A DNA stretch of 64,000 nucleotides from Candidatus Hodarchaeaceae archaeon. Lineage in GTDB: Archaea > Hadarchaeota > Hadarchaeia > Hadarchaeales > Hadarchaeaceae. The position numbers and the translations under genes were made by a program. The stretch is taken from NCBI GenBank assembly GCA_030018135.1, contig JASEGJ010000002.1:1-64000 (forward strand), read 5' to 3'. Positions within the stretch are counted from its first letter, which is position 1. Each line of letters starts with the position of its first letter. Below, piece after piece: positions 1-64,000 of this stretch. The notes below the pieces were generated by a model. The model was not told the origin of the DNA and did not search any database. It saw only the letters and a program-made list of their open reading frames with translations.

Positions 1-76
1 GCGCAGTTCAATTTCCGACCCCGGAAGCCCCGCACTTCAGTGCGGGGTAGTTCACTTTGGCACTAAGGGCCTTTAG
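1..76 (+). mobile_element. Right-end remnant of an IS200/IS605-type (tnpB) element
   Basis: An 8-bp GC-rich hairpin with a TTCA loop (28-47) is followed by GGTAGTTCAC, the layout typical of the right end of TnpB-carrying IS200/IS605 elements. The open frame 2-76 encodes a tail with the string GSPAL, resembling the usual C-terminus of TnpB (EAGSP type). The rest of the element would lie outside the window. Calling this TnpB/omega-RNA right-end sequence is recognition by eye of a short motif. A plain intrinsic hairpin is the alternative. Confidence 0.5.
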
Positions 77-174
77 TTTTTGGGCCCTGCTCGAGATGCC
101 CCTGCAGCACCGCCTATTGAGCATTGAGACAGCAAGTTAATAAACATGCGTGCGAACCACAGCTGAGGGCTCAC

Positions 175-1158
175 ATGAGGCTCGGGCGGGATTTCACGAA
201 CTGCCTAGTATTTGACTACCTCACCGATGAGCAAAAACGAGGTGTGGCCTACGGTCAAATAGATCCCTCTTCGATGAACGCGCTCGCCATCGCGAAGGCC
301 AAGATGGACGTCGAGCGACAGATCCAAGTGACCCGAGAGCTCGGCTTCGAACACCTGGAACTCGATGCCGATTCCCCAAACCCCTACTTGAATTTTGACG
401 CCCCGCGCAGGCGGGCAATCCGAGAGGCGGCCAAGTCCAGCGATATCACGCTCTCTTTGCACTTGCCGTACAGCTACATAGGCGGGAGCTTGTGCTGCCC
501 GCAGGACAGCGACCGCGCCATCGCGGTTGAGCTACACAAGCGATGCATCGAGTTTGCCTCGAACATCGGAGCCAAGTACGCCACGACACACCCGGGCAGT
601 GTCCCTTGGTACCAAAGGGCTGGTAGGTATTTCGACCGTGCGCGCGATGCCCTCATCCGCAGCCTCCTCGAGTTGGGTCAATTTGCCAACGACAGGAGTT
701 TGGCGCTTTGCCTCGAAAACAATACGGCCTTCGATGGCATTCTCAGCGAGCCCGAGGAATGCCTAGCGGTGATTGCAGAGGTTCAGGAGCGTGGTATTTA
801 CATCTATTTCAATTTTGACATCGGACACTGGCTGACCCGCGCGGATGTGGGCAAGCCCGTTCCGGAACCTCCCGAAAATGTGCTGGAGCCGCTACCTCCC
901 GACATGCTCAAGGAACTCCACCTCAACGACTACGTCCCCAAGGAGAACATGGGCGAGGGGATATTTCATCCGCCGATCCACCTCGGATGGGGATTTCTCA
1001 AGCGGGGCAATCTCGAGCGGTATGCTAGGTTGGTAAAGCGAAAGGGGGTCGAGGTCGTCGTGCTGGAGACCGCCATGAAGAGCACCGCGCAGGCGCTCGA
1101 ACGCTACGAGTTGCTCAGGGCCGAGAGTGAATTCGTGCGCGAAATTTTCGGTGTTTGA
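175..1158 (+). CDS. Xylose-isomerase-like TIM-barrel protein (sugar phosphate isomerase/epimerase or AP endonuclease 2 family)
   Basis: A 327-residue protein with the metal-binding pattern of the TIM-barrel family that includes endonuclease IV and sugar phosphate isomerases/epimerases: a His in TTHPGS, a Glu in LCLENN, Asp and His in FDIGHW, a His in ELHLND and a closing VLET glutamate. The frame is open from a TTG at 124. I chose ATG 175 because GAGGG stands 5 nt before it and the conserved fold starts just after. The stop overlaps the start of the next gene, so the two are probably co-transcribed. Whether the substrate is a sugar phosphate or abasic DNA cannot be told from sequence. Similar archaeal proteins are annotated both ways. 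Confidence 0.8.
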   Translation: MRLGRDFTNCLVFDYLTDEQKRGVAYGQIDPSSMNALAIAKAKMDVERQIQVTRELGFEHLELDADSPNPYLNFDAPRRRAIREAAKSSDITLSLHLPYSYIGGSLCCPQDSDRAIAVELHKRCIEFASNIGAKYATTHPGSVPWYQRAGRYFDRARDALIRSLLELGQFANDRSLALCLENNTAFDGILSEPEECLAVIAEVQERGIYIYFNFDIGHWLTRADVGKPVPEPPENVLEPLPPDMLKELHLNDYVPKENMGEGIFHPPIHLGWGFLKRGNLERYARLVKRKGVEVVVLETAMKSTAQALERYELLRAESEFVREIFGV

Positions 1159-1802
1159 TGATGTTTTCGTACGTCTTTTTGCTGGGGCGGCCGGGCTCCG
1201 GCAAGTCGGTCGCGTATCAGCTGTTGGCCGACCGGATCCTCAGGGAGGGGGTAGCCGACGAAGTCGTGCGCATAGACGACTTCCCGATCCTAAAGGAGAT
1301 AACGGAGCGCGATAAGGACTTTAAAAGACACGTGCGCTCGGAGGGCGATTTTTTAATCACGGACCGCTCGGTCTACGACGATGTCTTGAAGGAGATCAAC
1401 CGCCGAGTTAAGCGGCTTTGGGGGGCGCACAAAATCGTCTTCATAGAATTTGCGCGAAACAGCTACACCGAGGCCTTTGAGAATTTTGATCGAGAGGTGT
1501 TGGACCGCTCGCTGATTGTCTATCTCTATTGCCCATTTGAGGTCTGCTTCGAGCGCAACATAAGAAGGTTTAAGGAAAAGCCCGAAGGCTTGGACGAGCA
1601 CATCGTGCCGCGCGATTTGATGGGCGAGTACTACCGCCGCGACGACTACGAGGAGCTATTTCTGAGGTCCGAGCACGAGCTGAAAAAGCAGGCCCCGGCG
1701 CAGATCGTCGTCGTTAAAAATGATACCGAGGGCTTGGAGGGGTTAAAACGAGAGCTGGAGAAGGTGATCGCCGCGTTGGGCGGCACCGATCGCATTTCGT
1801 GA
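1158..1802 (+). CDS. P-loop nucleotide kinase-like protein
   Basis: About 214 residues, beginning with a strand and a Walker A motif (GRPGSGKS, roughly residues 9-16), then alternating helices and strands as in adenylate/thymidylate kinase-like NTPases. An arginine-rich stretch (FERNIRRFKEKP) lies where the LID region of such kinases would be. The ATG overlaps the stop of the TIM-barrel gene (TTGATGATG), so the two are translationally coupled. Two adjacent ATG codons (1158, 1161) are possible starts. The fold is clear; the phosphate acceptor is unknown. Confidence 0.75.
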   Translation: MMFSYVFLLGRPGSGKSVAYQLLADRILREGVADEVVRIDDFPILKEITERDKDFKRHVRSEGDFLITDRSVYDDVLKEINRRVKRLWGAHKIVFIEFARNSYTEAFENFDREVLDRSLIVYLYCPFEVCFERNIRRFKEKPEGLDEHIVPRDLMGEYYRRDDYEELFLRSEHELKKQAPAQIVVVKNDTEGLEGLKRELEKVIAALGGTDRIS

Positions 1803-1832
1803 ATTGACTCATCTTTCATGAATCTTACCCGT

Positions 1833-2627
1833 TCAAACGTCTCCCGGTAATGTGGGTAAGCGGGCGAGCACGGAGACCTTAAATCTACCATGCCCGTCTC
1901 GATCCCTTCCGATGAGCTTGGCCGTTTCACCGACCTCGGCCCCAAATTTTGTTTTGAGCAACGACGCCATTCGCCTCGCCAAGGTGGTTGAGCTGAGGTA
2001 CAGATCGAGACCCCTTGGCTTCTCCTCGATTTTTGCTATAAATGCCGCACGATTTCGCTCGTGCGCGTCAGTCGCATACCCCTCGAGCATGCTCTTGATG
2101 CCCCTTAAAGTCTCGGCTGGTATTTCCCCCTTCCCCCTAACCTGCAAAATTGCCTCGTGATAGCCCGCGCTCCTAAGGCTACATACGTCGCAGGTGGTCC
2201 ACTTTGGCTTCACCTCAACCCTAGCTTGTTCCGCGTGAGGCTCGACCTGTGACTCATGAACCTTACCCCGCGCATGGATGTCCACAAACACGCCCTGTGG
2301 CCCGATCTCCGGCTCGATGCGCAGTTCCATTCTGTCTGCTTGGCTTGGACGCACGAACCGCATGCCAGATTGGGTAAGCCGGGCCACCCGTAAAGCCGAG
2401 AGCGCTGCCGATTTGGCTGCGTTCCCAAGGGCTGACTCCTTATCAGCTGGCTCACTCCATCTGTTGCCGACGAGGTACGCGTTACATCTGCTGCAAATTT
2501 GCACCCGAACCTCGGATGGGGACCTGACAAGTCGATTCTCCTCCATAAAACAGGGCTGGCATAAACCTTGGATGAGTGGACCCCTCTCCGCCTCAAGCGC
2601 GCCGCATTTATAGCAAAATCGTCGCAT
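1833..2627 (-). CDS. NMD3 family protein (large ribosomal subunit biogenesis/export homologue)
   Basis: 264 residues matching the archaeal form of NMD3. The N-terminus carries paired CxxC zinc sites (CYKCG, CQPC, CSRC) and a later CDVC pair sits in the characteristic segment ending in GYHEAILQVRG. Eukaryotic NMD3 is an adaptor for nuclear export of 60S subunits; archaea have no nucleus, so a role in late large-subunit maturation is inferred from the family. The open frame starts upstream at a TTG (2651), but ATG 2627 directly precedes the first zinc knuckle and has a GGGG stretch upstream. It is convergent with the kinase gene, 30 bp away. Confidence 0.88.
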   Translation of the reverse strand: MRRFCYKCGALEAERGPLIQGLCQPCFMEENRLVRSPSEVRVQICSRCNAYLVGNRWSEPADKESALGNAAKSAALSALRVARLTQSGMRFVRPSQADRMELRIEPEIGPQGVFVDIHARGKVHESQVEPHAEQARVEVKPKWTTCDVCSLRSAGYHEAILQVRGKGEIPAETLRGIKSMLEGYATDAHERNRAAFIAKIEEKPRGLDLYLSSTTLARRMASLLKTKFGAEVGETAKLIGRDRDGHGRFKVSVLARLPTLPGDV

Positions 2628-2695
2628 GTTCGCCCCATTAACAGTTCGCAACGATTAGAATTAAGAATGTGGTTTGGTTCGTTGACTTTGGGCGC

Positions 2696-2986
2696 TCACA
2701 TCCTAACCATTTGCGCATGCGGCACATTCCGAATTTGGATGACGTTTTCGCGGTCCACGAAGCCCTCCTCAATTGCGCGCTCCACGATCGAACCTATCAT
2801 GTTTGCGATGGTTGCCTCGCGCAGGGCGGCCAAGCACTCCTCAACGCTTGCCTCCTTGCCGCCGTAAAATGATTTATCGATCTTGAGCTTGAGTTCGCCC
2901 TGCCTGAACTCCTTGCCTATCAGCTCCCCGTCGCAGATTATCACGAGCACCTCCTTGGCGGTGCGCACCACCCTCAGGCGCGGCAA
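2696..2986 (-). CDS. DUF424 family protein
   Basis: 96 residues with the hallmark features of the archaeal DUF424 family: VLVIICDGELIGK near the N-terminus, a SFYGG motif, and LREATIANMIG before a short C-terminal strand. The function is unknown. The gene is widely found next to translation genes. Here it starts (TTG 2986) one base after the stop of aIF2-beta, so it is almost certainly translated from the same message, which supports a link with translation initiation or RNA metabolism. NMD3 follows about 70 bp downstream on the same strand. Confidence 0.9.
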   Translation of the reverse strand: MPRLRVVRTAKEVLVIICDGELIGKEFRQGELKLKIDKSFYGGKEASVEECLAALREATIANMIGSIVERAIEEGFVDRENVIQIRNVPHAQMVRM

Positions 2987-2987
2987 G

Positions 2988-3398
2988 CTAAACGCTCCTC
3001 ACGGAGGCGCGGGCACCACATGCCTCGCACTTCAGCATATGGATCCTTTCCTTTTTTATCAGCTTTGTATCGGGCTTATTGCATTCGCGACAGAGCACGA
3101 ACTCCTGCACGTAGCGCTTGATCCGGTCGGCGACGACAGACTTCACGAACCTGCCCTGAAAAATCGCCTGAGTGCCCTCGAGATTGCCCGCGGCGCCGAG
3201 TTCCCGCAAAAGGTATTTTAGCATATGCTCGGGCTCGCGATTTAAAGCGCTCGCGATGCTCCTGAAATTCCGCAGGGTCGTGCGGTTGCCTATTACGGCG
3301 ACATCCGCCTCCGGGATCTGAAAGCGCTCCCGCTCAAAGACCGCCTTTGGAACCTGCTCAAGGGCGCGATTCAACAACTTTTCGTAGTCCTGTGCCAA
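2988..3398 (-). CDS. Translation initiation factor aIF2 subunit beta
   Basis: 136 residues. aIF2-beta is part of the heterotrimer that carries initiator Met-tRNA to the small ribosomal subunit. Visible are the central NRTTLRNF and LLRELGAAGNLEG core and the C-terminal C4 zinc ribbon (CREC ... CEAC). The frame is open further upstream, but TTG 3398 sits 5 nt after a GGGGTGA Shine-Dalgarno formed by the end of the preceding gene and gives the normal family length of about 135-140 residues. It follows the RPA-like gene by 4 bp and precedes DUF424 by 1 bp, in an operon RPA-like, aIF2-beta, DUF424, perhaps NMD3. Confidence 0.93.
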   Translation of the reverse strand: MAQDYEKLLNRALEQVPKAVFERERFQIPEADVAVIGNRTTLRNFRSIASALNREPEHMLKYLLRELGAAGNLEGTQAIFQGRFVKSVVADRIKRYVQEFVLCRECNKPDTKLIKKERIHMLKCEACGARASVRSV

Positions 3399-3402
3399 TT
3401 GT

Positions 3403-4128
3403 TCACCCCAGGCGCTTAAACCTGTCGACCTTCGGCTCGAATATTTCACCGTCCGAGATCAGCACGCGCAGCGCGTCCTCCACTTCCGCTCGAGTCATGT
3501 CCAGCTCAGCGGCGATGTCTATCGGCGCGACGCCCTCTCCCTTATCCAGTTTGTCGAACGCGAGCAGGACCTTTTTCTTGACATCCTCGGGCACCTCCGG
3601 CAACGGTTCCTCCGCCTCCTCTATTGCCTCGACCGTTGGCTCAGACTCCGGCACAAATGGCATTTCCACCTCTAGCCGCCTAACCTCTGGCTTGAACTTT
3701 GGTCGCGGTCGCTCCCCCCGCGCCAGCATCTGCCTTCTCGCGCGCAGTATCTCAAGCTCCCGCACCAGTTCCCAATTTGGGTCCTCGACGCGCGCGATCA
3801 TCTCCGGCACCAGATATATCTCACCCGCGTACTCACGAACCCGGCCGATGACATCTATGAGCTCGCCGATGTTCAAGTCCGCCAAGGTTCGCACATCTTG
3901 CTGCCAAGCCTTCAGCCTAATCGTCTCGCTACCGTCGTCGATGCGCAGGGTCGCGTAGGTTTGGTCCTCGCTAAGATATTTTTCAACGACGGTCGCCAAG
4001 ACCCGAGCGCGGGAGATCCGTTGGCCCCACGGCGTGAGGAGGTGGCTGGGCTCGGTGCCGTCGGGGGAGCGCACGTACTTACCACCGACGAGGTCCTCGA
4101 TCTTAACCTTGAAAGCAGTCGATCGCAT
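3403..4128 (-). CDS. RPA32-like single-stranded DNA-binding protein (OB fold plus C-terminal winged helix)
   Basis: About 241 residues. The N-terminal half has an OB-fold pattern (RISRARVLATVVEKYL ... ATLRIDDGSETIRLKAW ... GRVREYAGEIYLVPE), typical of archaeal RPA/RPA32-type ssDNA-binding subunits. A Pro/Glu-rich linker follows, then a C-terminal winged helix (IDIAAELDMTRAEVEDALRVL). In eukaryotic RPA32 the winged helix recruits partners, and a similar role is inferred here. ATG 4128 and ATG 4134 are both possible. A TATA-like TTTTAAAG on the minus strand about 28 nt upstream implies a nearly leaderless transcript. It heads the aIF2-beta/DUF424 operon. Confidence 0.85.
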   Translation of the reverse strand: MRSTAFKVKIEDLVGGKYVRSPDGTEPSHLLTPWGQRISRARVLATVVEKYLSEDQTYATLRIDDGSETIRLKAWQQDVRTLADLNIGELIDVIGRVREYAGEIYLVPEMIARVEDPNWELVRELEILRARRQMLARGERPRPKFKPEVRRLEVEMPFVPESEPTVEAIEEAEEPLPEVPEDVKKKVLLAFDKLDKGEGVAPIDIAAELDMTRAEVEDALRVLISDGEIFEPKVDRFKRLG

Positions 4129-4156
4129 GAGCATCAAGGATATGTCAAAGCCGCAA

Positions 4157-4166
4157 CTTTAAAACC
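4157..4166 (-). promoter_or_regulatory. TATA box of the RPA-like/aIF2-beta operon
   Basis: On the minus strand GGTTTTAAAG lies about 28 nt before ATG 4128, the distance expected when transcription starts at or just before the start codon. No Shine-Dalgarno is seen before that ATG, in agreement with a leaderless message. Confidence 0.6.
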
Positions 4167-4204
4167 TTTACAACGATGGCAAAATGTGCATATTTGGCTC
4201 GCGT

Positions 4205-4255
4205 GATGTCACAGGTGTGACATCCGCGGCGCTGCCCCAACGTCACAGCTGTGAC
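4205..4255. promoter_or_regulatory. Twin palindromic operator-like sites between divergent genes
   Basis: Two related dyads occur in the divergent region between the RPA-like gene and cgi121: GATGTCACAGGTGTGACATC (4205-4224, symmetric except for the two central bases) and GTCACAGCTGTGAC (4242-4255, perfect). Their centres are 34 bp apart, about three helical turns, so a dimeric regulator could bind both on one face. The regulator is not known; the winged-helix protein at 5007-5306 is a local candidate by proximity only. Confidence 0.55.
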
Positions 4256-4411
4256 AATCAACGATGTTCCGCCAGCGGGAGAGCCGCGCGCGCCAAATCC
4301 TCCCCTAGGATATTTGAGTGCGTAAGGCAAAACAAAATTTTGGCTGCCATCAAGTTTTCCGACCGAGCCAACAAACAAATATCGGCGATTATCATAGGGT
4401 AACAGAGCACC

Positions 4412-5020
4412 ATGTTCGAGCTAACCGGCACATTTGGCAAGCGCACGGTCGGTGTGGTCGGCGGTAGAAAGACCGTAGATGATGTCGACGGGGTGCTCAC
4501 AAAACTTGCAAGCATTGATCGCAAACATGGCACGGTAAGCCAAGTGTTTGACGCTTCACGCATCGCTGGCAAGGGGCACCTCGTACACGCCGCGCGACTC
4601 GCGCTCATGGCGCACGGCACCAACAGGGGTTTCGCCAGCTCCATGGAGATCGAGCTCGTGTGCTGGGCTGCGGGCCTGCGACAGATAGACCGGGCACTCG
4701 AGAGGGTCGGCATCCGTAGCGGTTGCGAGACATTGGCAATTTTGACCATCGGAAGGACACGCGCACAAGTGGGGCGCGCACAAGCGGATGCGGTCCACGA
4801 GTTAAAAATTGAACGGGACGACGGGGTTGTGGAACTCACGCCGCAAAAGGTCCTAACGCTGCTGAGGATCTTCTCCATACCAAAGCGAGAGCTGAAGATC
4901 GCCGATGTTCAAAAGCTCGTGTTCGAGCGCATGGCACTGCTCGGCTTGGAAAAGATGTCCGCTCCACCCTTTAAAGGGGGAGGGGCAATAAAGCTATTTG
5001 AGGACCATGGAGAGCGATGA
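4412..5020 (+). CDS. KEOPS complex subunit Cgi121
   Basis: 202 residues. Cgi121 is the tRNA-binding subunit of KEOPS, which makes N6-threonylcarbamoyladenosine at tRNA position 37. The family core is visible: AGKGHLVHAARLALMAH, then FASSMEIELVCWAAG, then RQIDRALERVGI. The N-terminal and central regions fit the usual length, and the C-terminal about 45 residues look like a lineage-specific extension. The downstream winged-helix gene starts inside this gene (4-base-offset overlap of 14 bp), so they are probably co-translated. A gene for a THUMP-domain tRNA-modification factor follows, giving a tRNA-modification theme. Confidence 0.85.
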   Translation: MFELTGTFGKRTVGVVGGRKTVDDVDGVLTKLASIDRKHGTVSQVFDASRIAGKGHLVHAARLALMAHGTNRGFASSMEIELVCWAAGLRQIDRALERVGIRSGCETLAILTIGRTRAQVGRAQADAVHELKIERDDGVVELTPQKVLTLLRIFSIPKRELKIADVQKLVFERMALLGLEKMSAPPFKGGGAIKLFEDHGER

Positions 5021-5306
5021 GAGAGTATTCGATGAAATTTTTGGCGACTCATCGAGAGCTCGGGTAGTCGGCCTTCTGCTCAGCAAAGGGAGAAGCCATG
5101 GAAAGTCGGATATCTTGGCGGCGACCGAGATCAGCCCCCGCGACCTAGAAGCCTGTCTGCAGAAGCTTATGGCCCTAGGCATCATAATTGAGGAGAACAG
5201 AAAGTTTCGGATAAATACCAAGTCCAAGGTTGGTCGGGCGCTTCATGTATTCCACCAAGAACTTCTGCTCGCCGAGGCTGAGGCTTTCGGCCACCACGGC
5301 GTTTAG
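5007..5306 (+). CDS. Small winged-helix DNA-binding protein
   Basis: 99 residues consistent with one winged helix-turn-helix domain: ARVVGLLLSKG, SDILAATEISPRDLEACLQKLMALGIII, then a short wing and a C-terminal helix. ATG 5007 was chosen because GAGGA precedes it; an earlier codon in frame has no such site. It overlaps the end of cgi121 and is followed 8 bp later by the THUMP gene. No specific family is recognised. It could be a transcription regulator, or, given its neighbours, an RNA-related winged helix. No ligand or metal site is evident. Confidence 0.65.
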   Translation: MESDERVFDEIFGDSSRARVVGLLLSKGRSHGKSDILAATEISPRDLEACLQKLMALGIIIEENRKFRINTKSKVGRALHVFHQELLLAEAEAFGHHGV

Positions 5307-5314
5307 GTGGACCG

Positions 5315-5854
5315 ATGGCAAAACTCATCGTCACAAGCCGCGGGTTATCGAACACCAGACAGACCATCGCCGCGCTCAGGGTCGTCGTGCCGGGGGCGCG
5401 CATCCGACGGACCGGCTTCAGGGGCGTCACCTCGCTCGAGGCGGATGGCGACGTATTTGAGCTGGCTAAAAATGTAAACCGGGAATGCTTCGCGAGCGTG
5501 GGACGGGCGACGGCGGTATTAATGGAAGTGGAAAGCAGGCCCGAGGCGATAAAAGGGGCGGCGGTCAAAATTGGCGTCGAAAACATCAGAGGTGACGAAA
5601 AGTTTTGCTTCAGGCTGCACAAGCGCGGCTCGCACCGGCTCGAGCAGGAGACACCGAAACTTGAATACGAGATAGGCGGCGCGATCTGGACCGCCGTCCA
5701 ACGGAAGTACAAAAGGGAGCCGAAGGTGGACCTTAAAAATCCGGATGTGATGGTGATCGCCGAAGTCCTTGGGCCGAACACCGCCGTGGGCATCCTGAGG
5801 AAGGCTTGGCGAGCGGGCACTACCCAACAAGCTCCTCAAAGGACTCGTCCTTGA
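5315..5854 (+). CDS. THUMP domain protein, Tan1-like (tRNA modification)
   Basis: 179 residues matching archaeal THUMP-only proteins related to yeast Tan1, the adaptor for N4-acetylcytidine formation in tRNA. Features: an N-terminal strand-rich part (LIVTSRGLSNTRQTIAAL), then the THUMP signature region around CFRLHKRGSH, YEIGGAIW and VDLKNPDVMVIAEV. ATG 5315 has AGGTGG 5 nt upstream. It is the third gene of the Cgi121/winged-helix unit. Its 3' end overlaps the convergent gene 5820-6107 by 35 bp. Specific involvement in tRNA acetylation is inferred from the family. Confidence 0.8.
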   Translation: MAKLIVTSRGLSNTRQTIAALRVVVPGARIRRTGFRGVTSLEADGDVFELAKNVNRECFASVGRATAVLMEVESRPEAIKGAAVKIGVENIRGDEKFCFRLHKRGSHRLEQETPKLEYEIGGAIWTAVQRKYKREPKVDLKNPDVMVIAEVLGPNTAVGILRKAWRAGTTQQAPQRTRP

Positions 5855-6107
5855 TTATCTCCGTGACGCGGGCACATGCGGGCATTATCGGCCTTTCGGA
5901 GCAGGTGAGGTTGCCGTCCTCGTCGATGGAAACGTACTTGGCCTTCAGCGGCTCCTTCGCCTCCACGGCGATGCATATGAGCTCTGCCTCCGTGCCCGCG
6001 TAGACGTAGAAATAATGTCTTCCCTTGTAATTGTAGTAGAAAATCCACCCCTGCCCCCTAGCGATGTTCACCACGTCCGCCAGATTCTTGCACCAGTTGA
6101 TCTTCAT
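5820..6107 (-). CDS. Conserved-looking small protein of unknown function
   Basis: 95 residues, not recognised. Visible: an aromatic strand-rich N-terminal half (GWIFYYNYKGRHYFYVYAG), a middle strand pair, and four cysteines (about residues 6, 45, 69 and 78) without a clear zinc-knuckle spacing. It overlaps the end of the convergent THUMP gene by 35 bp. The acidic C-terminus and the lack of a signal peptide or membrane segment suggest a small cytosolic protein. The alternating hydrophobic pattern makes it a plausible real gene. Confidence 0.6.
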   Translation of the reverse strand: MKINWCKNLADVVNIARGQGWIFYYNYKGRHYFYVYAGTEAELICIAVEAKEPLKAKYVSIDEDGNLTCSERPIMPACARVTEIIKDESFEELVG

Positions 6108-6160
6108 GTTTTACCCATTCCGTAGCTTTGCCCGGCGCCCTTAAAACATTTCAATTGCAC

Positions 6161-7336
6161 TCAAGCGGGCGGGGCTTTAACCCCGGCTGCCTCCTTTAAT
6201 TTCTCGACTCCAAAATAGGATCCCCTCACGATCAGGGAGTCCCCTGCCCTGACCCTGACCTTCATGCTCGGGTCGAAGATGTAACATTTGCCCCTCTTTA
6301 TCATGAGCACGTATGCGCCCATGGTCGCCCAGAGGTTTAGCTTGCCCAGCGTTTTACTTACCAAAGGGGAACCTTCCGAAACGTCGACCTTGGCTATTCG
6401 CTCGTCGGCCTCGGCGATGGCCCGCGCGAAGACCGGGTGAAGTTCAACCCCGCGAAGGACGACGTCCACGATGGAGTCCGCGGCGTCCGATATCTTCTCC
6501 ATGCACTTGACTACCTGCAGCACGCTGTTGAGCCTCGCGACGTCCCGCTCACGTTTCGCCGCCCTGAGCGTTGCAAGCCAGAGCTTGTAGTTGAGCTTGT
6601 CGAACTCCTCCTCGAGCTCCCTGACCCATTCGGCGATCTCGCGCGAGCCGAGCAAGATCGAGGAGTACGCCATATCGACCATCACGCTGCTCAGGTCGCG
6701 CATCTCCGCGAGCGCATCCCTGATCGACGCGAGGCCCTGCTTGGGAACTAAAGCCATTTTTGGGGCGGCCGCCATCTTGCTCAGGGTATTTATGCCGTCC
6801 TGCGGCCCCCGCGCGATGAGCACGTCGCCCGCCGACGCCTCGGCATCCCTTGTGGGGGGGACGATCCAGGACTTGTCCCTCTTTATGGCCAAAACCCAAA
6901 CGCCTATGTTCGAGGGGAGCCTGAGCTCCGAGAACCTTTTGCCGAGCAGCATCGAGCCATCCGCAACTTCTATCTTGGCCACCTTCTCGTCCGCGTTGGC
7001 TATGGCCTCGCGCACGACCGGGTGGATGTCTATGCCCCTGAGGACGAGATCCGCCATGTCGCCAGTTGCGTTGGATATCGCCTCCGCCGCGCTCGCGACC
7101 TGGAGGATGCCAGTTATCTTTCGAGCTTCCCTGACGTTACGCGCGGCAACTGCCGCAATTATCCTGATGCTGTACATGAGCTCGTCCATGCGCGCCTCCA
7201 GCTCATGCACCCGCTCCGCTATTTCATCGTCTTCAAAAAGCAGCGACGCGTATGCGAGATCTATCATCAAGTCCGAGACATCCTTCATCTCGGTCAGGAG
7301 CTCTCGTACGCTTTTCGGCTTCCAGATTTTCGCCAT
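6161..7336 (-). CDS. Duplicated PhoU-like/TrkA_C regulatory protein of a cation transporter
   Basis: About 391 residues made of two similar halves. Each has a helical PhoU-like module (LMIDLAYASLLF / VMVDMAYSSILL) followed by a TrkA_C/RCK_C module (GSMLLGKRFSELRLPSNIGVWVLAIKR / GSPLVSKTLGKLNLWATMGAYVLMIKR). TrkA_C domains bind ligands that gate ion channels; PhoU domains dock on transporters. ATG 7336 lies 7 bp after the stop of the second MgtE-like gene, so all three are one operon and this protein is probably the cytosolic regulator of the transporter. The ligand is unknown; nucleotides such as c-di-AMP are known for some TrkA_C domains, and a c-di-AMP synthase lies at 60 kb. Confidence 0.82.
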   Translation of the reverse strand: MAKIWKPKSVRELLTEMKDVSDLMIDLAYASLLFEDDEIAERVHELEARMDELMYSIRIIAAVAARNVREARKITGILQVASAAEAISNATGDMADLVLRGIDIHPVVREAIANADEKVAKIEVADGSMLLGKRFSELRLPSNIGVWVLAIKRDKSWIVPPTRDAEASAGDVLIARGPQDGINTLSKMAAAPKMALVPKQGLASIRDALAEMRDLSSVMVDMAYSSILLGSREIAEWVRELEEEFDKLNYKLWLATLRAAKRERDVARLNSVLQVVKCMEKISDAADSIVDVVLRGVELHPVFARAIAEADERIAKVDVSEGSPLVSKTLGKLNLWATMGAYVLMIKRGKCYIFDPSMKVRVRAGDSLIVRGSYFGVEKLKEAAGVKAPPA

Positions 7337-7343
7337 TTTTTTC

Positions 7344-7904
7344 TCACACACCTACTATTTTGACCGCTATAAGTAAGCACGTTACGCCGAGCAAATCGAC
7401 GATGGAGGTGACGATGGGGATGACCACGTTGTCTGGGTCAAAGCCCTTCGCGAATGAAATAAATGCGGATGCGACGGTTGCGAACACTATTACCGGCACC
7501 AGCATCATGCTGGCTATCAAAAATGTGAGCATAAACCTGACGGAACTCACGAACACCATGCCGAGCATGTACGCGATGGCGAATATCACTAGGCTGACGA
7601 ATGAGAAGATCCCGACGCTCATGAATACCGATGCACTGATGTTGCCGCTCAGCACCCTCTGCCCCTTGAACTTGGGCTCGGCTGTACCCATGTGCAGGGC
7701 GGATGCCAGCCTGGCACCCAATATGCTGCCGATGTTGCCGCCTATGCCGTTTATCGGCGGGATCATCAACAGGATTATCGGCGCCTCCTTGATTTTCTCG
7801 ATCTGAGCGTTGAGCATGTAGCCCGCAAAAATTCCTATTATCGCGCACGCCAGCAACACGGGATAGCTTTCAAGCACTATTCTGCGCGCGCTGTAGGTCG
7901 TCAA
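7344..7904 (-). CDS. MgtE-type divalent cation transporter half (second copy)
   Basis: 186 residues, strongly hydrophobic, with about five predicted membrane helices and the MgtE membrane-domain signatures: PPINGIGGNIGSILGARLASALHMG near the N-terminus and KGFDPDNVVIPIVTSIVDLLGV at the C-terminus (the metal-coordinating PDN-type segment). It lacks the cytosolic N and CBS domains of bacterial MgtE. It follows the first MgtE-like gene by 4 bp. The two probably pair into one transporter, as in archaea where SLC41/MgtE halves are encoded by tandem genes. Mg2+ is the likely substrate by family. Confidence 0.85.
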   Translation of the reverse strand: MTTYSARRIVLESYPVLLACAIIGIFAGYMLNAQIEKIKEAPIILLMIPPINGIGGNIGSILGARLASALHMGTAEPKFKGQRVLSGNISASVFMSVGIFSFVSLVIFAIAYMLGMVFVSSVRFMLTFLIASMMLVPVIVFATVASAFISFAKGFDPDNVVIPIVTSIVDLLGVTCLLIAVKIVGV

Positions 7905-7908
7905 GCTT

Positions 7909-8469
7909 TCACCCCACTAAAAGTAGAGCTAGAAAAATGCATGCCACGGTCACGAAGTCGCCGATCGTCGCCATCATCGGGCTTGTGATGTTGTCGGGGT
8001 CCAGGCCCTTTACGTACGCGGCCACCGCTATCGCAAACGTCATCGCGGCCAGGATGACGCCGGAGGTGAAACCAGCTATAACGGCTATGGCCATCAAGCT
8101 CAGGATGCCGATCGTCTCGAAGCCCGTCAAGACGCATGCCATGAACGAGAGCGCACCTATCGTCGCGGACGCGAGGAAGCTGAGGATCAGCGATGAGATT
8201 ATGTTTGTCTTCACCTCGGCCGTCAAGGCGAGCCGGGGCTCGAGGATGCCCGTGTGCAGCGCCGTCCCGAGCCTCGACGCTAGGGCACCGCTGATGTTGC
8301 CCCTCAAGTCGAGCAGGGGCGGGACCATCACGAGCAACCCGGGAAGGAGGGCGAAGCGCTTCTCCATGCCCCTCAGCGTGAAGCCAGCGCCGAGCTCGAT
8401 GAAGGCGCAGAACAACAGGATCGACAGCCCTTGAATTACAATGGTTCTAACGTTGACCTCCCTAGCCAT
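7909..8469 (-). CDS. MgtE-type divalent cation transporter half (first copy)
   Basis: 186 residues, the paralogue of the adjacent gene, with the same features: PPLLDLRGNISGALASRLGTALHTG and KGLDPDNITSPMMATIGDFVTV. About five membrane helices, no cytosolic domains. It is first in the operon MgtE-half, MgtE-half, PhoU/TrkA_C. A TATA-like AATATAAATA on the minus strand (about 8500-8511) lies roughly 35 nt upstream of the ATG, and GGGTG precedes the start. Likely an inner-membrane Mg2+ or other divalent-metal importer subunit. Confidence 0.85.
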   Translation of the reverse strand: MAREVNVRTIVIQGLSILLFCAFIELGAGFTLRGMEKRFALLPGLLVMVPPLLDLRGNISGALASRLGTALHTGILEPRLALTAEVKTNIISSLILSFLASATIGALSFMACVLTGFETIGILSLMAIAVIAGFTSGVILAAMTFAIAVAAYVKGLDPDNITSPMMATIGDFVTVACIFLALLLVG

Positions 8470-8648
8470 CGCCGCACCCGAAGGAGGTTGGCTTGGTTCC
8501 TATTTATATTCAAAAATATTCAAAATTGCATGTTGTAGGGGAGCGCGCCTACTGAAGTAATCGATGGTGAAAAAACAAACCGGGCCATACGATAGCTATA
8601 GAACATGAACATGGAAAAGGAATAGTTGTTTGACAATATGTGGGGACA

Positions 8649-9909
8649 ATGAGCTTGAAGCTTGGCAAGACAGGGTCGGACTATCGCTTGTTTCGCTGGG
8701 GCGTGTTGGCTACCGGTTTTACCATCAACGCTTGCTTGGGCATTCTATATGCTTGGAGCGTGTTCATCCCCACCCTAGAAGAGGCGTTCGGTTGGACTAG
8801 GACGGAGGTGGCGCTACCATTTGTGATAGCGACCCTGTCTTTCTCCTTCGGTATGATTTTTACTGGTCGATTGCAAGACAGGCCAGGCCCGAGGACCATT
8901 GCCCTGTGCGGTGCTGCCCTCGCGGGCGGAGGCTACATGCTCTCCTCACTTGCGGAGAGCTTGCCGCACCTACTTATCACGTACGGTCTGATCGCTGGGT
9001 TGGGCAATGCGGCCGGTTATATCGCCGCGGTATCCGCTGGGCTCAAGTGGTTTCCGGACAAAAGAGGCCTTGCTTCGGGCATAGTCGTCGGCGGGTACGG
9101 CCTTGGAGCATTTGTTTTTGCGCCGGTGGCGACGCACATGATCGCCGTAGCGGGTTGGAGGATGACATTCACGATTCTTGGATTACTATCTATTTTTGAC
9201 AATAATGGGCATTTGTTCCCTCGTTTTGAAAAATCCACCGATGGGATGGATGCCAGCTGGCTGGAAGGTCACACGAACCAGCTCATCCTCAAGCTCAACT
9301 TTTTCGGCAGATCTCGATTCATGGGGGATGTTAAAAACGGCCCGATTTTACATGCTGTGGGCGATTTTCTTCCTTTCCTGCCTTACCGGGCTCATGGTGA
9401 TAGCAAATTTGAAACCCATCGCCATTGCCTTTGCTGGCCTCGACCCGATGGAAGCGGCCATCGCCGTAAGCGTACTGTCGGCGTTCAACTTTATGGGCAG
9501 AATAGCGCTGGGCTGGGTTTCAGACGTTGTCGGGAGGATAAGGACGCTGGCCATGATATCTGCCATGATAGCGGCGAACATGCTTTTGTTTCCGATGTAT
9601 GGTACGATGGTTTTGATCTACATGGGGGCGGCGATAGTTGGGCTCTGTTTTGGAACGAATCTTGGATTGTTTCCAGCGATAACAGCCGATAACTGGGGGA
9701 CGAAGCACCTGGGCGTAAACTACGGAATCATGTTGACGGCTTGGGGGGTCGGCGGCTTGGCTGGGCCGGTCATCGGAGGATATGTGCACGATGCAACTGG
9801 CAGTTACACGTACGCATTCTGGATTGGGTCAATACTTGCCATCGTTACATTAATGCTCATGTTTATCGTGACGCGCAAGCGCTTCGGATACCGTAAATAT
9901 GTGCCGTGA
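8649..9909 (+). pseudogene. MFS transporter (oxalate/formate antiporter-like), interrupted by one frameshift
   Basis: Twelve-helix major facilitator. The first frame carries helices 1-6 (GILYAWSVFIPTLEEAFGW, GRLQDRPGPR between helices 2 and 3, GLKWFPDKRGLASG). At 9193-9197 a run of five T breaks the frame, and the second half (ARFYMLWAIFFLSC ... MGRIALGWVSDVVGR ... LPAGxVIGGY-like end) continues in the next frame to 9909. Removing one T joins the two into one normal-length protein of about 419 residues. Either a sequencing indel or a recent pseudogene. ATG 8649 follows a GGGGA stretch; GTG 8640 is also possible. The substrate is uncertain; oxalate/formate-type carriers are the closest resemblance. 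Confidence 0.75.
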
Positions 9910-10137
9910 AAAACGGCTTAAAAGATTAGGGCGTGATATTGCAGTACTCCCGCAGGCAACTAAAAACTAGCGGCTCTTCGATTTTTTTGTCCTCTCCAAA
10001 AATTTTCCGGTATTGTTACGGCTCCTTTCCGGAAAACCTCCTTTAAATATAGCTACGTGATGTTGTTCGACCACCATTTCGATACTGTAAAGGGTATAGA
10101 CGAATTTTCTTTTATCGAGCGGATCCGCTGAACTTCG

Positions 10138-10377
10138 CTACCCAAAGAGCTCCTCCTCGTCTTCATCGACATCCTTTTTCTGTTTCGCCTTCGTCCCTTC
10201 GACTTCTGCGTATTTCTGTTCAGGCCCCGGCAACCCGCTGCGGTTTTTATCGGAATTCAGAAGCAGCTCCAGCGCATCCCTGAGAACATTTGCTGGATAT
10301 TTGTTGACCTTCGCGCAGTATTGCAGAAACTCGACATATTTTGCTTGGTCTACTTTGGTAGAAATCACCCTTTTCAT
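10138..10377 (-). CDS. Small ribbon-helix-helix-like protein with acidic tail
   Basis: 79 residues. The first 42 (MKRVISTKVDQAKYVEFLQY, then helices ending in ALELLLNS) fit a ribbon-helix-helix (CopG/MetJ-type) DNA-binding unit: a short N-terminal strand followed by two helices. The rest is charged and ends in a run of Asp/Glu with a terminal LFG. A strong Shine-Dalgarno (GGAGGTGA) stands 8 nt before the ATG. It lies between a broken transporter and an integrase gene on the same strand, so it may be an accessory or regulator gene of the same integrated element. Family assignment is by pattern only. Confidence 0.6.
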   Translation of the reverse strand: MKRVISTKVDQAKYVEFLQYCAKVNKYPANVLRDALELLLNSDKNRSGLPGPEQKYAEVEGTKAKQKKDVDEDEEELFG

Positions 10378-10515
10378 ACTTTGCTCACCTCCTTTTCATT
10401 TTTGCAGGATTGTCTACCACGGTTTTCCAGAGTATACCCGAAGTAGACGGTTTTTGATCATGAAAATGAAAAAACAACCAGCGAAACTTTCGATTGACAT
10501 AAGCCATCACCCCAA

Positions 10516-11700
10516 CTAAGAAATTTCTGCCATCTTCTTTGCTAGCAGTTCCCTAACTTCTGGATCCTCCAAAACCTTCATCAGCTTGGATTTCTTCTGT
10601 TCGAATTCCCCGCGCTCCTCCTCGATCTTCAGGGCCGAACCCAAATCCAACGGCATGCCACACTCCAAGCAAAATTTGGATCCTTCTTTCGCCCGGTTTT
10701 CGCACCTTGGGCATGTTGTAAACCCATCTTCCTCTTTTTCTCCAATCACGCCGTGAATCCGCAGGAGCGCCTCGTCGACATCCCGCCCGGAGAGGTGGAC
10801 GTAAGTAGACGGCATGTTCGAGCCTTGGACCCAACCCATGAATGCGTTCATCTGTGCCTCGGTGAGCTTGTTCGCTAGGTGGGTTGCCCGTGCGTGTCTG
10901 AAGGAGTGGGGATTCACCCGCTTCTTCACTCCTGCTTTTTCCGCCGCCGCCCGTAACCGTTTAACCACGGTTGGATAGCGCATCCGACTTCCCTTCTGCT
11001 TGGTCCCTATGTTGACCCAAAGGGGCGCCTCGGGGTCTTTTCGGAGGGGATGACTGGCGAGCCAAGTAGCGAGATGATTGACCGATGCGATCAGCCTCAC
11101 CCGCCTCATGCCGGTCTTGCCGCTCACGATGAGCTGTGCACCGTACTTGTCAAAGGTAACGTGCTTTATCTTCAAAGTGGCGGGTTCGCCGACCCTGCAA
11201 CCGCTCTCATAGAGGACCGAGATCAGCGCCTTGTCCCTCGGGTGCTCCGCCGCCTCGATGAGCCTTCTGACCTCCTCTTTTGTCAGCAGCTCCTCTGGCA
11301 GCCTGCGGCCCCCTCTGCCAGAGGTTTTTATCCACCTTACTGTGGCCGGATAATCTTCGCCGCCGCCTAGCCACTTGTAGAACTTCTTAAGAGCAACCTT
11401 GAAGCCACGTTTTGTCCACTCCGCATAATTCATGCGCTCTAGCTTTCCAACCACCGCCTCAATGTCCTCGCGTGTGGCCCGCCTGAAATCCTTTTTCAGC
11501 ATGACCGCCAGTTTGGGCAACTTCCGCATATAGAAAAGGACCCGAGGTAGACTCAAACCCTCGGAGAAACAGTGATCGTGGAATTTGAGTATCAGCTCCT
11601 TGTTCTCCGCCGACACATTCCTGGCCTTGCGTAACCTGATCAGGGCACGCTCAAGCCCACGCTTCATGCCATGGATTTCGTACCTCGGCTCGTCTTCCAT
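10516..11700 (-). CDS. Tyrosine recombinase (phage/element integrase type) with C-terminal zinc ribbon
   Basis: 394 residues. An N-terminal SAM-like helical DNA-binding domain (about 1-120) is followed by the catalytic domain with Arg169 (ESGCRVGE), Lys195, HxxR at 265-268 (HSFRHARATHL), Trp290 and the nucleophile Tyr300 (STYVHL). The C-terminus has a zinc ribbon (CPRC ... CLEC, Cys330, 333, 344, 347), a feature of some archaeal mobile-element integrases. The catalytic set is complete, so it should be active. It starts 81 bp from the 3' end of a tRNA-Thr gene, a common integration target. It could have excised or integrated an element whose remains include the RHH-like gene. Confidence 0.88.
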   Translation of the reverse strand: MEDEPRYEIHGMKRGLERALIRLRKARNVSAENKELILKFHDHCFSEGLSLPRVLFYMRKLPKLAVMLKKDFRRATREDIEAVVGKLERMNYAEWTKRGFKVALKKFYKWLGGGEDYPATVRWIKTSGRGGRRLPEELLTKEEVRRLIEAAEHPRDKALISVLYESGCRVGEPATLKIKHVTFDKYGAQLIVSGKTGMRRVRLIASVNHLATWLASHPLRKDPEAPLWVNIGTKQKGSRMRYPTVVKRLRAAAEKAGVKKRVNPHSFRHARATHLANKLTEAQMNAFMGWVQGSNMPSTYVHLSGRDVDEALLRIHGVIGEKEEDGFTTCPRCENRAKEGSKFCLECGMPLDLGSALKIEEERGEFEQKKSKLMKVLEDPEVRELLAKKMAEIS

Positions 11701-11721
11701 CTTATCTTCCTTGAAGGACTA

Positions 11722-11738
11722 TATACCTTAAAGGTATA
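11722..11738. promoter_or_regulatory. Perfect palindrome overlapping the integrase promoter
   Basis: TATACCTTAAAGGTATA is a perfect 17-bp dyad with a central A, 22 bp upstream of the integrase ATG, and it includes the only good TATA-like sequence there. A dimeric repressor bound here would block TBP. The nearby RHH-like protein (10138-10377) is a candidate binder by proximity. Confidence 0.5.
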
Positions 11739-11780
11739 ATCCTCCTCTTTTGGGTGTGGGCTTTAGCACTCAAAGCGAGG

Positions 11781-11872
11781 AGCCGCCGGTGGGTCATGAT
11801 CCCACGACCTATCGCTTACGAGGCGATCGCTTTTGGCGTGCCGAAGCACCCTGCCAGCTGAGCTACGGCGGC
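11781..11872 (-). tRNA. tRNA-Thr (CGT) with a probable 19-nt D-arm intron
   Basis: The acceptor stem GCCGCCG/CGGCGGC, the anticodon arm ATCGC-CTCGTAA-GCGAT (anticodon CGT) and a T-stem GTGGG/CCCAC all pair perfectly on the minus strand. The gene is 92 nt. Removing 19 nt (GGTGCTTCGGCACGCCAAA) restores a normal D-arm (GCTC-AGCTGGCA-GAGC) and a 73-nt tRNA. The insert itself can form a UUCG-capped hairpin (GTGC/GCAC). CCA is not encoded. The T-loop is ATCATGA instead of TTCRANY, with positions 54 and 58 exchanged (A54/T58). TATA-like TTAAGTTAAG lies about 25 nt upstream. Confidence 0.8.
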
Positions 11873-11959
11873 CCAATTAACATTTGCCGAAACTTAACTT
11901 AACCATTTTCCCAAAGCAATCTTCAGTAAGGCGCTGCTAAAACAGTTTATTTGCCATGG

Positions 11960-12044
11960 CGCCGGGGCAGGGATTTGAACCCTGGCGACCCGAAGGGTCA
12001 ACAGATCTCGAGTCTGCCGCCTTACCTGGCTTGGCTACCCCGGC
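11960..12044 (-). tRNA. tRNA-Ser (CGA)
   Basis: 85-nt class II tRNA on the minus strand. The acceptor stem GCCGGGG/CCCCGGC, the anticodon loop CTCGAGA (anticodon CGA), a long variable arm (GACCC TTCG GGGTC-type hairpin) and the T-loop TTCAAAT are all regular. CCA is not encoded. A TATA-like ATTTAAG lies about 26 nt upstream. It lies 87 bp from the tRNA-Thr gene in the same orientation, each with its own promoter. Confidence 0.95.
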
Positions 12045-12078
12045 CCATACTAGATGTGTCGCTCGGCCCTTAAATCGG

Positions 12079-15000
12079 CTATAGGAAATCAGCAAGGCTG
12101 AGCTGTCTATGGGCATCGCTCTCGAAGACCGAGCGGATGTCGCGCTGCGTCAACTTCAGGCGCTGCTTTGTGTAATCGCTCACGCTATACTCTTGGGCGA
12201 TCTGCATCGCCACCTGAAGGTACTTCTCCACCCCTCCCCTCGTCACCGTCAGCACGAGCTTACCCCCGCACTTGCCGCAGACCCCGCTGAGGGGCACCCG
12301 GCGATGCTTGGCGTTGCAGGCGACGCACCTGAACTGCTGGCTCGAGAACGCGCGAAGGTTGCCTTTGAGGTCCGGGATGAAGTGGTGTTCGATTAGCCGC
12401 TCGGCCACATCGCGTTCATCCACGGCCCTGATTTTTCGCGCGAGGGAGAGCTGGGCGGCCGTCTTCTCGATCATCGTCTCAAGCGTCTTGTATCGGCTCG
12501 AGCGAGGCCCGCTCGAGATGTCGCTGGTATCGTAAGAAAATTTTAATCCTTCATATTGGGCCCTCGTACCCAACCTCCGCTTCACCGTTTCCATCGTCGC
12601 CAGCAGCTCGCTCGGACTGGCAGATCGGAGCGTTGCCTCATAGAACTCAAGCGGATAGGCCATCATGACATCCATGTTGTGTGCCTCCTCGTCTATCTCG
12701 GCAGGATCGAGGCGCGTGGTGAGCACCAAGGGCGCGTCCATCGTGCCCCCCCTTGTGGAGGGCAAGAAGCGTTTGCTGAAGTTAAGTAAGGCGTCCAACA
12801 ATAACATCACTGCATCTTCATCCCCATCTGCGTTCCTTCTTTTGGCCGCATGGAAGTAGGGATGTGCATAGCCGACATTTGCGTCCGTGAAGCCTACCAC
12901 GCGCCCGACTATGCCGGCCGAAGTATGGGGTGCCAGCCCGATGACCAAATGGCCAACCAAATCCCCGGGCCAGGTCGCATTGTAGAAAGGCGGCAGACCA
13001 TAGAACTTTTGAAGGAGCTCGTCGATGAACTTCGAGGCCCGCAACAGATAATCGGCACAAGCCCTCGAGAGGAGAACGTCCTGCACCTTGAGCTCTACCA
13101 ATTGATCGTCGCGCTCAAGGGGTCTACCATCGCAGTCGTTGATATAACCCAGCTCGCGCAATCGCTCGATCGGGGTGCCTATCTCCCGCGGTCGGAAATG
13201 CGTCAGCGGGAGATCGGTGGCATCGAACCTGACCGTGCCATCCTTAAAAACGTATATCCCGCGCTTCGCCCGCAGGATGCCCTTCTCCAGGGGTTCCGGA
13301 ATTTTGTATGCGCTCGTCATCCCCCTGACGCCCTTAAGCTCGTCCGGCGGGGCCTCCCCTAGCCTCCTCAATGCGCCCTCCAAAAGGGACTTGACATTAA
13401 TCCTTCTTTGGTCGAAGTAGGCGGTTGGGGCATTGCACGCCAGACATCGATCCTCGCCCGAGGGTCGCCCGCAGCGCGTGCAGATGCGCGAGTAGTTTGT
13501 GATGGCCCCGCACTTCGGACATTTTCGTGAGAAGGTAACTTCGCCGCATTCGGGGCACTCCAACCTCGCCACCTCGACGAAAACTTCGCCGCCCTCCGCC
13601 GCCTTTATCACGCTACGGGTCGCTCCCCCGGCCAGGCCCACGCCGAAAAGCAGGTGCACTGGTGGCGACATGACCCTTGGGTTCGCCTTCTCCGGTCTGC
13701 CCATCCTGCAACCGATCCTCGTAGGCGCCTTCCATCTGACTGGGAAACCCGCTAACGCTTGAACAAGGACCATGACTTCCTTCGTTGGGTGGGAACTCAA
13801 GGTCGAGTTTAGCTTTTCATCCGTTAACATGTTTCCGTCGAGCAGCCCGAGGCATCTGCACAGGGGAAGCGCTGGGTCTTCGATGATGACGTGACCATCT
13901 CCAACCATATGAGGCACCCCTAGGACCTCGAGCAAGCGCTTGGGCCCTGGGTCGATTTTTACCCTGATGCGCTTGAGGCGCCCAGCTTCGAACTCTGGCT
14001 CGCCCTTTGAAAGCCAGCTGCCGAGTTCCTTGAGCTCCTCGACGCTGATGTCGTGAAAGTGATACGTGTAAGCTGGGTGTAGTGGCACACCGAGCTTTTC
14101 GGATATCTCGACGGCCAAGTCGGGCGGGGGCCTTTGGTAGGGCGATGTCACATAAGGCGTTGCGTCGATCTCGAGTTCCCTTTGCGCCAAGGCTTTTTTG
14201 ACCTCCTGACTCCACCACGTTTCGCAATATCCCGCCGGCATAAGCGGGTGGTTGTTCTCCAGAAATTCCCCGAACCCGAGCAGGATGTCCCCCAAAAAGA
14301 GAATTTCGCTGATCCCATCCCTGAGCTCGATCGCCTGCTCAACCGAATTCACCTGCACGACGGAGCCGTCGATGAGTTTGACAATTGGTCCCTCGATCGA
14401 GTTCACGGGCGCTACCGCGGCCCCCTTGCCCGGGCGCTCGATCTTGAGCTGGGTGCCAACCGCAAGGAAATCATCGAGTACCGCCATCGTTGCGGGATGG
14501 ATGCCAGCCGCTGCGATTCCGGTGTTTCGAGCCCGGCCGTATCTGAGCCTGAAGCCTCCTGCGCGATCGGGGTGAGCGAGAACGGGCCTGCCGGCGATGA
14601 TCTCCTCGAGGTACTTCCCCCCCTTTGGATAAACTGGTCCCGTTTCCTCCGCGGAGGGCGCCCTGGCCACGAGATCCGACAGCCAATCCCAGCCGTCGAT
14701 ATTGAGTCTTCTCACGTGCTTCAGGATTTTCGGTGCCTTCTGGAGCACGCCTTCGACGAGGGCAAGAACCGCGCCCCCCCTGACCATATTGTGCCCTATG
14801 CGCTTGATGTCACGATAGCCGGTCACGGTCACCCCGCGCTCGGTCGGCTCTCCAGTTATCTCCACAGGAATATTGCGCACCGCGGCCCGGATGTCATCGG
14901 GCGATGGAGGGGTGTACTGCAGGTGGGCAACATCTGTCGCGTAGAGGTCCACCTCTTCAATGAAGCGCTCTATCTCATCGTCCGTCGGCTTATAGGGACC

Positions 15001-15510
15001 GAGGTAAAACTTCCTGCGCACGAAGTCCCCGGTGAGGACGGCTAAGGCCGCGGCCGTTCCGCCTGCGGATCTGATCGGCCCGGCGAAGTAGATGGCGAGG
15101 TAAGGGGAATCATCGAAGTTTCTCCTTATCTCCACATGGGTTATGCCCTCGATGGGGGCCGCCGCTGCTATGCCCTCGGTTATGATCGCCAAGGAAGTTC
15201 GGATTGCCTGCTCGGCCGCTTGCTTATCCTCAAATTCGCCGAAGTGCCCATCGACTATCATCTCCGCAACTTTAAGCGCGAGTTCTTCTCGCGGTAGCCC
15301 CTTCTCGAGTTCGCGGATGGCCCCGGCTACGCCGGGCGGCCCGACCAGCTTCTCGACGCGAGCGGCCAAGTCCTCGGCTCTGGGGATCTCCGGCTCCAGT
15401 TCCGGATCTAGGCCAAGCGAGCGGGCTTTCCTAGCTATCTCGTACGCTTCTTCCACCTTGCCCTCAAGGCTTCTGAAGTAGACCATCATATCCGGGCTTG
15501 CAACGATCAT
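12079..15510 (-). CDS. polC: DNA polymerase D large (catalytic) subunit DP2
   Basis: 1143 residues, the usual intein-free length. DP2 is the catalytic subunit of PolD, the archaeal replicative polymerase with an RNA-polymerase-like double-psi-barrel active site. The catalytic segment NADGDEDAVMLLLDALLNFS is intact and is not interrupted by the intein found there in some relatives. A zinc cluster (CPEC, CPKC, CTRC, CLAC) lies near residue 640 and a second (CVAC, CGKC) near the end. The last residues, QLSLADFL, look like a PCNA-interacting peptide. The ATG overlaps the stop of the HAD gene (ATGA). It is last in the operon MCM, GINS, Orc1, DP1, HAD, DP2. Confidence 0.97.
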   Translation of the reverse strand: MIVASPDMMVYFRSLEGKVEEAYEIARKARSLGLDPELEPEIPRAEDLAARVEKLVGPPGVAGAIRELEKGLPREELALKVAEMIVDGHFGEFEDKQAAEQAIRTSLAIITEGIAAAAPIEGITHVEIRRNFDDSPYLAIYFAGPIRSAGGTAAALAVLTGDFVRRKFYLGPYKPTDDEIERFIEEVDLYATDVAHLQYTPPSPDDIRAAVRNIPVEITGEPTERGVTVTGYRDIKRIGHNMVRGGAVLALVEGVLQKAPKILKHVRRLNIDGWDWLSDLVARAPSAEETGPVYPKGGKYLEEIIAGRPVLAHPDRAGGFRLRYGRARNTGIAAAGIHPATMAVLDDFLAVGTQLKIERPGKGAAVAPVNSIEGPIVKLIDGSVVQVNSVEQAIELRDGISEILFLGDILLGFGEFLENNHPLMPAGYCETWWSQEVKKALAQRELEIDATPYVTSPYQRPPPDLAVEISEKLGVPLHPAYTYHFHDISVEELKELGSWLSKGEPEFEAGRLKRIRVKIDPGPKRLLEVLGVPHMVGDGHVIIEDPALPLCRCLGLLDGNMLTDEKLNSTLSSHPTKEVMVLVQALAGFPVRWKAPTRIGCRMGRPEKANPRVMSPPVHLLFGVGLAGGATRSVIKAAEGGEVFVEVARLECPECGEVTFSRKCPKCGAITNYSRICTRCGRPSGEDRCLACNAPTAYFDQRRINVKSLLEGALRRLGEAPPDELKGVRGMTSAYKIPEPLEKGILRAKRGIYVFKDGTVRFDATDLPLTHFRPREIGTPIERLRELGYINDCDGRPLERDDQLVELKVQDVLLSRACADYLLRASKFIDELLQKFYGLPPFYNATWPGDLVGHLVIGLAPHTSAGIVGRVVGFTDANVGYAHPYFHAAKRRNADGDEDAVMLLLDALLNFSKRFLPSTRGGTMDAPLVLTTRLDPAEIDEEAHNMDVMMAYPLEFYEATLRSASPSELLATMETVKRRLGTRAQYEGLKFSYDTSDISSGPRSSRYKTLETMIEKTAAQLSLARKIRAVDERDVAERLIEHHFIPDLKGNLRAFSSQQFRCVACNAKHRRVPLSGVCGKCGGKLVLTVTRGGVEKYLQVAMQIAQEYSVSDYTKQRLKLTQRDIRSVFESDAHRQLSLADFL

Positions 15511-16322
15511 CGGCTCACCACCAAGTGCTTAATATTCGGGATGACGAAATCTGGGGCCATCCTCGTACCTCTAACCCGCCTGACATCGCCCTCCGTGCTC
15601 ACGCCGCTCAAAACCAATATCGTCGTGAGCCCGGCCCTCTTACCCGCCCTTACATCAGTATCAAGCCTATCTCCAACTATCGCCGTCTCGCTGGGCATCG
15701 AGCCAAGTAAATCGAGCAAAAATTTTATCATGTGCTGTGAGGGCTTGCCTATTACCACCCTCGGCCGCTTGCCGGACGCGCCGGTCAACGCACCCACCAT
15801 CGCGCCTGCGCCCGGACAAAGGCCCGTCTCAGTTGGGTATGCGCCATCCACATTTGTCGCTATTAGCTCCGCGCCAGCGAGGAGAGCTCGCAAACCAGCC
15901 GTCAATCTTTCATAATTCAGGGTTCGGTCCATGCCCACCACCACATGCGTGGCCTCCGCGGCGCGATCGTCCGCCAAGAGCTCCAAGCCTGCCCGCCTCA
16001 GCTCCTGTTTTAGCCCTGGCTCCCCAATTACATGGATTCTCGCGCGGGGTGCGCGTCTGCGCAGGTAGAGCGAGGTCACATGTGCGGAAGTTACCACCTC
16101 AGACTCACGTGCGGCTATGCCCATGCGCGCGAGTTTGCGTACGTACGCACTCCGTGTGTAGGCCGAATTATTGGTTGAAAATACCAACTTTTTACCCATC
16201 GCTCGAAGGCGCTCCACCGCTTCGGCTGCGCCCTCTATTGGAGTATCGCCGATGTAGAGCACGCCATCCATGTCGAGGATGAACGCTGAAAGCCTGTCCA
16301 CGACAGCCGCGAGCTTATGCAA
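15507..16322 (-). CDS. HAD-superfamily phosphatase, NagD/4-nitrophenylphosphatase-like
   Basis: 271 residues with the HAD motifs in order: DMDGVLYIGD (nucleophile and acid/base Asp), FSTNNS, a Lys in VIGKPS, and VGDRLDTDV for Mg2+. The large C2-type cap between motifs marks it as a NagD/phosphoglycolate-phosphatase-type enzyme. It overlaps DP1 by 8 bp and DP2 by 4 bp, so it is translated together with both polymerase subunits. Its role there is unknown; removal of damaged or by-product phosphates is conceivable, but the placement may only reflect co-expression. Confidence 0.88.
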   Translation of the reverse strand: MHKLAAVVDRLSAFILDMDGVLYIGDTPIEGAAEAVERLRAMGKKLVFSTNNSAYTRSAYVRKLARMGIAARESEVVTSAHVTSLYLRRRAPRARIHVIGEPGLKQELRRAGLELLADDRAAEATHVVVGMDRTLNYERLTAGLRALLAGAELIATNVDGAYPTETGLCPGAGAMVGALTGASGKRPRVVIGKPSQHMIKFLLDLLGSMPSETAIVGDRLDTDVRAGKRAGLTTILVLSGVSTEGDVRRVRGTRMAPDFVIPNIKHLVVSR

Positions 16323-17883
16323 AGTATATCGCCCTGGTTTGACCCGTCTGCAAATCTATAATCGGCACTATCCCTGGCGTCGGCTTTACGCCCAAGCGCT
16401 TCATGTAGCTAGTCATCTCCTGGAAGGTGCCAGAGTTCACGACGGTAATATCGCGATATTTCTCGTAACCATAAACATGCATGTGACCGCAGTGAAAAAC
16501 ATCGGGCACATCCTCGATCACCAAATAATCCTTGTCCTCTGGCGCTATTGCGGTGCGACCGCCGTATATCGGAGCGAGATGCCTTTTTTGGAGCATCTTG
16601 ATCATCGATGAGGTCGGCTTCTCACGATTTAATCCCGGCACCATTGCCACTAGATCGTCGAAGCTTCTGCCGTGATACACGAGAAATCTGACCCCATGTA
16701 TCAGTAGCCATGCCGGGTTGCCGACCATCAAGGAATTTAAATCATAAAGGGCTGATGTGACATCCCTTGGCAGGGCTGGCTGTGGCTCGGATGGGCGGAC
16801 CGCATCGTGGTTGCCGGGGGCTATTATTAGCGTTATGTGGTCGGGAATCTGAGCGAGTAGTTCGGTTGCTGCCTCATATTGCCTGAAAATATCGTGGATG
16901 AGGAGCTCCTCCTCCTGTTGAGGGTAGACGCCGACTCCGTCAACGAGGTCGCCAGCAATAACAACATACTTGACCCGCCCGGCAAGCTCACGTTGCTCGG
17001 GGTTGCCGACCTCGCCCCGTAACCACTTCAAAAACTTCATGAACGCGTCCTCCAGAAACATCTCGCTGCCCACATGGAGATCAGATAACAACGCCGCGCA
17101 CACGGGATCTGCCGCACAGGAGGGCTCCCGCGGGGTTGGCACATCCGGCCAAATGATGTCAATCGCGATCAAACGCGGCGCGGCGTCGCCCTTGCGCAGC
17201 ATTGCCTCGATTCCTATTACCTCATCTGTGACCACCTCGGCCGCCTTTCGCATGAGTTCGCGGCGCCCTTTGAATATCCAAGCCGTTGCCCTCCCGCTCA
17301 GATCCTCGAGTTCCAACACGATGTGGCCGCTTCTTGTTTCGCGCTTGTCCGCAACTATCCCAATGACCCTAACCGCGTCGCCATCGTCATAAGCGGTTAA
17401 GCTACTGATCGGCACTGCCTCGTGCAGGTCCACCCTCTTTCGTAGCATATTGCTTAGCCTGTCGTAACGATCCTTAAACAGCTTCACAAAATCCTTTAGC
17501 TCCCCCTCGCTGTAGCTGTGTCCAGTTATGTCCTTCAACAACTCGATGCGGGGTTCGACATCGGCCGCTTGAGGCTTAAATTTCAAGTGAACCAGTTCTG
17601 GTACGGTTCTGGTCGGCCCCTCAACCACCGCAGTCTCTTGTCTTTCGATGGCCAGATAGCTACTTGACGGTGGCTGATGCCTGGTCTCGATGTCAACCTC
17701 CAAAATTTTTGTAACGAGGCCCTCCGTGAGCACCGGAGGTTTATCCACCATTTCCCTGAGATAAGTCAATACTCGCTCAACCGCCGATTGGCTATCCGTT
17801 TGTTTGCGCAGGGTATCTAGGGCGCCCGGCGTGATGTGAATGTCCGTATCCATAAGCCTGCGGATTATTGAAACCTCGTCCAT
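16315..17883 (-). CDS. polB: DNA polymerase D small subunit DP1 (3'-5' exonuclease)
   Basis: 522 residues. An N-terminal helical region and an OB fold (VRVIGIVADKRETRSGH ... LEDLSGRATAWIFKG) precede a calcineurin-like phosphodiesterase domain with all metal-binding motifs: SDLHVGSE, AGDLVDG, PGNHDA and GHMHVYG. This is the proofreading Mre11-like exonuclease of PolD. The metal ligands are intact, so it should be active. It begins 10 bp after orc1 ends and overlaps the HAD gene by 8 bp. DP1 and DP2 are separated by that gene, unlike the direct adjacency common in Thermococcales. Confidence 0.96.
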   Translation of the reverse strand: MDEVSIIRRLMDTDIHITPGALDTLRKQTDSQSAVERVLTYLREMVDKPPVLTEGLVTKILEVDIETRHQPPSSSYLAIERQETAVVEGPTRTVPELVHLKFKPQAADVEPRIELLKDITGHSYSEGELKDFVKLFKDRYDRLSNMLRKRVDLHEAVPISSLTAYDDGDAVRVIGIVADKRETRSGHIVLELEDLSGRATAWIFKGRRELMRKAAEVVTDEVIGIEAMLRKGDAAPRLIAIDIIWPDVPTPREPSCAADPVCAALLSDLHVGSEMFLEDAFMKFLKWLRGEVGNPEQRELAGRVKYVVIAGDLVDGVGVYPQQEEELLIHDIFRQYEAATELLAQIPDHITLIIAPGNHDAVRPSEPQPALPRDVTSALYDLNSLMVGNPAWLLIHGVRFLVYHGRSFDDLVAMVPGLNREKPTSSMIKMLQKRHLAPIYGGRTAIAPEDKDYLVIEDVPDVFHCGHMHVYGYEKYRDITVVNSGTFQEMTSYMKRLGVKPTPGIVPIIDLQTGQTRAIYFA

Positions 17884-17892
17884 ATCTACACC

Positions 17893-19179
17893 TTACATAA
17901 GCGTGAGCTGGCGCGGCAGCGTGAGTGCCTCCAAACCGCTGATGGAATAATCCTCTTGAATTGCCGCCCTTGCCTGTATCGCTTGGATATTCATGGTAAT
18001 CTCTTTGGTTCTGCCGTACCGCCCCTTACTGATGATACAAGCATTTATTATCCCCATCATGTCAAGCTCTGAAATCAAATCGCTGACGCGGCGGGAGGTC
18101 AGGATATCCAGACCGCTCTGACGGCATAGCATGCAGTAAACGCTGTAAACGTCCCCAGTGACGATCCTGCGGGCCCCGCGCTCCCCGAGGAGTATGATGC
18201 TGTATAGGACGAGCTTGGATTGCGTCGGCAGCGTGCGGATGACCTCCAGCATTTTGTCCTGTTCGATCTTCTGGAATGCGCGCCTGACATGTTCAACTGT
18301 AATCATTTCGGCCCCCTCTCGCTCTCCAAGTTCACCTGCGACGCGTAGCAAGTCAAGCGCCCGCCGCGCGTCTCCATGCTCTCTAGCTGCATGGGCCGCG
18401 CAAAGCCCTATCACCCCATTGTCCAAAACGCCGTCGATGAAGCTCATCGCTGCTCGCTTCTCCAAGATGTCCTTGAGCTGCAGCGCGTTATAAGGCGGAA
18501 ACACAAGTTCCTCCTCGCTGAGGCTGCTCCTTACGCGGGGGTCAAGGTATCCCATGAAGTTTAAATCGTTTGAGATGCCGACGATGCTGACCTTAGCGTT
18601 CTTGAGGTCTGAATTCATGCGGGTTAGGTTGTAGAGGACCCCATCGCCGCTCTTTAAGACCAGCTTATCTATTTCATCTAATACGATCACTGCAAGCTGT
18701 CTATCATGATCTATCGCATCGAAAAAGCATCGATAAACCTGGTCCGTTGGCCATCCGGTCATCGGAACTTGTTGGGGCATGCCAAACGAGCTTAGGCATC
18801 CGTGGCCATACCTTTCGCGCGCCTTCTCGAGGAAGACATTTGCCAGCGTCGCGAGGATGCGATACTGCGTATTAACGATCTCGCAATTCAGGTAAACCAC
18901 CTCAACTTTGCGTGGCGAACGGTCACTAACCCTCTCAAGTTCCTTCGTCACGTATCTCACGGTTGCTGTTTTGCCCGTGCCCGTCTTGCCGTAGATAAAC
19001 AAATTTGATGGTGTCTCCCCGCGCAGGGGTGCGGCGAGTATCCGCGCAAGCTGATGGATTTGCTCCTCACGGTGTGGTAGTTCCTCTGGTGTATAAGTTG
19101 GGCGCAGGTACTCCCTGTTTTTGAATATTGGTTTCGTTTCCAACAACATCTCGAATATTCCCTCCGAACTCTTCGTCAT
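17893..19179 (-). CDS. cdc6: Orc1/Cdc6 replication initiator
   Basis: 428 residues from ATG 19179, which has GAGGAGG 9 nt upstream. The AAA+ domain shows the conserved entry PIFKNREYLRPTYTPEELPH, Walker A (YGKTGTGKTATV), Walker B (VIVLDEIDKL) and sensor regions; the C-terminal winged helix recognises origin boxes. The protein loads MCM at origins. Its first 113 bp overlap the 3' end of the GINS gene in another frame, an unusually long overlap. The only origin-like region seen in the window is 36 kb away (about 55 kb), not beside this gene. Confidence 0.95.
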   Translation of the reverse strand: MTKSSEGIFEMLLETKPIFKNREYLRPTYTPEELPHREEQIHQLARILAAPLRGETPSNLFIYGKTGTGKTATVRYVTKELERVSDRSPRKVEVVYLNCEIVNTQYRILATLANVFLEKARERYGHGCLSSFGMPQQVPMTGWPTDQVYRCFFDAIDHDRQLAVIVLDEIDKLVLKSGDGVLYNLTRMNSDLKNAKVSIVGISNDLNFMGYLDPRVRSSLSEEELVFPPYNALQLKDILEKRAAMSFIDGVLDNGVIGLCAAHAAREHGDARRALDLLRVAGELGEREGAEMITVEHVRRAFQKIEQDKMLEVIRTLPTQSKLVLYSIILLGERGARRIVTGDVYSVYCMLCRQSGLDILTSRRVSDLISELDMMGIINACIISKGRYGRTKEITMNIQAIQARAAIQEDYSISGLEALTLPRQLTLM

Positions 19180-19672
19180 GTTTACCAGCCTCCTCTCCAG
19201 CTTTCTTTTCAAACAGCTTACTTAGCCACTGGCTCCAGCCCTCCAGAGCGATAGCTAAACGATTGACCAAAAATTTCTCCTCTGGTGGCAGATTTTCCGC
19301 GCTCGCGGGCGAAAGCGCCGACTGCAAGAGTTTCTGAACCCGCACCTCCAGCAGGGCATCCACCGCTGATTGAAACTCCTCAACTTTGTCCTGCTGACCA
19401 GTAGCCCGCAGGTACGCGATTTGTTGTGCAATTGAACTGTAAAAGTCAGGGGGCAGGGGTTCTAGCTGGTGAGATCGTTCCTCGACCAGCACCAGCTTCC
19501 GCAGCTCTATCGTCGTAAGCCTTTGAATTGGCTCGATATAACCATGTCGCTCAAGTACGCCAGCTTCCCATGGCTCGAACTCGGCCTCCTGTCCAGCCAC
19601 GAGCGGGCCTATCTGCCTACCCACCAATTTTATCGCCGGCAAATCCTTGATAACCCGAACGCGTTGTCCCAT
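19067..19672 (-). CDS. GINS complex subunit with B domain before A domain
   Basis: 201 residues. The N-terminal about 45 residues (VRVIKDLPAIKLVGRQIGPL ... VLERHGYIEPI) resemble the small GINS B domain. The following helical part (IELRKLVLVEER ... LPPDFYSSIAQQIAYL ... LPPEEKFLVNRL) resembles the A domain of Gins51, whose LPxDFY motif is clear. Gins51 normally has A before B, so the order here is permuted, as in Gins23/Psf2. GINS links MCM to polymerase. ATG 19672 lies 4 bp after the MCM stop. The last about 38 residues are read through the start of orc1 and look unstructured. Confidence 0.8.
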   Translation of the reverse strand: MGQRVRVIKDLPAIKLVGRQIGPLVAGQEAEFEPWEAGVLERHGYIEPIQRLTTIELRKLVLVEERSHQLEPLPPDFYSSIAQQIAYLRATGQQDKVEEFQSAVDALLEVRVQKLLQSALSPASAENLPPEEKFLVNRLAIALEGWSQWLSKLFEKKAGEEAGKHDEEFGGNIRDVVGNETNIQKQGVPAPNLYTRGTTTP

Positions 19673-19676
19673 GAAC

Positions 19677-21683
19677 TCACCTCACCGCGCGGCTGATCAT
19701 GCCCGGCTTTGGCTCGTAAAGATGGCCCCTCATTTTCTCCTTGTCGATCATCTCATCGACGAAGGACTCCTTGATGCCCTCCAGCGAGGCGAGGCGCTTT
19801 ATTTCACCGACGGGGGCTGCGCCACCATATTCGCCCTCGAGGTCCTTGATTATATCCAGCACGCGCTCCAGCTTCTCACGCTGCGACCTGCTTTTCCCCG
19901 TCATCAAGACATCGATGTCCACCCTGCCCGTCTCCGGGTCTATACCCGCCTCGTGTAGCGATATCTTCACCAACTTAATCGCCCGGTTCGCGTCCTCGAC
20001 AGTTATGCGGTCGCTCAAGCGCATCCTGGCATTGGCTTTTGTCAAACGCACGAGTGCCTCAAGTTGCCTAGCGGTGATTGGAAGCGGCATGTCTCCCTTT
20101 TCAGCGACTTTCCTCCACTCCACGAAGAAATCCTCGATTGCTTTCAACGGCTCCTTACCCTCGAACTTTGGGTCGATGTACTTGCGTGCGTAAATGATTA
20201 TCTTCCGCAAGGTGTCCATGTCGAGCGGGGGTTTAACAACTCGCGTTGGCTCGTGATGTAACTCGAGGATGTGGCGTGCGACGACGCGGTCCCGCTCAGC
20301 GAACGGCTCATCACGCATGATAAAGATCAGGTCGAAGCGAGAGAGGATCATCGGTGGCAAATTGATCTGTTCTGCGAGGGGTCTATACTTGTCGAATCTG
20401 CCGAGTGCTGGGTTCGCGGCGGCTAAAATTGCGGTGCGGGTGTTAAGCGTTGCGACGATGCCTGCCTTGGCCACGCTGACCGTTTGCTGCTCCATCGACT
20501 CAAGAATGGCGCTGGCATCCTCTTCGCTCATCTTGTCAAATTCATCTATGGCTGCAAGTCCTCCGTCGGATATCACCAGCGCCCCCGCCTCAAGTGCCCA
20601 ACCGCCGCCTATCTCGTCCCGGACAGCTGCTGCCGTGAGCCCGGCTCCCGTCGCCTTCTTACCCGAAGTGTAAAGGCCCCGCGGCGCGACCAGCGACGCC
20701 CATTTTAGGACCTCCGACTTAGCTGTCCCCGGGTCACCGGTCAAAAGAATATGGGTATCGCCCCGTTTACGAGTGCCGTCCGGCAGATCTATCGCCGGGC
20801 ACCCGAAGAGCTGTAGCGCTATGGCCTCTTTGATGGGCTCGTAACCGTATATGCTGGGTGCGATTGATTGAATGATTAAATTGCGGAGCCACTGATCCTT
20901 CGCCAGTTCTTTAATTCTTGCCTCGTCCTCTGGGCTGAGCTCCGCCTCCTCCACGCCCTTTTGTACGACCTCGATGTGGTTGACAAAAAGTATCTTGCGG
21001 AATGTCGTCTTACGTTGCCGTGGCATGCCCTCTTGAAATACGCGCAGGATTCCGGATATTATCACATGATTTCCGGGCACCGCTTTGTCGACGAAGTCGT
21101 CCTTTATAATTCCGTCAAGTTGGCGCGGCATCCGCCCGCCGCGCAGTTCCTCCGGGCGCTCTTGAACTCGAATGCTCTGCCAATCCCTGAACTCAGAGCT
21201 TTCGATCTCAAGTTTGAACGGTCCTTTTCTTGAGCAATTCGGGTTCTCACAAATCAACGGTTCCCTGAATACCTCGTCAATCTGCATCACCCGATTTTCC
21301 TCACCACAACGCAAACACTTGAACACGGATTCCTTGATTTCGGGCTTAACTTCGCTTACGCGCGTTATGATTCCCTCAACTTGGATGAACTTGCCGACCT
21401 GCGACGCGCGGATATCGCGTATGAGAGTGGCCTTATCTATGTTCTTAATGCGAAGATGCGCGCTAGGTAACTTGGTTATCTCCACCAAGATCGCGTCGGC
21501 TGTATCGAGGAAGTCGTTCGGGTGCTCCAGTAGGGCCTTAGCGAGTTCCATATCAAACTCGAGCAACCGCTCAAATTCGATGACGAGGGATTTTTGCCCC
21601 TTCGCCGCCAGCCTGCGGAGCTCCTTCAGAATCCCCCTGGCGTGTAGGAATTCCCCGAGCTTCTCTTTGACTGATGAATCCAA
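19677..21683 (-). CDS. mcm: MCM replicative helicase
   Basis: About 668 residues. The N-terminal domain carries a zinc site (CLRC ... CENPNC) and OB fold; the AAA+ domain has Walker A (GDPGTAKSEV), Walker B (LAAIDEFDKM) and the arginine finger (LSRFD); a C-terminal winged helix follows. The frame is open up to 21848, but the MCM-like sequence begins near TTG 21683, which has GGGGG 8 nt upstream; the upstream part is AT-rich and not MCM-like. It is first in the replication operon. The promoter about 240 bp upstream carries the conserved element also found before the primase-like and LAGLIDADG genes. Confidence 0.96.
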   Translation of the reverse strand: MDSSVKEKLGEFLHARGILKELRRLAAKGQKSLVIEFERLLEFDMELAKALLEHPNDFLDTADAILVEITKLPSAHLRIKNIDKATLIRDIRASQVGKFIQVEGIITRVSEVKPEIKESVFKCLRCGEENRVMQIDEVFREPLICENPNCSRKGPFKLEIESSEFRDWQSIRVQERPEELRGGRMPRQLDGIIKDDFVDKAVPGNHVIISGILRVFQEGMPRQRKTTFRKILFVNHIEVVQKGVEEAELSPEDEARIKELAKDQWLRNLIIQSIAPSIYGYEPIKEAIALQLFGCPAIDLPDGTRKRGDTHILLTGDPGTAKSEVLKWASLVAPRGLYTSGKKATGAGLTAAAVRDEIGGGWALEAGALVISDGGLAAIDEFDKMSEEDASAILESMEQQTVSVAKAGIVATLNTRTAILAAANPALGRFDKYRPLAEQINLPPMILSRFDLIFIMRDEPFAERDRVVARHILELHHEPTRVVKPPLDMDTLRKIIIYARKYIDPKFEGKEPLKAIEDFFVEWRKVAEKGDMPLPITARQLEALVRLTKANARMRLSDRITVEDANRAIKLVKISLHEAGIDPETGRVDIDVLMTGKSRSQREKLERVLDIIKDLEGEYGGAAPVGEIKRLASLEGIKESFVDEMIDKEKMRGHLYEPKPGMISRAVR

Positions 21684-22218
21684 GTTCGTTACCCCCAAGT
21701 GGCAATTGTCGAAAGGGATCCGATCCGGCTTATAGGAGTTGTCGTGCAAAAATTGAAGTTTATGTTTAAAAGAAAGGAAATTTTTAGATGCGGTTTGCTT
21801 ATAGATGTGTAAATTTTTTTGATTGTCAAATGCAATGCCCCTCCGCACTGAAACGGTCTAATTGGAAGCCCTATCCATCGAAGCCCCGTTGGTATCCCAT
21901 AAAAATCCTTGAAAGCTGATTTTAAAGCGTCTTTTGGGAGAGGTCACCGAAAGTAATCCCAATTTCCATTTATGGGGGTTTTAAAATTCCTTTCAAAAAT
22001 AACTTGATTTGGCCGAGATTTTCTATAAAACAAGTTCAAATCTCTGAGTTCCAGACGAAGCACTTGAAATAACAGGAAATTTAGGTTTGAAAGCTTCGAG
22101 TTTTGACTTAAGCTTCCGATTTTAAATCGCTCCGAATCTTGATATGCTGCAAGCACGAGCCCCTCAAAGCCCCTGATGTGAAAAATGTTTGACTTTTGCC
22201 TAAAAGGGATGATTGGGC
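21684..22218. other. Long intergenic/leader region upstream of MCM
   Basis: About 535 bp between the MCM start and the end of glyA. It is AT-rich, with many short poly-A/T tracts near the MCM start (21740-21830). The conserved promoter element lies at 21918-21958. No convincing origin boxes (TCCAGTGGAA type) are seen here. The predicted 5' leader of MCM is about 200 nt, long for an archaeal message, so either a later start or leader-based regulation is possible. 21960-22218 shows no recognised feature. Confidence 0.5.
21918..21958 (-). promoter_or_regulatory. Conserved upstream element plus TATA box, MCM promoter
   Basis: Read in the direction of MCM, GATTACTTTCGGTGACCTCT is followed by CCCAAAAGACG and the TATA-like CTTTAAAATC. 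The same block occurs before the primase-like gene (54281-54321) and, with one change in the core, before the LAGLIDADG gene (40844-40883), each time in the same orientation to the gene. Confidence 0.75.
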
Positions 22219-23517
22219 TCAATGAACCTTTATGTATTCATAAGCTTGAGTTGCAGACTCGAATGCATAGTGAACCTTCTGATAATCCCTTCTGAACTCT
22301 GTTACATCAGCCGCAACTCGTTCCGGGTTCTCACCGTCTATAACAACACGCTTAATGAACTCTGCTATATCTCCCATCTCCCCCTCCTTCATGCCAAGCC
22401 TCGTGACCTCAGATGTCCCGAGCCTTATTCCGCCCGGATTTTTGTAGTGCCTGCCCTCACGTATGTCCCAAGGTAGTAGGTTGCGATTGAGCACGATGTT
22501 CGCCTTCTCGAGTCGTTGCTCCAGCGTGCCTCCATCACCATACTTGGTGATATCGACGACCAAGGTATGCGAAGCGGTGAAACCGAGGTCAGGACATAAA
22601 ACGGAGAAACCTCGCTCGTAAAGTGCTTGGCCGAGGGCCCTCGCATTTTTAATTATTTGGGCCGCGTACTCCTTACCGAACTCGAACATCTCCGCCAATG
22701 TTATCGCCAACGCCGCGACCGCATGCAGGTGGTGATTGCTCACTATGCCGGGGAAGACGGCTTTGTTTACGGGCTCCGCCAGCTCCTTCTTGCACAAGAT
22801 CATGCCGTGCTGGGGGCCGGGCAGAGTTTTGTGCGTGCTGCAGGTCATCAACTCGGCTCCTTCCCTGAGCGGGTCTTGAAACTGCCCACCTGCGATCAGC
22901 CCCGCGACGTGGGCAGCATCGTACATCACGCGAGTGCCGTGTTCTTTCGCTACCTCGCTCAGTTCCTTGACCGGGTGAGGAAACAGGAACACACTCCCCC
23001 CGAATGTCAAGAGCTTTGGCTTGACCTCGGCGATCTTCTTCGCTGTCGCGTCGACATCTATGTTCATGCGCCTCTCGTTGAATGGGAAGTACTCGACTCC
23101 CAGCCCGTGAACTGCTCCGGCCGTTCCCCCGAACTTCTTTTTCCCCATGCTGATGTGACCGCCCGATGCGATTGATAAGCACATCATGGTGTCGCCAGGT
23201 TCAGCTAGAGCTGTGTAAGCTGCGAGGTTGGCGGTTAGCCCAGAGACCGGCTGGACGTTCGCATGCTCCGCCTTAAAAAGCTCCCGGGCTAGCTCCATCG
23301 CGAGCAGCTCGACTTGATCGATGTAAATGCAACCCGCATACACGCGCTCGCCCGGCCAGCCTTCGGCATAGCGGTTACCTAGGTCCGCCGTGAGGGCCTC
23401 CCGGACCGCAGGAGAGGGCACGTTCTCGCTCGCAATTAAATTGATGGTCGTCTTCATCCACTCATGGTGTTTCCTCAATAACTCCAAGGTGCGATCGAAT
23501 GCCTCCCTAGGGAGCAT
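22219..23517 (-). CDS. glyA: Serine hydroxymethyltransferase
   Basis: 432 residues. The enzyme interconverts serine and glycine with a folate or methanopterin C1 carrier, using PLP. Visible: LIASENVPSPAV near the N-terminus, LGNRYAEGWPGERVYAG, the AHVAGLIAGGQF region, and the PLP lysine motif STHKTLPGPQHG. Length and motifs are normal for the short archaeal form. The gene overlaps the end of thrC by 11 bp, so it is the last gene of the threonine operon, linking threonine/glycine/serine metabolism. Confidence 0.96.
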   Translation of the reverse strand: MLPREAFDRTLELLRKHHEWMKTTINLIASENVPSPAVREALTADLGNRYAEGWPGERVYAGCIYIDQVELLAMELARELFKAEHANVQPVSGLTANLAAYTALAEPGDTMMCLSIASGGHISMGKKKFGGTAGAVHGLGVEYFPFNERRMNIDVDATAKKIAEVKPKLLTFGGSVFLFPHPVKELSEVAKEHGTRVMYDAAHVAGLIAGGQFQDPLREGAELMTCSTHKTLPGPQHGMILCKKELAEPVNKAVFPGIVSNHHLHAVAALAITLAEMFEFGKEYAAQIIKNARALGQALYERGFSVLCPDLGFTASHTLVVDITKYGDGGTLEQRLEKANIVLNRNLLPWDIREGRHYKNPGGIRLGTSEVTRLGMKEGEMGDIAEFIKRVVIDGENPERVAADVTEFRRDYQKVHYAFESATQAYEYIKVH

Positions 23518-24739
23518 GTTGCCACCTCAATAACTTTTTGACTTCCTCATATATGGCTGGCACCTCCAGCGGCCGCTCGGAGACCTCAATCACCTCCTCC
23601 GGGTCCTTGAGCATGGCCCCGGTCGCTACGCAAACTATGCGCTCATCGCCGTCAATTGCACCCTGCTCGACCAGCTTTCTGAGCCCCGCTACCGTCGAAG
23701 CGCTCGCCGGCTCCACCCCAATGCCCTCAAGTTTGGCCAACAGCTTTTGGGCCGCGATGATCTCCTCATCGCTGACGCATTCGGCCGTGCCGCCAGAGGC
23801 GCGGATCGCCCTGATCGCCTTGGGGCCGTTGACCGGCTTGCCTATGCGTATCGCGGTGGCTATTGTCTCGGGATTTTCCACAGGCAAGAACTCATCCAGC
23901 CCGCGCTTTATCGCATCCACAATGGGCATGGCTCCTTCGGCTTGAATTCCCGTCATCATAGGCATGCCTCCAGTTATGTCCGTCGCGTCGAACTCCAAAA
24001 AGCCCTTATAAATGGCCCATATATTGGCGCAGTTGCCCATCGGCACGACCACCCGATCGGGCACTTCCCAGCCCAACTGGTCCGCGATCTCAAAAGCAAT
24101 CGATTTCTGTCCCTGCAATCTGAACGGGTTCACGGAATTAAGTAAATAAATGTCATCTGCCTCATCGCAGACCCTTCGAATAATCGCTAGCGCCTGATCG
24201 AAGTTTCCTCTAATCGACAAAACTCGGGCGCCGTACATGATCGCCTGTGCAAGCTTGCCGAGGGCCACCTTGCCGCTGGGCAACAATACGACGCACCTCA
24301 GACCTGCCTTCGCCGCATATGCGGCCAGCGAAGCCGAGGTGTTGCCAGTCGACGCGCAAGCGACGGCCTTTACGCCGAACTCGAGCGCCTTGGTGACGCC
24401 GACCGTCATGCCCCTATCCTTGAACGAGCCGGTGGGATTTGCGCCCTCGTATTTAACGTGGAGCTCGCGCACACCCACCTCCTCAGCGAGGCGGTCGCAA
24501 CGATAGAGCGGGGTACCCCCCTCGTGCAAGGTGACAATTTTTGAATCGTCGAAGATTGGCATGAGCGTGCGGTACTTCCATACGCCCAGCGGGTCCGTCT
24601 TCAATCGCTTCCGGTCGAGCTTTTCCGCCAGCTCATCCAGATTTAGCTCTATCTCGAGCAAGCCCCCGCACCTTGGGCAGGTGTAGAGCTTCTCATGCGG
24701 GTCGAACTTGCTATTGCACTTGATGCACTCATACCGCAT
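23507..24739 (-). CDS. thrC: Threonine synthase
   Basis: 410 residues, PLP fold type II. The N-terminal zinc-ribbon-like segment (CIKCNSKFDPHEKLYTCPRC) is typical of archaeal threonine synthases. The PLP lysine lies in GSFKDRGM and the phosphate-binding loop in ASTGNTSASLAAY. It converts O-phosphohomoserine to threonine, the last step of the pathway whose other enzymes (hom, thrB) lie directly upstream. Overlap with glyA is 11 bp, and the gap to hom is 2 bp. Confidence 0.95.
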   Translation of the reverse strand: MRYECIKCNSKFDPHEKLYTCPRCGGLLEIELNLDELAEKLDRKRLKTDPLGVWKYRTLMPIFDDSKIVTLHEGGTPLYRCDRLAEEVGVRELHVKYEGANPTGSFKDRGMTVGVTKALEFGVKAVACASTGNTSASLAAYAAKAGLRCVVLLPSGKVALGKLAQAIMYGARVLSIRGNFDQALAIIRRVCDEADDIYLLNSVNPFRLQGQKSIAFEIADQLGWEVPDRVVVPMGNCANIWAIYKGFLEFDATDITGGMPMMTGIQAEGAMPIVDAIKRGLDEFLPVENPETIATAIRIGKPVNGPKAIRAIRASGGTAECVSDEEIIAAQKLLAKLEGIGVEPASASTVAGLRKLVEQGAIDGDERIVCVATGAMLKDPEEVIEVSERPLEVPAIYEEVKKLLRWQHAP

Positions 24740-24741
24740 GG

Positions 24742-25758
24742 CTAGTCCCCAAGAGCCGTGTGGATGTCTATTAAGTCGCCGAGGAGCGCGCTGGAGGTCT
24801 CCCGAGGGCCGGCCCCAAAACCCGTGATGGTGACCTCCCGTGCGAGGTCTGTTTCAAACGTCACAGCATTGAGGGTTCCGCCCACCGCAAGTGGGTGACC
24901 GACTGGGACAAGCTTCGGCCCTACCTCGAGGGAGTCACGCTTTGCGACGCCTATCAGCTTCACAGCGTATCCAGCCTCCTGCGCCAAACGAATCGCCTCC
25001 GGCCTTATTCTTCTGATGCCAACTACCTTGACGTCCTTAAGCTTGGCGCTTATGCCAAGGACGGCGTTTGCTAGTATTGTAATCTTGCATGCGGTATCTG
25101 TGCCCTCGATATCCAGCGTTGGGTCCTTCTCCGCTATCCCCAGCTCCTGCGCCTCGCGCAATACAACATCAAAGGGCGCGCCTTCCTTGCTCATGCGAGT
25201 GAGGATGTAGTTCGTCGTGCCGTTCAGGACGCCGCGGATGGCGTGGACCATGTTGCCTGCCAACATCTTCTTAGCCAGCCCGATCACCGGAACTGCACCG
25301 CCAACCGACCCAGAATAACGGAATTCAACGCCTTTCTGCTTGGCTAGCCTATCGAGCTCCCGAAAGGCGACGACCAGCGGGCCTTTGTTCGAGGTTATCA
25401 CATGCCTGCCTGCCATCATTGCCTTTTTGATGTGGGTTAGGCCCGGCTCGCCATTTTTGATGTTTGTCGGCGTGAGCTCGAATACCAAATCTGCCTCCAC
25501 TTCTTCAATCACTTCTAGGGCCGACCTGCCCTTCTTTCCCCGCGCGGGATAGTCCGCAACCGTGTTGGCCTTTTCCGCTGTCTTGAGCAACTTCTTGACA
25601 TCAAGGCCGCCCTCGTCGACGGCTGCACCGTATTCGTCGACCGCCGCAACTACGCTAGGAGTTAATCCATAGTTTGTGAGCAGGAATTCCTTTTTCTCTA
25701 GAAGCGAACGTCCGAATGCCCTGCCGAGGTTTCCAAAGCCTATCATAATTAGCCGCAC
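24742..25758 (-). CDS. hom: Homoserine dehydrogenase
   Basis: 338 residues. The NAD(P)-binding start MIGFGNLGRAFGRSL, the substrate-site SNKGPLV and the catalytic-domain signature GVLNGTTNYILTRM are present. It has no C-terminal ACT domain; instead a separate ACT protein gene overlaps its start by one base (25758), which suggests that feedback regulation is supplied in trans. It reduces aspartate semialdehyde to homoserine. Confidence 0.95.
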   Translation of the reverse strand: MRLIMIGFGNLGRAFGRSLLEKKEFLLTNYGLTPSVVAAVDEYGAAVDEGGLDVKKLLKTAEKANTVADYPARGKKGRSALEVIEEVEADLVFELTPTNIKNGEPGLTHIKKAMMAGRHVITSNKGPLVVAFRELDRLAKQKGVEFRYSGSVGGAVPVIGLAKKMLAGNMVHAIRGVLNGTTNYILTRMSKEGAPFDVVLREAQELGIAEKDPTLDIEGTDTACKITILANAVLGISAKLKDVKVVGIRRIRPEAIRLAQEAGYAVKLIGVAKRDSLEVGPKLVPVGHPLAVGGTLNAVTFETDLAREVTITGFGAGPRETSSALLGDLIDIHTALGD

Positions 25759-26261
25759 TACATCCCCTCTAGCGATGTTATCATCAACAACTTTTTTTCA
25801 CCCGCTATTTTCTCAAGGCGGGAGAGGGCCGCTCGGGCACGCTTTTCATCGCTTGCCATAATTGTCGCCCTCGCGGCCGATTCTTCGCCCACCGCCCCCA
25901 TTGCCAAACTCAGATCCGATACCATAACGCCGCGAATGACATTGACGCGGTCGATTGTATCGCGAATATCTGTATGGATGATGTGGCCTATCATCAGAAC
26001 TATGCTCTTCACCATGCCCTCGCGCTCACCGATGCGCGTGATGCGGATGCCCATGTTACGAAGCGCGGCAATTATCCGGTTAAGCCTAGCCCTTTCGTCC
26101 ACATCAAAAATTACGGTGACTGGCACGCGGCCGAGGGGGGTCTTGCGATCGCGCTGATGCACGACATTCTGAATATTGCCGCCGAACCGTGAAATCGGAT
26201 CCAGCACCTTGACGAGCTGCCCCGGTACGTCCTCGAGTTCCATTTCTATTCGCACAAGCAT
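25758..26261 (-). CDS. ACT-domain protein, probable allosteric partner of homoserine dehydrogenase
   Basis: 167 residues. The N-terminal ACT domain begins with LVRIEMELEDVPGQLVKVLDPIS, the standard ligand-binding pattern, followed by a second ACT-like half (IVLMIGHIIHTDIRDTIDRVN ...). Stand-alone ACT proteins next to hom are common in archaea and are presumed to sense threonine or another amino acid; this is inference from context. It starts 4 bp after thrB and overlaps hom by one base. Confidence 0.85.
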   Translation of the reverse strand: MLVRIEMELEDVPGQLVKVLDPISRFGGNIQNVVHQRDRKTPLGRVPVTVIFDVDERARLNRIIAALRNMGIRITRIGEREGMVKSIVLMIGHIIHTDIRDTIDRVNVIRGVMVSDLSLAMGAVGEESAARATIMASDEKRARAALSRLEKIAGEKKLLMITSLEGM

Positions 26262-26265
26262 CTAA

Positions 26266-27201
26266 TCACTCCTTTGCCACCACCCGAACTCCTAGTCCGG
26301 GCGTGGTGATAACTGTTTCGCATCCCACGCCCGCGCGCTTAAATGCCCTGCGCATCGCGCCCGCAATCTCTTCGGCGTCGCTGCCCACGTCTGCTATCGC
26401 GAATACGCTTGGGCCGGATCCCGCCAATGCCGCGCCGAGAGCACCGGATTTTAGGGCCGCGCGCTTGACATCGTGAAATCCGGGCACAAGGGGGATGCGA
26501 ACAGGCTCTGCGATGCTATCCACCATGCATCTGCCAAAAAGCTTGAGATCACCGGATTTTAGGGCCGCGACCATCGCGCTCGCTTTTCCCACGTTCGCAA
26601 CGGCATCATGTAATGACACCTCCTTGGGTACGAGTTGCCTACCCAACTTTGTGGGCAGCTCCATCGCCGGTTGAGCAACTACTATTTTCATCCGCGGTGG
26701 CTCAAGCCTGACGTACTCGAGCGGCTTGATCGAGGTTATAATCGTGAACCCCCCCACTAAGGCTGGAGTTACGTTATCGTAATGGGCGCTACCGGCGATC
26801 TTGCCCTCCGCCTCTGCGGCCGCCTCTATCAGCTGCGTATGGGGCAGCCCGCCATCAAAAAGTTCATTTGCGATCACCGCCCCAGCTACCGCCCCCGCTC
26901 CGCTGCTACCGATGCCGCTACCTGGTTTGATCCCCTTTTTAATGGTAAACTCCAGCCCCTCATCGCGGCCCATCAGTTCCATCGCGCTCGATGCTGCTAT
27001 GGAAACCGCATTCTTTTTTGGATCCCTTGAGATGCCCTCCGCCCCGACGCCGCTGATATTGAGTACCCTGATACCCCTCTTTTTTGAGATCCTGCCTTCA
27101 ACGATGTCCACCGGCTCGGCGAGCGCTAGCCCGAAAACATCGAAACCCGGGCCTAGATTGGCGATTGTCGAAGGGGACGACACAACAACGCGCGAGACCA
27201 T
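26266..27201 (-). CDS. thrB: Homoserine kinase (GHMP family)
   Basis: 311 residues. GHMP kinase motifs are clear: STIANLGPGFDVFGLAL at the N-terminus, the ATP loop KPGSGIGSSGAGAVAGA, and the C-terminal GSGPSVFAI glycine loop. It phosphorylates homoserine for threonine synthase. It appears to be the first gene of the threonine operon thrB, ACT, hom, thrC, glyA. The next upstream gene (Hsp20) ends 20 bp away on the same strand. Confidence 0.95.
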   Translation of the reverse strand: MVSRVVVSSPSTIANLGPGFDVFGLALAEPVDIVEGRISKKRGIRVLNISGVGAEGISRDPKKNAVSIAASSAMELMGRDEGLEFTIKKGIKPGSGIGSSGAGAVAGAVIANELFDGGLPHTQLIEAAAEAEGKIAGSAHYDNVTPALVGGFTIITSIKPLEYVRLEPPRMKIVVAQPAMELPTKLGRQLVPKEVSLHDAVANVGKASAMVAALKSGDLKLFGRCMVDSIAEPVRIPLVPGFHDVKRAALKSGALGAALAGSGPSVFAIADVGSDAEEIAGAMRRAFKRAGVGCETVITTPGLGVRVVAKE

Positions 27202-27220
27202 CGGATTCCCAGCCGTCTGA

Positions 27221-27781
27221 TCAAGCCCTAGCCCGCGGGTACCGCCTGCGGCGGGGTACCAATATTATCAGCAAGCCGCCCTTGATCTCAACTGTATACT
27301 CGCTCGGCGCCGCATCCGGCGGTAGCTCAAATGCCGCAAAATAGGCCTCGCCACTACGTTTGCGCGCGATGACCTCCAGCGTATTCCCCAGTTGCCTTAC
27401 TTCAACGTCATTTTTGCCCACATCGGAAACCTGCATCGTCAAAACTACTTCATTCAGCTTTTCGATTTTTCCGACATTAGTCTCAAGCATTTTCGTCACT
27501 GGCCTCACCTCGCGAGGTTTGGCCTCGGCCCCCAGCGGGGCACGTTTGGGCGCGGATGGAATTTCCTCGATAACTGGCGCCACCCTTGCTGGGCGCTCGC
27601 GCTCGCCTATTCTCGTTACCTTGACTTCGGGCTTGCCCTTGCCATCGTCCCTTATTTCTATCTTGAAACCGGAAACGCCCGGCATCCGCTCGAACCCACT
27701 TATGTCCACCCTCTCGAACTCGCGGTCGAAGTCCCTAAACATTCGCCGCATTCGCCTGAAAAACTCATCGAACGGGTCCAT
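27221..27781 (-). CDS. Hsp20/alpha-crystallin-like small heat-shock protein
   Basis: 186 residues from ATG 27781. An N-terminal MDPFDEFFRRMRRMFRDFD segment, a charged linker (GFKIEIRDDGKGKPEVKVTR, then a Pro/Ala-rich stretch), and a C-terminal CS/Hsp20 fold (VVLTMQVSDVGKNDVEVRQL ... FELPPDAAPSEYTVEIKGGLL) support an archaeal Hsp20 relative of the long-linker type. The C-terminal IxI-type tail is not obvious. It is transcribed divergently from the HerA-like ATPase from a symmetric promoter and may be co-transcribed with the threonine operon 20 bp downstream. Confidence 0.8.
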   Translation of the reverse strand: MDPFDEFFRRMRRMFRDFDREFERVDISGFERMPGVSGFKIEIRDDGKGKPEVKVTRIGERERPARVAPVIEEIPSAPKRAPLGAEAKPREVRPVTKMLETNVGKIEKLNEVVLTMQVSDVGKNDVEVRQLGNTLEVIARKRSGEAYFAAFELPPDAAPSEYTVEIKGGLLIILVPRRRRYPRARA

Positions 27782-27798
27782 TGTCAGCACCAAACATC

Positions 27799-27813
27799 AT
27801 TAAAGTCTTTAAT
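27799..27813. promoter_or_regulatory. Symmetric divergent promoter element between hsp20 and the HerA-like gene
   Basis: ATTAAAGTCTTTAAT is a perfect dyad about 25 bp from the hsp20 ATG and about 34 bp from the GTG of the ATPase. Each half reads as a TATA-like TTAAAG, so one site could serve both directions. A second TATA-like TTTATATTTA lies at 27819-27828 facing the ATPase gene. Confidence 0.5.
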
Positions 27814-27839
27814 CAGCATTTATATTTAGGAGTGGTGCC

Positions 27840-30281
27840 GTGATCGAAAAAAACTTTGTTGTCAGGGTCAGGCAGAAACTCGACATGCTGGAGGAAACCG
27901 ATAAAAATGTGTGTTACATCGGTCGCAAACGTGGCGTGTGGCAAAAGTATGGTTCCAAAGCGGCCCTGTTGATCGGACGATTAGCTGAGAAATCAGAAAG
28001 TGGCAGAGATAAATATGGTCAACATGCCCTGTTGGACAGCATAAGCCCACATGTCATCTTCATTTGTGGCGCACGTGGATCTGGAAAATCGTACACATTG
28101 GGTGTTATAGCCGAGGAAATTGCGCTGAAGAACCCGAGTCTAGCTGTAGTCATAATTGACACCCTTGGCGTCTTCTGGAGCATGAAGTACCCAAATAAGG
28201 AAAAATCCGAGGTCGAGATTCTCAAGGGTTGGGAATTCCAGCCAAGGGGCATACAAAATTTGTATGTCTTCATACCTGGTGGCTACGTTGACAGGGTGCC
28301 GCGTGAAACCTATGATGCCAGTTTTGCGATCAAGCCCGCCGAGCTGAGCGTTGAGGATTGGTGCTTGACGTTTGGCATCGATCGATATAGCCCAGTTGGA
28401 CTATTGATGGACCGAGCGATTGAAAAAGTGCGCAATGGGTATGCCAAGGTCGTACAAATATCTGGGAGGCGGGAAATTCGCAGGGTCACGGGAAAGGGGT
28501 CAAACTTCAGCATTGATGATCTAGTTGAGTGCATAGACTCGGACGTTGAATTGACATCGAAAAAAGCTGGCTTTAAGGTAGACTCCAGACGCGCTTTGAT
28601 TTCAAGGCTAGTTGCCGCGCGGGCTTGGGGGATATTTGGCGAAGGTGGCACAGATGTCCACGAAATCGCTCGCGAAGGCAGGATCAATGTCGTCGACGTC
28701 AGTTTTCTCGAGGAAAATGTGCGTGCGCTTGTAGTCGGCCTGTTGGCGCGTAAAATAATGGCTGCTAGAATAATATCCACGCGTAAGGAGGCGGTTGAGC
28801 GATTGCTTGAAGGCCGCGTGATCGAGGGTTTGGAGGAAATACCGGCCACTTGGTTGCTCGTGGACGAAGCTCATGTCTTTGTGCCTGCCGGAGGCAAGAA
28901 AACGGCTGCCAGCGATTCCCTAATCGAATTCGTGAAGCAGGGGCGCCGCCCGGGCCTGACGGCCGTCCTTGCAACTCAACAGCCCAGCGCTTTAAGCTCA
29001 AGGGTGGTTTCGCAAGTCGACATGGTGATTATCCACAAGCTAATCTTCGAGGACGATATCAAGGCCGCATTTAGGCGAATACCGACTGTGTTGCCGCCCG
29101 AGTTCAGGGAGCCCGCATTTGTTAAAATGCTGCCCATAGGCATCGCTATAATCGGGGACAAGGAAACAAGTCGGGCGTTTGTTGCATCGATTAGACCACG
29201 CCTCAGCCAACATGAGGGGCGGGAGGCCACCCCACAACTTGAGAGGCCCGCATTTATGGATAAGCGCAAGATCTGGGGAGAAGTCCGGGACGTAGTACTC
29301 GCTCGTTTGAGGGGGGCACAGGGACAACTTGTGGATTTAGCCGAGATCGAAGACATCATTAAAAATGTTTCGGTGAAGTACGGGGTTGAAATCCCCGTTC
29401 GCTCGGTTCTCATGGACCTCAAACGAGATGGCTTTCTTGATTTTGATGAAAAGGTGGCTTGGGTGCCCACAAAAATGGCTGGGGTAGAGGCTGCGGCAAT
29501 GGAGAAGGAAATTCAAGCCATCAAATTTAGCATAGGTCGCGACATTGTCCAACGTGCCGCTGACGGAGATCGCCGAAAGCGATATGGAATTTTTGGGGAG
29601 CGAGAAAGACTGGCCTCGCTTGAGCAAATTTACTACCCACTTTGGCGCGCGCTGGTGGACTACTCCTCAAAGGAGGGGAAGTACGTCAACTTAAGGATAT
29701 ATGTGGACGCCGTAACTGGTGAAGTCCTGCTCTTGGAGCGCGGCAAGGTTGTGCGAAGCCACGGTGTTCGTGAGCTGGCCAAACTTGGGCCGGGGTCCCG
29801 CAAGGTGCTATTTTACCTCGCGCGGCGCGGGCGGACAACCAGCACCGAGTTGGCTGCAGCTCTTAAGATGAGTCAAAGGAGTATTGCCGTGCGCCTTGGT
29901 GAATTGAAGGCGCTTGGGCTGCTCAATGTCAAGGAAAAAGGAGGGCTTAGATCGTTCGAGCTGAGTTTTCCGCCCAAGCGACTCCCGGAATGCCTTACCG
30001 ATGGAAGGATATTGAGCGCTGAAAACCTGCCAGAGCCTTCGAGTGTAAGAGTCGAAGTTGGTAGATGCACGGTCATCGACGACCAGGTCGACGCCAAGAA
30101 ATTACAAAAAGTGATAGGGATATGGGAGGGAGCTGAAATTTCCGGGCATGAACTGGTTTACTATCCCTACTGGCGGGCGACGTTTGCGGATGGGCGAGGC
30201 AACACGAGAAACGCGATCTATGATGGCTTAACCGGAAAACGGGATGTCTACGCCGAGTACGTGCTGAGGCGAAGGATGTAG
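27840..30281 (+). CDS. HerA-type (DUF87) ATPase with C-terminal winged helix
   Basis: 813 residues. The ATPase core has Walker A at 77-84 (GARGSGKS), Walker B (WLLVDEAHVF) and the sensor-like LATQQPSALSSRV, as in HerA/FtsK-like DNA translocases with the DUF87 fold. A helical linker follows, then near residue 660 a winged helix (TSTELAAALKMSQRSIAVRLGEL) and a short repeated segment (YYPLWRALVDY ... YYPYWRATFAD) whose two copies suggest an internal duplication. HerA proper works with NurA in end resection; no NurA gene is nearby and the long C-terminus is different, so this is a distinct archaeal HerA-like family. GTG 27840 has GGAGTGG upstream. Confidence 0.85.
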   Translation: MIEKNFVVRVRQKLDMLEETDKNVCYIGRKRGVWQKYGSKAALLIGRLAEKSESGRDKYGQHALLDSISPHVIFICGARGSGKSYTLGVIAEEIALKNPSLAVVIIDTLGVFWSMKYPNKEKSEVEILKGWEFQPRGIQNLYVFIPGGYVDRVPRETYDASFAIKPAELSVEDWCLTFGIDRYSPVGLLMDRAIEKVRNGYAKVVQISGRREIRRVTGKGSNFSIDDLVECIDSDVELTSKKAGFKVDSRRALISRLVAARAWGIFGEGGTDVHEIAREGRINVVDVSFLEENVRALVVGLLARKIMAARIISTRKEAVERLLEGRVIEGLEEIPATWLLVDEAHVFVPAGGKKTAASDSLIEFVKQGRRPGLTAVLATQQPSALSSRVVSQVDMVIIHKLIFEDDIKAAFRRIPTVLPPEFREPAFVKMLPIGIAIIGDKETSRAFVASIRPRLSQHEGREATPQLERPAFMDKRKIWGEVRDVVLARLRGAQGQLVDLAEIEDIIKNVSVKYGVEIPVRSVLMDLKRDGFLDFDEKVAWVPTKMAGVEAAAMEKEIQAIKFSIGRDIVQRAADGDRRKRYGIFGERERLASLEQIYYPLWRALVDYSSKEGKYVNLRIYVDAVTGEVLLLERGKVVRSHGVRELAKLGPGSRKVLFYLARRGRTTSTELAAALKMSQRSIAVRLGELKALGLLNVKEKGGLRSFELSFPPKRLPECLTDGRILSAENLPEPSSVRVEVGRCTVIDDQVDAKKLQKVIGIWEGAEISGHELVYYPYWRATFADGRGNTRNAIYDGLTGKRDVYAEYVLRRRM

Positions 30282-30293
30282 GGGTTGTGAGCT

Positions 30294-30926
30294 TTGGTAG
30301 TGCCACTGATCACCAGCGGCGGCTTGATCCTGCTCACCATGACGATCGGGCCCATCGGCGCCGTGCCGTATGCAATCGACCGCGGCCTATCCATCGTTCA
30401 GGCGACCGTGGTTGTGTGCTCCGTGAACGTCGCGCTCGTCCCGATGTGGTTCGGCATCATGGAAGTTTTTGGATATAGCAAGAGGTACCACAAATACCTC
30501 GCAAACAGGGCATTGAAATACGTCTCGCGTAGGTCTGCGGAATTTCAAAGGAACCTTCAGGTTTGTGTGGCCGAGTTCGAGCGGCGACTCGGGCACATCG
30601 GCTTTTTCATCGGCTTGACCGTCTTCTCCTTCATCTTCGGGGTCGTTTGGCCCTCGATCGGCGCCTACTTTCTAAACATCAAGAGGGTGCCTGCACTCAT
30701 CTCGATCTCGATCGGCGCAATCGGTAACGCCATCCTCTTCGGGTTAGCCGCGGTCGGAATGCTCCAGTTCGTGCCTAGCCCGAGGGCTCTTTACATTGGG
30801 CTGATGATGCTGACGGTCGCGTTTTTGTTCTACGGAAAGCTAAGGGAAATAAGGGTCCTGCGATCTATAGTGCGCAGATTGGAGAGGAGGCGCGGCAGCG
30901 ATTACTCTTCTTCAAGCTCCTCGTAA
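30294..30926 (+). CDS. Small multidrug export family membrane protein (COG2426)
   Basis: 210 residues with about five or six membrane helices: an N-terminal hairpin with MTIGPIGAVPYAIDRGLS, a basic cytosolic loop (SKRYHKYLANRALKYVSRRS), then GFFIGLTVFSFIFGVVWPSIGAYF and two more helices. This layout matches the Sm_multidrug_ex family of putative exporters. The start is TTG 30294 or GTG 30300. It follows the ATPase gene by 12 bp. The C-terminal serine run is read through the 3' end of a convergent small gene (overlap 25 bp). The transported substrate is unknown. Confidence 0.78.
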   Translation: MVVPLITSGGLILLTMTIGPIGAVPYAIDRGLSIVQATVVVCSVNVALVPMWFGIMEVFGYSKRYHKYLANRALKYVSRRSAEFQRNLQVCVAEFERRLGHIGFFIGLTVFSFIFGVVWPSIGAYFLNIKRVPALISISIGAIGNAILFGLAAVGMLQFVPSPRALYIGLMMLTVAFLFYGKLREIRVLRSIVRRLERRRGSDYSSSSSS

Positions 30927-31045
30927 ATTTTTTCCTCTTCTTCGTAGAGGCAGGTGCCATCCGAGTAGTAGTCGCACTCCGCACAGCACTCATTTTTGTT
31001 CTCGCAGTCGTCATACATATAGCACTTGGAGCAACATTTCGGCAT
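30902..31045 (-). CDS. 47-residue cysteine-rich microprotein
   Basis: A short open frame with a near-ideal Shine-Dalgarno (GGAGG, 6 nt before ATG 31045). The product has eight cysteines in 47 residues, including two CCxxC blocks (KCCSKC and ECCAEC), and an acidic C-terminal tail rich in Glu. The spacing suggests one or two bound metals or an Fe-S centre. It has no signal peptide. It overlaps the exporter gene tail by 25 bp, convergently. No family is recognised. The SD, the non-random cysteine spacing and the clean stop support a real gene. Confidence 0.75.
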   Translation of the reverse strand: MPKCCSKCYMYDDCENKNECCAECDYYSDGTCLYEEEEKIYEELEEE

Positions 31046-31367
31046 TTACAACCTCCAAGAATTTTCGTTTCATCAACGCCAAACCCATTATTTAAGGTTT
31101 TCGCGCGCGCGGGGGTTGTAGAAAATTCGTATGTATTAAGCTTGCCGAAAAGAAGCCCGATTTAGCCTCCGTTCAATGCGTTATCCTACAAAACTGATGA
31201 AAAGAAGGTCAAAAAAAGCTCCGTTTTAAAAACAGCTTAATACGTACGAAAATTCTGATTTTTAAGTGCCTGAATCTGGCCTATAGGGAAGTCGAGGGGG
31301 ACGGAACGAAGCGATATATTTATAAGCTGTGCCTACCCTAAAGGCTCAATCAAACTTTGGTGATCAC
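31046..31367. other. Intergenic region with long inverted repeat and a promoter
   Basis: About 320 bp. It holds a GC-alternating tract (CGCGCGCGCGGGGG near 31102), the inverted repeat at 31121-31255, and a strong TATA box (ATATATTTATAAGC, 31312-31325) for the zinc-ribbon gene that follows. No protein gene was found in it. Confidence 0.5.
31121..31255. repeat. 22-bp inverted repeat enclosing about 91 bp
   Basis: The arms at 31121-31142 and 31234-31255 are complementary at 19 of 22 positions and share the core GTATTAAGCT. The interior is purine-rich and has no open frame. The arrangement fits a MITE-like element or the base of a long RNA stem. No second copy was seen in the window. Confidence 0.55.
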
Positions 31368-31616
31368 ATGGAATTCTGCCCCAAATGCGGTAGCGTGCTT
31401 TTACCCAAAAAGGCGGGGCGCAGCACGAGGCTCGCCTGTCCGCGTTGCGGTTACAAGGGCAAACTAAAGAAGCCCACGGCTTACAAGATCAGCGAGAAGG
31501 GAAAGGAAGCCAAGGAAGTCGCAGTTGTGGAGGAGAAAGAAACGAAAAAGAAGAAGCGGCCGGAGCCGGAATACGAGCTTGAGCCGATCGAGTACTACGA
31601 GGATCTCTACGAGTAG
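31368..31616 (+). CDS. TFS/RPB9-like protein with only the N-terminal zinc ribbon
   Basis: 82 residues. The N-terminus MEFCPKCGSVLLPKK ... RLACPRCGYKGK is the first zinc ribbon of archaeal TFS (transcript cleavage factor) and RPB9. TFS has a second, catalytic C-terminal ribbon with a DE dipeptide; it is absent here and is replaced by a Lys/Glu-rich tail ending in tyrosines. So it cannot stimulate transcript cleavage in the usual way, and may be a regulatory paralogue that binds RNA polymerase. ATG 31368 has GGTGATC upstream and a TATA box at about -45. It ends exactly where the convergent phosphorylase gene ends. Confidence 0.72.
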   Translation: MEFCPKCGSVLLPKKAGRSTRLACPRCGYKGKLKKPTAYKISEKGKEAKEVAVVEEKETKKKKRPEPEYELEPIEYYEDLYE

Positions 31617-32429
31617 CTAAACCTTGACGACCGCCCCCTCCAGGGCCTTTCCGCACGCGCAGGAGCGCGCAGCTGGGATTCGGGAGATTGTGGAGAACAA
31701 TAGCCTTTTGACCCGCTCTATATTGGTCGCCATCAGCTCCGCTACTTCTGCATGGGTCAGTTTTGCCCTTGAGATGCCCGCCGCAAAATTTGTGACCACC
31801 GCAACCGCCGCATAGCAGAGCTCAAGCTCGCGCGCCAGCACGCATTCGGGCACATTCGTCATTCCGACGAGATCGCAACCCAGGCGGCGTAGCGCTCTAA
31901 TTTCGGCCGCCGTCTCGAAGCGTGGGCCATCCATGCACGCATAAACTGCGCGGGGGTGGAGCTTGATTTTTAACTCGCGCGCCGCCTCGGTTAGGATGCT
32001 GCGAAGCTCAGGGCAGTAGGGTTCCGTTACGTCGATGTGCACAACCCCCCTCTCGCCCCCCTCGTAAAACGTCGCAGGGCGCCGCTTGGTGAAGTCCACG
32101 AATTGGTCGAGCAATGCAAGTTCGCCCGGTCGCATCTTAGAGTTAATAGAACCGGACGCCGTCGTCGCCAGCACGCGCTTTACGCCGAGCTCGTGAAGCG
32201 CCCATAAATTCGCGCGGTAATTGACCATGTGCGGCGGCACCGTGTGCCCCTTGCCGTGGCGCGGCAAGAAGGCAACCCGGCGATCGTCAAGCTTACCAAC
32301 GATCACCTCGGGAGATCTGCCGTACGGCGTGTCGACGACGGTAGCTTCGACATCCTGGAGAAGGTCTAAAGCGTAGACGCCGGAACCGCCTATGACCGCG
32401 ATCTCCGCCTTCAGGTCATCACCCCCCAA
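31617..32429 (-). CDS. S-methyl-5'-thioadenosine (or thioinosine) phosphorylase
   Basis: 270 residues of the PNP/MTAP family: the phosphate loop [30 protein letters not shown], the purine-site region [13 protein letters not shown], and [18 protein letters not shown]. It cleaves methylthioadenosine or methylthioinosine to the base and methylthioribose-1-phosphate in methionine salvage. The base specificity cannot be decided by eye. It overlaps uppS by 11 bp, so both are in one transcript. Confidence 0.9.
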
Positions 32430-33186
32430 ACCTGCGCTCCCTTCCTTGATAAGTACGTATCGCTCGCAAAAAATCTATCCTCGTGAATTCGGGCCAGTTG
32501 GCCTCACAAAAGTAAAGCTCGCTGTACGCCGACTGCCATAGCAGAAAGCCGCTCAACCTCTCCTCCCCACTTGTCCTTATGATTAAGTCCGGGTCCGGCT
32601 CGCCAGCCGTGTAGAGGTGGCTACCGATGAGCGGTTCATCGATGTCCTCAGGCTTCAGCTCGCCGCCCTTGACGCGCTCGCATATCCTCCTGACGGCCGA
32701 GACAATCTCTGCCCTGCCGCCGTAACCTATCGCAACGTTGAGGAAATACGCATCGTGATCCCGGGTCGCTTCCTCGGCCTTCTTTATGGCTGCCACCACC
32801 CGCTCCGGTAGGCGGCTGAGGTCCCCGATCACGCGGATGCGGACCTTGTTTTTATGAACGTCTGTCGCGATCTTCTCGAACCTCTCTGCAAATAGGTCCA
32901 TTAAGGCCTCGACCTCCTTGCTCGGCCTATTAAAGTTCTCGGTGGAAAAGGCGTAAACAGTTCCGTATTTGATGCCAAGCTCCTGACACCAGCCGAGGAC
33001 CTCCTCGAGCTTTTCGGCGCCGAGGACATGACCCCGCCATTCCTCCAAGCCCGCCTCGCGCGCGAAGCGGCGGTTGCCATCCAGAATAATGGCCACGTGC
33101 TTTGGCATCTTGTTTTTCCTTACTTCGTCAAGTAAACGTCGCTCATAGTACCTCGCGGCCAAGCGGTACAACCTATCTAAAATCAT
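32419..33186 (-). CDS. uppS: cis-Prenyltransferase (undecaprenyl/polyprenyl diphosphate synthase)
   Basis: 255 residues. The substrate loop [11 protein letters not shown] (catalytic Asp), the HxxG-type region [15 protein letters not shown], and the C-terminal signature [20 protein letters not shown] are present. In archaea this enzyme makes the long polyprenyl phosphate carrier for glycosylation. Length is normal. It is divergent from the XTP phosphatase gene, 56 bp away, and overlaps the phosphorylase gene by 11 bp. Confidence 0.94.
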
Positions 33187-33242
33187 TTTTATCCAAGGTT
33201 GTTTATGCGTGCTACTTTAAACCATTTTCAATCATACCTTTT

Positions 33243-33797
33243 ATGCGTGGACAAATGCGCGTTGCGGTCGGCTCCACCAACCCGGTGAAAATAAAAGCGG
33301 TGCGCAATATCCTCGGGGAACTGTTTCGAGATTTGAGAGTGGAAGGGATAAACGTGGGTCCGGAAATCCCGCCGCAACCGATCGGTCAGGAGACGGTAAT
33401 CAAGGGTGCCGTAGACAGGGCCCGACATGCCATCTCGGCCGGAGGTTTTGATCTCGGAGTTGGCATTGAAGCGGGTTTGGTGCCAATCGAGCAAGCGAAC
33501 TCTGGTTTTGTGGACATGCAGTGGTGCGCCATCGTCGATAAATGCGGGCGCGTGACGCTCGGACACAGCGCAGGTTTTGAATACCCGCCGGCGGTGATAG
33601 ATGAGGTTCTGGAGAAGAACGTCGAAGTTGGAAAAATTATGGAGCGCTTGACCGGCATAAAACAAATCGGGAAGCGCATGGGCGCAATCGGCTACCTCTC
33701 CCACGGCAAGATAGATCGAGTTCGCCTCACTGAACAAGCCGTGCTGATGGCGATGTTACCGCGGTTGAATCCTGAATTGTACGGGCTTTCTAGGTAA
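33243..33797 (+). CDS. Inosine/xanthosine triphosphatase (DUF84/YjjX family)
   Basis: 184 residues from ATG 33243; ATG 33255 is an alternative. The family start VAVGSTNPVKIKAVRNIL, the middle IPPQPIGQETVIKGAVDRAR and GVGIEAGL, and DMQWCAIVD mark the non-canonical purine NTPase family that removes ITP/XTP. A TTTAAA about 27 nt upstream of 33243 fits a leaderless transcript. It is not co-directional with any close gene upstream. Confidence 0.88.
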   Translation: MRGQMRVAVGSTNPVKIKAVRNILGELFRDLRVEGINVGPEIPPQPIGQETVIKGAVDRARHAISAGGFDLGVGIEAGLVPIEQANSGFVDMQWCAIVDKCGRVTLGHSAGFEYPPAVIDEVLEKNVEVGKIMERLTGIKQIGKRMGAIGYLSHGKIDRVRLTEQAVLMAMLPRLNPELYGLSR

Positions 33798-33867
33798 AAA
33801 TCTTGACTAAAATTAATTAAAATGAGCTTATTTTGTTAAATTTAGCCGTATTAATGCTTTAAAAGGA

Positions 33868-33882
33868 AAAATTTTTATATAA
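33868..33882 (+). promoter_or_regulatory. TATA box upstream of smc-scpA-scpB
   Basis: AATTTTTATATAAAG lies about 70 bp before the SMC start. It is the best promoter in the AT-rich 150-bp gap after the XTPase gene and predicts a leader of about 45 nt. Confidence 0.6.
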
Positions 33883-33950
33883 AGGGGCAGAATGAACTTG
33901 TGTGGCTGACCGAGAAAAGGTGGGGTGAATAATCACATAGGGTAGGAAAA

Positions 33951-36272
33951 GTGGTGCACGTCAGCAAAATAGAGATGCGGGGTTTCAAGTCCTTTGGAAA
34001 CACAAAAGTGAGCCTTCCCCTCTCTTCGTGTTTAACGGCGATCGTTGGGCCGAACGGTTCCGGAAAGAGCAACATAATCGAGGCTTTTTGTTTCGTCCTG
34101 GGGTGGATGAGCGCCAAGACCATGCGCGCCGAGAGGTTTTCCGATTTGTTGTTCAACGGCGGCAACGGTCAACGGCCGGCGCCATTCGCGGAGGTTTCGC
34201 TTCACTTCGACAACAGCGATGGAGTTTTGCCCGTTGACTCGAAAACCGTTGTGATAGCGCGGCGCGTGGATCGCAGCGGCAAATGCGTGTATAGACTTAA
34301 TAAAAAGCGCGCGTCGCGACAGGAGATAGTCGACCTGCTCTCGAAAGTCATGTCGAGCCCGGGCGGTTACAATTTCATAATGCAGGGAGATGTCGACCGA
34401 TTTATAAAGATGAATCCCCTCGAGCGCAGATCGATCATCGACGACCTCGCGGGAATCGCGGAATACGACGAGAAGAAAGAAAAGTCGCTTGCGGAGCTTC
34501 AACGAGTCGAGACAAATCTTCAGAGCATGGGTGCCATCCTCAACGAGATCGGCATGCAAATGGAAAAGTTGCGCATAGAGAAGGAGGGGGCCATGCGCTA
34601 CAGGCAACTTAAAAATCAGCTCGAGCAGGGGCGCGCAATGCTGCTGCTCGCTCAACAAAACATCTGCGGGCGGAAGCTGTCCGAAATTCAGCGCAAGATA
34701 AGTGCTAAAAACGGTGAACTCTCAGAGCTCCGCGATGAATCGCAAAAAATTGCAGACGCAATAAATCAACACGAAAGAAAAATCAAGCAACTTGATAAAC
34801 TCATCCATGAAAAGCAAAGCGCGGACATCCTCGCCGCGGCCGAGAATTTGCGCGAGCGCATCCGCACCCTGACCGAGATGATAGCGTCCACAAACGACGA
34901 GCAAACCGCGGTTAAAACAAGAATCGCAAACGTCCAAGCTGAGATCAAAAAAGTTAGCGGGGAGGCTCAAAGGGTGGCCGGCGAGGGACCCGAGCGATTG
35001 CTGAGAGAAATAGAAAAAATCTCAACGAAATTTACGGAGCTCCGCGATGAGTTCGATGGCCTGCTCCAAACATTGGATAGGGCCGACCGCAGGTCTTTTA
35101 CGGATGTGCGCAAGGTGCTTGGCCGAGCACAAAAGGTGCTTCACGACATGCGCCCCATAATCAACGATTTCGATGGATGCATCAAGCGGACAACGGAGTT
35201 ATGGAATAAGTTTCCACAGGTCCCCACAGGTGATTTACGCAAACCAGAATCTGAACTCCAGGGGCTGCAGGCAGATCTGATATCCCTAGAGGGACAGCAC
35301 GTTCAGCTCGATAAAAGGTTCGAGGAACTGCAGCGAAAAGTGCAGGAGGCCAGAGTTGCCCTCGAGACCGCTTCTAAGCGAGGGGATGAGGTACAAAAAT
35401 CCATCCGGGCAATGTGTGGGGAAAAGGAGAGCTCGCAGCGCAAGATATCGTCCTTGAGGGGAAGGGCCACGCGCATTCAGGAAGAAATTCAGGCCCTCGA
35501 GGGCAAGCTGCAGGAGTACCGCATTGAGGAAGCTCGCCTGCAGACCCAACTTGATGCGACTGAAAGGGAGTCAAAGCGCATTAAGGTAAGAGTGAAGGAA
35601 GTCAAACATGTCGATCCATCCAAGTTGGAGCGGGAAATAGAAAAGGTGGAGGCCGAACTTGAGACGATTGGGCCAGTTAACGAGCGAGCGATAAGGGACT
35701 TCAGAAACACAGAACGCCGTTACAGCGCCCAGAAGGCACAGTACGACAAGCTGGTGGGCGAAAGGCAGTCCATCCTCGATTTCATGCGGGAAATAGATCA
35801 AAAGAAGACCGAGGTCTTCATGAAGACGTTCAATGAAATATCCAAGAATTTTGGCAAAATCTTCAGCGAGCTCTCCCCGGGCGGCTCGGCGAGGCTGATC
35901 CTAGAGAACCCCGAGCACCCGCTCGATGGGGGGCTGGAGATAGAGGCAAAGCCCGCCGGCAAGGAGGTCGTACATGTCGGCGCCATGTCGGGCGGCGAGC
36001 GGGCCCTGACGGCGCTTGCGTTCATCTTCTCGATCCAGCGGGCGAGGCCGACCGCGCTCTACGTGCTCGACGAGATAGACGCTCACCTAGACGACGAAAA
36101 CCTGCGACGTGTTGCGGAGATGCTGCACCGCTCCTCACGGGAAACACAAATAGTAGTCGTCACGCTGAGGGATTCGATGATGTCCGTTGCTGATCGCCTC
36201 TTCGGCGTAAGCATGGATAGCAGCGGGGTTTCGCGCATGGTGTCGGTCGAGCTGGCTGGCTTGGCTGCATGA
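33951..36272 (+). CDS. Shortened SMC-family ATPase without a recognisable hinge
   Basis: 773 residues, against about 1170 for a normal archaeal SMC. Head parts are complete: Walker A GPNGSGKS (33-40), the QGDVDRFIKM Q-loop region, the signature MSGGERALTALAF and Walker B ALYVLDEIDAHLD near the C-terminus. Between them are two coiled-coil arms, each roughly half the usual length, joined by about 85 residues (around 345-430) that lack the glycine-rich hinge pattern and lack a CxxC zinc hook. It is followed 10 bp later by scpA and then scpB, so it is the SMC of a condensin complex, not RecN or Rad50. GTG 33951 or GTG 33954 is the start (TAGGA upstream). Confidence 0.88.
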   Translation: MVHVSKIEMRGFKSFGNTKVSLPLSSCLTAIVGPNGSGKSNIIEAFCFVLGWMSAKTMRAERFSDLLFNGGNGQRPAPFAEVSLHFDNSDGVLPVDSKTVVIARRVDRSGKCVYRLNKKRASRQEIVDLLSKVMSSPGGYNFIMQGDVDRFIKMNPLERRSIIDDLAGIAEYDEKKEKSLAELQRVETNLQSMGAILNEIGMQMEKLRIEKEGAMRYRQLKNQLEQGRAMLLLAQQNICGRKLSEIQRKISAKNGELSELRDESQKIADAINQHERKIKQLDKLIHEKQSADILAAAENLRERIRTLTEMIASTNDEQTAVKTRIANVQAEIKKVSGEAQRVAGEGPERLLREIEKISTKFTELRDEFDGLLQTLDRADRRSFTDVRKVLGRAQKVLHDMRPIINDFDGCIKRTTELWNKFPQVPTGDLRKPESELQGLQADLISLEGQHVQLDKRFEELQRKVQEARVALETASKRGDEVQKSIRAMCGEKESSQRKISSLRGRATRIQEEIQALEGKLQEYRIEEARLQTQLDATERESKRIKVRVKEVKHVDPSKLEREIEKVEAELETIGPVNERAIRDFRNTERRYSAQKAQYDKLVGERQSILDFMREIDQKKTEVFMKTFNEISKNFGKIFSELSPGGSARLILENPEHPLDGGLEIEAKPAGKEVVHVGAMSGGERALTALAFIFSIQRARPTALYVLDEIDAHLDDENLRRVAEMLHRSSRETQIVVVTLRDSMMSVADRLFGVSMDSSGVSRMVSVELAGLAA

Positions 36273-36282
36273 GGTGTTCGCT

Positions 36283-36942
36283 ATGACCGTAGTGGTGGAC
36301 CAACCGTTTCAAATATTGCTTGAGCTCGTCCAATCGCACAAGCTTGACCCGTGGGATGTGGATATCGAGAGGCTTGCTGACATCTTCGCGCGGCGCATAA
36401 GGGAGATGCGGGAGCTCGACCTCCGCGTGTCGGGGCGGACGCTGCTGTCGGCGTCGGTGCTGTTGCGCATAAAGTCCGACTACGTGCTAAATGGCAACGG
36501 GCATGAGCAATCCAGCGAGGAGGAACTCGACGAGGTTTTTGACCTCAACCTGCCTGAGCTGGGCTCCATCATGATGATACAGCGGACACCTCGAAAGATC
36601 ACGCTTGTGGACCTAATGGACGCGCTCCGGGGCGCCCTGAAGGAGGCTCCGACGCATGCGCGGCCGTCCAGAGGGGCGATGGAAAAAGTCGTGCGGATGC
36701 TGAACGAATACCACATCAACATCGAGAAGTACCTCGAGAGGCTACATAAACGGGTAGCCGAGCTGGCAGCCGATGGCCGCAGGATCACGATGTCCGAGCT
36801 CATCACGGAGCGGACCAGGATAGCCGTGGCGCGAACTTTGCTCCTCCTCTTGTTCTTGGGCGTGCAGGGGAAGGTGGCGATATGGCAGGATGAGCCCCTC
36901 GGCGAGATATTCGTCTCCCTACTAAAGCCGCCGGGTGCTTAG
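36283..36942 (+). CDS. scpA: Condensin subunit ScpA (kleisin)
   Basis: 219 residues. N-terminal kleisin segment FQILLELVQSHKLDPWDVDIERLADIF, a central ASVLLRIKSDYVL helix, an acidic linker, and a C-terminal winged-helix part (SELITERTRIAVARTLLLLLFL ... GEIFVSL) that binds the SMC head cap. ATG 36283 was chosen because GAGGTG precedes it; a GTG at 36274 is in frame. It lies 10 bp after SMC and 1 bp before ScpB. Confidence 0.92.
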   Translation: MTVVVDQPFQILLELVQSHKLDPWDVDIERLADIFARRIREMRELDLRVSGRTLLSASVLLRIKSDYVLNGNGHEQSSEEELDEVFDLNLPELGSIMMIQRTPRKITLVDLMDALRGALKEAPTHARPSRGAMEKVVRMLNEYHINIEKYLERLHKRVAELAADGRRITMSELITERTRIAVARTLLLLLFLGVQGKVAIWQDEPLGEIFVSLLKPPGA

Positions 36943-36943
36943 C

Positions 36944-37453
36944 ATGGGCATCGAAGAGGATCGCTCGACCATAGAGGCGGCCCTCTACGCCGCCGACCGC
37001 CCTTTGACCCTGAGTGAGCTCTGCGGGGTGCTCGGCACCTCCTCCGAGACCTACGTACGCAAGCTCATCGATGCGCTCATGGCAAACTACAAGAAGCGCG
37101 GGGGACCCCTCATGCTATCGGAGACTGCTAAGGACACGTTCGCGCTCACCCTCAGCGAGGGTTACATGCCGAAGCTCGAGGGCATCATGCCCAAGACCAA
37201 GCTCTCCCGTAGCACCCTGAAGACGCTCGCGCTCGTAGCGTACAAGCAGCCGATCCAGCAGGCGAGGCTCGCGGAGTTTCGCGGGGGGAGGGTGTACGAG
37301 CACGTAAAGCAGCTCGCGGCCCTCGGCTTCGTCGAGTCGAGGCCGTTTGGCCGCACCCGGGTGCTCCGGACATCGAAAAGGTTCGCTGGCTACTTCGGCT
37401 TCGAGGACGATATGGACAAGATCCGCGAGCGGCTTGAGGAGTTAATGCGATAG
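36944..37453 (+). CDS. scpB: Condensin subunit ScpB
   Basis: 169 residues with two winged helices: IEAALYAADRPLTLSELCGVLG and LSRSTLKTLALVAYKQPIQQARLAEFRGG, the latter the family signature (YKQPIT-type). It dimerises and bridges ScpA in the SMC complex. ATG 36944 directly follows the ScpA stop. No gap or break is seen, so the accessory subunits are normal although the SMC itself is shortened. Confidence 0.93.
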   Translation: MGIEEDRSTIEAALYAADRPLTLSELCGVLGTSSETYVRKLIDALMANYKKRGGPLMLSETAKDTFALTLSEGYMPKLEGIMPKTKLSRSTLKTLALVAYKQPIQQARLAEFRGGRVYEHVKQLAALGFVESRPFGRTRVLRTSKRFAGYFGFEDDMDKIRERLEELMR

Positions 37454-37534
37454 CTGTTTTTTGCTTTCCCTTCCGCTGCTCCCGGCCAGAACACTTTTAA
37501 CCGCTGGCGTGAAACAGCAAACGATGTGGTTTAT

Positions 37535-37966
37535 ATGGCGAGATGGCAGGGCAGGTCGTTGACCAAGCCAAGCGGCGGGCGAATTTGGGCCAAGCGCAAG
37601 AAGCGCAAGCGGGAGATGGGCAGCGAGTTCGTCGAGACCAAATTGGGCGCAACCAAGCGCGTCGCGCACAGGGCGAGGGGCGGGGCCAGCAAGTTCAGGT
37701 TATTGGCGGTGGACATCGCAAATGTCACGGACCCAAAAACTGGGCAGACAAAAAAGGCGAAAATTATAACCGTGGTCGAAAATCAGGCCGACCCGCACTT
37801 CGTGCGCCGAAACGTACTCACCAAGGGCGCGGTGATCGAGACCGAGCTCGGGCGGGCGCGCGTGACCAGCAGGCCCGGGCAACAGGGCGTCATAAGCGCG
37901 GTGCTGCTTGAGGGGCCCAAGGCACCGGAGGGCAAGCCCGCCGAACCTGAACCCGAAAAATCATAG
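37535..37966 (+). CDS. rps8e: Small-subunit ribosomal protein S8e (eS8)
   Basis: 143 residues from ATG 37535: MARWQGRSLTKPSGGRIW, the basic KRKKRKREMG stretch, RARGGASKFRLLAVDIANV and TDPKTGQTKKAKIITVVEN are the family landmarks. The C-terminal Pro/Glu-rich tail is slightly longer than usual. A TATA-like CTTTTAAC about 37 nt upstream suggests a short leader. The 3' end overlaps the convergent DUF488 gene by 6 bp. Confidence 0.95.
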   Translation: MARWQGRSLTKPSGGRIWAKRKKRKREMGSEFVETKLGATKRVAHRARGGASKFRLLAVDIANVTDPKTGQTKKAKIITVVENQADPHFVRRNVLTKGAVIETELGRARVTSRPGQQGVISAVLLEGPKAPEGKPAEPEPEKS

Positions 37967-38389
37967 CGTTTGCTGTTTTCCCTTTCCCACGATGTGCACT
38001 ACCTCCCAGCCCCGCCTCCGCAGGCGCCGCGCTATGAAGCGGCGGTGGCAGGCGCTGGGGCTCGACTCAACGCACATGATCGTCGCCACCCTCTCGCGGG
38101 CCAGCTGCGTCAGCTTCTCCAGCCCATGTTTGAAATCTGCGGTGTGCATGTGGGCTTCATATCCTCCCCTGCGATAGCCCCCCAGCTCTCGGAGGTGAAC
38201 GTAATCTATGCCCCTAGCCGGCAAGGTCTCCTGCAGATTTTCCTTCACGAACTCCGGCCACTTAGAGGTCGGAAACGAGCGAACGTCGACAACCAGCTCT
38301 ATGCCGAAGCGCTCGAGCAACGCCAAGAAATCGTCGAACTTTCGGTTGCCGTAGCCAATGGTGTAAATCCTCGCCGTGGCGACCCCCAA
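37961..38389 (-). CDS. DUF488 family protein
   Basis: 142 residues. The family pattern is clear: IYTIGYGNRKFDDFLALL at the start, VVDVRSFPTSKWPEF, and MCVESSPSACHRRFIARRL near the end with a conserved Cys-His. The function is unknown; related proteins are found in bacteria and archaea. It is divergent from the 266-residue protein gene at 38446 and convergent with rps8e. Confidence 0.88.
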   Translation of the reverse strand: MGVATARIYTIGYGNRKFDDFLALLERFGIELVVDVRSFPTSKWPEFVKENLQETLPARGIDYVHLRELGGYRRGGYEAHMHTADFKHGLEKLTQLARERVATIMCVESSPSACHRRFIARRLRRRGWEVVHIVGKGKQQTL

Positions 38390-38445
38390 TTTTTTTATCT
38401 CCCCAAAACCTTTAAGGTAGCCGAGCGGACCTTCGTGGCGGTAAC

Positions 38446-39246
38446 ATGCAACAAATTCAAATCTCGCTCACCCCCGCAGAGTCGAAGCGCCTGATCTCCA
38501 AGGCCGTCGTCAAGCTACCAGAGGTTCAAAGGGCATTTCAGGAGGGCATCGTGGTCATCAACGTTGGCTCGACCAACGCTTGCGTGGCGGAGGAATTGCT
38601 CGGACAAAAAGTCGAGCACGAGCGTTTTGTGGCGGGCGTGGTCCTACCGAAGGGTACCTGCGTCGTGCCGCGCGAAAAGCGCAGGCGCGAGATCGTCGTT
38701 CGCAGGGGCGAGGTCATCGAAGCAAGGGCGGACGACGTGCTCCCCGAGATGGGCCCGGGCGACGTTTTCATAAAGGGCGCAAATGCGCTCGACGCGAGCG
38801 GCATCGCGGGCGTCTTGCTGGCGGACCCAAGGGGTGGCACGATGGGCAGGTCCATCGGGGCACTGCTTTCGAGGGGCGTTAACATAATCGTCCCAGTCGG
38901 ACTCGAAAAATTCATCCCCGGCAGCGTGAATGAAATCGCGGTAATCGCCGGCATGGATAGGATGGCTTTCGCTACCGGTGTGCCCCTCGGCCTCATGCCG
39001 GTCGTCGGCAAGGTCATCACGGAGGTAGAGGCCATTCAAATTCTAACGGGAGGCGAGGCTAAGGTGATGGGCAAGGGCGGCTTATCGGGAGCGGAGGGCA
39101 GCGTAACTTTGCTCGTGCGCGGCACGCCGGAGCAGGTGAAAAAATTCAAGGACATGATGAAATCCATCAAGGGGGAAGGGCCCCCGAAGGTCGAGACCGA
39201 CTGCAAGGCCTGCGATCGGCAAAACTGCTGGCTGAGGGCGCGGTAG
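38446..39246 (+). CDS. Conserved archaeal protein of unknown function with C-terminal Cys cluster
   Basis: 266 residues, not assigned. It begins with a helical segment (SKRLISKAVVKLPEVQRAF), then a Rossmann-like run (GIVVINVGSTNACVAEELL) and a long glycine-rich core (KGANALDASGIAGVLLADPRGGTMGRSIG-type). A TGGEAKVMGKGGLSGAEGSV segment is probably a ligand loop. The C-terminus has CKACDRQNCW, a CxxCxxxxC pattern that could bind metal. ATG 38446 has a TATA-like CTTTAAGG about 30 nt upstream and GGCGGT just before it. It may be a redox or nucleotide-binding protein, but this is guesswork. Confidence 0.7.
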   Translation: MQQIQISLTPAESKRLISKAVVKLPEVQRAFQEGIVVINVGSTNACVAEELLGQKVEHERFVAGVVLPKGTCVVPREKRRREIVVRRGEVIEARADDVLPEMGPGDVFIKGANALDASGIAGVLLADPRGGTMGRSIGALLSRGVNIIVPVGLEKFIPGSVNEIAVIAGMDRMAFATGVPLGLMPVVGKVITEVEAIQILTGGEAKVMGKGGLSGAEGSVTLLVRGTPEQVKKFKDMMKSIKGEGPPKVETDCKACDRQNCWLRAR

Positions 39247-39582
39247 CTAACCCTTGCCCTCGTGGGTCCGGAGCTTGAAGCGGTACTCCACGGGCACGGC
39301 CTCCTTGACGACCTTGGAGCCGGCCACGACCTCGTCGACGCTGTGGACCACGCCCCCCCACTCCTCTATGGCCGAGCGGATCGTGCCGTAGTCCAGCTCG
39401 CCGTCTATCGTCACCTTGATGGTCTCGGTATCCTTGTCTATCTCGATCAGCGTCACGTTCACCCCCTCTATGCCCCGCATGGAACTCAACTTCATCGCGA
39501 ACTCTGGCAGGGTGGGGCTGTGCGGCTTGAGCACATCGAGCACAAGCCGACGGAGCTTCGGAGAATCTGTCTTCTTTGCCAT
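39247..39582 (-). CDS. DUF211 family protein
   Basis: 111 residues with the ferredoxin-like DUF211 pattern: LRRLVLDVLKPHSPTLPEFA, VNVTLIEIDKDTETIKVTIDG, and AIEEWGGVVHSVDEVVAG. The family forms oligomers and its role is unknown. Its stop abuts the stop of the 38446 gene exactly. It is divergent from gar1, 78 bp away. Confidence 0.93.
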   Translation of the reverse strand: MAKKTDSPKLRRLVLDVLKPHSPTLPEFAMKLSSMRGIEGVNVTLIEIDKDTETIKVTIDGELDYGTIRSAIEEWGGVVHSVDEVVAGSKVVKEAVPVEYRFKLRTHEGKG

Positions 39583-39660
39583 TAAATTATCACCTTTTAT
39601 ATATTTCGAAATGCTTATTAATTAGTAATAAGGGTTTGACCTAAGCTTTTGGGGGGAAAA

Positions 39661-39945
39661 TTGCGCAGGCTAGGTAAGGTCATGCATGTTACGAAGCGCG
39701 GGCTCGTGCTACGCGTCGAGGGGGTGCCGGAGCTCGGCAGGGCGGTATACGATGGGGAGCGCAGGCGCGTCGGCAGCGTGCTGGACGTATTTGGGCCCAT
39801 CGGTAGCCCGTATGCGATGGTAAGGCCGGCCCAGGGCATGAGCCATGAGGACCTGACCGCGCTGATGGATAGGGAGTTGTTCACCAGAGAGAGGGAGTCG
39901 CATGGAAAGGGTGGAAAAGCAAAAGAAATGCCCGGAATGCGGTAG
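39661..39945 (+). CDS. gar1: H/ACA ribonucleoprotein component Gar1
   Basis: 94 residues. The Gar1 barrel is recognisable: [16 protein letters not shown], a short [21 protein letters not shown] (the GxVxDxFGP signature) and YAMVRP. It helps substrate turnover by the Cbf5 pseudouridine synthase. TTG 39661 follows GGGGGG by 4 nt; an upstream TTG (39649) would overlap that site. Its 3' end overlaps tfb by 44 bp, an arrangement (gar1-tfb) common in archaea. Confidence 0.9.
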
Positions 39946-40822
39946 CGGAAAGCTCGTGCGTGATTACGAGCGGGCCGAACTGGTCTGCGCTACCTGCGGC
40001 TTCGTCATTTACGACAAGATCATGGACATGGGGCCGGAGTGGCGGGCCTTCGACCAGGAGCAGCGGGACAGGCGAGGGCGGGTAGGGGCCCCCATGACCT
40101 ACACCATCCACGATAAGGGCCTGTCGACCATGATCGACTGGCGGGACAGGGACAGCCACGGCAAGAACCTGACACCCAAGCGGAGGGCGCAAATTTACCG
40201 CCTTCGCAAGTGGCAGCGCAGGATCCGCGTTTCGGATGCCACCGAGCGCAACCTAGCCTTCGCGCTGTCCGAACTCGACCGAATGGCGTCGCACCTCGGG
40301 CTGCCCCGCAACGTGCGGGAGGCGGCGGCGGTGATTTACAGGCGGGCGGTTGAGGAGAGGCTGATCCGCGGGCGGTCCATCGAGGGCGTCGCGGCGGCGG
40401 CGCTGTACGCGGCCTGCAGGGAGTGCAAGGTCCCGCGCACGCTCGACGAGATCGCCGAGGTCTCCCGCGTTGGCAAGAAGGAGATCGGGCGCAGCTACCG
40501 CTTCATAGCCAGGGAGCTGCTGATCCACCTGCGCCCGACGAGCCCGATCGACTACGTCCCGCGCTTCGGGAGCGAGCTGGGCCTGTCAGGCGAGGTTCAG
40601 TCCAAGGCGGTGGAGCTGCTCAAGGAGGCCAGCAATAAGGGGCTGACCTCCGGGCGGGGGCCGACGGGAGTCGCTGCGGCTGCGATTTACATAGCCAGCG
40701 TGCTCCAGGGCGAGAGGCGGACGCAGCGGGATGTGGCCGATGTGGCACGGGTTACTGAGGTCACCGTGAGGAACCGATATAAAGAACTCTGCGAAAAGCT
40801 CGGATTAGACGTAGAGCTTTAA
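39902..40822 (+). CDS. tfb: Transcription initiation factor TFB
   Basis: 306 residues. The N-terminal zinc ribbon (CPECGSGK ... CATC), the B-finger/reader region (GPEWRAFD), and two cyclin repeats, the second ending in [20 protein letters not shown] (helix-turn-helix that reads BRE), are all present. No intein is present. TFB recruits RNA polymerase to TBP-bound promoters. It is translationally coupled to gar1 by a 44-bp overlap. A LAGLIDADG-protein gene follows about 95 bp downstream. Confidence 0.97.
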
Positions 40823-40843
40823 ATTTTCCTTCTTTTCATTTAG

Positions 40844-40883
40844 GATTACTTTCAGTGACCTCTCTCCCCAAAAGACGCTTAAA
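40844..40883 (+). promoter_or_regulatory. Conserved upstream element plus TATA box, LAGLIDADG gene promoter
   Basis: GATTACTTTCAGTGACCTCT, then CTCCCCAAAAGACG, then the TATA-like CTTAAAGC. It matches the MCM and primase-like promoters at almost every position, with one G-to-A change in the core. It lies about 35 bp before the gene. Confidence 0.75.
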
Positions 40884-40917
40884 GCGATGATGAGAGGGCT
40901 CCACGGAGGTGGTGAGT

Positions 40918-42084
40918 TTGAAGGAAATCGTTGGAGATCAGGATGGAGTTATCCTCGATACATTGGAGATGGTGCCGAGCGAAATTTCAGGGCGAAAAGT
41001 CGTTGCCAAAAGTTTAAGCAACAAGGTGGCCTTATATCCTCCCGCATCAGGGAAGTGGGGCGGAGGCAGAGAATCTAAAAAAGTCATCCTCAACAGAATC
41101 GTGCTATTGGATAGGCTGTTTTTTGAGGGACTTGGGCTATGGCAAGGTGAAGGAAGCAAGGGCAAGGGTATCTATTTTTGTAACTCTAACTTGCAAATCA
41201 TGCGCCATTTCTTAACGTTCGTCGAAGAAAAGCTAGGGTTACCAAGAGCTGACTTTAAAGTTACAGTCTGCACACCTCGCTCTAGCGAGCAGGATGAAAT
41301 CAGAGAGAAATTGTCCGAAGTGCTCGGAGTTCCGATCAACAATTTCACAGCTGTGTGCGTCGATCCCAGAATCAATAAGGAAAACGTTCAGGTATACATT
41401 AACTCGATTGTACTAGTTGAACTGCTAAAGAATTTACATGAAAAGTTGAAGCCGTTGATCAGATCGAATACAGAGTTCGCGGCAGCTTACCTACGGGGCA
41501 TATTTGCTGGAGAAGGCTCCGTGTTATTGAAAAAGTCCGGGGTTTTATTCCACGTTGACTTCGCTACCAAAGATGAAAGCTCAGTTGAGTTCTATAAACA
41601 ATGCCTCGATCTTCTCGGAATTGCACATGGCAAATATATGGAACGGAGTCTAAAATTTCAAATCTATGGCCGGCGAAATTTCCAACGCTTCAAGGAGCTC
41701 GACATCCACACCCTGCACCCGGAGAAGCATGTAAAGTTTGAACAAGGATTCGCAAACTACAAACGCACAAATGTGTTGGATGGTGAGGAAGCCCGATCGC
41801 TCATCATACAGCAACTCGCCTCGGGTCCGAAAACCTACGACGAGCTTGCGGCAGCGTTGGGTAAGGCTAGGACGACGATTCAAGCCCACCACATCCCGAT
41901 CCTCGAACGCCGAGGCCTCTTGAAATGTGTCGGGAAGCGTGGTCAAGCTTCGCTCTGGGCCCTTACGGAAGGCAAAATAACTCCACCGCCAAATGTTAAT
42001 CGAGCCCCATGCGAGGAACCTACGCCCTGCTCGTGCACGTGCCCTACGACCTCGCCGTCAGCGTGGGCGAGCTCGGCACGCTGA
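40918..42084 (+). CDS. Free-standing LAGLIDADG homing-endonuclease-like protein with C-terminal winged helix
   Basis: About 388 residues. Two LAGLIDADG motifs are present: FFEGLGLWQGEGS (near residue 65) and AYLRGIFAGEGSVLL (near residue 195). In both the acidic metal-binding residue appears as Glu in the GEGS ending. A winged helix (SGPKTYDELAAALGKARTTIQAHHIPIL) follows at about residues 300-345. It is not inside an intein or intron: tfb upstream is intact. Such HTH fusions could be regulators instead of nucleases. TTG 40918 has GGAGG 8 nt upstream; GTG codons at 40909 and 40912 are too close to it. The 3' end overlaps the GIY-YIG gene by 76 bp. Confidence 0.82.
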   Translation: MKEIVGDQDGVILDTLEMVPSEISGRKVVAKSLSNKVALYPPASGKWGGGRESKKVILNRIVLLDRLFFEGLGLWQGEGSKGKGIYFCNSNLQIMRHFLTFVEEKLGLPRADFKVTVCTPRSSEQDEIREKLSEVLGVPINNFTAVCVDPRINKENVQVYINSIVLVELLKNLHEKLKPLIRSNTEFAAAYLRGIFAGEGSVLLKKSGVLFHVDFATKDESSVEFYKQCLDLLGIAHGKYMERSLKFQIYGRRNFQRFKELDIHTLHPEKHVKFEQGFANYKRTNVLDGEEARSLIIQQLASGPKTYDELAAALGKARTTIQAHHIPILERRGLLKCVGKRGQASLWALTEGKITPPPNVNRAPCEEPTPCSCTCPTTSPSAWASSAR

Positions 42085-42434
42085 GCTTCAACGCAGGCTA
42101 CTACGCCTACATCGGCTCGGCGCTGGGCGGCCTCAAGGCGCGAGTGGGGCGCCACCTCCGAGCTGAGAAGAGGCCCCACTGGCACATCGACTTCCTCCTG
42201 GCGAGGAGCAGGGCTGTGGACATCGTCGCAGCCCCCTCTCGAACGCGAAGGGAGTGCGCGGTCGCGGGGGAGCTGGCAAAAAAACTCCAAAGCGTCAGAG
42301 GATTCGGCTCCAGCGATTGTGCCTGCCAGTCGCACCTTTTCTACAGCCCCGACTTCAACGAGCTCCTCAGGCGGGTGCTGCTGGGCTTCAGGGCGTGCGG
42401 GTTGAAGCCCGCCAAGGGTGGTCCGCTTGGGTAG
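42009..42434 (+). CDS. DUF123 (GIY-YIG-like) nuclease-family protein
   Basis: 141 residues. DUF123 hallmarks: GTYALLVHVPYDLAVSVGELG, GYYAYIGSALGGLKARVGRHL (YIG and Arg), HWHIDFLLA, and the late GFGSSDCACQSHLFY cluster. The family resembles GIY-YIG nucleases and is sometimes fused to endonuclease III; its role is unproven. It lies between the LAGLIDADG gene and rlmE and overlaps the latter by 17 bp, so the two probably share a message. Confidence 0.88.
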   Translation: MRGTYALLVHVPYDLAVSVGELGTLSFNAGYYAYIGSALGGLKARVGRHLRAEKRPHWHIDFLLARSRAVDIVAAPSRTRRECAVAGELAKKLQSVRGFGSSDCACQSHLFYSPDFNELLRRVLLGFRACGLKPAKGGPLG

Positions 42435-43041
42435 GCGGTGGCAGCTCGAGCGGGGGCGGGACCACTTCTACCGCATGGCCAAGCGCGAGCGCTACAGGTC
42501 ACGTGCGGCCTTCAAGCTGAAGCAGTTGGACGAACGCTACAACCTCCTGCGCCGCGGGCATGTCGTCGTCGATTTGGGCGCCGCACCAGGGGGCTGGCTC
42601 CAGGTGGCCCGCGAGCGCGTGGGGGGCGAGGGCTTCGTGCTGGGCATCGACCTACAGGCGATAGCCGAGCTGCCGCACGAGAACGTCGCCACGCTCGTCG
42701 CCGACATCACCGACGCCTCCACGCCCGAGCTCATCATGGCGAAGTTGCCCAGGGCTGCTGACGTCGTGCTCTCCGACGCCTCACCCAAAATCTCAGGCGT
42801 TTGGGACGTCGACCAAGCGAGGTCGGTCGAGCTCGCCCGCTCCGCGCTGGCGATCGCAGATGCAATCCTAGCTCCCGGAGGAAAGTTGCTCGTCAAGGTC
42901 TTTCAGGGAGGGATGTTCGAGGAGCTGGTCGCCGAGGTGAGGCGGAGGTTCAGCTCCCTCAAGGTCACCAAGCCCGCCGCCTCGCGCAGGGGGAGCGCCG
43001 AGGTCTACGTCGTGGCGAAGGGCTTCAGGCGATCTCGATAG
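42418..43041 (+). CDS. rlmE: RlmE/FtsJ-type 23S rRNA 2'-O-methyltransferase
   Basis: 207 residues. SAM-binding motif VVDLGAAPGGWLQVA, the K-D-K-E catalytic set (Lys in RAAFKLKQL, Asp in LSDASP, Lys in LLVKVFQGG, Glu in GSAEVYVV) and the N-terminal RSRAAFKL segment are all intact. It methylates the 2'-hydroxyl of a 23S rRNA uridine in the family. GTG 42418 starts inside DUF123. The 3' end overlaps the convergent Hsp20 remnant by 17 bp. Confidence 0.92.
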   Translation: MVRLGRRWQLERGRDHFYRMAKRERYRSRAAFKLKQLDERYNLLRRGHVVVDLGAAPGGWLQVARERVGGEGFVLGIDLQAIAELPHENVATLVADITDASTPELIMAKLPRAADVVLSDASPKISGVWDVDQARSVELARSALAIADAILAPGGKLLVKVFQGGMFEELVAEVRRRFSSLKVTKPAASRRGSAEVYVVAKGFRRSR

Positions 43042-43416
43042 CCCGCCCCGCGGCCTTCGGCAGGGTTACCTTGAGCACGCCGTTTTCCTGCTTCGTTGCC
43101 ACCTGCTCGACCCTCACCGCACAGGGCAGCGCGACCACGCGATAGAAGCGGTCGACCCGCTCCCTCAGCAATGCTTCCTTCGGCGTCTCCCTCTTTGCCC
43201 CGAGCTCAAGCGAGTCGCCGAACGCCCTGAGCTTGACGTCCCCCTCCGCACGCCGGGCAGGTCGGCGTGCACCACCAGCCTTTCTCCCTCGTCGCAGATG
43301 TCCACGCGCGGCTCGTACGGGAGTTCGAACGGGATGCGCTAGGGCCTCGGGCCGCGAGGGATGAGCGGCGGGCGCGGGTAGCCGAAGTCCCACTCCCATG
43401 GGCTAGGGCGCGACAT
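43025..43416 (-). pseudogene. Second Hsp20 gene with an in-frame TAG and a frameshift
   Basis: The minus-strand reading from ATG 43416 gives MSRPSPWEWDFGYPRPP and then TAG (43339-43341). The same frame continues with VDICDEGERLVVHADLPGV, a typical Hsp20 core, up to a run of five C at 43240-43244 (five G on the coding strand). Adding one base there restores DVKLRAFGDSLELGAKR through to GVLKVTLPKA, the Hsp20 C-terminal part. Two lesions thus separate three intact blocks of one alpha-crystallin gene. The TATA-like GTTTAAG lies about 25 nt upstream of the ATG. Either a decaying gene or a stretch with base-call errors; readthrough of TAG is possible but not supported. Confidence 0.75.
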
Positions 43417-43453
43417 AGCACCACCGACTTAAACTATGTACTGAGGACAAAAA

Positions 43454-44617
43454 TCATTTCGCGAGCGAGCGGATCATCTCACCCAGGGGCGCGTCCGTCC
43501 GCAGGCCGGTGGGCGAGAAGTGCGTTCTGGACGCGAAGTAGCCCCGCCCCTTGAGCTCGGCTATGAAATCTGCGATCTTCGGCGGCGGCGCCTTCGCGCG
43601 CCTGGCCACCTCGTGGATGTCGTAAAATGTCGGCGGTCCGTCCGCCTCCTCGACGCAGCGGTTCAACAGCGTTAGGGCGCTATGTCTAAGCTTGAAGTCG
43701 CGACTATGAAGGTCGGCGATCACCCTTTGGACGAACGCCTCGTCCATCAGTTGCCCTAACCAGAGCGGGCCAGCGTGGGTGAGCTTACCCCCGCATTCGC
43801 AGGTGCTGGGCAGCTCCGCGGTGATGCCCCTCGAAATCGCCCGACGCCCGCAGGCGTGGCAATGCGACACGTAGCCCTGCCTTGCCAAGACATCGTCCGA
43901 GGCTCTGGCTCCTGCTCCGGCGCGAAGGTAGACTCTGAAGTAGTGCAGGGTGCTGTGAGCTAAAAGCGGGATGAGCGCGAACTCGTGTCTGCCGCCGACC
44001 CGCTGGCAGAAGCTGACGAGGATCCTGACTCCAAGCTCGTGGCAGTACTCCGTCCGAAGCGGGCGGGCGCCGTACCTCCGCAGGCATGCCCTCGCGTGCG
44101 TGCCGCTGAGGGGTGCCGTATCGGTCGCGGTCAGCATCAGGACGCCGCGGTTCACGAGCGCGGCGCAGGCGGCGTCCACGAATGGCGCGGGGGAGCCGAA
44201 TGGATCGAGGTCGACGACGTGAAACCTCGGCCTGTGGCTCCAGAGCAGGGCGTTCGCGTCCTCGTTTCTGACCTCGACCAGCCTCGCCAGCCCATTGAGC
44301 TCGGCGTTCCTGCGGATGAGCTCGAAGGCCTCGGGGGAGCGGTCGTTGAGCACGACGTTTGAGACGCCCTCCACCTCCTTGGCATAGCGAAGCCCCCTAG
44401 CCCCAACTCCCGCGAGCGGGTCGCATATGCGGAGGCCGCCAACCTCCTTGGCCAAGACTTGCATCGCGGAGACCGAGATGTCTCGGCAGAGCTCCATCAG
44501 CGGGTTGTAGAACACTCGCGTGAGCGAGGGGGCGTAGTCGCCCGCCGGCGTTCGAAACCGCTCGAGCTCTGGGACCTCGAGCCTGGTGGCGCCCTCGGTT
44601 ATGAACTGCGTCGGCAT
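43454..44617 (-). CDS. trm1: tRNA (guanine-26 N2)-dimethyltransferase
   Basis: 387 residues from ATG 44617. SAM site ICDPLAGVGARGLRYA, catalytic region VDLDPFGSPAPFVDAA, and TDTAPLSG mark the Trm1 family; the C-terminal zinc region (CHAC ... CECGG) and the winged-helix end (YDIHEVARRAKAPPPKIADF) complete it. Alternative upstream starts in frame would add a basic, non-conserved stretch. It forms dimethylguanosine at tRNA position 26. It is convergent with none and stands alone, 37 bp from the Hsp20 remnant. Confidence 0.95.
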   Translation of the reverse strand: MPTQFITEGATRLEVPELERFRTPAGDYAPSLTRVFYNPLMELCRDISVSAMQVLAKEVGGLRICDPLAGVGARGLRYAKEVEGVSNVVLNDRSPEAFELIRRNAELNGLARLVEVRNEDANALLWSHRPRFHVVDLDPFGSPAPFVDAACAALVNRGVLMLTATDTAPLSGTHARACLRRYGARPLRTEYCHELGVRILVSFCQRVGGRHEFALIPLLAHSTLHYFRVYLRAGAGARASDDVLARQGYVSHCHACGRRAISRGITAELPSTCECGGKLTHAGPLWLGQLMDEAFVQRVIADLHSRDFKLRHSALTLLNRCVEEADGPPTFYDIHEVARRAKAPPPKIADFIAELKGRGYFASRTHFSPTGLRTDAPLGEMIRSLAK

Positions 44618-44861
44618 GCTCTCAAAACTGGTACGTCGGCGGGCGTCTAATCTCTTACGGGCCCGCGGCCAACGGTTCGTCATTATCCCGACTTGGTCAC
44701 AGATCTAAGGTTGGATGGCGGGTCGTCAGTTGAGCGGGGGCGGTTTATATGGGAAAAAAACGTCATCGAGATCACAAAGCCATCCTGCTCGCCGAAGAAT
44801 TGAGCTATAATTCTCCCCCTCCGATATATGCTGGGCAAAAAAAAATGGACGGCGGTGGGTT

Positions 44862-45530
44862 ATGGTTCTAAAGGGGGATGCGCTTAGAAGGGCCGCGCTG
44901 AGGGCCGTGCTTACCTTGCTGCTCCTCAGTTTGCCCCTGATGCTCGCGGACCTAATCCAGCGCCTCCGAATTACGTACCTGCCGGAATTGAGGGTGGACG
45001 AAATCCTCGCCCTGTCCGGCATGACCTTGTTCGGGCTGTTCGCGGTCTTGAAGCTGACAGATAGGAGGGCGCTGGTCAGGCCGGGGAAGCGGAACTCCGC
45101 CCGGGAATTCGCCGCCGGGACCGCGATCTTGGCGTGCATGGACGTCCTCGGCCTCCTGGCGGCCAACTTGATACTCTTCGAGGGCGTCGTCTCCACCGGC
45201 GCGGGCGTAGGATTGTTCTTCCTTTGGTTCGCGGTGATAATCGGCCCCCTGGGCGAGGAGTGGATTTTCAGGCACGTCCTCATCAGCGGGTTGAGGCGGG
45301 TCGGAAGGGGGCTCAAGCGTTTGCCGCCCATCTATGTTTGCGTCGCCGCCTCCGCCCTGATATTCGGCCTCGCGCACCTATTTGATCCGACCATAAAGAG
45401 ATCGCTCGCGGACATCCCACCCATCGCCTACTCCGGCGCCCTCTACGGCGTGGGCTACGTTAAGTACGGCCTGGCGAGCGCGATCCTGCTTCACGCGTTG
45501 GGCAACCTCGCGGTCGCACTCCTTTTATGA
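44862..45530 (+). CDS. CPBP-family intramembrane metalloprotease
   Basis: 222 residues with about six to seven membrane helices. The three CPBP (CAAX protease/bacteriocin-processing, ABI) motifs are visible: GEEWIFRH (EExxxR), FGLAHL (FxxxH), and HALGN (HxxxN). It is a likely membrane protease, related to Rce1-type enzymes; the substrate is unknown. ATG 44862 has GGTGGG upstream and a TATA-like GATATATG at about -40. A 15-bp dyad (CGGCAAATTTTGCCG, 45531-45545) follows the stop and may act as a terminator hairpin or operator. Confidence 0.85.
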   Translation: MVLKGDALRRAALRAVLTLLLLSLPLMLADLIQRLRITYLPELRVDEILALSGMTLFGLFAVLKLTDRRALVRPGKRNSAREFAAGTAILACMDVLGLLAANLILFEGVVSTGAGVGLFFLWFAVIIGPLGEEWIFRHVLISGLRRVGRGLKRLPPIYVCVAASALIFGLAHLFDPTIKRSLADIPPIAYSGALYGVGYVKYGLASAILLHALGNLAVALLL

Positions 45531-45629
45531 CGGCAAATTTTGCCGATCGGGTAGGTAAAACAACACTGAAGATGTAAAGGCTATATTGTAGACGGCTAGG
45601 GTATTTATAAACATCCGAAAAGCTGGGGG

Positions 45630-46152
45630 GTGAAAACCCACGCCAGAAAATTCAGGGAAGAGCGCCTGGGGGAGGTGAAGAAGCACAGGAATGAAACGAA
45701 TATCGGGCTGCTCTTTCGCGGTCCCCTCTATCGTGGGGGCAGGGAGAACCTCTGTTTCATCCCCTGAACGTCAGCACGAGGGAAAGGGTGGCCTTGGACC
45801 CGGAGCGCATGACCATCAGTTCGATGTACCGCGAGATCCCGAGCTTCGATGTGTTCTCGATGCGCGCCGAGGAGATGCTGGCCGAAAAGGCGAGGGCAAT
45901 CTTCACGAGAAACAAGCCCCGGATCTTTACGATATGTGGTTCCTGCTCGAGAAGGGAATCCGGCTGGACCTGAAGCTGGTGAACCGAAAACTCGCGGCGT
46001 GCGGGATGAAGTTCGACGCGAAAAAATTCGTTGAGCGGATTGAGGGAATGGCCAAACTCTGGAGGGTCGACCTAAAAAATTTGATCATCGGGGAGCTACC
46101 GGAGTTCGAGGCGATAAAAGACAGCGTCATCAAAAGTGTTTGGCAGTTGTAA
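45630..46152 (+). pseudogene. Truncated, frameshifted AbiEii/AbiGii-type nucleotidyltransferase toxin
   Basis: Three frames join into one AbiEii-like C-terminal half: FRGPLYRGGRENLCFIP, then SMYREIPSFDVFSMRAEEML with AEKARAIFTRNKP, then DLYDMWFLLEKGIRLD to the end. One missing base in each of two short runs (C run at 45761-45764; CCCCGG at 45917-45922) accounts for the breaks. The nucleotidyltransferase N-terminus (GGT and SEDLDF motifs) is absent upstream, so the gene is also truncated at its 5' end. A TATA-like TATTTATAAAC lies at about 45602. Such proteins are toxin halves of AbiE systems; no antitoxin gene was found beside it. Confidence 0.7.
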
Positions 46153-46442
46153 TGTGGCGACTTTTAGATGGATGACGGGTACGTCGCCCCCCTCACACCC
46201 AGCAGGCTTCCGTACCCCCACACCGCTCTACTCCGAAACCGTGCTTCGCTTTGCTGGGAACACGACGAGGAGGATTGCCCGCCGCAGTTAGAGGTCATAG
46301 AACTCAAGGTAGTGAAAGGACCAAAAGCTGAAGTCAGTTGGCGGGGCTGCTGCCCCTGCCCAAGGAGGATGTGGTCGAGTCCGTGATAGCGTCCCACCTG
46401 TCGAGGGTGCAGAAACTTATTTTTGGGGAGACAGGTCTGTTT
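46153..46442. other. Unassigned gap before the second MFS gene
   Basis: About 290 bp between the AbiEii-like remnant and the MFS gene. Short open frames exist but none has a convincing start signal or a recognisable product. No tRNA or repeat was seen. Confidence 0.4.
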
Positions 46443-47674
46443 ATGCGCAATTTGAAAAAGGCCCTAGGTGGGGAGCTGGACCTCAAGGGAAATATGGGAA
46501 CGCTGACGATAATGTCCCTACTTTTTGGGGCATCCTTCAGCATGTTTCTCGCCGTGTGGCAGCCCTTCGTAATAAGCCTGGGGGTCTCGATGACATTCCT
46601 CGGCCTACTTCAAAGTTTATGGGGCTGGTATGGCATCGTTCCATCGATTTTCGGGCCCATAGGAGGATGGGCTTCCGATAGGCTCGGCAGAAAGCTACTC
46701 ATAATGTTGGGGGGGATGTTGACCCTAGCCGCGCTTTTTACATACTTTTTAGCTTGGATGATGGGCAGTTATCTGATCCTTATTCCGGGCGCGATCGCGA
46801 TGGGGCTTGGAGCCATATCTTGGGCGGCTAGAGATTCCGCAATAGCTGAGTCAGTTGAGAGGGAGAGGTGGGGAAGCGCTTATAGCCTGATAATTTTTTT
46901 TGGATTGATGCCGGGAATTTTCCTTCCGTTGACGGGGGGCTACATCGCTGAGAGATTCGGCTTCGGCGCGGTATTCCTCATCACCGTGGCCATCCAGGGC
47001 GGATATTTGGCCATGGCTTTCTTCCGACTGAAGGAGACCGTCCGCAGGTCCGTCAAAGGTGTGACATCGTTTTTTAGGGAGCTCAAATGCTCCCTGCGGA
47101 GGATATTCATCCGCCCACGAGCTTGAGGACCTTTTACCTTGTGATGGCATTCGATGCATTTTCATGGGGTTTGGGGGCGACGATCCTTTACGGCATGCTC
47201 GTGAAAACATATGGCTTCACGACTTTTCAGATAGGCATCCTTTGGAGCATCTTCAACATCTCGTGGGTGGCGACTCAGTTGCCAATAGGGAGGCTCGTCG
47301 ACAAGTATGGAAGCAAGGCCCTTTTGCTGGCCTCTGAAACCATAGGAATCCTAACCATCTCGGGATGGCTCCTGTCAGCGAGGTTCTTGGCCTTCGCGAC
47401 ATTGGCGATATTTCACGGGATCGTGGCGGCTGGTTGGGTTCCAGCCATGCAGACGATGCTGGCATCGGGCGCGGTTTCAACGGAGCGAGGTGAGGTGATG
47501 GGCAGGCTCTCCGCATTTCAAGGAAGTGCTGGATTTTCGGCCCCACTTATAGGGGGCGCTCTCTACGACAAGTTCGGATTTTGGGCCCCCCTGCTGGCGA
47601 ACTTGGTTGGAGCTTTGATCGTGCTATTTTTAATCGCAGTTAAAATTCGCGAACCGAGGGCCCCGCAGCCCTAA
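46443..47674 (+). pseudogene. MFS transporter with one frameshift
   Basis: Twelve-helix major facilitator of the drug/sugar type: the first frame holds helices 1-6 with the GGWASDRLGRKLL loop; the second holds helices 7-12 with GRLVDKYGSKALLLA. The frames meet at CCGCCC (47111-47116), where one more C would join them into about 411 residues with no lost segment. ATG 46443 has AGGT upstream; an open reading frame runs further 5' but is not MFS-like. Either an indel error or a recent pseudogene. It lies among remnants of toxin genes, so transfer and decay are plausible. Confidence 0.75.
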
Positions 47675-47846
47675 GATCCTCTCAAGTTTTATTCGGAATG
47701 TTGATGCGGGTGAGCTGAGCGATAAGCAGATAGGCTTGCTGGCCGACTTTTGACGAACCGGGGCTCCGAAATTCGGTTATGCGTGGGGTGGCCCACCGAA
47801 GCGCATACTTTATGCCATGGATAAAAAAGAAAAGATGTTTCAATGG

Positions 47847-48258
47847 CTACGGACCTAAGCAAGTTCTGAGCGGAACCCGCTCCAGGTCAGGGACGCGATC
47901 GAATGCCTCGTCGCTTGAGATTACCTTTCGATCGAGGAGAGCGCGGCGGCAGCGACCAAGCCGTCGAAATAGCTAAGGCCATACTTTTCCTCGAGCTCGC
48001 ACCGAAGTGCCAGCAGGCCCGCGCCGAGCGTCTGCGCCTCCTTTACTTGGTGGCGCCTCAAGACCTCGCGGAGCGCGAGCAATGCAACTTTCACCTGCGC
48101 CGGCCTCCTGCCTCTCGCCCGGAGGACGACCTGAAACTCCAACACCACCACATCCGGGGCAACCACATCCGAGCGATCCTTGAGGAGCTGCAGTGCCTTA
48201 GCATGCTTTGGGTCCCTTGGGTTGACGCGAATAGGACCCCCGTATCAGCGACCGGCAT
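47847..48258 (-). pseudogene. VapC-type PIN-domain toxin with two frameshifts
   Basis: From ATG 48258: VADTGVLFA (the first PIN acidic residue) then, after a one-base shift near 48226-48229, NPRDPKHAKALQLL and VVAPDVVVLEFQVVL (second acidic residue), GLSYFDGLVAAAAL (third), and, after a second shift near 47936, DRKVISSDEAFDRV (last acidic residue). All four PIN acidic positions are thus present across three frames. It overlaps the short antitoxin-like gene by 14 bp, the usual VapBC order. With two shifts it is non-functional as read; one missing base at each point would repair it. Confidence 0.7.
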
Positions 48259-48370
48259 GCCTCATCACCCACCTCTCGGCCCGTCTTTCCTCCTTGGCCT
48301 CGTCGTAGGGCTCCCGTACAACATCCCCCAAGCGCTCAATTGCGTTAGCCCTTAAGACGTTCTTCGTCAC
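48245..48370 (-). CDS. Short VapB-like antitoxin (41 residues)
   Basis: GTG 48370 starts a 41-residue reading frame (MTKNVLRANAIERLGDVVRE, then a very charged half with many Glu and Arg, ending WVMRHAGR) that overlaps the VapC start by 14 bp. Such short charged proteins directly upstream of PIN toxins are typical VapB-type antitoxins. It lies 17 bp after the end of the THEP1 gene on the same strand. The reading frame is intact. Confidence 0.6.
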   Translation of the reverse strand: MTKNVLRANAIERLGDVVREPYDEAKEERRAERWVMRHAGR

Positions 48371-48387
48371 ACATCTGAAATGTGTAA

Positions 48388-48936
48388 TCACCGCGTTCGG
48401 GGTAATGCCTCCATCACGAGTTCCGCGAGCATGCTGGGCAGCTTCGCTCGATTGCCCGGCGTGACCTCGAACAACTTGACGTCGGGCCTAGACTTGACCG
48501 CGCCTATGAAGCCGCTAGCCGTTCGCTGGTGGATGACCGCAAGCAGCGGCTTGGGCGAGTCAAGCGCCGCCAGCACAGCGCGCCTGAAGCCCTCGCTGTG
48601 CACCTCCATCGGGGCGATCTCGTCTATCACCACGAAGTCCGCCTCCCTTAGCGCCCGCCCGATCGAGGCCTCGCTCATCTCGTCCACGTTCGCAACGTTC
48701 ACGCGGTACTTGCTCACCTGGAGGCCCGAGGGCTGATCGACATGTGCTAAAATGCGCTCCTCGCCCGTCACGAGGTCGACCATCTTGAAGCCGAGCCTCT
48801 CGCCCCGCTCCCTGATCTCCGGGCAGTAAAGCCCCCCCGCTTTAAAGCCGCGCGCGCGCAGGAGTTCGACCGCGCCCTCGATGACCGATGTCTTGCCGCT
48901 GCCGGGGCGCCCGGTGATCAGGAAGTTGTTCGGCAT
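48388..48936 (-). CDS. THEP1-type nucleoside-triphosphatase
   Basis: 182 residues from ATG 48936. Walker A TGRPGSGKTS (residues 8-17), GLYCPEIRERGERLGFKMVDL, and Walker B FVVIDEIAPMEV define the archaeal/bacterial THEP1 NTPase family (COG1618), with broad NTPase activity. The frame extends upstream in the 5' direction, but the conserved start is at 48936 with GGTGG before it. It is divergent from the cyclo-ligase-like gene, about 50 bp apart. Confidence 0.92.
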   Translation of the reverse strand: MPNNFLITGRPGSGKTSVIEGAVELLRARGFKAGGLYCPEIRERGERLGFKMVDLVTGEERILAHVDQPSGLQVSKYRVNVANVDEMSEASIGRALREADFVVIDEIAPMEVHSEGFRRAVLAALDSPKPLLAVIHQRTASGFIGAVKSRPDVKLFEVTPGNRAKLPSMLAELVMEALPRTR

Positions 48937-48985
48937 TCCACCACATCGCTTGAAATATCCGCGACCAAACTTGTATGAGGGTGAT

Positions 48986-49723
48986 TTGATAATAACGCTG
49001 TCGGGGGAGCGGGTGAGCAAGCAGCAACTGAGGGAGCGGGTGTGGCGGGAGCTGGAGGCCAAGGGCGTCGTCGCGTTTCCTAGGCCGGCTTGCGGGCGCA
49101 TCCCGAACTTCATAGGCAGCGAGCTCGCCGCCGAACGCCTGCGCTCGCTTCCGGCCTACGCCTCGGCTAGGACGATCATGGCCAACCCAGATGCCGCGCA
49201 GCTTGCCGTTCGAGAACTCGCGCTGCGGGACGGCAAGCGCCTGCTGATGGCATCGCCCCGCCTTCGAGCCGGCTTCATCCTGCTCGACCCGAGGACCATC
49301 CGGGACCCGAGGCGAGCTGCGACGATCCGAGGGGCCCTCAAGCACGGGCGCAAAGTAAATGTCAGGCAAGTGAAAGTTGACTTGATCGTCGAAGGATCCG
49401 TCGCGGTCGATTTGAAGGGGGGTCGAGTGGGCAAGGGCGGAGGCTTCGGCGACCTCGAGGTGGCCATCCTCAGGGAGGTCGGCGCGGCGACGGACGACAC
49501 GCCGATCCTCACAACCGTCCACGAGCTACAGATCGTCGAAAGCGTCCCCATGACCGAGCACGACGCGCCGGTCGACTTCATCATCACCCCCGGAAGGACG
49601 ATCGAGGTAAAACGTGTTCATCGGAAGCCCAAGGGCATCCTCTGGGAGCTTTTGCCCCCCGATGGATTTAAGCGGATGCCAATCCTTGGCGAGATCAGGG
49701 CAAGTCGCCAACAGCCTCCTTAA
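48986..49723 (+). CDS. 5-formyltetrahydrofolate cyclo-ligase family protein
   Basis: 245 residues from TTG 48986 (GAGG 5 nt upstream); GTG 49013 is an alternative giving about 236 residues. Family features: KQQLRERVWRELEAKGVVAFPRP, the ATP-site basic residues in RDPRRAATIRGALKHGRKV, GKGGGFGDLEVAIL (the substrate loop) and TTVHELQIVESVP near the end. It is the archaeal version of COG0212. Whether it acts on 5-formyl-THF or another pterin or formyl compound is unknown. Confidence 0.85.
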   Translation: MIITLSGERVSKQQLRERVWRELEAKGVVAFPRPACGRIPNFIGSELAAERLRSLPAYASARTIMANPDAAQLAVRELALRDGKRLLMASPRLRAGFILLDPRTIRDPRRAATIRGALKHGRKVNVRQVKVDLIVEGSVAVDLKGGRVGKGGGFGDLEVAILREVGAATDDTPILTTVHELQIVESVPMTEHDAPVDFIITPGRTIEVKRVHRKPKGILWELLPPDGFKRMPILGEIRASRQQPP

Positions 49724-49773
49724 AATTTGGCGTTCTAAATTATGGAAGTGTGAATTAAGGCGAGGTCGGAAAG

Positions 49774-49881
49774 TTGAAATGTCCTAGATGCGGGGCCCGT
49801 GATGCGCCCCCACACGCCTGCGCGATGGTCCCAAAGGTCATTTGGGCGTGCTCTAAGTGCGGATACTTCATCGGGGAGTAA
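49774..49881 (+). CDS. 35-residue zinc-ribbon microprotein
   Basis: TTG 49774 starts MKCPRCGARDAPPHACAMV and ends ACSKCGYFIGE: two CxxC pairs (CPRC and CSKC) 23 residues apart, the layout of a single zinc ribbon. GAGGT stands about 8 nt upstream. The small size and the clean zinc pattern support it. Similar stand-alone ribbons occur near replication or translation genes in archaea. The function is unknown. Downstream up to 49988 lies a fragment with a winged-helix look (RRLKELEKLGLVIRT) but no start. Confidence 0.6.
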   Translation: MKCPRCGARDAPPHACAMVPKVIWACSKCGYFIGE

Positions 49882-49988
49882 TCCTTTCCCCAAAGAAGGG
49901 GGTGTTTGCTTTAGGCCTGCCCACCGGAGGTTAAAAGAGCTAGAAAAACTTGGATTAGTCATAAGAACTCCAAAAAAAAGTGGGAACT

Positions 49989-50755
49989 ATGTGCGAGAAA
50001 CAAGCGCATAATGCCAACAAACCGCAAGAAATCGCGGGCGTGGACGAGGCGGGTAGAGTACCGAGGTCATGCTTGGTGCGCCCATAGGCCCAGTGTTTGG
50101 CCCGATGGTTCTTTGCGGTGCGATGTTTGAAAAAAAAGCGCTCGACGAACTCAAAGTTGCCGGCGTCAGGGATTCGAAGCTCCTGAGCCCGAGCAAGCGT
50201 GAAGCACTCGCCAAACTGATAGCCAAAAAGGCGTTGAAAATCGAGGTCGTCGAGCTCTCGCCTGCGGAAATTGACGAGTTGCGGCTCGTAAGAAAAATAA
50301 ACCTCAACGAGGTTGAGGCCATGAATTTCGCCCGGATCTTGGATCGCCTGAAGCCGGAGATCGCCTACGTCGACTCCGCGGACCCGGACCCAAAGATGTT
50401 TGAGGGGAGGATCAGGCGCCACATGGGGGGTAAGCCAGAACTTGTGGTGGAAAACTTCGCCGACCGCAAATATCCGGCGGTCGCTGCGGCCTCCATCGTT
50501 GCGAAGGTCCGGCGCGACCAGCGCGTCGCGGAGCTGCGCCAGCGCTACGGCGACTTCGGCTCCGGCTACTCGTCGGACCCGAGGACCATCCGATTCCTCG
50601 AGCGATGGGTCCGCGAGCACGGAGAGCTGCCGGAGTTCTCCCGCCGCTCGTGGGAGACGGCGCGGCGCGTCGGGAAACAGATGAAACAGAAGTCGTGCGG
50701 CAAAGCGAAAGGGACTAAAAAATGTGAAAATTTTCACGATCGAGGGCGGGCTTGA
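49989..50755 (+). pseudogene. rnhB: RNase HII with an N-terminal frameshift and a 10-residue insertion
   Basis: The reading from ATG 49989 gives IAGVDEAGR, holding the catalytic DEAGR motif, then shifts at AGAGTACC (about 50056-50060). One added G there would continue as DEAGRG, ten extra residues (TEVMLGAPIG) and PVFGPMVLCG, the normal next segment; the body then runs RDSKLLSPSKREAL, INLNEVEAMNF, AYVDSADP and ASIVAKVRRDQRV, all typical of type 2 RNase H. So either the gene is broken or one base is missing from the sequence. The insertion next to the active site is unusual in either case. It removes RNA from DNA-RNA hybrids; no second copy is in the window. Confidence 0.8.
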
Positions 50756-50764
50756 AACCGTTTA

Positions 50765-51031
50765 AAATTGGCCCCCGATGTCCCCGACACAACTAACAAC
50801 GAGCTTCATCGACTGTCTTTTCGACGTTCTTCGCTCGCTAACCCTCGATGGCGGGTTTTCTCGGGAGCCACCCACCTGTTTCACACCAGGGTTGGCTTCA
50901 AGGTCATCGTTAGGTGTTTCCGCCAGTTACTCCCCGAAGGACCCAATTTTGGTGTGTTTTTCGGTGGGCTTGCTCAGATGTGCCCGCGGTGATGCACCGG
51001 TGTTCACGAGTCGCACCAGCTCTCGATTCCC
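50765..51031 (-). ncRNA. Weak candidate structured RNA
   Basis: On the minus strand a TATA-like AAATTTATATC (51051-51061) predicts a start near 51030. The following about 265 nt have many short stems (for example GGTG-CAT-CACC) and no gene. I could not find the conserved elements of SRP RNA, RNase P RNA or a C/D-box guide with confidence. Confidence 0.3.
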
Positions 51032-51407
51032 GCGGATATCCCTTCATCGCGATATAAATTTGGCTTTTGGTGATTATAAGGTTTAGACCATTGGTCCCCC
51101 CTTTTATAGGCCGCCTTGTCCAGCCAACCTGAGCGGGAGTTCCGGGGCGGGCTCCCTGTACAAAATCGTCAACACGGCGAGGAGCGCCCCGACGAGGACA
51201 AGCGGGCCAAACTTTAATCACGGCGTAAGATAATGCTTTCAACGATATTAGGCGGATTGTAGTAGATACTAGAAATATGTCAAAAATATTCGGTGAAAAT
51301 CTTATTATTCTTATAAAGTGGCTTGTTCAAGAAAAATAAGTGCAATTAAAGCTGCATTGAACTAAAAAGCGAAAATTTTATATGGGGCTGAAATGAAGTA
51401 TTATTGC

Positions 51408-51695
51408 GCCGAGAGGGTGAAACCGGGAAGGCCTCTAGAACCGACCCCTGTGGATCCCACTGGTAGGAACCCTAAGAGATATAGGCCAGTCTGGAGGGGT
51501 TCCGAACAGCAGGCTGTGGAGGTAGGTTCGAAAACGCTTGACGGGCTACAGCGTGGAAAGCCCGTAAGGGTAATCCGCACGATCCGTGATGGATCGGAAC
51601 GACGTGGTTCGGCGGGCTGTCTGAAAAGGCGGTTCGCGCGGGCTACGTCGTCTGCAGCCATCGAGTGGCTGAGGTTTGGGCCTTTATCTCGGCGC
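51408..51695 (+). ncRNA. Candidate structured RNA of about 290 nt
   Basis: A TATA-like AATTTTATATGG (51374-51385) predicts a start near 51405. The first and last 9 nt pair perfectly (GCGCCGAGA with TCTCGGCGC), followed inward by AGGCC/GGCCT, AACC/GGTT and an internal GGAACCC/GGGTTCC stem. The 3' end is followed by CTTTTAT. Its size is right for an archaeal RNase P or SRP RNA, but their core motifs were not found. The next gene has its own TATA box at 51719-51730. Confidence 0.55.
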
Positions 51696-51766
51696 CTTTT
51701 ATCCGTCTAATTAACGGAAACTTAAATTTCGATAAAATTCAAACGAAAATTGATCGTGGTGTCCGC

Positions 51767-52642
51767 GTGAGCGTCATCCGTAGTTTTGATCCGTGGGGGG
51801 ATCCTCTTTGTACCTGCCCGAAAAAATACAGCTTCGACCCCTACACCGGCTGTCCGCATTCCTGTTTGTACTGCTACATCACCTCTTACGTGCCTCGCGC
51901 CTTCGATTGTAGACCAAAGGAGAACTTGATCAAACGCGTCGAGCGGGACCTGGGTAAGATCGACAAACGTTGCGCCATAAGCATGTCCAACAGCTCCGAT
52001 CCGTATCCGCCCATGGAGGCGAAGCTAAAGTTGACTCGATCTTGCCTCGAGCTTTTTGCACGCGAGTGCTGCCGCGTGCTCGTGATAACCAAGTCTGACC
52101 TCGTCGCGAGGGACGTTGACCTCCTCGCTCAAATGTCGGTTGCGGTGAGCGTGACGATCACAACGATGGATGAGGAGTTGAACAGGAAGCTCGAGCCCGG
52201 CGCACCGAGTTCAAGACGGCGGCTAACCGCCATGAGAGAGCTTGCCAACCATCAAGTATCGGTTACCCTGCGCCTCGATCCAATTATCCCATTCGTAAAC
52301 GATGCTCAGTTCGAGGATGTAATCGAAGCCGCTGCTGCGTGCGGGATCGAGCACGTGACCTCCTCGACGTTCAAGTTGCGGCCCGACAACTGGCGGCGGA
52401 TTCGAGATGCCTTTCCCGATGCCGCGGCTCGCATGGGGCCGCTTTATTTTAAACATGGTGGGCGATATCGCAACAGCTGGTATCTGCCCATTGATCTCAG
52501 GCGAAGGTTGATGACCCGAGCAAAGGCAACGTGCGATAGACTTGGGCTTACGTTCGCCACATGCCGCGAGGGGATACCCGAGTTGATGTCCGGGATGAGC
52601 TGCGATGGCAGCCACCTCGTCCGCATGCCCAGCTCCAACTAA
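51767..52642 (+). CDS. Radical SAM protein, SplB-like
   Basis: About 291 residues from GTG 51767. The 4Fe-4S motif is CPHSCLYC in YTGCPHSCLYCYITSY, followed by SNSSDPYPPMEAKLKLTRSC and VTITTMDEELNRKLEPG, the pattern of the SplB/Rv2578c-type radical SAM group (related to spore photoproduct lyase). Further Cys residues at the C-terminus may coordinate metal. GGTG precedes the GTG, and the TATA-like CTTAAATTTC lies about 45 nt upstream. The substrate is unknown. It is convergent with the OGG gene, one base apart. Confidence 0.85.
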   Translation: MSVIRSFDPWGDPLCTCPKKYSFDPYTGCPHSCLYCYITSYVPRAFDCRPKENLIKRVERDLGKIDKRCAISMSNSSDPYPPMEAKLKLTRSCLELFARECCRVLVITKSDLVARDVDLLAQMSVAVSVTITTMDEELNRKLEPGAPSSRRRLTAMRELANHQVSVTLRLDPIIPFVNDAQFEDVIEAAAACGIEHVTSSTFKLRPDNWRRIRDAFPDAAARMGPLYFKHGGRYRNSWYLPIDLRRRLMTRAKATCDRLGLTFATCREGIPELMSGMSCDGSHLVRMPSSN

Positions 52643-52643
52643 G

Positions 52644-53279
52644 CTACTTTAGAACCTCCCCAGTTTTCAAATACCACAGGTAGAGGTCCAACTCAGCTAA
52701 GGATATGCCGAGTCTCTTCGCCAGCTTCGCCAGCTTCCCCTCGATCTCCAAATATTTTTTCCCTGTCAGAGTTTTCGGTGCCCGATCTATCATTCCGTGC
52801 TCGTGCATGACCGAGAGGATATGCCTATCCAAAATTGCTATGTCATCGAAGCCAACGTTCCTCAAAAAATGACTTGCCTCTTTGTAGCCGATGCCTTTTA
52901 CATTTTTGACCAACCACTCCCTCGCGCTTTTGGCGTCCGAGAACTTTTTGATGATGTTTTTTATGTTTCTAAACCTTCTCGCCTCGCAGATGAACTCCGC
53001 CCTGTTGCTGTAAAATCTATGCCCCATTTTTCTGAGCCTGTTCATGAGCTCAATTTTTGATAATGTTGAGAACCCTTCGCTGCCCAACTCCCGCTGAATC
53101 TTTACTCCCAACTTGGCGGAGGAGTTGGCGGTTAGGATGCAAAAACAAAGCTCCGAGAACCATTCGTCCGTGCCTCTCCTCCCGAGCCCATTGAACATCC
53201 GCATTCTTTCGCCGACTATTCTGCTAACATCGCCCGAGCTCAGCGCCTTCACTTGCTCGACAAGCGCGTCTGCGTCCAT
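52644..53279 (-). CDS. ogg: 8-oxoguanine DNA glycosylase, archaeal OGG2 type
   Basis: 211 residues from ATG 53279. The HhH-GPD core VKGIGYKEASHFLRNVG contains the catalytic Lys, and the essential Asp follows in AILDRHIL; FCILTANSSAKLGVKIQ and the C-terminal LDLYLWYLKTG match the OGG2 family. It removes oxidised guanine by beta-elimination. Single gene unit: convergent to the radical-SAM gene and about 140 bp from the primase-like gene. Confidence 0.92.
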   Translation of the reverse strand: MDADALVEQVKALSSGDVSRIVGERMRMFNGLGRRGTDEWFSELCFCILTANSSAKLGVKIQRELGSEGFSTLSKIELMNRLRKMGHRFYSNRAEFICEARRFRNIKNIIKKFSDAKSAREWLVKNVKGIGYKEASHFLRNVGFDDIAILDRHILSVMHEHGMIDRAPKTLTGKKYLEIEGKLAKLAKRLGISLAELDLYLWYLKTGEVLK

Positions 53280-53420
53280 CAAACCACGCTTTAGCCTAAG
53301 TTGCTACTTTATCCTCCAAAATTGTTGCTGGGTAAACCCTTGAGATTCAATCGGACGCATCTATTTTTAACCCTTGATGGGCCCCTTAAAATCATCAAAA
53401 TCGTGATACCATTGAGCAGC

Positions 53421-54251
53421 CTACGGCGCGGTCGCTTCCACCGCCGCATCGAGCTGCCCTTGCGTGAATTTTAGCAACTCGTGCGCAGTACATGGGGGTA
53501 TCTTCCAATCGTGCATCGCTGCATCTACTGGGCTTGCATCGAGCACTGAAAAGTTTGCCACCTGTTCGGGCGCGAGCGGCAGCGATACCAAGCCCGACTT
53601 CGGATTGAGGCTCATCGGTGCCAACAAAAGACCTCGCCTCAACCGAAGTTCGGAGAGGAGGCAGGTGTCCAATCCCATTTTAACAATAATCTGGGGGCCA
53701 GTTGCATCGATGCAAAAACTAGAGCATCGCTCGATCAAATAGCCCGCAATATATCTCGTTAGCGTTCCCTGAATGTCGCTTAATACTTCCACGTTATCGA
53801 ACCCCGCGTCGTAGGGGATCGCCTCGAGGGGGATGATGAGATCGAAGCCGAGTTCGCCGGAGTACTTGACCCATGGCTCGGAAAGCCCACCATCTGATAG
53901 CGCATCCAACACGGCGATCGTAACCTTTTTGGCGAAATTTAATCCGCCATTGGTCGAGCGAATGGTCCAAACCAAATCATGGCCGAGCGAATGGTGTGGC
54001 TCCCGCGGCTGCGCGTAGCGCCAGTAGGATGCGTAAAAGGCCGTTGCGCCAGCGCGCAAAGCCAACTCTATCGTTGCCTCTGAGTCGAAAACCACCGGGC
54101 GCCCGCGCTCGGCATCCTCTGAGGTGAGGTAACGCTGTACGCTCTTGGTGCGTCGGTTGAAGAATGCGCACTCTCGCACGGCGGTGCCGTTGCCTGCACG
54201 CGCGAAATCCAGGATCGCCCGTTTGACGTCCGATCGTCTGTAGTAGTTCAT
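53421..54251 (-). CDS. Degenerate primase (AEP superfamily, PriS-like) protein
   Basis: 276 residues from ATG 54251 (GGGGAG 6 nt upstream). Family-like segments: MNYYRRSDVKRAILDFA, HDLVWTIRST where the catalytic DxD normally stands, KYSGELGFDLIIP where SGxxGFH stands, and MGLDTCLLSEL with SLNPKSGLVSLPL, the third motif region of PriS (LR-SLHxKTGL type). Only the third-motif Asp is kept; DxD is replaced by TxR and the His by Asp. So it is probably catalytically dead. It is short for PriS (about 340-400). The promoter carries the MCM-type conserved element. Next to a candidate oriC. Confidence 0.75.
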   Translation of the reverse strand: MNYYRRSDVKRAILDFARAGNGTAVRECAFFNRRTKSVQRYLTSEDAERGRPVVFDSEATIELALRAGATAFYASYWRYAQPREPHHSLGHDLVWTIRSTNGGLNFAKKVTIAVLDALSDGGLSEPWVKYSGELGFDLIIPLEAIPYDAGFDNVEVLSDIQGTLTRYIAGYLIERCSSFCIDATGPQIIVKMGLDTCLLSELRLRRGLLLAPMSLNPKSGLVSLPLAPEQVANFSVLDASPVDAAMHDWKIPPCTAHELLKFTQGQLDAAVEATAP

Positions 54252-54280
54252 TCCGCTCCCCTCGAACGGTTGGAGGGTGC

Positions 54281-54321
54281 TTTTAAGCGGTTTTGGGGGA
54301 GAGAGGTCACCGAAAGTAATC
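54281..54321 (-). promoter_or_regulatory. Conserved upstream element plus TATA box, primase-like gene promoter
   Basis: In gene direction: GATTACTTTCGGTGACCTCT, then CTCCCCCAAAACCG, then TATA-like CTTAAAAGC about 30 nt before ATG 54251, so the message is almost leaderless. Shared with the MCM and LAGLIDADG promoters. Confidence 0.78.
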
Positions 54322-54355
54322 GTTTTTTTATACATATGCAACAAAAAAATAAGGA

Positions 54356-54922
54356 TTAAACGGATTTTCTCAATATCGCAAGCTGAGTCTCGAGCTTGTT
54401 CGAGAATTCCTGATCATCAGACCAATCGAGGCGCACCAGTTCCTCCGCCGCCCGAAGTGTGCGATGGATGCGCTCGGTGACCTCTGGGCTAAGCCCGCCC
54501 CGCCCCGCAAGGCCGCAAAGTTCGGCGATCTCGCTGGTGAGCGAGGTCTGCTCCCCATGTCCCACCAATATAGACCTGCCCAGCGCTTCTTCCATCGCCC
54601 TCAACCTCAGATCCGCTGGCAGTATTGCATCAAAGCTATGGAGTTCCATCGGTTGCCAAGCCGGGCTTGAGAAGAATGAACTGAGCTTGGGTGCGGCTGC
54701 TGCTGGAACCGCTATGACGCTTTTTCCGAGCTTGAGGTGGGGGATGCCCGTGAGCAAGCCCGGGCTGATGTGCTGGTAAGTCTTCGTCGAGCCATCCCTG
54801 CCGAGGTACCTCACTCGGGTGGAAAAGCCGAAGAGTTTACGGTAAAACGATGTCCGCCTAGTGCCCGTGAACTTGATGTCAAAACTAAATACGTGGGCAA
54901 GGGTTTGGAGCCTTTTCGACAT
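54356..54922 (-). CDS. Unknown protein, probable partner of the primase-like gene
   Basis: 188 residues, not recognised. The N-terminal half is strand-rich and aromatic (HVFSFDIKFTGTRRTSFYRK, then TYQHISPGLLTGIPHLKLGK). A segment LHSFDAILPADLRLRAMEEAL and a C-terminal helical pair follow. No zinc sites or membrane segments. It lies directly upstream of the primase-like gene on the same strand and directly beside the origin-like region, so a role in initiation or in regulating the primase-like protein is possible. The repeat TTTGATACATRTGTA at its promoter could be its own operator. Confidence 0.55.
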   Translation of the reverse strand: MSKRLQTLAHVFSFDIKFTGTRRTSFYRKLFGFSTRVRYLGRDGSTKTYQHISPGLLTGIPHLKLGKSVIAVPAAAAPKLSSFFSSPAWQPMELHSFDAILPADLRLRAMEEALGRSILVGHGEQTSLTSEIAELCGLAGRGGLSPEVTERIHRTLRAAEELVRLDWSDDQEFSNKLETQLAILRKSV

Positions 54923-55180
54923 GTTTGATACATATGTAGCACAAAATTTAACTCTTCTCCTACCCCTTTATTTCCAGTGGAAGTTTATTGTAAAACTATA
55001 ACTCTTTTTTGATACATGTGTACAATAATAACTATCTACTCAAAAATTAATTAAAAGTCCTCCAGAGGAAATGAAGGGTGGAGAATGACTCGATCTTAAA
55101 ATGTGGTCGAATCCAAGATTGATGATGTCATGCTCACAAAGCTTTTAGCGTTTTAACCCCCCTTCTCCAGTGGTGGTTGC
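54923..55180. other. oriC: Candidate replication origin (ORB boxes and AT-rich unwinding element)
   Basis: Three origin-recognition-box-like sites. Minus strand 54961-54983 reads CTTCCACTGGAAATAAAGGG; plus strand 55060-55082 reads CTCCAGAGGAAATGAAGGGT; a partial site lies at 55157-55176 (minus strand CCACTGGAGAAGGGGGG). The first two face away from each other and enclose about 76 bp of AT-rich DNA, the usual layout of euryarchaeal origins. Two copies of TTTGATACATRTGTA (54924-54938, 55008-55022) also lie here. Orc1/Cdc6 and MCM genes are about 35 kb away. Confidence 0.7.
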
Positions 55181-55228
55181 ACGCCCCTTGGCGAAAAGCT
55201 CGAGCCCGCGACGCGCGGCACGAGCGAG

Positions 55229-56185
55229 GTGGTGACGGAACAAGAGCTACGCGACCTGCTCGAGCGGAAGGTCCCGACAGTTTATTGCGGCTATGAGCCT
55301 TCCGGCAAGATCCACTTCGGCCATGCGTTGACGGTACGAAAGCTCATAGATTTCCAGGAGCTTGGGGCTCGGGTGATAGTCCTGCTAGCGGACCTGCACG
55401 CGTACCTAAACGACAAGGGCACGCTGGACGAGATCCGCCGCATAGCCGACTACAACCGTCACTGCTTCATCGCCCTCGGACTCGACCCCAAACGCACCGA
55501 GTTCGTGGTGGGCTCCGACTTCCAGCTTCAGCCCAAGTATTTCATGGACGTTTTGCGGATGGCGGTCGACACCACGTTGCTCCGCGCGAGGCGGTCCATG
55601 GACATGATCGCGCGGCACCTCGAAAACCCGGATGTCGCGCAGGTGCTGTATCCCCTGATGCAGGCCGTCGACATGGCTTGGCTGGGCGTCGATGTCGCGG
55701 TCGGGGGGATCGACCAGCGAAAGGTTCACATGGTGGCGCGGGAGAAGCTCCCAGCCTTGGGCTATAAAAAGCCCGTCTGCGTGCACATGCCGCTGCTCCA
55801 CGGCTTGGACGGCGCGGTGAAGATGTCCTCGAGCAAGGGGAACTTCATCGCGGTCGACGATGAGCCGGCAACAATCGAGGAGAAAATCGAGAAGGCCTTT
55901 TGTCCGCCGAAGCAGGTGAGGGACAATCCCGTCATCGAGTACGCGGAGCACGTCGCGCTCCCCGCCCTAGGTCACCTCGAGGTAAAAAGGTCGCCGCGCC
56001 ATGGCGGACCGATTGAGCTCAAGGATTCGAGCGAGCTTGAAAGGCTGTACGCCGCAGGCGGGCTTCATCCAGCCGACCTGAAGGCGGCTCTCTCCGAGGC
56101 GCTCATCGAACTCTTGGCGCCGGTCAGGCGATATTTTAAAGAACACCCCAACGCTCGGCCGCCGGGGCCATCACGGGTGCTCTGA
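55229..56185 (+). CDS. tyrS: Tyrosyl-tRNA synthetase
   Basis: 318 residues as read, class I synthetase: YEPSGKIHFGHA (HIGH region), AYLNDKGTLDEIR, FVVGSDFQLQPKYF, QAVDMAWLGVDVAVGGIDQRKVHM and KMSSSKGN (KMSKS). The frame just upstream of GTG 55229 still encodes EKLEPATRGTSE-like residues typical of the family N-terminus but has no start codon; one extra C in the CCCC run at 55184-55187 would connect it to GTG 55173, where a TATA box at about 55149 predicts transcription to begin. So the true start is probably 55173 and one base is missing. Confidence 0.93.
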   Translation: MVTEQELRDLLERKVPTVYCGYEPSGKIHFGHALTVRKLIDFQELGARVIVLLADLHAYLNDKGTLDEIRRIADYNRHCFIALGLDPKRTEFVVGSDFQLQPKYFMDVLRMAVDTTLLRARRSMDMIARHLENPDVAQVLYPLMQAVDMAWLGVDVAVGGIDQRKVHMVAREKLPALGYKKPVCVHMPLLHGLDGAVKMSSSKGNFIAVDDEPATIEEKIEKAFCPPKQVRDNPVIEYAEHVALPALGHLEVKRSPRHGGPIELKDSSELERLYAAGGLHPADLKAALSEALIELLAPVRRYFKEHPNARPPGPSRVL

Positions 56186-56244
56186 ACCGACATTTGCAAT
56201 GTTTTTAAGAGGAGGCGCCCCAACCAAGGTGAGGAGGCTGAGAA

Positions 56245-57065
56245 ATGAGAGCCAAGCCGCGCTCGATAAGCATCACCTCCGGCAAAGGAGGAACCGGCAA
56301 GACCACGCTGACCGCGAACCTCGGCATCGCCCTCGCCAGCCTCGGCCGCGAAACCACCATTTTGGACGGCGACTTGGCGATGGCGAACCTCGCCCTAGTT
56401 CTTGGGATGCACAAATATGAGATGTCGTTTCTCGATGTGTTGGCGGGCAGGGCAGATGTCGCCGACGCGATATACGAGAATTACGGCGTCAAGGTCGTCC
56501 CGACGGGATTTCGCTTCGAAGATATCCACGATGCGCTCTCGAAGGTCAAGCGCGAGCGCGTTGAGGAGGTCGTCAGCGAACTCCTGCGGCAGACCGAGTT
56601 TTTGCTCATAGACGCGCCGGCAGGAATTGCCGACTCGACGATAATATCCATAGCAGCTGCTCGGGAGATGCTGCCCGTGACGAACCCGACTTACGCCAGC
56701 TTGGTGGACTGCTACAAGACGATCAGGCTTGCCAACGTGCTCGGTGCTTGGACCCGGGGTCTAGTGGTGAACCGCACGGGAAGATCAGCCGATCTTTCGC
56801 TCGCCGATGTGGAGCACTTAATGGGTAGGACCTTGGGGGCAATGCCCATCTTGGCAGCCCCGACGATCAAAAGGTGCTCGAAGCTGAGCGCGAGAGCGTG
56901 CCAGTTGTGGTGTACGAGCCTGAGTGCCCAGCTTCCGTCGCCATAAACGGGCTTGCCAAGATCATCGCGGGCGACGGCGACCTGCCATACGCGCCATCCG
57001 CCGAGGATGAGGTCAGCGAGACCGTCCGGAGGCTGACGCGCGCCCTCACCGGCCGACGCGCCTGA
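56245..57065 (+). pseudogene. MinD/ParA-family P-loop ATPase with one frameshift
   Basis: The first frame (56245-about 56858) gives MRAKPRSISITSGKGGTGKT (deviant Walker A, residues 12-21), ILDGDLAMANLALVLGM and LIDAPAGIADSTI (Walker B region), and LANVLGAWTRGLVVNRTG. At 56858-56861 a C run breaks the frame. One more C gives APDDQKVLEAERESVPVVVY and on to the normal C-terminus, ending at 57065. So the intact length would be about 273 residues. GAGGAGG precedes the ATG. MinD-type ATPases position cell components; archaeal roles vary. It overlaps the SpoIIM-like gene convergently by 20 bp. Confidence 0.85.
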
Positions 57066-57783
57066 TTCCACCGGCGAACCAAAGCAGCATCAGCGAGAAA
57101 AGTGCGGCAGATAGAGCGAGCTTCACGTACTCAATGCCGGTCCCTCCAGCCGGGCTAATGAAGCCTTCGACGAAACCGGCGATGACCAAGAGCATCAACG
57201 AGGCCGGCAGCAGGTTCTTCACATCGCGCCCGGCGGCCTTCAGGTCGATAAGATTACCTCGCTTGATCAGGGCTTTGGCAGCGCCTAGACCCAACCTTAT
57301 CCCGCAGGTTGCTGCGACCAAGATCGCCGATAGCTCGATGAGCCCGTGGGGCAAGATCAACGAGAAGAACTCGAGCGAAGAGAAGTCCGTCGCTCTCCCC
57401 GCTAGATAAAACGGAAGATAGCCGAGCGCCAACCCATTTACGATGAGGACGAAGACCGGGAATATCCCGAATACCAACCCGAGCCCCACGATTTCTACGG
57501 TTATCGAGACGTTGTTCGCGATGACATGCGCCGCCAGCTCGAGTCCATTGGATATTCCAGACGCTTCGTTTTCCATCCTCTCCAGCTTTGGCTCGACCTC
57601 CCCCCTTATGACCCGGCCAGCAGCGCTCTCCCCGTAGATGCCCGCAAGAGCGCCGACCGCGATAGCGCACGCGAACGCGACCGTCACCAACGCAAGCAGG
57701 TGAAAGTTTCGGTGAAGCGACTTGATAAAATCCACCGCCAAATAGCGCCCAAGCCGCCTGCCCAGCGACATTTTGACAGGCAT
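57046..57783 (-). CDS. SpoIIM (DUF95) family membrane protein
   Basis: 245 residues with about six membrane helices: a basic N-terminus (LGRRLGRYLAVDFIKSLHRN), two helices flanking AGIYGESAAG, the NNVSITVEIVGLGLVFGIFPV segment and ILPHGLIELSAILVAATCGIRLG, the family hallmark (NN...GxxxPxxL). Archaeal SpoIIM-like proteins are of unknown function. The start is ATG 57783 or 57771. It is followed upstream, 10 bp away, by another small membrane protein gene in the same direction. Confidence 0.85.
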   Translation of the reverse strand: MPVKMSLGRRLGRYLAVDFIKSLHRNFHLLALVTVAFACAIAVGALAGIYGESAAGRVIRGEVEPKLERMENEASGISNGLELAAHVIANNVSITVEIVGLGLVFGIFPVFVLIVNGLALGYLPFYLAGRATDFSSLEFFSLILPHGLIELSAILVAATCGIRLGLGAAKALIKRGNLIDLKAAGRDVKNLLPASLMLLVIAGFVEGFISPAGGTGIEYVKLALSAALFSLMLLWFAGGIRRVGR

Positions 57784-57792
57784 GTAAAGCCC

Positions 57793-58140
57793 CTAATTCA
57801 TGAACTCATTTTTTGTCATGGTGGCGGCCAGTGAAATGAAGATAATACTCGCCACTAGGAAAGCCCTGTAAAGACCAAACTTGGGTAGGCAGAGGTACAG
57901 CGCCATGGCGAAACCAACGTTTGCTATCATGGCGAGAACGGCGCCCCGCGCCACCTGCGTTGCGAACTCCTCGCCCCGGTGGAGGCCGGCGAGAAATATT
58001 GTGCCACCCGCCCTGATCGGCGCCCCCGCGATCAAGCCGCCGTACAATGGGCCTAGCAAGGAGGCCATCAGTAGAGCCCCGGCCACGATGATGCCGCCGA
58101 AGATGAAGTCGAATGCGATTGTTTTTATTCTCGAGTCCAT
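57793..58140 (-). CDS. Small four-helix membrane protein of unknown function
   Basis: 115 residues with four predicted membrane helices: IFGGIIVAGALLMASLLG, AGAPIRAGGTIFLAG, ARGAVLAMIANVGFAMALYLCL and AFLVASIIFISLAATMTK. No known motif is clear; the two-helix repeats with glycines resemble small carrier-like or GlpM-like proteins, but this is weak. It is 10 bp upstream of the SpoIIM gene on the same strand, so the two are probably one unit. TATA was not identified. Confidence 0.6.
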   Translation of the reverse strand: MDSRIKTIAFDFIFGGIIVAGALLMASLLGPLYGGLIAGAPIRAGGTIFLAGLHRGEEFATQVARGAVLAMIANVGFAMALYLCLPKFGLYRAFLVASIIFISLAATMTKNEFMN

Positions 58141-58257
58141 GGTTTGACCCCACTTCTTTTTACTTTCAGGACATTAAACTGTTGTCATAACTTCGTAACC
58201 ACCGCGGCAACCCCTTTTGTACACCACTTGAGGGCCCAGCGAGCGAGCATATCCGAC

Positions 58258-58815
58258 TTAGCGCAGATAAATATTGCCACCGTGCAGGTCGACGGCCACG
58301 ACGAGGGGCCCGAAGTCACGAACTCGCAACACCCAAATCGCCTCCGCCGTCCCGAGGTCCTGCCATAACATCTTCTCGACTCCTTTGATGGCCCGTGCAG
58401 CTAGGACACCGGCACCGCCCGTGAAAGCGAGATATATGCAGCCCAATCGCCTAAGCTCCGACGCAACGTCCTCCCCAACTCCCCCCTTGCCGATCAGCGC
58501 GCGCACGCCAGTCAATTCGACAAATTCTGCCTGCATGCTATCGAGGCGGGCGCTGGTGGTGGGCCCGGCGGACAAAACTTGCCAGCCCCCCCTCGTTTTC
58601 ATCGCCAAAGGCCCACAATGATAAATCGCCGCGCCGCGTAGGTCGAGCGGCAACCGTTTACCCGAGCGGAGGGACTCCAGCGCTCGGGCGTACGCTTTAT
58701 CGCGAGCAGTGATGATCCGCTCGCTGATGCTGACGAAGTCGCCAACTCGAAGTCGCTTTATCTGTCGCTCATCAAGCGGCGGTCTCAGTTTTGTAGCATG
58801 GGGGACGAAAATCAC
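58258..58815 (-). CDS. Class I fumarate hydratase, beta subunit
   Basis: 185 residues: VGDFVSISERIITARDKAYARAL at the N-terminus, IYHCGPLA, GPTTSARLDSM and LIGKGGVGEDVASEL match the C-terminal (FumA beta) domain of the heteromeric fumarase/tartrate dehydratase family. It overlaps the alpha-subunit gene by 4 bp. The pair interconverts fumarate and malate. Specificity for fumarate instead of tartrate is inferred from archaeal precedent. Confidence 0.9.
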   Translation of the reverse strand: MIFVPHATKLRPPLDERQIKRLRVGDFVSISERIITARDKAYARALESLRSGKRLPLDLRGAAIYHCGPLAMKTRGGWQVLSAGPTTSARLDSMQAEFVELTGVRALIGKGGVGEDVASELRRLGCIYLAFTGGAGVLAARAIKGVEKMLWQDLGTAEAIWVLRVRDFGPLVVAVDLHGGNIYLR

Positions 58816-59669
58816 GGAACTTCCACCACCAGTCGATCGTCGACAAGCCTAGCTGATGCCCGGCGCGCGGCCCAGCATTGAAAGTTGATCGCGACTGGCA
58901 GGCTGGCCATATGGCATGCTGCCTTCTCGACGTGGACCCCAAGGACCGTCGTCCTGCCGCCTAGACCCATGGGTCCAATGCCGAACTCGTTGGCCGCGTC
59001 AGCGAGGCGGAGCTCAAGGTCGGCGAGCCCCCGATCTCTGTTCGAGGTGCCCAACGGGCGCAGGAGCGCCCTTTTGGCGAGCAGGCAGGCAACGTCCGCG
59101 GAGCCCCCCACGCCGACCCCCACAATCGTAGGCGGACAGGGCTTGCCCCCGGATTCAGCGACGGCGAACAAGACGGCGCGCTTAATTGCCGCTTGGCCGT
59201 CGGTGGGTCTGAGCATATAGAGCCTGCTCCAGTTTTCGCTACCGGCGCCCTTGATAAGGATGTCGATTTGTAAGTGTTTGCCGCGGATTAGGTCAATATG
59301 GACGATCGGCTGGCCCGCATTAGATTTTTTTCCGGTGAGTGGATCGACTGCATTCTGACGAAGTGGCACAGCCCGTGCCGCCCTTTTGATGGCATCCGAT
59401 AACGCCCGAACTAAATCGAAGCCGAGATCGAGCTCCGAGCCCAGTTTGACGAAGAAAATTGGGATGCCGGTGTCTTGGCAAATCGGCACCCCGAGTTTTC
59501 GCGCGAGTTCTAGGTTCTTGAGCATGCAGTCGAATTGCACCGTGGCAATTTTATTTCGCTCACGTTTTCTTGATCGCTCAATCGCATCAACGATGTCTTT
59601 TGGTAGCGTCGTCGCGGCTCGCTGAAGCATCTCGACTACGACATCACGGAACTCGTTTTTAAGTGGCAT
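58812..59669 (-). CDS. Class I fumarate hydratase, alpha subunit
   Basis: 285 residues from ATG 59669, preceded by GGAG at 9 nt; ATG 59699 is in frame but its upstream site is weaker. 4Fe-4S ligands appear in VPICQDTGIPIFF, in ADVACLLAKR and in the C-terminal HMASLPVAINFQCWAARR. The arginine in NRDRGLADLE and GGRTTVLG are typical. It is divergent from the DUF192 gene. Fumarate hydratases of this type are oxygen-sensitive, in agreement with an anaerobe. Confidence 0.92.
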   Translation of the reverse strand: MPLKNEFRDVVVEMLQRAATTLPKDIVDAIERSRKRERNKIATVQFDCMLKNLELARKLGVPICQDTGIPIFFVKLGSELDLGFDLVRALSDAIKRAARAVPLRQNAVDPLTGKKSNAGQPIVHIDLIRGKHLQIDILIKGAGSENWSRLYMLRPTDGQAAIKRAVLFAVAESGGKPCPPTIVGVGVGGSADVACLLAKRALLRPLGTSNRDRGLADLELRLADAANEFGIGPMGLGGRTTVLGVHVEKAACHMASLPVAINFQCWAARRASARLVDDRLVVEVP

Positions 59670-59746
59670 GCGATCGACTCCAAATAGGTTTGATAACATT
59701 AAAACACCTTCGCGAGAATGCTTTTTGTTTGAGATGTGGGCCTACC

Positions 59747-60115
59747 ATGCTCCTAGTCGACTTAACAACTGGCAAAACCTTGGCGAACGAGGTCAAATTA
59801 GCGGGCACAATTTGGCAGATGTTTCTCGGTCTGATGTTTAAGGGCGGATTTCCAGCCGACCGAGCTTTGCTTTTTAAGCTGCCGAGGCCCGGCAAATACA
59901 GCGTTCACACATTTTTTGTCGCGGTTCCGATCGACTTGATATATCTCGACTCCGGTTTCACTGTTGTTGAGCTTCGCGCGCATCTTAAGCCTTGGCGCAT
60001 CTACAGACCGAAATCTATCGCAAATTATATCATCGAGCTTCCAGTGGGCAGCATCGCACGTGCAGGCGCTGAGATCGGGCATAAGGTGGCTCTGAAGGAG
60101 GACACCGATGCATAA
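59747..60115 (+). CDS. DUF192 family protein
   Basis: 122 residues from ATG 59747. The family landmarks are a short N-terminal strand, then WQMFLGLMFKGGFPADRALLF, HTFFVAVPIDLIYLDSGFTVV, LKPWRIYRPKSIANYIIELPVGSI. DUF192 proteins are small barrel proteins of unknown function, often secreted in bacteria; no signal peptide is seen here. It is divergent from fumA and followed by the c-di-AMP synthase gene about 100 bp later. Confidence 0.88.
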   Translation: MLLVDLTTGKTLANEVKLAGTIWQMFLGLMFKGGFPADRALLFKLPRPGKYSVHTFFVAVPIDLIYLDSGFTVVELRAHLKPWRIYRPKSIANYIIELPVGSIARAGAEIGHKVALKEDTDA

Positions 60116-60218
60116 AAAATTTCATGCCTCATAGGAATGCTGGTGCATAACAGCCCAATAGTAACACATAAATTATAGGAAAAACGACAAAAAATGGGCT
60201 GGCCGAGCTGGCGAGGGG

Positions 60219-61145
60219 GTGACATCAGGCGGTGAGCAGGTGGAAATCCCCGAAGCGCTGGCGGCGGCAGCGGCATACTTGGCTTCTGAAATAAATGCCG
60301 ATGCGATGCTTGCATTGATGGAAGATGGGAGGGCATACAACCCGACATTTCAGGAGATTTTCGACAGATTCATGATCCGAAATACGACAAATTCTCACAA
60401 AAAGAGGATCAAATTTGTTATAGCAACGTCAGATCAGGAAACTTACGAAAAGCTAAGTACTCGCTCACAGACCAAAGTTATTAAACTCGCTTTGCAGCCC
60501 CCAGGCAGGATTAGCAAAATTCAACACGCGATATGCAGTGGCGTACAAAAGGGTGTTTTCTGGCCAGGCGAGCTCATAGTATGTTTAACTGGAGACGGTT
60601 TCTTGGGTGGAATCGATACACTTTTTGTTCATCGAGTCGTGGGGTCCGAGTCAACGTTTGCAGAAATGATCGAATCAGATCCGGTACTATGCGCGGTCGT
60701 CGAGATAGCGATGGAACTGGGCCGAGATGGTTACCACGGCCAACCGATAGGCACGGCATTCATGGTAGGCGACAGCAAGGCGGTTCTGAGACTCTCAAAT
60801 CAACTCATGTTAAACCCGTTTAGGGGCCATCCTCCAGCAATAGTCACGGATAGGAAAGACAAGGAAATCATTAAGAAGTATGCAGTATTCGATGGCGCAT
60901 TTATCGTGAACGATGATGGGCGAGTTTTGGCGGCGGGACGATATCTAAGCGCGAACGCCAAGGTTGACATCCCTCGCGGCCTCGGAACCCGCCACACAGC
61001 GGTAGCGGCGATGACCGCGGCGACAAATGCCAAAGGGGTCACAGTTTCCGGGGAGGATGGCGCAGTGAGGATTTTCGAGCACGGCGAACTCAAGGCGAAG
61101 ATCAATCCCAAGAGCAAGACATTAACCGAGATATTGATAGAGTAG
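60219..61145 (+). CDS. dacZ: Diadenylate cyclase (archaeal DacZ type)
   Basis: 308 residues. The C-terminal DAC domain has both signature motifs: VFDGAFIVNDDG (DGA) and GLGTRHTAVAAMTAAT (RHT-type loop). The N-terminal half (EINADAMLALMEDG ... KFVIATSDQETYEKL) is the pyruvate-kinase-like or tandem Rossmann region of archaeal DacZ. It makes c-di-AMP, an osmotic and K+/Mg2+ signal. GTG 60219 has GAGGG directly before it; GTG 60240 is also possible. It ends 4 bp before the RIO2 stop (convergent). The MgtE/TrkA_C operon at 6-8.5 kb is a plausible target. Confidence 0.9.
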   Translation: MTSGGEQVEIPEALAAAAAYLASEINADAMLALMEDGRAYNPTFQEIFDRFMIRNTTNSHKKRIKFVIATSDQETYEKLSTRSQTKVIKLALQPPGRISKIQHAICSGVQKGVFWPGELIVCLTGDGFLGGIDTLFVHRVVGSESTFAEMIESDPVLCAVVEIAMELGRDGYHGQPIGTAFMVGDSKAVLRLSNQLMLNPFRGHPPAIVTDRKDKEIIKKYAVFDGAFIVNDDGRVLAAGRYLSANAKVDIPRGLGTRHTAVAAMTAATNAKGVTVSGEDGAVRIFEHGELKAKINPKSKTLTEILIE

Positions 61146-61149
61146 GCCG

Positions 61150-62013
61150 CTAGCCAGTTACATATTCAAGCGTTTGCGGAAGGCCCCACTTTAGCTTGAA
61201 TTTACGCCGGAAATATTTCAGGACATTTTCGACATCGCGCCCCAACAGCTCTTTTGCATTACGATGGCTGGTCGGTACCCATTGGGGCCAATCTATGATC
61301 AACACTTCACCGCTGGGCTTGACGACGATATTATGTTCGCTAAGGTCTGCGTGCACGATGCCCAGTTGATATGCTCGCTTAACGTTTTCGATTACATCCT
61401 CGAGCACGATACCGGGCTCGGTTATACCTGCAACGTTTGCAAGCTCCACACCATCTATTAGCCCCATCACCACGACGTGACGATCAATTGCGATCGGTTT
61501 CGGCACCGAGACATGTGGGTGAAGCCTTTGTAGCGCGTCGAACTCGCGTTTAGCAGCCGATCGCGAGGCGTAAACCCAACTGCAACTGGGTGCATAAGGG
61601 CGAAGTTTTTTGACACGGGTAAAGCTCGTCCGCCCCAGGCGATTAAACTTAACCGCAACTTTTGTACCATCCGGCATGAGCGCATCGTAAATGTCGGCTT
61701 CCTTGCCTATGCCGAGTGGGTTACCAAAGGCCTCGAGCACGCTTCTTTCGACCAGTGCCCTAAGCGCTAGTGCATCGTATCCAGCTGGCAGAAGCCTATA
61801 GCCGACATAGCCGGTCGTTCGGCGCACTATCAGCTTGAACTTGCTTAGTCTGTCGAGTAGGTAATCCACATCTTTTGATGCAAGCCCGCTTAATACGGAC
61901 AGTTTGTCAACTGGGACGAACTCATAGTGGCGCATCCCTCGCTCCATTACGGCGAGCATTTTGAAGTCATCAGGCCGCAGCTGCTTGAACACATTGATTG
62001 CTTGCAGGATCAT
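61150..62013 (-). CDS. rio2: RIO2 family serine kinase
   Basis: 287 residues. An N-terminal winged helix (LSGLASKDVDYLLDRLSKF) precedes the kinase fold with GIGKEADIY (P-loop), VAVKFNRLG (Lys), HADLSEHNI (catalytic loop) and IIDWPQ (metal-binding Asp). RIO2 works in small-subunit maturation. It is divergent from lig: 53 bp separate the starts and carry TATA-like sequences in both directions (CTATATTT at 62026 facing lig). Confidence 0.95.
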   Translation of the reverse strand: MILQAINVFKQLRPDDFKMLAVMERGMRHYEFVPVDKLSVLSGLASKDVDYLLDRLSKFKLIVRRTTGYVGYRLLPAGYDALALRALVERSVLEAFGNPLGIGKEADIYDALMPDGTKVAVKFNRLGRTSFTRVKKLRPYAPSCSWVYASRSAAKREFDALQRLHPHVSVPKPIAIDRHVVVMGLIDGVELANVAGITEPGIVLEDVIENVKRAYQLGIVHADLSEHNIVVKPSGEVLIIDWPQWVPTSHRNAKELLGRDVENVLKYFRRKFKLKWGLPQTLEYVTG

Positions 62014-62066
62014 TTTCTCAAAAAGCTATATTTGTTCAGCGGCTAAAACAGTTTGAGGGGACATCG

Positions 62067-63779
62067 GTGCGTTATGCGACCTTGGCCGAGGCCTTTGAGA
62101 AGCTCGAGAAAACCTCAGCGTATCTTGAGAAGAATGCCATTATCGCAGATCTGTTGAGGAAGACACCTGCCAAAGACATGGAGATGGTCGTCTCACTTTT
62201 GTTGGGCAAAACATACCCAACCTATGTGTCTAAGGAGACGGGCGTTGGTCCGCAGCAGCTAAAAAAGGCGTTGGCCCAAGCCTCGGGCTACTCATCCGCG
62301 GATATAGATAGGCTTTTGAAAAAAGTCGGCGATTTGGGCGAAGTTGCCCGACAGCTGCAGGAGAAGAAAAAACAGGTGACATTGTTCGCGGGACACTTAA
62401 CAGTAGAGAAAGTTTTCAATAACATCAAGGCGCTGCCTGAGATCGCAGGCGAGGGCTCAGTTGATAAGAAGATATCCGCGATCGCTGAACTCTTGGCCAG
62501 CGCGTCTCCGCTTGAGGCTAAGTACGTGGTTCGCACAGTGTTGGGGGACCTCAGAATAGGCGTGGCAGAGGGGCGTCTCCGCGATGCAATAGCCAGCGCA
62601 TTCAACGTTTCCCCAGATGTTGTTGAACATGCATACATGCTGACAACAGATTATGCCGTTGTTGCTAAAGCCGCCGCAGCTCGAGGCGAGCGGGGTTTGG
62701 AGGAACTTGGGTTAGAGGTCGGTCACCCAGTCAATCCGATGCTGGCGCAGCGCGCTGAAACTCTGGAGGAGATACTCGAACGCATGGGTGGCAAAGCTGC
62801 ATTTGAGATCAAGCTCGATGGTATTAGGATTCAAGCCCATAAGGACGGAGATCAGATAAGTTTGTTCACACGCCGTATGGAGGATTACACGTCCATGTTC
62901 CCAGACTTGATAGAACCGCTGCGTCAAGCGCTGAAGCCCAAACGCGTGATCGTCGATGGGGAACTCGTCGCGATCGACAAGCGGACGGGCAAGCCAATGC
63001 CGTTTCAGGAGGTCCTAAAGCGGCGCCGTAAGTACGAGATCAAGGAAGCCATAGAGCAACTCCCAATCGAGATGCACATATTTGATGTGATGTTTTGCGA
63101 AAAGGAGTCCATGCTCGACCGACCGTACACCGAGCGCAGAACGGTACTCGAGAAAATCGTCGAACCGATAGCCGGCAAGGTTCTAGTGGTCGAACAGATA
63201 GTCAGCGGTGATCCAGACGAAATTAAGACCTTCATGAACAAGTCCATCGGCATGGGACATGAGGGGCTGTTAGCAAAGGATTTAAAGGCAAATTATCGCG
63301 CCGGCAGACGCGAGTTCGTCTGGTTGAAGTTAAAGCCGACAGTTGAAACCCTTGATCTTGCGGTAGTTGGTTCGTTCGCGGGCAGGGGCAAGCGCGCCGG
63401 CACGTTTGGCAGCTATTTACTTGCTGCCCGCGATTCAAAGACCGATAAGCTTTACACGGTGACGAAGCTTGGTAGCGGGTTCACCGATGAGCAACTTGAA
63501 GAGTTTACGAAAGAATTTAAACCACTAATAGTAGATAAGAAACCCGCGAACGTAGTCGCCGAAATTGAGCCAGACCTTTGGCTAAAACCCAAAATCGTTT
63601 TTGAGATTATATACGAGGAAATCCAGAAGTCGCCGGCAGAAAAACATACGAGCGGATTCGGCCTGAGATTTCCGAGGTTTGTGAAGTTGCGCGAGGACAA
63701 AAGCGCCGACGAGGTAAACACGGTCGAGGAGATAGAACATCTTTACCTTGAGCAGCAAAAAAGAAAAACGAGGAAATAA
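62067..63779 (+). CDS. lig: ATP-dependent DNA ligase
   Basis: 570 residues from GTG 62067 (GAGGGG 6 nt upstream). The catalytic lysine lies in FEIKLDGIRIQAH (near residue 250); VIVDGELVAID, MGHEGLLAKDLKANY and REFVWLKLKPT are ligase motifs III to V. The N-terminal about 200 residues are the archaeal/eukaryotic ligase DNA-binding domain. It joins Okazaki fragments. An earlier in-frame TTG would overlap the rio2 start. Confidence 0.96.
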   Translation: MRYATLAEAFEKLEKTSAYLEKNAIIADLLRKTPAKDMEMVVSLLLGKTYPTYVSKETGVGPQQLKKALAQASGYSSADIDRLLKKVGDLGEVARQLQEKKKQVTLFAGHLTVEKVFNNIKALPEIAGEGSVDKKISAIAELLASASPLEAKYVVRTVLGDLRIGVAEGRLRDAIASAFNVSPDVVEHAYMLTTDYAVVAKAAAARGERGLEELGLEVGHPVNPMLAQRAETLEEILERMGGKAAFEIKLDGIRIQAHKDGDQISLFTRRMEDYTSMFPDLIEPLRQALKPKRVIVDGELVAIDKRTGKPMPFQEVLKRRRKYEIKEAIEQLPIEMHIFDVMFCEKESMLDRPYTERRTVLEKIVEPIAGKVLVVEQIVSGDPDEIKTFMNKSIGMGHEGLLAKDLKANYRAGRREFVWLKLKPTVETLDLAVVGSFAGRGKRAGTFGSYLLAARDSKTDKLYTVTKLGSGFTDEQLEEFTKEFKPLIVDKKPANVVAEIEPDLWLKPKIVFEIIYEEIQKSPAEKHTSGFGLRFPRFVKLREDKSADEVNTVEEIEHLYLEQQKRKTRK

Positions 63780-63791
63780 AGATCGGATTCA

Positions 63792-64000
63792 TCAGCCAAC
63801 GAGTTCGGCGAATACATGGTTCTCGAACTCTTCTAAAAATTTTTGTAATTTGCTTTCCTCAACTTGTGCGCCGCAAGCAACGGCGTGTCCGCCGCCCTCG
63901 CCCCCCACGGCTTTGGCTGCTTTACGGATGGCTTGTGCCATGTCCAAACCCTTTAGAAATAAGAGCTTTGAACATCGCGCCGAAATCCTTGCCACGCCTT
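63792..64000 (-). CDS. DHH/RecJ-like phosphoesterase, C-terminal part (5' end outside window)
   Basis: The minus-strand frame from the window edge to the stop at 63792 encodes a DHHA1-type end: ISARCSKLLFLKGLDMAQ, then VGGEGGGHAVACGAQVEE, the RNA- or DNA-substrate GGGH motif. The family includes archaeal RecJ/GAN, a GINS-associated exonuclease. The N-terminal DHH domain lies outside the window, so a full assignment is not possible. It is convergent with lig, 12 bp apart. Confidence 0.85.
   Translation of the reverse strand, partial: GVARISARCSKLLFLKGLDMAQAIRKAAKAVGGEGGGHAVACGAQVEESKLQKFLEEFENHVFAELVG

Follow-up and report, generated by a model that had tools for sequence, protein, structure and literature searches.

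A promoter-locked operator shared by repair and mobile genes of Hadarchaeota, with Orc1-2 as its candidate regulator

The window, the whole 64,000-nucleotide stretch analysed here, comes from G000, a Hadarchaeota MAG (1.1 Mb, 45 contigs), and carries one sequence element in the promoters of mcm, of a LAGLIDADG gene and of a Prim-Pol-like gene. The relevant features are the following.

17893 to 19212, minus strand: orc1-1, an initiator-type Orc1/Cdc6 gene, downstream of mcm and GINS
19067 to 19672, minus strand: GINS gene (Sld5 domain, Pfam PF05916), downstream of mcm
19677 to 21848, minus strand: mcm helicase gene (Pfam MCM, 3e-89)
21920 to 21927, minus strand: TATA-like box CTTTAAAA of the mcm promoter, assigned by spacing class
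21939 to 21958, minus strand: candidate Orc1-2-box-type operator upstream of mcm, GATTACTTTCGGTGACCTCT, an exact match; the element also precedes mcm in 17 of 19 f1/f2 genomes
40844 to 40863, plus strand: predicted operator upstream of the LAGLIDADG gene, GATTACTTTCAGTGACCTCT
40878 to 40883, plus strand: TATA-like box CTTAAA of the LAGLIDADG promoter
40909 to 42084, plus strand: LAGLIDADG_3 and winged-helix (HTH) gene, stand-alone and homing-endonuclease-like (Pfam)
52644 to 53282, minus strand: 8-oxoguanine DNA glycosylase gene (Ogg-HhH, Pfam PF22175, 4e-68), downstream of the Prim-Pol-like gene
53421 to 54251, minus strand: Prim-Pol/LigD-PolDom-like gene, AEP fold (AlphaFold model, Foldseek, alignment A1)
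54281 to 54287, minus strand: TATA-like box CTTAAAA of the Prim-Pol-like promoter
54302 to 54321, minus strand: predicted operator upstream of the Prim-Pol-like gene, GATTACTTTCGGTGACCTCT

The labels that the first-pass annotation had given to the three genes hold, the primase-like one being Prim-Pol-like and the LAGLIDADG one a LAGLIDADG_3 gene with an HTH domain. GINS is probably co-transcribed with mcm, and the orc1-1 gene beyond it is not the presumed regulator discussed below. The LAGLIDADG gene clusters with motif-bearing genes of G003, G001 and G004. The model of the Prim-Pol-like protein (mean pLDDT 72) resembles Prim-PolC and LigD polymerase domains in Foldseek (6sa1, E 6e-6; 2iru, 3e-4). 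Its motif-I region, read by eye, is LVWTxR, with the usual aspartates apparently replaced, which makes catalysis by this protein appear doubtful; the family is conserved in Hadarchaeota, where these aspartates are apparently missing. The glycosylase gene possibly shares one transcript with it.

The string GATTACTTTCRGTGACCTCT occurs exactly at 21939-21958 (-), 40844-40863 (+) and 54302-54321 (-), three copies against none expected in 100 shuffles; the three-copy element of the first-pass annotation is real. Each copy is followed, as had been described, by a TATA-like box (21927-21920, 40878-40883 and 54287-54281). Two of these main sites are preceded, at distances of about 90 and 150 bp and within upstream coding sequence, by weak inverted copies at 40757-40771 (-) and 54470-54484 (+), with three mismatches and GGTGACCTC intact, which may be chance.

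Across G000, a pattern search allowing up to two mismatches returned 16 places and none with the reversed control. One of them (L010) looks like a chance match, and a wider search contributed two further two-mismatch sites that look real (L221 and L222), giving 17 copies, while two others of that kind (L223 and L224) look like chance. At three mismatches there were 90 matches versus 37 in the control, mostly noise and left uninterpreted. The consensus of the shared element is AWTACTTTCGGTGACCTCTCYCC (about 32 bits), with ACTTTC present in 17 of 17 aligned sites. The register is strictly kept over about 22 bp, from -3 to +18 around ACTTTC, beyond which the alignment falls to background, and mean information is 1.66 bits at positions 0 to 14 versus 0.05 in the upstream flank. 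Thus, the claim that nearly every base is kept over 40 bp is correct for the three window copies, whereas genome-wide the strict part is about 22 bp. On the 3' side of the conserved block follow a C tract, an AAAA/BRE stretch and a TATA-like box with 1-3 bp of slack. In both Hadarchaeota and Methanomassiliicoccales, ACTTTC lies 24-30 bp upstream of the TATA box, at a median distance of 30 bp in the former (51 sites with a recognisable TATA) and 25 bp in the latter. The operator as a whole has no dyad and is non-palindromic.

The repair and replication targets in G000 comprise mcm (with GINS and orc1-1 downstream), radA, nurA, topoVI-B and the Prim-Pol-like gene, together with an XPF/Hef-type helicase, a Hel308-type helicase with an intein and an SplB-like radical SAM gene. 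The last three names follow the character of the sequences, Pfam assigning just helicase and radical-SAM domains. About half of the copies are associated with mobile genes, namely several LAGLIDADG genes and IS200/IS605 TnpA and TnpB genes or their remnants, and a B3/4-domain gene has a copy 325 bp away. None of ups, ced and tfb3 appears among the annotated sites, a list that is non-exhaustive; the TFB gene in the window is full length.

Within Hadarchaeota, most genomes of the window's family and its sister family (f1/f2) hold several copies of the element. An mcm gene was located in 19 f1/f2 genomes, and in 17 of them the element lies upstream of it; G007 and G011 are the two without, and in G011 a contig end interrupts the region. 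The orthologs of radA, nurA and the Prim-Pol-like gene keep the element across genera, the last in nine other genomes. The common regulator proposed in the first-pass annotation is therefore strongly supported, by 17 genomic copies before replication, repair and element genes and by the retention at mcm, and the extended scan of the genome and its relatives yielded further copies before genes of the same kinds. The modified general transcription factor offered as its alternative is superfluous as an explanation. In family f3, two mcm promoters carry the variant AACTTCGGGTCAYC, and the recognition helix of Orc1-2 reads HST/HSR instead of HTQ (L192, L193, L196; L266, L267), a pairing in which operator and helix possibly co-vary.

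Among 394 archaeal genomes scanned, exact matches were concentrated in Hadarchaeales, G049 and family f35, which we take to be Methanomassiliicoccales. Pattern matches in the named genome collection fell mostly in Hadesarchaea/Hadarchaeum MAGs, plus the JACRDV "Euryarchaeota archaeon", which is G049; three bacterial matches look like chance, and the viral contigs searched for the element gave 0 matches. Exact matches were present in 57 of 120 Methanomassiliicoccales genomes, with about 1 in the control, and the targets there include radA, hef, hjc, RPA-like genes, an Mre11-type phosphoesterase, YhcG nucleases, Bro-N proteins and TnpB. The radA promoter carried the element in all five genomes inspected, in two of them in degenerate form. 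TTTCGG is often repeated in 9-10 bp steps in this order and at 0 of 95 Hadarchaeota sites. At three loci (L297, L304 and L306), what follows the element is a short stretch that looks transcribed but lacks a long ORF; these stretches have GCATCCCC in common and end T-rich, and are possibly damage-regulated small RNAs. In G198 (L448, L449, L450 and L451), YhcG-type PDDEXK nucleases and Bro-N proteins lie downstream of the element, suggesting defence or mobile genes within the regulon.

In a further distant family, f40, eight genomes sized about 3 Mb were searched and seven of them held exact matches, eight in total: six at orc1-2 promoters, 80-96 bp upstream, and two at promoters of nre, a repair gene required against mitomycin C in Haloferax (PMC4929162). 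The element thus precedes nre in f40 (L437/L443) and the SplB-like gene in Hadarchaeota (L006); in diverse archaea the two kinds of gene sit side by side (PMC4929162), a hint that they serve one repair pathway. In G049, a lineage apart, the motif is followed by orc1-2 and then radA on the same strand. The same genome holds several copies within a repeated promoter block (ACTTGTTTTTTGTTCGG...; L080, L081, L085 and L088), perhaps a mobile element family bearing the operator.

In S. islandicus, Orc1-2 binds ANTTTC (PMC9738581), and in S. acidocaldarius ACTTTC upstream of the BRE is essential for the activity of the UV-inducible upsE promoter (PMC5817253). When a PWM trained on 58 Hadarchaeota sites only was applied to about 76 Orc1/Cdc6 promoters, the five best-scoring ones all belonged to the Orc1-2 clade: G049 (30.2 bits, z 8.5), G079 (21.8 bits, z 6.9), G042 and G037, both with a degenerate element (15.9 bits, z 6.1 and 5.0 bits, z 4.0), and G007 (2.2 bits, z 3.6). 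None of the Orc1-1 promoters in that set exceeded z 3.1. The likeness to ANTTTC, which had been noted as perhaps fortuitous, is probably real, because distant orc1-2 promoters carry the extended element and Orc1-2 binds ANTTTC in Sulfolobales. The orc1-2 promoters of Hadarchaeota and Methanomassiliicoccales that were examined held no clear copy, so orc1-2 autoregulation is not universal, and the orc1-2 promoter of G168 (AGTTTCGGTTA), a genome with three Orc1 genes that is probably a member of the Sulfolobales, scored no better than shuffles with the matrix and was left out of the count.

An ML tree splits the Orc1-1 and Orc1-2 clades with 100/100 support and places the proteins of Hadarchaeota, G049, Methanomassiliicoccales, f40 and G168 in the Orc1-2 clade. 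The DNA-binding arginines R353/R354 and R381/R383 are all four matched in G168 at a two-residue offset; Hadarchaeota Orc1-2 retain PRxHTQ and xRG, with R354 and R383 varying. Orc1-2 also occurs in lineages without the element, so its presence alone is no proof of the regulator, and Orc1 copy number was uninformative as a discriminator, two paralogs being found nearly everywhere. On sequence grounds, Orc1-2 is the best candidate regulator.

We consider it likely that the block serves a DNA-repair regulon as a transcription-factor operator fused to the core promoter, and that its factor is most likely Orc1-2. In this model, Orc1-2, the non-initiator Orc1/Cdc6 paralog behind the DNA-damage response of Sulfolobales, would bind ACTTTCGGTGACC together with the pyrimidine tract that immediately precedes BRE/TATA and, after DNA damage, would alter TFB/TBP recruitment, most likely activating genes of recombination, fork repair and lesion processing, and mobile genes (TnpA/TnpB, LAGLIDADG, transposases) would have acquired the same operator. 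The analysis shows the element with its placement, targets and conservation, its link to orc1-2 promoters and the orthology of Orc1-2; we infer that Orc1-2 binds it directly in these species, that damage is the signal and that genes are activated, not repressed. Archaeal activators bind upstream of BRE/TATA (PMC5817253), which is where the operator lies, and damage-triggered activation is thus the likely mode; since replication and division genes are down-regulated in the S. islandicus damage response (PMC10470591), the effect at mcm may be of either sign.

Another transcription factor could read the operator, with orc1-2 merely one of its targets, as the Hadarchaeota and Methanomassiliicoccales orc1-2 promoters without a good copy would allow. 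This is unlikely, for in f40 orc1-2 is nearly the sole target in 3-Mb genomes (six of eight exact matches), an autoregulation pattern, the core agrees with ANTTTC, the established Orc1-2 site (PMC9738581, PMC5817253), and the altered recognition helix of f3 accompanies an altered mcm element. We also regard as rather improbable that the element ties transcription to the replication cycle, as an S-phase-like box, and not to damage: mcm with GINS and orc1-1, RPA and radA are indeed replication-linked, but a good number of the targets serve repair specifically (nurA, hef, hjc, hel308, SplB-like, nre, and the Prim-Pol-like gene with its glycosylase), and the Sulfolobales counterpart responds to damage.

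That these are origin recognition boxes of the initiator Orc1 is very improbable and was rejected, as orc1-1 promoters carry no copy; moreover, the G000 sites occur singly on many different contigs, each in a fixed relation to a TATA box, even though the element is probably read by an Orc1-type protein and the window has an orc1-1 gene close by. A dispersed repeat or mobile-element end with chance host neighbours hardly merits credence: despite the share of G000 copies at mobile genes, the common sequence is limited to about 22 bp between unrelated flanks, its orientation and its distance to TATA do not vary freely, and orthologous host promoters retain the copy across genera and phyla. A repeat or MITE was accordingly rejected for its unrelated flanks, and neither a dispersed repeat unlinked to gene starts nor an absence of the block before mcm in close relatives at large, the outcomes that would have spoken against a regulatory element, was found.

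In bacteria, LexA/SOS operators are dispersed before recombinase, helicase, nuclease and polymerase-like genes and mobile elements. The operators described here are likewise dispersed before repair-type and mobile genes, but they have no LexA-type dyad and sit in an activator-like position upstream of BRE/TATA, and their likely regulator is an AAA+ Orc1 paralog. As with Orc1-1 ORBs, the protein bound, here putatively, is a paralog of the same fold, whereas the element is promoter-locked, non-palindromic as a whole and unclustered at origins. Closer is the Sulfolobales Orc1-2/DDRE (ANTTTC) regulon, which shares the ACTTTC core upstream of BRE/TATA, a protein of the Orc1-2 clade, the orc1-2 promoter as a target in some element-bearing lineages, and nurA and Mre11-type genes as targets, herA-mre11-rad50-nurA being induced in S. 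islandicus (PMC10470591). It differs in having a hexamer rather than a 22-bp operator, and the Sulfolobus hexamer lies at -44 to -39 from the TSS (PMC5817253), whereas the longer ACTTTC-TATA spacing here (24-30 bp) suggests, judged from TATA, a place some 10-15 bp further upstream. Here, in addition, copies are often tandem in Methanomassiliicoccales, radA, hef, hjc, RPA-like genes and hel308 carry the operator directly, and so do mobile elements. The system resembles the Sulfolobales Orc1-2 damage response in its working and probably belongs to it, with a much longer operator and other spacing.

Literature searches with the exact sequence, and for a repair regulon in Methanomassiliicoccales or Hadarchaeota, brought up no relevant work, and to our knowledge a transcriptional DNA-damage response with a defined regulator has been described for Sulfolobales only. 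We lean towards the view that an Orc1-2-governed, SOS-like regulon with one operator predates the split of the major archaeal phyla, that it covers core recombination genes in Hadarchaeota and Methanomassiliicoccales, and that unrelated mobile elements (TnpB/TnpA, LAGLIDADG, DDE transposases) repeatedly joined it. One operator at recombination and fork-repair genes of distant lineages suggests an old and widespread SOS-like response in archaea, a question now directly testable, including in cultured Methanomassiliicoccales. The element is also a computable handle for finding unknown repair genes, and its presence at transposons and homing genes suggests that these time their activity to host repair.

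Follow-up and report, generated by a model that had tools for sequence, protein, structure and literature searches.

An smc-scpA-scpB operon encoding a shortened SMC

The stretch of DNA analysed here (the window, 64,000 nt) carries on its forward strand an intact open reading frame with a GTG start (33951-36272), which encodes an SMC protein of 773 residues and is followed immediately by genes for a kleisin (ScpA) and a kite protein (ScpB). The features of this locus, with the subdivisions of the SMC taken from sequence motifs and from the AlphaFold2 model described below, are:

33951..36272, + strand: hinge-less SMC, 773 residues (PF02463, E = 2.7e-69; PF06470 absent)
33951..34454, + strand: N-terminal ATPase half-head, residues 1-168 (Walker A GPNGSGKS at 33-40; Foldseek match to 5xei)
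34455..34961, + strand: N-terminal coiled-coil arm, residues 169-337 (AlphaFold2 helices 169-289 and 292-337)
34962..35243, + strand: apex segment in the place of the hinge, residues 338-431 (all-helical in the model; no hinge match)
34989..35078, + strand: predicted apex helix 1, residues 347-376 (conserved stripe I354, F361, F368, L371, L375)
35097..35207, + strand: predicted apex helix 2, residues 383-419 (broad hydrophobic face at 390/393/396/397/400/403/404/407/411)
35244..35669, + strand: C-terminal coiled-coil arm including the head-proximal joint, residues 432-573 (AlphaFold2 model, Foldseek)
35670..36269, + strand: C-terminal ATPase half-head, residues 574-773 (signature SGG at 680-682; Walker B at 703-710)
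36274..36942, + strand: scpA, kleisin (PF02616, E = 9.7e-15), starting 1 bp past the smc stop
36935..37453, + strand: scpB, kite protein (PF04079, E = 2.4e-32), overlapping scpA by 8 bp

The order smc-scpA-scpB was kept in all 22 full-length family members that we identified (see below) as well as in Candidatus Hadarchaeum yellowstonense. An earlier note on this sequence had called the two partner proteins normal, a description that holds at the level of protein family (PF02616 and PF04079); tested archaeal ScpA/ScpB pairs did not bind one another (Jeon et al. 2020, PMC7055376). Elsewhere in the window, just downstream of a TFB gene (39902-40822), a LAGLIDADG-type ORF with an HTH domain (40909-42084; PF14528, PF01022) looks like an intein or a homing endonuclease remnant.

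The heads fall among archaeal SMCs

The 773-residue protein matched the SMC_N family (PF02463, E = 2.7e-69) and contains every ATPase motif (Walker A GPNGSGKS at residues 33-40, signature SGG at 680-682, Walker B LYVLDEID at 703-710), bearing out the initial impression that the heads are complete. Among the 22 family members the ATP-binding and ATP-hydrolysis motifs vary little or not at all, and the heads evolve under strong purifying selection (dN/dS 0.03-0.13). The top NCBIfam model was SMC_prok_A (TIGR02169; E = 2e-188, 628.6 bits), with a score below the curated cut-off of 729.4 bits, probably because the protein is shortened and lacks about one third of the usual sequence. In sequence, the best match in the PDB was the Smc head with joint of Pyrococcus yayanosii (2.7e-154), and Foldseek matched the modelled head and joint to the same part of this protein (5xei; E = 5.8e-45). 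A phylogeny of the heads placed the Hadarchaeales SMCs as one clade within archaeal SMCs. By head phylogeny the protein is thus a prokaryotic SMC, and its archaeal placement sets it outside the actinobacterial clade of hinge-less SMCs discussed below, from which the tree took in no sequences.

A Rad50/SbcC- or RecN-like repair ATPase would share this head superfamily, and Rad50/SbcC, which combines a related head ATPase with a coiled coil, is hinge-free as the Hadarchaeales SMC is. Such an identity nevertheless deserves very little credence, since the Rad50 family model scored far behind TIGR02169 (E = 5e-30 against 2e-188), the heads lie within the archaeal SMC clade, and the best PDB match is an Smc head with its joint. 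Moreover, Rad50 has a zinc hook and Mre11 as its partner, whereas the Hadarchaeales protein has no CxxC motif and is encoded in an operon with scpA and scpB. The ASRP model (NF045487) reached 118 bits, under its curated cut-off of 300 bits.

The hinge is absent throughout Hadarchaeales

The hinge is regarded as the site at which SMCs dimerise, and possibly also as a DNA entry gate and a DNA-binding site. Pfam searches of the 773-residue protein returned neither a hinge (PF06470) nor a zinc hook, and a CxxC motif was present in 0 of the 22 family members. The protein is 370-415 residues shorter than full-length hinge-bearing archaeal SMCs (1140-1188 residues), and each strand of its arms runs for about 168 residues (169-337 in the AlphaFold2 model), as compared with 344 residues in the Smc of Bacillus subtilis (PMC5344682). 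These values agree well with the earlier note, which had put the shortfall at about 400 residues and the arms at about half length, and had accurately located the joining segment, devoid of hinge and zinc hook, at about residues 345-430 (model helices 347-376 and 383-419).

Fast-evolving domains can escape Pfam, and a divergent hinge, raised from the outset as one challenge to this picture, was looked for by profile, by hhalign and in the AlphaFold2 model. It was not found by any of them. Our own profile, derived from the hinge sequences of 59 normal SMCs, detected two left-out short archaeal SMCs at 1e-39 and yet gave E > 0.7 for every Hadarchaeales SMC; hhalign aligned the apex profile to the hinge with a probability of 0.1%; the modelled apex has no beta strand; and the apex segment measures 60-94 residues among Hadarchaeales, as compared with 116 hinge positions. 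It is thus highly improbable that an unrecognised hinge is present. A hinge supplied by a separate gene was ruled out, as PF06470 was found in none of the 27 Hadarchaeales genomes searched in six frames.

A homologue search in 40 other genomes recovered full-length homologues throughout Hadarchaeales. The comparison of length with relatives, which had been suggested as a check, gave a uniform result: in Hadarchaeales the full-length SMCs, 22 with the window's own, have 725-773 residues throughout. The single remaining genome of the phylum did contain PF06470, as did 11 other archaeal genomes that encode an SMC, even at an SMC length of 839-872 residues, and a control set of well-known genomes behaved as expected in this search. 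Candidatus Hadarchaeum yellowstonense encodes a hinge-less SMC of 753 residues in the same operon, 49% identical to that of the window, in a public genome that may coincide with one of the Hadarchaeales genomes already counted; from this match we infer that the window belongs to Hadarchaeales and its source organism is a relative of Candidatus Hadarchaeum.

The family members derive from draft genomes that were probably assembled from metagenomes, which would leave room for an assembly artefact (the second challenge raised beforehand), an internal deletion or a decaying gene. An explanation of this kind is scarcely credible, given that 22 full-length genes and the public genome share one architecture, that no hinge fragment occurs elsewhere in any of the 27 genomes, and that the heads are under strong purifying selection. 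Hinge loss is real and lineage-wide in Hadarchaeales and, judged by sequence comparison, took with it the distal half of the arms.

Two archaeal SMCs of 839-872 residues carry a full hinge on short arms, and may give a picture of an intermediate between the normal and the hinge-less form. An SMC on a contig labelled Gastranaerophilales, a bacterium, grouped within euryarchaeal SMCs, reflecting either horizontal transfer or a mis-binned contig.

A predicted helical cap in place of the hinge

AlphaFold2 modelling of the single SMC chain (alignment of only 21 rows; mean pLDDT 79) predicted an all-helical apex (pLDDT 69-87), with the arm helices (169-337 and 432-573) linked by two further helices (347-376 and 383-419); each arm is thus predicted to end in a loop-helix-turn-helix-loop cap. 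Across the 22 proteins, helix 1 presents a single hydrophobic stripe (354, 361, 368, 371, 375), and helix 2 is hydrophobic at a, d and e positions. Nine of 27 columns in helix 2 are strongly hydrophobic, as compared with an average of 5.1 for windows of the arms, of which 6 in 215 reach that count. This broad face is suggestive, and only suggestive, of packing on more than one helix, for example in a bundle formed from two hairpins; it could instead pack on its own arm.

In nearly all pairs the apex was the region with the highest dN/dS (0.26-0.86, against 0.03-0.13 in the heads; the pair L016/L018, which was out of register, was left out), and its conservation (2.05 bits) was no better than that of the arms (2.15-2.42 bits), unlike true hinges, which are conserved above their own arms. 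Such a pattern is more in keeping with a structural tip or a loosely packed bundle than with a precise interface. The segment had no match in Pfam or PHROGs. Its profile came closest to designed helical bundles and coiled coils (top value 1.2e-8; the designed protein 2L4HC2_23 at 1.3e-4), which we took as compositional and rejected as known structural relatives.

Hinge-less SMCs in Bacteria

The homologue search also brought up bacterial SMCs of 711-858 residues, from Pelagibacteraceae (SAR11), one SAR86 and Parcubacteria-type lineages. None of the nine bacterial SMCs scanned had a Pfam hinge, with our own hinge profile likewise negative, and PF06470 was found nowhere in the 17 genomes searched (16 of them bacterial). 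Across the SAR11 family the hinge was detected in 0 of 99 genomes, and an SMC was present in 58 of 60; the SAR11 SMCs had about 794-890 residues, with an apex of strongly variable length. In one Parcubacteria-type class, PF06470 scored above the cut-off in none of 93 genomes, taken whether or not they encode an SMC, and hinge-less SMCs of Parcubacteria type had 711-775 residues. ScpA was present in 13, and ScpB in 14, of 15 bacterial genomes checked. The SAR86 sequence, a hinge-less SMC of 728 residues, comes from a single-cell genome, probably incomplete, in which neither ScpA nor ScpB was found. A Spirochaetaceae SMC of 958 residues, with a larger central segment and no PF06470 in its genome, is a possible further case.

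An AlphaFold2 model of a Patescibacteria SMC (single chain, alignment of 7 rows; mean pLDDT 73) has the same arm-loop-helix-turn-helix-loop-arm arrangement as that of Hadarchaeales, with helices at 330-348 and 353-378. A comparison of the archaeal cap with its bacterial counterpart gave no significant homology (hhalign probability 6.7% over 21 columns).

The three bacterial hinge-less groups occupied separate places within Bacteria in the head tree, and the AU test rejected trees that hold every hinge-less SMC in a single clade (p = 2e-63), as well as trees that do so for the bacterial ones alone (p = 3e-6). Together, these positions and rejections point to at least three losses of the hinge, and probably four, with the SAR86 origin represented by one sequence only. 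A horizontal origin from hinge-less bacteria was rejected by the head tree and the AU test.

Discussion

The explanation that we favor, to which we would assign a probability of roughly one in two, is that, after the loss of the hinge and of the distal arm halves, the helical cap now dimerises two SMCs. The protein is the sole recognisable condensin-type SMC of this Hadarchaeales archaeon, and would be partnered by ScpA and probably by ScpB. The broad hydrophobic faces on helix 2 of two caps would pack together as a four-helix bundle, joining the SMCs at the apex, and the opposite end would be closed by ATP-driven head engagement and the ScpA bridge, giving a ring of about half the usual length. 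DNA would be loaded via a head or neck gate rather than a hinge gate, and the same replacement would have arisen independently in SAR11, in the Parcubacteria-type class and in SAR86. Dimerisation by means other than the hinge is made plausible by the conserved hydrophobic helical hairpin at the apex, and it is from this hairpin that we infer the cap to be the dimeriser.

A doubtful alternative, though one of appreciable weight, dispenses with the apical dimer: the two SMCs would be held as an open tweezer only by ATP-dependent engagement of their heads and by ScpA bridging, together with the ScpB dimer, the cap merely closing the coiled coil. The fast evolution of the apex, its conservation at or below that of the arms, and its variable length (60-94 residues in Hadarchaeales, strongly variable in SAR11) speak for such an arrangement. 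A plain cap, however, needs no extra hydrophobic face, yet helix 2 keeps one in 22 sequences, and similar two-helix caps occur in independent lineages.

The SMC might also pair with a second SMC-like protein of 630-700 residues, which most Hadarchaeales genomes encode. The copy in the window's genome (662 residues, at 1637-3622 of L130) is also hinge-less and without CxxC. A heterodimer of this kind is improbable: the second protein is encoded on a different contig from the smc operon and matches SMC, Rad50 and ASRP only weakly, and the prokaryotic norm is an SMC homodimer with one ScpA.

The Hadarchaeales SMC has in common with the Smc-ScpAB condensin of B. subtilis and Pyrococcus the heads, the head-proximal joint and the kleisin and kite partners; that condensin has a hinge and arms of commonly about 340 residues, whereas the Hadarchaeales form has a predicted helical cap and arms about half as long. 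The earlier note was right about the absence of the hinge, which extends to the whole lineage, but overstated the dependence on it in holding that condensin normally requires the hinge, since B. subtilis Smc works with a Rad50 zinc hook and a foreign dimerisation domain can thus stand in (PMC5344682). In that chimera, which supports growth, the hinge was likewise swapped for an unrelated structure, but the chimera is engineered and carries a CxxC zinc hook, whereas the Hadarchaeales form is natural and has no metal-binding motif. The same study (Burmann et al. 2017) described modes of arm length that include a minor one at 163 residues, near the 168 found here; its sampling began from hinges, and therefore hinge-less SMCs could not enter.

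The hinge-less type of SMC is not new, because SMCs with neither hinge nor zinc hook have already been published for a marine actinobacterial clade (Sussfeld et al. 2025, PMC12153180). Like those of Hadarchaeales, these combine SMC heads and a coiled coil with no hinge and no CxxC; they form an environmental clade, and the available text of that paper does not discuss ScpA/ScpB context, apex structure or a dimerisation element. The SMC studied here belongs to an archaeal order that has kept the smc-scpA-scpB operon intact, and Actinobacteria are not among the further lineages found. The literature covered, which excluded most subscription papers and all of bioRxiv, yielded no account of a hinge-less SMC from Hadarchaeales, SAR11 or Patescibacteria.

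The natural occurrence of hinge-free SMCs in Hadarchaeales and, separately, in several bacterial lineages with small genomes, SAR11 among them, means that the hinge is dispensable in nature. Tentatively, and at slightly worse than even odds, independent streamlined lineages (Hadarchaeales, SAR11, the Parcubacteria-type class and SAR86) may have convergently exchanged the hinge for a minimal two-helix dimerisation cap, making a hinge-less, short-armed Smc-ScpAB a general alternative condensin in which gating and DNA binding by the hinge are unneeded. The repeated loss of the hinge, with the heads and (where found) ScpA and ScpB kept, separates the needs of the motor from what the hinge adds, and structural and single-molecule studies gain SMCs that are small and short by nature. 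Should it hold throughout SAR11, chromosome organisation in some of the ocean's most abundant bacteria takes place without a hinge.
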